From: Candidatus Zixiibacteriota bacterium | Lineage (GTDB): Bacteria; SM23-81 | Direction: 5' to 3' | DNA: 8,521 nucleotides | Assembly: GCA_030628225.1 (NCBI GenBank) | Contig: DAOVRJ010000099.1 | Span: 1 to 8,521 of the forward strand | Shown: piece by piece, positions 1-8,521 of the stretch | Numbering within the stretch: the first letter of the stretch is position 1 | Layout of the letters: every line of letters starts with the position of its first letter | The notes under the pieces: model-generated | The model's input: the letters and a program-made list of their open reading frames with translations, nothing else | Told to the model about the DNA's origin: nothing | Database searches by the model: none | Made by a program: the position numbers and the translations under genes

Positions 1-180
1 CTTGCCCTGTTCCTGGCCGTGTTGGTGGGAGCTGTTGCCGGTATTACTTTGATTGCATTAGGGCTGAAAAAGCGCTGGGAGCACATCCCCTTTGGGCCAT
101 TCATCGCCGCAGGGACCATTTTGGTCGTCTTCTGGGGCGAGGGCATCTCCCGAGCGTATTGGCAGTTGTTTCTCCTATAA
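1..180 (+). CDS. pilD: Prepilin peptidase (PilD/GspO family), C-terminal fragment
   Basis: The 5' end lies outside the window; reading frame 1 is open from base 1 to TAA at 178-180 and gives 59 residues. The product is an inner-membrane aspartic protease that removes the short positively charged leader of type IV prepilins and N-methylates the new first residue. The visible part shows a hydrophobic helix (LALFLAVLVGAVAGITLIAL), then a basic turn (KKRW), then HIPFGPFIAAG and a last hydrophobic helix ending in WQLFLL. The IPFGPF-(I/L)-AAG motif followed by a final membrane helix is the usual end of this family. The catalytic GxGD region lies upstream and cannot be seen. Its position directly before a set of prepilin genes supports the call. 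The stop codon abuts the riboswitch, so transcription of the leader probably starts inside this gene or comes by read-through. No convincing promoter was found here. Confidence 0.88.
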   Translation, partial: LALFLAVLVGAVAGITLIALGLKKRWEHIPFGPFIAAGTILVVFWGEGISRAYWQLFLL

Positions 181-211
181 AGGCAAACCACTCGCGAGAG
201 TGGGACGCAAA

Positions 212-298
212 GCCACGGGTCTTTTGATGTGGCCACGGATCGCCTGTATAAGGCGCCGGGCCAGAGTGAGACGCCCAACCAGAGCCGTCCAGCCACGG
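212..298 (+). repeat. Three copies of GCCACGG in the leader RNA
   Basis: The heptamer GCCACGG occurs at 212-218, 232-238 and 292-298, that is at offsets of 20 and 60 bases. The first copy is the conserved core strand of the aptamer; the other two lie in the insertion. The third copy is part of a nine-base identity (AGCCACGGG). The copies could compete for the same pairing partners or reflect local duplication. Confidence 0.5.
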
Positions 299-319
299 GC
301 TATGGGCTTCGAACTCGAG
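226..319 (+). other. 94-nt structured insertion in the riboswitch's second hairpin
   Basis: This stretch replaces the terminal loop of the ligand-binding hairpin. It is GC-rich and can form several local stems: CGCCT-GTATA-AGGCG (241-255), GGGC (258-261) with GCCC (273-276), CCGT (285-288) with ACGG (295-298), and CTTCG-AACT-CGAGG (307-320). It also repeats pieces of the aptamer: AGAGTGAGACGC at 263-274 resembles AGAGTGGGACGC at 197-208 (one mismatch), and AGCCACGGG at 291-299 is identical to 211-219. It could be an expanded hairpin or the remnant of a second aptamer in tandem. Neither reading is proven. Confidence 0.55.
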
Positions 320-335
320 GAAAGATAGCCGGGCT

Positions 336-360
336 GCAGGAGGCATTGTGATCTACTTGC
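336..360 (+). promoter_or_regulatory. Candidate antiterminator hairpin overlapping aptamer 3' end
   Basis: GCAGGAGG (336-343) can pair with CTACTTGC (353-360): G-C, C-G, A-U, G-U, G-C, an A-A mismatch, G-U, G-C, with loop 344-352. This uses bases 336-337 that also close the aptamer, and the whole 5' arm of the terminator stem. Aptamer closure and this hairpin therefore exclude each other, as do this hairpin and the terminator. If real, ligand binding would favour the terminator (an OFF switch). The pairing is weak and was worked out by eye. Confidence 0.35.
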
Positions 361-383
361 ATCCGGCAAGTAGATTTTTTTTT
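351..383 (+). terminator. Intrinsic terminator between riboswitch and first pilin gene
   Basis: A perfect 10-bp stem, ATCTACTTGC (351-360) with GCAAGTAGAT (366-375), has a five-base loop (ATCCG) and is followed by eight T (376-383). It starts about 14 bases after the aptamer consensus and ends directly before the GAGGAG ribosome binding site (384-389) of the first pilin gene. A terminator here makes sense only as the expression platform of the riboswitch, since it would otherwise block the operon. Confidence 0.9.
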
Positions 384-396
384 GAGGAGTGGACCA

Positions 397-882
397 ATGT
401 TTGCTCTGAAAGGGGATGCCCGGGGTATGACCCTGGTGGAGATAGTCGTGGTGCTGGCCATCATGGGAATTCTGGCCGCTCTGGCCGTGCCCAGCTTCAT
501 CAAGTACCTGCCGGGCGTCAAGCTCAAAGGGGATACCCGGAATGTGGCCTCCGTTTCCAGGCTGGCCAGGATGAGGGCCGTGGCCGAGGGTGCCCAGTAC
601 GGTATCTTCTTCGATGATGATCATACGCCCGCCCAGTTTATCCTGTTCCAGGATGTGAACGGGAACGAGGAATTTGATATCTCGGCGGATGAGGTGATCT
701 TCAGCCAGGAGCTTTACAAGAATACGCTGTTTCGCCGTGTGGATTTTGCCAACGATGTGGCCATCTTCAAAGCGGATGGTTCCTCCAACGGTGGTTGGGT
801 TTCCCTGGGCCTGAAGGAGAGAAGCGATTCCCTGGTGGTGGATATCCTGCCCAGCACCGGCCGAGTAAAGGTGATAAAATGA
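397..882 (+). CDS. fimT: Minor type IV prepilin, FimT/GspH-like
   Basis: This 161-residue prepilin is probably a minor pilin of the tip or priming complex, inserted in the inner membrane before assembly. The class III leader is MFALKGDARG, cleaved before MTLVEI, with Gly at -1 and Glu at +5. A hydrophobic helix follows (VVVLAIMGILAALAVPSF, about residues 16-33). The rest looks like the GspH/FimT globular domain, ending in a strand of the type tGRvkV close to the C-terminus, as is common in that family. The start is ATG 397, set by GAGGAG at 384-389 with 7 nt spacing; an in-frame TTG at 382 lies inside the terminator T-tract and is not used. It is the first gene after the riboswitch-terminator and overlaps the next gene by four bases (ATGA), so translation is probably coupled. 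The family is clear; the exact FimT versus FimU or GspH label is less so. Confidence 0.85.
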   Translation: MFALKGDARGMTLVEIVVVLAIMGILAALAVPSFIKYLPGVKLKGDTRNVASVSRLARMRAVAEGAQYGIFFDDDHTPAQFILFQDVNGNEEFDISADEVIFSQELYKNTLFRRVDFANDVAIFKADGSSNGGWVSLGLKERSDSLVVDILPSTGRVKVIK

Positions 883-1271
883 ACAAGCTATGGATCATGA
901 TCAGGTCGGATAAGAGGGGAATGAGTCTGGTGGAGATCATGGTGGCCATGATCATCCTGGGCATCGCCCTCTCCTGGCTGGCCCCGCTGGTCATCATCGC
1001 CATGCGGGGAACCAGACGGGGCGGCGATCTGACCCAAGCCACGACCCTGGCGCAGGACAAGCTGGAGGAGTTCAGGAGCATGAGCTACGCCTCCATGCTG
1101 GCCAGTCCCACGGGCCAGGATACCCTGCGTGGTGTGGCCAGAAGCTGGGCGGTAACCGAAGAAACAGGCCAACCAGGGCTGGCGCGCATCCTGATCGATC
1201 TGAGCTGGTACGATGATGCCGGCGATGAGCATCAGGTCCAGTTCGTCTCGCTGCGGGCCCGGGCCCAGTGA
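879..1271 (+). CDS. pilV: Minor type IV prepilin, PilV/GspI-like
   Basis: This 130-residue minor prepilin starts at ATG 879, which overlaps the stop of the preceding gene (ATGA). The ribosome binding site is AAGGTGAT at 868-875. The leader MNKLWIMIRSDKRG is cleaved before MSLVEIMVAMIILGIALSWL, with Gly -1 and Glu +5. The short globular part contains TTLAQDKLEEF (about residues 52-62), close to the A..LA..K.E...  pattern usual in PilV/GspI proteins, and it ends in strands around ILIDLSWYDDAGDEHQVQF. It belongs with the other minor pilins and should be processed by the prepilin peptidase upstream. It is short for PilV but typical for loci of this type. A GspI-like label would be equally fair. 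Confidence 0.83.
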   Translation: MNKLWIMIRSDKRGMSLVEIMVAMIILGIALSWLAPLVIIAMRGTRRGGDLTQATTLAQDKLEEFRSMSYASMLASPTGQDTLRGVARSWAVTEETGQPGLARILIDLSWYDDAGDEHQVQFVSLRARAQ

Positions 1272-1302
1272 GGTTGATGGGACGATGGGGGGCAAAAAAA
1301 GG

Positions 1303-2139
1303 ATGGGATTGAAGGACATGAAAAACTCTGCCGGTTTTTCCCTGGTGGAGATGGTGGTGGCCACAGCCATCTTGGGGATCATCATCACCTCCGCCCTTTC
1401 CCTGTATCTCACACAGCAGAAACAGTGGCTGATCCAGGAGCAGGTCGCCGATATGCAGCAGAACGTACGTGTGTCCATGGATGAGCTGACCAGGAACCTG
1501 CGCATGGCCGGCTGTGGGGTTTTACCCGCCGGGCTGCAGCCCATCGAGTTGATGGACGCCGACCCAGACACCCTGATTCTTCGGCAGAACCTCGCTGAGT
1601 GCCACATCACAGTCGGCCTTAATGTTCAATCGAACGTCATACACACACATGACGATCCGACATGCTTTGTGCCGGGTATGAGAACCTTCATCTGGGACGA
1701 TGCCGGCCAGGGGGAGTGGTTCACCGTGGAGGGCGTGTATACCAACGAGGGGAGTGGGTGGGAAGAGGTTCACGCCACCGAAAATTTGGAAAACAACTAT
1801 AACAAAAACGACAATCCTCAGGTGATGGTGATGACCGAGGTCAAATACTACATCGACCAGACCACGGACCAGACCCATCCCACTCTTATGCGTTCCACAA
1901 ACGGTCTGCCGGCCCAGGCTTTTGCCGAGAACATCGAGGATTTCCAGGTTGTCTACCTGATGAAAGACGGGAGTACCACCTCGACGCCCAGTAGCCTGGA
2001 TGATGTGCGGGTCGTTCAGATCGAGTTGTGGGCCAGGACGGCTCGCCAGGACCACGACTGGACAGACGAGGATTATGATGATGGCTATCGTCGCCGGACT
2101 CTGAAGTCCTACGTGGATGTCCGGAACCTGGGGATCTGA
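1303..2139 (+). CDS. pilW: Minor type IV prepilin, PilW-like (copy 1)
   Basis: This 278-residue PilW/GspJ-type minor prepilin has the leader MGLKDMKNSAG, cleaved before FSLVEMVVATAILGIIITSA, with Gly -1 and Glu +5. The helix runs into LSLYLTQQKQWLIQEQ and a long amphipathic segment with MDELTRNLRMAGCG (about residues 59-72), the PilW signature region. Start choice: ATG 1285, 1303 and 1318 are all in frame. I chose 1303 because it gives the same leader length (11) and the same total length (278) as the next gene; the ribosome binding site is poor for all three (GGGGGG at 1287-1292 is the best upstream purine run for 1303). Cysteines 71, 100 and 121 are shared with the second copy and could form a disulfide. 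The gene follows pilV after 31 bases. PilW-like minor pilins act in pilus priming and tip assembly; a specific role here is not shown. Confidence 0.83.
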   Translation: MGLKDMKNSAGFSLVEMVVATAILGIIITSALSLYLTQQKQWLIQEQVADMQQNVRVSMDELTRNLRMAGCGVLPAGLQPIELMDADPDTLILRQNLAECHITVGLNVQSNVIHTHDDPTCFVPGMRTFIWDDAGQGEWFTVEGVYTNEGSGWEEVHATENLENNYNKNDNPQVMVMTEVKYYIDQTTDQTHPTLMRSTNGLPAQAFAENIEDFQVVYLMKDGSTTSTPSSLDDVRVVQIELWARTARQDHDWTDEDYDDGYRRRTLKSYVDVRNLGI

Positions 2140-2179
2140 GGCGAGCTGTCAGATTTAAGGGCGAAATGGAACAAAACGG

Positions 2180-3016
2180 ATGAAAACGAAGATTCTTAAA
2201 AGATCTGCCGGCTTTTCCCTGGTGGAGATGTTGGTGGCCACGGCCATCCTGGGGATCATAGTCAGCTCCGCCCTTTCCCTGTATCTCACACAGCAGAAGC
2301 AGTGGTTGATCCAGGAACAGGTTGCCGAGATGCAACAGAACATCCGCGTGTCCATGGATGAGCTGACCAGGAACCTGCGCATGGCCGGCTGTGGGAATTT
2401 TCCCGCCGGGCTGGATTTTATACTCTCGGATGACACAGACCCGGACAGCCTCACCCTTAGGCAAAGCCTCAGCGATTGTCATGTGACCCTGGGCAAGAGT
2501 ACTCAATCGAACACCATGCACACCCACGACGACGTGGGGTGTTTTCAGACCGGGTTGAGGGCGTTCATCTGGGACGATACCGGCCAGCAGGAGTGGTTCA
2601 CCGTGGACCATGTGGATACTAATGAAGGGGAGGGGTGGTACGAGATTCATTCCGAATCCAATTTGACCAACGTATATGACACAGATGACGATCCCCAGGT
2701 GATGGTTATGTCCGAGGCCACATACTACGTTGACCAGATCACGGACCAGGGCCACCCCGTTCTGATGCGCTCCACAAATGGCCTGCCGGCTCAAGCCTTC
2801 GCCGAGGACATCGAGGATTTCCAGGTGGTCTACCTGATGAAAGACGGGAGCACCACCTCGGCACCGGCCAGCTTGGGGGATGTACGGGTCGTTCGGATCG
2901 AATTGCGGGCCAGGACGAGGCGCCAGGACCAGGAGTGGACCGACGATGACTTTGAGGATGGCTATCGTCGCCGGACCCTTACCTCCTGGATCGATGTCCG
3001 CAACATGGGCATTTGA
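2180..3016 (+). CDS. pilW: Minor type IV prepilin, PilW-like (copy 2, tandem paralogue)
   Basis: This 278-residue protein aligns without gaps to the preceding gene product; by hand count about 202 of 278 residues match (73%). The leader MKTKILKRSAG is cleaved before FSLVEMLVATAILGIIVSSA, with Gly -1 and Glu +5. Divergence is uneven: about 90% identity over residues 9-76 (leader end, helix and its continuation), about 59% over 77-180, about 83% over 181-240. Cys 71, 100 and 121 are kept. The start ATG 2180 has a weak ribosome binding site (ATGGA at 2167-2170 or AAGG at 2157-2160), and the 40-base gap to copy 1 shows nothing else. This looks like a duplication in which the shaft-forming part is conserved and the exposed globular face has diverged. 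Both copies look intact. Confidence 0.83.
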   Translation: MKTKILKRSAGFSLVEMLVATAILGIIVSSALSLYLTQQKQWLIQEQVAEMQQNIRVSMDELTRNLRMAGCGNFPAGLDFILSDDTDPDSLTLRQSLSDCHVTLGKSTQSNTMHTHDDVGCFQTGLRAFIWDDTGQQEWFTVDHVDTNEGEGWYEIHSESNLTNVYDTDDDPQVMVMSEATYYVDQITDQGHPVLMRSTNGLPAQAFAEDIEDFQVVYLMKDGSTTSAPASLGDVRVVRIELRARTRRQDQEWTDDDFEDGYRRRTLTSWIDVRNMGI

Positions 3017-3031
3017 GAGAAACTCCATCTA

Positions 3032-3048
3032 AGAATCGAGGTGATTCT
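3032..3048 (+). promoter_or_regulatory. Small hairpin displaying the pilX ribosome binding site
   Basis: AGAATC (3032-3037) and GATTCT (3043-3048) form a perfect 6-bp inverted repeat whose five-base loop is GAGGT, the ribosome binding site of the ATG at 3050. The stem is A/T-rich and weak. It may keep the site exposed or tune initiation; it could also be chance. Confidence 0.35.
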
Positions 3049-3049
3049 C

Positions 3050-4705
3050 ATGAAACGCCGAACGCTCCTATTCGTGATCTCGCCCATGAGAAACCAGAGA
3101 GGAGTCGCCCTGCTCGTTGTGCTGGCCATCGTCCTCATGTTGACTGTTGTGGGAACGGTGGCAGTAATTACCTCCAAGACAGAGATGGATATCAGCGGGG
3201 TGGAACGGACGGAGACTATGGCTTTTTATGCTGCGGAGGCCGGGGTGGAGAAGGCCCTTGCCGTCATCCTGGTCAGCTACGAGACCTATGGGATACCGCC
3301 TGACCCTCTGCCCGCCGGACAGATGGATTTAAACGGGTACACTGTGACCTATAGCACCGTCGACAACGGGCCGGCGAATTTCGAAATGCTCACCCATGGT
3401 GCCTACAAGGGGCTGTATGCTCTGTTGAAGTCCTTCACCGTCGAGGCCCAGGCCACCGGTGGGTCTTACAATGCTCTGGCTCAGGTTTCCCAGATAGTGG
3501 AAGACGCCCTGATTCCGGTGTTTCAGTTCGCCGTCTTCTATGAGGAAGATCTGGAGATCGCCCCCGGCCCGGCCATGACCCTGGCCGGACGGGTACACAC
3601 CAATGCTGATATGTACCTGCAGTCCAACATCAACCTGAAAATCGATTCTTACACCACAGCCGCCGGCAACATCTATCACGGCAGGCATCCCGACTCGGGC
3701 AAGAGCGATAGCTACGGCGATGTGCTGATCAAGGACGCTGCTGGAGTGTACCAGAATATGAAGAATGGAGATGGAACCTGGCTGGATTCCCAGGACGATA
3801 GTTGGGTGTTTTCTTCCATTCAGCGCTGGGATGGTTTGGTCGAGGATAGTTATCACGGTATTACGGAGCTCTATCTGCCGGTGGTCAGTGAGGGGGAGTC
3901 CATAGAGCTCATAAAACGGGGGAGCGATAACCCGGATAGCTTTGAGCATAAGGCCGATTTGAAATTAGTGGATGGTGCCGTCTATTTCAGGAACGAGCAG
4001 GCAGAATGGGTGGATGTGACCCAGCCAATGGAGGATGATGAGATTCTCACCTATGCTTCCTTCTACAATTATCGTGAGGGCAAGTGGATATCATCCTACG
4101 ATATCGACATTTCCAAGCTGAACACCAGTAACTATTTCCCAGACAACGGGATCATCTACGCCGCCCATACCGATAAGATTCACGGGGCCATCCGCCTGGT
4201 AGAGGGATCCGAGCTGGGCGGGCCCCTGACAGTGGCCACGGAAAATCCGCTCTACACCCTGGGAGACTACAACAGCGTTGACAAACAGCCTGCAGCGCTG
4301 CTCACCGATACCTATAACGTCCTTTCCAACAACTGGAGCGATGCCATGAGCACCAGTTCCCTGAACTCGAGGACGGCCAGCAATACCACCGTCAACGCCT
4401 GTTTTATGACCGGTCTGGTGCCCAGTCAGAGCAGCCATTACAGCGGTGGTCTGGAGAATCTGCCCCGCTTTTTGGAGAAGTGGACCAGCAAGACCTTCTG
4501 CTATCGTGGTTCGATGGTGGATACCTGGGAAAGTGAAGTTGCCACCGGCACGTGGTATTATGGAGGTCTATATTATACAGCCCCTAACCGTGACTGGGCT
4601 TTCGATCCCATGTACCTGGATCCCACAAAGCTGCCTCCGGGAACGCCCCAGGTCAACGCGGTACAACGGGGCCGCTGGATGAACCAGCTGGCTTCCTCGG
4701 AATAA
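3050..4705 (+). CDS. pilX: Large PilX-like type IV pilus assembly protein
   Basis: A 551-residue protein with a PilX-type N-terminus: basic leader ending RNQRG, then VALLVVLAIVLMLTVVGTVAV (about residues 19-39) and a continuing helix through TSKTEMDISGVERTETMAFY and AAEAGVEKAL. Unlike the other minor pilins, position +5 is not Glu, as is usual for PilX and GspK proteins, which cap the pilus tip complex. The C-terminal part is far larger than classical PilX (roughly 200 aa in Pseudomonas). It holds TLAGRVHTNADMYL (about residues 177-190) and, near the end, APNRDWAFDP and LPPGTP, a pattern I recognise from long PilX_N proteins of pilus-rich anaerobes. Start: ATG 3050 with GAGGT at 3038-3042; GTG 3041 overlaps that site, and ATG 3086 would give a shorter classical leader (MRNQRG) but lacks a binding site. 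It is the last gene of the minor-pilin operon. The role of the big domain is unknown; an adhesin-like tip function is only a guess. Confidence 0.75.
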   Translation: MKRRTLLFVISPMRNQRGVALLVVLAIVLMLTVVGTVAVITSKTEMDISGVERTETMAFYAAEAGVEKALAVILVSYETYGIPPDPLPAGQMDLNGYTVTYSTVDNGPANFEMLTHGAYKGLYALLKSFTVEAQATGGSYNALAQVSQIVEDALIPVFQFAVFYEEDLEIAPGPAMTLAGRVHTNADMYLQSNINLKIDSYTTAAGNIYHGRHPDSGKSDSYGDVLIKDAAGVYQNMKNGDGTWLDSQDDSWVFSSIQRWDGLVEDSYHGITELYLPVVSEGESIELIKRGSDNPDSFEHKADLKLVDGAVYFRNEQAEWVDVTQPMEDDEILTYASFYNYREGKWISSYDIDISKLNTSNYFPDNGIIYAAHTDKIHGAIRLVEGSELGGPLTVATENPLYTLGDYNSVDKQPAALLTDTYNVLSNNWSDAMSTSSLNSRTASNTTVNACFMTGLVPSQSSHYSGGLENLPRFLEKWTSKTFCYRGSMVDTWESEVATGTWYYGGLYYTAPNRDWAFDPMYLDPTKLPPGTPQVNAVQRGRWMNQLASSE

Positions 4706-4759
4706 GGCGGCTGGTGATGGATGAGATGTGCTGGCCGTTAAAAATCATTTCGATTTCCC

Positions 4760-4789
4760 TTGACAAAAGGCATTCTGTGGGTACATTAT
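4760..4789 (+). promoter_or_regulatory. Sigma70-type promoter for pilMNOPQ
   Basis: A perfect -35 box TTGACA lies at 4760-4765. A -10 candidate is TACATT (4782-4787, 16-nt spacer) or CATTAT (4784-4789, 18-nt spacer), each matching four of six consensus bases. Transcription would start near 4795, about 40 bases before the pilM start. The promoter lies in the only sizeable gap (129 bases) of the two pilus operons. Confidence 0.65.
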
Positions 4790-4799
4790 GTTCTCACCC

Positions 4800-4817
4800 G
4801 AGAGGTCACGGCCTCTC
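4800..4817 (+). promoter_or_regulatory. Leader hairpin upstream of pilM
   Basis: GAGAGG (4800-4805) pairs with CCTCTC (4812-4817) around a six-base loop. It would lie at the extreme 5' end of the mRNA from the promoter at 4760 and ends five bases before the AAAGGAG ribosome binding site. It may stabilise the transcript, or it could be an operator. No T-run follows, so it is not a terminator. Confidence 0.45.
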
Positions 4818-4834
4818 CTGCAAAGGAGATGAAC

Positions 4835-5881
4835 GTGTTTAAGCGGAAGATAAAGACCTCCGTGGGGCTGGATATCGGTAACTTTTCCAGCAAATTAGTG
4901 CAGTTGGAGTTCTTTCCTCATGGTCAAAGGCTGCTCTCTTACGGCATTCACCAATTTCCCCTGAACACGATTGTCGGCGGCCAGATTAAGAACAAAGAGG
5001 CGGTGATTGCCGGCATCAAGCACTTAATTCAGCGATGTGATCCGCACATTAAAGAGGTTGTGATCTCCGTCTCCGGACGCGGAGTGATCACCGATAAACT
5101 CACTCTACAACGGCGCAAAGGCGTCAAGACCAGCCAATTGGTGCGTTTTGAGGCCGAGCAGCGTTGTCCCTTTGATGTGGATGACGTGACCTTAGATTAT
5201 AAGGTTGTTAAAGTGGATGAGAAGTCGGATTGTATGGATGTCGTCCTGGTGGCCGCCAAGAACGAGACTCTTTATGACCAGTTGGCAGTGGTCTACGAGG
5301 CCGATCTCAAGCCGGTAGTAGTGGATGTGGACGCTTTTGCCCTCTACAACACCTGGGAGACCAATTATCCGCCGGATGAGCAGCTGAATACGGTCCTGGT
5401 CAACATCGGCGCTGAGGTGACCAATGTGGTGTTCGTTCACCAGGGCACCTATCACTCCACCCGAGATCTGTCCGTGGCCGGCAACAGCTTTGTGAAAACA
5501 GTGCAAAGGCAAATGGGTGTTGCTGCGGAGCTGGTTCATCAGGCCCTCCAGGGAAAGATGGACCCCAAGCTGGATCACAGCACCTTCATGTTTGCCGTGA
5601 ACAAAAGCAGCGAGATGTTGTCCAAAGAGCTGGATCTGGCCTTCTCCTATTTTAAGTCAGAGGCCAAAGTGGATAAGATCGATCGCATCTTGCTCAGCGG
5701 GGGCTGCTCCCTGATTCCCTGGCTCCCGGGTTTCTTGGAGAAACGGCACCACATTTCCGTAGAGAAGCTGGATCCCCTGAAAGTCATCGAATGTTCAGAT
5801 CAGCTTCAACAAAATGGCCTCAATGAGTTGGCTCCGGTCTTGGCGGTGCCAATTGGCCTAGCCCTGAGACAGGCAAACTGA
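4835..5881 (+). CDS. pilM: Type IV pilus assembly protein PilM, actin-like
   Basis: PilM is a cytoplasmic protein with the actin/FtsA fold that binds nucleotide and the N-terminal tail of PilN, forming the inner ring of the pilus machine. Visible motifs: SVGLDIGNFSSKLVQLE near the N-terminus (phosphate 1; G-L-D-I-G at residues 11-15), TVLVNIGAEVTNVVF (about 184-198, phosphate 2) and ILLSGGCSLIPWL (about 285-297, adenosine loop). At 348 residues it has the usual PilM length. Start: I prefer GTG 4835, because AAAGGAG (4822-4828) is directly adjacent to ATG 4829 with no spacing but six bases from GTG 4835, and the resulting start (MFKRKIK-SVGLDIG) matches other PilM proteins. An open frame reaches up to TTG 4760, but that lies in the promoter. 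pilN starts three bases after the stop, so translation is probably coupled. Confidence 0.93.
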   Translation: MFKRKIKTSVGLDIGNFSSKLVQLEFFPHGQRLLSYGIHQFPLNTIVGGQIKNKEAVIAGIKHLIQRCDPHIKEVVISVSGRGVITDKLTLQRRKGVKTSQLVRFEAEQRCPFDVDDVTLDYKVVKVDEKSDCMDVVLVAAKNETLYDQLAVVYEADLKPVVVDVDAFALYNTWETNYPPDEQLNTVLVNIGAEVTNVVFVHQGTYHSTRDLSVAGNSFVKTVQRQMGVAAELVHQALQGKMDPKLDHSTFMFAVNKSSEMLSKELDLAFSYFKSEAKVDKIDRILLSGGCSLIPWLPGFLEKRHHISVEKLDPLKVIECSDQLQQNGLNELAPVLAVPIGLALRQAN

Positions 5882-5884
5882 AAT

Positions 5885-6526
5885 ATGATCAGGATCAACC
5901 TGCTTCCAGAGGAATTCCAAGCCAGGAAGAGGAAGCTCCGTATTTCCCCGCATTGGGGTTTTGTGGTAGCCGCGGTGGTGGGGTTTTTATTGCTCCTCTC
6001 TCTGTTGACCCTGTGGCAGAGATCGCACCTTAATCGGCTGGAGATGGAAATTCGCCAGACGCGGGTGGAGGCTGAACGGCAAAAGGCCGACCTGAAGCTG
6101 GTTCGGGAATTAACCGCCCTCAAGGAAAAGATCCTCCAGCGCATGCAGGTAGTAGAGCAACTGAATCAGAATCGCACGCGCTGGATCGAGATTCTTACGG
6201 CCCTCAGCCAGTCTGTGCCCGAGGATATGTGGCTGGTCACCTTCAAGGAGAAAGGAACAGGCACGGCAGCTCAGGCTCAGATTCAGGGCATGTGCTTTTC
6301 TCTGAAGCCCATCGCCCTTTTTATGGACAGGATGGAGGAAACGGAGTGGTTTTCGCGTCCTCGATTTGCTTTCGCGCGCAGGGTTGCCGTTCCCGATGGG
6401 ATGGCCTACGATTTTGAGGTGGTGGCCGATCTGTTTAGCTATGAGAAAATATTTTTTGCTCACGAGATCTCTGCGGAACAGAAAGATCTGAAGGAAGAGA
6501 AAAACAGCAGGAAAGGGAAGGGGTAA
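5885..6526 (+). CDS. pilN: Type IV pilus inner-membrane alignment protein PilN
   Basis: This 213-residue bitopic membrane protein begins with MIRINLLPEE, the conserved cytoplasmic tail that docks into PilM. One membrane helix follows (WGFVVAAVVGFLLLLSLL, about residues 24-41), then a coiled coil (about 45-95, rich in E/K/Q/R heptads), then a periplasmic domain of the PilN type (TRWIEILTALSQSVPEDMWL onward) that pairs with PilO. The C-terminus is unusually charged (EQKDLKEEKNSRKGKG), a hydrophilic tail of about 20 residues beyond the expected domain end. It begins three bases after pilM with only a weak ribosome binding site, which suggests coupling to pilM translation. Confidence 0.93.
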   Translation: MIRINLLPEEFQARKRKLRISPHWGFVVAAVVGFLLLLSLLTLWQRSHLNRLEMEIRQTRVEAERQKADLKLVRELTALKEKILQRMQVVEQLNQNRTRWIEILTALSQSVPEDMWLVTFKEKGTGTAAQAQIQGMCFSLKPIALFMDRMEETEWFSRPRFAFARRVAVPDGMAYDFEVVADLFSYEKIFFAHEISAEQKDLKEEKNSRKGKG

Positions 6527-6581
6527 AAAGGGTGATGCAGTTCATGGTGATAACCGGTTGCTGAGGTCTATACTATCCGCT

Positions 6582-7184
6582 ATGAATCAAAAGAACACGA
6601 AAAATCTGGTCATCATTTCTTTGGTTCTGCTGGTTCTTGCCGGCACCTACCTCTGGTATGTCTCTCTGTATCGGCCTCTTCTGGATCAGGTGCAGAAAAA
6701 ATCCGCTGAGCACCGGCAGTTGTTGACCAGTTTGGAGACGGCCAAGCGGCAAGCGGCGAAACGCGTTTCTCTGCAGCAGGAGTACGACGATCTTCAAAAG
6801 CAGTGGCAGGTGGTGGAGACCTTGCTGCCAAAGGAGCGGAACATGTCCGATTTCATCAAGCAGCTCCACAGGATCAAGGGAAAGGTTGATGCCACTATTG
6901 AGCGAGTCTCTCCTCTGAAGTCTAGATCGGTGGATTTCTACATGGAAAACGCTTATGAGATTGAGATGCTGACCACCTACCATGGTCTGGGAGGTTTTCT
7001 CAGCCATGTGGCCAATCTGCCCATCATCGTGGACGTCACTTCTCTCGATATGACTGGGCTTCCCCGGCATGAGGAGGAGGAAGAGGAGAGAGACATAGTG
7101 GGGCCCAGCGTCCGCAGTCGACTGGTGCTGACCACCTATAGTCTTAGGGAAAACGTGGATTTGGAGGAGAAAAGCGGCCAGTGA
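6582..7184 (+). CDS. pilO: Type IV pilus inner-membrane alignment protein PilO
   Basis: A 200-residue partner of PilN: short cytoplasmic tail, membrane helix (NLVIISLVLLVLAGTYLWYV, about residues 8-27), coiled coil (about 30-80), then LLPKERNMSDFIKQLHRIKG and a ferredoxin-like periplasmic domain with YEIEMLTTYHGLGGFLSHVA and LPIIVDVTSLDM, all typical of PilO. An acidic loop (HEEEEEERD, about residues 164-172) interrupts the last strands. Start: ATG 6582 gives a normal PilO N-terminus but its nearest binding site (GAGGT, 6563-6567) is 14 bases away. TTG 6558 would add eight residues and has GGTGAT at 6546-6551 with six-base spacing, so it is a real alternative. The stop overlaps the pilP start by four bases (GTGA). 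Confidence 0.9.
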   Translation: MNQKNTKNLVIISLVLLVLAGTYLWYVSLYRPLLDQVQKKSAEHRQLLTSLETAKRQAAKRVSLQQEYDDLQKQWQVVETLLPKERNMSDFIKQLHRIKGKVDATIERVSPLKSRSVDFYMENAYEIEMLTTYHGLGGFLSHVANLPIIVDVTSLDMTGLPRHEEEEEERDIVGPSVRSRLVLTTYSLRENVDLEEKSGQ

Positions 7185-8236
7185 ACGGTATTTTCAAGCA
7201 GTCTTTTTTCAACAAATTGCTCTTTTCTCTTTTTTCAGGAGCTGTCCTTCTGTTTTTGACCGCTCCCGCGGATGCCGCCTATCGGGTGACCGATCTGCAG
7301 GTGTCCCAGACAGAGAAAGGGGTGACCGTCACCGTGATGGCTGATGCACCGGTGAGCTATAGCTATTTTACCATGGGAGAGCCGGAGCCTCGTCTGGTAG
7401 TGGATTTTTCTGACGCGATACATGGTCTTCCCAAATATCATTTCAGAAATCTGCACACCCACCTGATCAGCGAGATCCGGACCAGCCAGTATCGTCCCTT
7501 TCCCCATCCCATGGTGCGGGTAGTTTTGGATATGTCCAAGCTGTTGCCTTTTATGATCATCAAAGAAGAGAACCGCCTGGTTATTATGCTTGAGGCCACT
7601 TCAAAAGAGGAGTTTGCGGCGCAGGATCCTCTTCAACAGGAATCTCTCCAGATGTCACCGGAGACGAAAGATGAAGCTGTGCAGGATGCCCAGATTTCCG
7701 TTGAGGAGTATGGCCCATTCCAGGTACAGGCTCAGGCTCCTATGGAGCAGCAGCCTCGGCCGGAGGAGAGTGCTCTGGCTCCGGCCAGAGATGAGCATGA
7801 GACTGAAAATGAGCAGGAATCCGCACTGACTTCGACCAGCCCCGAGGATACGATACAGTCCGGGGAGGAGTTCGCCGGGCTTGACCAGCAGAAGGAGACA
7901 ACTGTCTCCCGGTTCTTTGCCCTGGGAATCAGGGAGCCCGTGTCTTATAGCAGCGGAGGAAAGAGGGATCCCTTTGTGTCCCTCCCTATGGGCCAGGAGG
8001 TGGAGTTCGGTCAGGCCCCGTTGCCGGATGTTGAGAAGTTGACCATCGTGGGCATTCTTCTCGACTTAGATGGTTACAGAGCTCTGGCCCAGGACGAAGA
8101 CAAAAATGCGTATGTGCTCAGGAAAGGGGACCGGGTGCTCTATGGCTATGTGGTCCGGGTCGAGGAAGAAAGGGTGGTGTTTCGCCTGAATAGGAGGGGA
8201 CTCGATAAAACGATTATCATAAAACTTCCCCAGTGA
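7181..8236 (+). CDS. pilP: PilP-type pilus protein with an added N-terminal AMIN domain
   Basis: 351 residues, about twice the size of ordinary PilP. Order: signal peptide (KLLFSLFSGAVLLFLTAPADA, cleavage about residue 32); an AMIN-type domain (about 33-140) with EPRLVVDF, ISEIRTSQYRPFPHPMVRVV and NRLVIMLEA; a Glu/Gln/Pro-rich flexible linker (about 141-250); and a C-terminal PilP domain (about 258-351) starting at KRDPF (261-265) and including LTIVGILLDLDGYRALAQDED, VLRKGDRVLYGYVVRVEEERVVF. PilP links PilN/PilO to the N domains of the PilQ secretin in the periplasm. AMIN domains bind peptidoglycan and normally sit at the N-terminus of PilQ. There is no lipobox cysteine at the signal-peptide end, unlike classical lipoprotein PilP. 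The start is GTG 7181, overlapping the pilO stop, with GGAGGAG at 7162-7168 (12-base spacing). Confidence 0.87.
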   Translation: MNGIFKQSFFNKLLFSLFSGAVLLFLTAPADAAYRVTDLQVSQTEKGVTVTVMADAPVSYSYFTMGEPEPRLVVDFSDAIHGLPKYHFRNLHTHLISEIRTSQYRPFPHPMVRVVLDMSKLLPFMIIKEENRLVIMLEATSKEEFAAQDPLQQESLQMSPETKDEAVQDAQISVEEYGPFQVQAQAPMEQQPRPEESALAPARDEHETENEQESALTSTSPEDTIQSGEEFAGLDQQKETTVSRFFALGIREPVSYSSGGKRDPFVSLPMGQEVEFGQAPLPDVEKLTIVGILLDLDGYRALAQDEDKNAYVLRKGDRVLYGYVVRVEEERVVFRLNRRGLDKTIIIKLPQ

Positions 8237-8261
8237 ACATTTATCAAAGAGGTAACACATT

Positions 8262-8521
8262 ATGCCATCGGCCAATAAGGTATGGAGAGGTGGGGCGCTG
8301 TTAATTCTCCTGTTGCTGATCCTCTCCTTCACGGGAGGGGCCCAGCAGGAGAGGGTCATAAAATCACTGACCCTCCATGATGCCGAACTATCCGCGGTCC
8401 TGCGTTTTCTTGCTGAGTTCAGCGGCCAGAATATCGTGGCCAGCCAGGATGTGAAGGGAACTATAGATATACAGTTACAAAATGTGACCTGGCAGCAGGC
8501 CCTGGAGGTCATCATGAAGAC
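8262..8521 (+). CDS. pilQ: Type IV pilus secretin PilQ, N-terminal fragment
   Basis: The start is ATG 8262 with GAGGT at 8249-8253 (eight-base spacing); the gene runs past the window after 86 codons. Residues 10-27 form a signal peptide (GGALLILLLLILSFTGGA). Directly after it, from about residue 31, comes an STN-type (secretin and TonB N-terminal) domain: KSLTLHDAELSAVLRFLAEF, then SGQNIVASQDVKGTIDIQL and TWQQALEVIMK, which is the classic secretin N0 pattern. PilQ forms the outer-membrane pore through which the pilus leaves the cell. There is no room for the AMIN domains that usually precede the STN domain in PilQ. The secretin pore domain lies outside the window, so the assignment rests on the STN domain and the pilMNOP context. 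Confidence 0.9.
   Translation, partial: MPSANKVWRGGALLILLLLILSFTGGAQQERVIKSLTLHDAELSAVLRFLAEFSGQNIVASQDVKGTIDIQLQNVTWQQALEVIMK

Follow-up and report, generated by a model that had tools for sequence, protein, structure and literature searches.

A c-di-GMP-I riboswitch with a long, aptamer-like P3 insert upstream of a type IV pilus operon

Introduction

Riboswitches of the cGAMP (GEMM-Ib) type carry an A at position 20. For the c-di-GMP-I class, tandem arrangements outnumber those of every other riboswitch class in one survey, which counted 347 doublets (PMC9481103). Within the family, Cd1 is an OFF switch, its terminator being formed in the bound state (PMC9262584). Here we describe a c-di-GMP-I leader in a stretch of 8,521 nucleotides from a Candidatus Zixiibacteriota bacterium (hereafter the window), which makes up contig C84 in a draft genome of 2.34 Mb. 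All features given for the window lie on its plus strand. The comparison set within the phylum consisted of three other genomes, the nearest being G001, of the same family; none is of the same genus.

Results

A scan with the Rfam library (cmscan) gave RF03167 (c-di-GMP-I-GGC) as the top covariance score, at 173-342. This match reached 63.5 bits (gathering cut-off 59), with an E-value of 1.6e-13 over the whole library and 80 of the 80 model positions aligned. About 96 surplus bases are placed by this alignment in the loop of P3. The best match of RF01051 covers 172-266 with 42.7 bits (cut-off 35) and stops at an inner 3'-like strand described below. Both models thus score above gathering, which places the element in clan CL00126. 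A preliminary description made from the sequence had proposed a c-di-GMP-I (GEMM-I) aptamer at 177-343 and a covariance run as its check; the score is far above background, and the P1/P2/P3 plan and the ligand pocket are present.

From the Rfam alignment and folding, this plan is complete, with a GNRA loop on P2 and the receptor strands in P3. P1 is made of six pairs between UCUCCU (171-176) and AGGAGG (338-343). The pocket strand GGC (182-184) is followed by the P2 hairpin (188-203), whose stem 188-193/198-203 carries a GCGA tetraloop at 194-197 and has pairing probabilities of 0.97-0.999; G183-C208 and C184-G207 are the closing pairs. The outer, functional copy of P3 joins AGCCACGGGUCUUUU (211-225) to a 3' strand at 320-335 through the pairs 211-214/332-335 and 216-218/329-331 and an inner part, GUCUUUU (219-225) with GAAAGAU (320-326), leaving the usual AG bulge at 327-328. 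The three pocket bases are all found in the alignment as G182, A209 and C337, which we take to be G20, A47 and the ligand-contacting cytosine C92 of Vc2 numbering. The variant trait of RF03167, as read from its consensus and name, is a G at the A47 position, where the window has A209. The element scores best with RF03167 while missing the base for which the variant seems to be named. With G182 at position 20, it is also distinct from the cGAMP riboswitches. We conclude that it truly belongs to the c-di-GMP-I class, with an architecture that is unusual. It looks functional, ligand binding and control of expression being predicted.

The aptamer is followed by an intrinsic terminator (350-383), a perfect 11-bp stem at 350-376 and then a T run (z -5.87), in line with the termination decision that had been supposed for this leader. 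Next come a Shine-Dalgarno-like GAGGAG (384-389), an ATG start at 397 and a first gene (397-882) for a GspH/FimT-like minor pilin (PF07963, PF12019). Pfam matches and open reading frames assign the remaining operon (888-8236) to pilins, a PilW-like pair, PilX, PilM, PilN, PilO and an AMIN-domain (PilP-like) protein, so that the riboswitch leader sits upstream of a minor-pilin/pilMNOP operon for type IV pili. The PilW-like prepilin genes, at 1318-2139 and 2180-3016, are in tandem and very similar, probably by gene duplication. In the minimum-energy fold of 166-400, the P1 5' strand could alternatively pair with GAGGAG (384-389) in read-through transcripts. No Pfam family was found in 1-177; the open reading frame ending there reads as the prepilin peptidase PilD from its alignment with a peptidase-like frame of G001. 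When the genome contigs were scanned with the first pilin, only distant Myxococcales pilins matched. Rfam models run over the source genome showed this to be its sole c-di-GMP-I riboswitch above cut-off. Seven GGDEF domains were matched in the same genome, and c-di-GMP can therefore be made in this organism.

The inner part of P3, the second hairpin of the aptamer, closes around 94 bases (226-319), as the preliminary description had it, and the local stems that it saw there are confirmed. They form two hairpins, at 230-263 and 264-316, and the insert as a whole is strongly structured (-43.1 kcal/mol, z -3.48, none of 200 shuffles being as stable). Such a compact two-hairpin fold would suit an additional sensor or a site for a protein, as had been suggested. 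However, the Rfam scan found no other family above cut-off within the insert, and its sequence resembles a degraded aptamer, so that this suggestion is not supported and we regard it as very improbable.

The resemblance is collinear. The region 239-299, reading TCGCCTGTATAAGG..CCAGAGTGAGACG..AGCCACGGG, resembles the aptamer 5' half (171-219), and under six gap scorings 0, 0, 2, 24, 24 and 65 of 5000 dinucleotide shuffles did equally well or better; the signal is modest under the stricter scoring (65/5000). None of 399 other window segments reached this resemblance. AGCCACGGG by itself recurs in 9 of 5000 shuffles. GCCACGG, the core of P3, is present three times (212, 231 and 292), and two copies within the insert were obtained in none of 5000 shuffles. 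An inner P3 5'-strand copy, CAGCCACGGGCUAU, lies at 290-303 and can make 12 pairs with 325-336. An inner 3'-half-like strand, GGCGCCGGGCC, lies at 252-262 and lacks the two bases that include the C92 equivalent. When the outer 3' half was cut off, the match fell from 63.5 to 44.6 bits, on 252-262, and the C92 position was lost; the outer 3' half is therefore the real partner. An aptamer that uses the inner strand for closure (172-266) was rejected, since it scores about 19 bits lower and misses that position. By sequence only the inner halves are degraded, the outer ones being intact, and the best reading of the insert is a collapsed tandem or an internal duplication of the aptamer. The exact history, for instance a clean tandem, is irrecoverable because the 5'-like segment 239-252 and the 3'-like segment 252-262 abut or overlap. 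As no relative keeps the leader intact, this history is read from internal similarity in one sequence, taken from a draft genome whose reads were not seen and in which a local assembly error is possible in such a repeat-like stretch.

Could the insert be a plain variable P3 tip, its likeness to the aptamer being a coincidence of G+C-rich sequence? Across 193 genomes, the span of c-di-GMP-I hits has a median of 83 nt (n=117 hits); it is at least 100 nt in 12 of the 117 hits and at least 120 nt in 9, the window's 170 nt being the longest. No span above 93 nt was seen in one phylum with more than 100 hits. Long P3 tips are a minority among hits but recurrent. The earlier statement that this tip varies only modestly thus holds for the typical span of about 83 nt and fails for the 9 hits of 120 nt or more. 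Long P3 tips without detectable duplication occur in G186, G061 and G090, and in G001 the P3 of the leader of an HD-domain-like gene is a long extended stem; these cases, like the unexceptional energy of the decoy hairpin treated below, are what a variable tip would predict. The collinear copy (0-65/5000 shuffles) and the two further GCCACGG copies (0/5000) are not, and we give this explanation a low, though appreciable, probability. The G001 element just mentioned lies at L043:4138-4285 (minus strand); the gene downstream of it, HD-domain-like as read from its sequence, possibly encodes a c-di-GMP phosphodiesterase. In another locus, L047:2447-2599, the P3 insert carries two hairpins, and GATTACAGTG occurs in it as a direct repeat.

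In terms of secondary structure only, ligand and tertiary contacts being left out, the aptamer fold (P1 and outer P3) has -75.0 kcal/mol and the free minimum -75.8 kcal/mol, a gap of 0.8 kcal/mol. In this minimum, 325-336 is taken up locally by the inner strand 290-303, with which it forms a hairpin. Two complete aptamers in tandem were not found: 226-400 alone scores 14.9 bits, and a two-aptamer (two-P3) fold reaches only -65.2 kcal/mol, about 10 kcal/mol worse. It may be asked whether the insert is rather a selected strand-exchange switch, its inner P3 strand 290-303 capturing the 3' half when ligand is absent. The alternative hairpin has 12 bp (-22.7 kcal/mol, z -2.97), the fold that contains it differs little in energy from the aptamer fold, and ligand-free pairing probabilities are 0.49-0.56 for the inner strand versus 0.14-0.003 for the aptamer P3. 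However, this decoy covers only part of the antiterminator, and on pairing energy alone it is insignificant: 316 of 2000 shuffles of the G+C-rich insert pair as well, so its energy is no sign of selection. Selection for strand exchange is thus rather unlikely in our opinion. Apart from selection, the inner strand may act as a decoy for the common 3' half. Since it competes for the P3 3' strand, folding may be slowed by the insert, as had been imagined earlier, or competed.

A candidate antiterminator (330-365; -12.2 kcal/mol, z only -1.67) overlaps the 3' strands of P3 and P1 and the 5' arm of the terminator. If it is real, ligand binding frees the terminator and the riboswitch is an OFF switch. 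This direction, the same as in Cd1 (PMC9262584), is predicted with moderate confidence.

The orthologous peptidase-pilin junction of G001 has no Rfam match in its leader. The aptamer is therefore not conserved at this locus, though intact in the window. It had been stated beforehand that absence of the aptamer here in related genomes would speak against it; the G001 leader does so, and the intact aptamer of the window itself speaks for it. This leader is similar to the whole window leader (1-3 of 2000 shuffles) and weakly similar to 262-345 (26-38 of 2000); because the similarity is weak within 262-345, a decayed riboswitch in G001 is a suggestion only. A riboswitch in decay, lost at this locus in the sister genus and with the insert as early erosion, would explain a G001 leader that lacks an Rfam match yet resembles that of the window, and also a ligand-free ensemble that disfavours the aptamer P3. 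Against this, the window retains P1, P2, the terminator and all of the pocket bases intact, and decay seems improbable to us.

Duplicated 3' halves were found in other lineages. In G119, G287 and G288, which belong to one genus, and likewise in G075, G480 and G481, a single 5' half has two 3' halves downstream, one near and one far; the leaders of G480 and G481 are identical. The two copies in G484 are arranged alike, with a similarity that is insignificant (261/2000). Loci trimmed before the far copy retain 47.7-75.7 bits. In all six leaders that were folded (G481, G484, G075, G119, G288, G287) the far 3' copy provides the terminator's 5' arm. Leaders of this kind, with one 5' half and two alternative 3' halves of which the far one also serves as that arm, are located at L050:2823-2963, L090:1501-1642, L092:1501-1642 (minus), L111:308-455 (minus), L112:608-755, L113:874-1020 (minus) and L052:1404-1525. 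This arrangement suggests that leaders of the G119 and G075 type have mutually exclusive aptamer folds, and the similarities support the view that duplication gives rise to long P3 hits. In L122, L123 and L126 the near 3' half (..GCGUAUCGAU..) apparently has a U at the C92 position and the far copy a C; the UAU variant model (RF03168) matches best in two of these three.

Discussion

The explanation that we favour, and consider fairly probable, is that a c-di-GMP-I riboswitch controls the pilus operon and that its 94-nt insert is what remains of the inner halves of a tandem or internally duplicated aptamer. Independent precedent comes from the lineages of G119 and G075, in which half-aptamers are duplicated, and from the abundance of tandem c-di-GMP-I arrangements. 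The two halves that close the aptamer, 171-225 and 320-343, lie far apart, and the decayed inner halves would fold into two compact hairpins that hold the P3 strands together. Binding of c-di-GMP would pin 324-343 in the aptamer, the antiterminator 330-365 would be blocked and the terminator 350-376 would halt transcription. Without ligand, the 3' half would be captured either by the antiterminator or by the decoy strand 290-303, and the decoy would tune the threshold or the timing of the response.

More tentatively, half-aptamer duplication could be a recurrent route in c-di-GMP-I evolution, a common half with two partner halves giving mutually exclusive folds that serve as the switch. The window would be the case of a duplicated 5' half, and the G119 and G075 lineages would be cases of a duplicated 3' half with the outer copy as terminator arm. 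We found no matching description of half-aptamer duplication in the open-access literature. If duplicated half-aptamers commonly make long P3 tips, the "expanded P3" of some covariance matches is a misreading, the model having skipped a valid 3' half that lies nearer. Such a process would also offer a concrete path by which tandem sensors become one switch whose strands compete, and the G119 and G075 cases constitute conserved natural examples of duplicated halves.

Compared with RF01051 (GEMM-I), the window has in common P1, P2 and P3, the GNRA loop, the G20/A47/C92 pocket, the downstream terminator and the pilus genes, and differs by the 94-nt P3 insert. With RF03167 it shares the top above-cut-off score; it differs by A209 and an ordinary G/A/C pocket. 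As in tandem c-di-GMP-I riboswitches (PMC9481103), two sets of aptamer-like halves are present in one leader. However, the window has one complete aptamer and one terminator, and its inner halves are degraded. Finally, Cd1 (PMC9262584) resembles the window in pairing the bound state with a terminator and the free state with an antiterminator, a direction that is only predicted for the window; Cd1 differs in that a P1 helix, present in the window, was not detected there.
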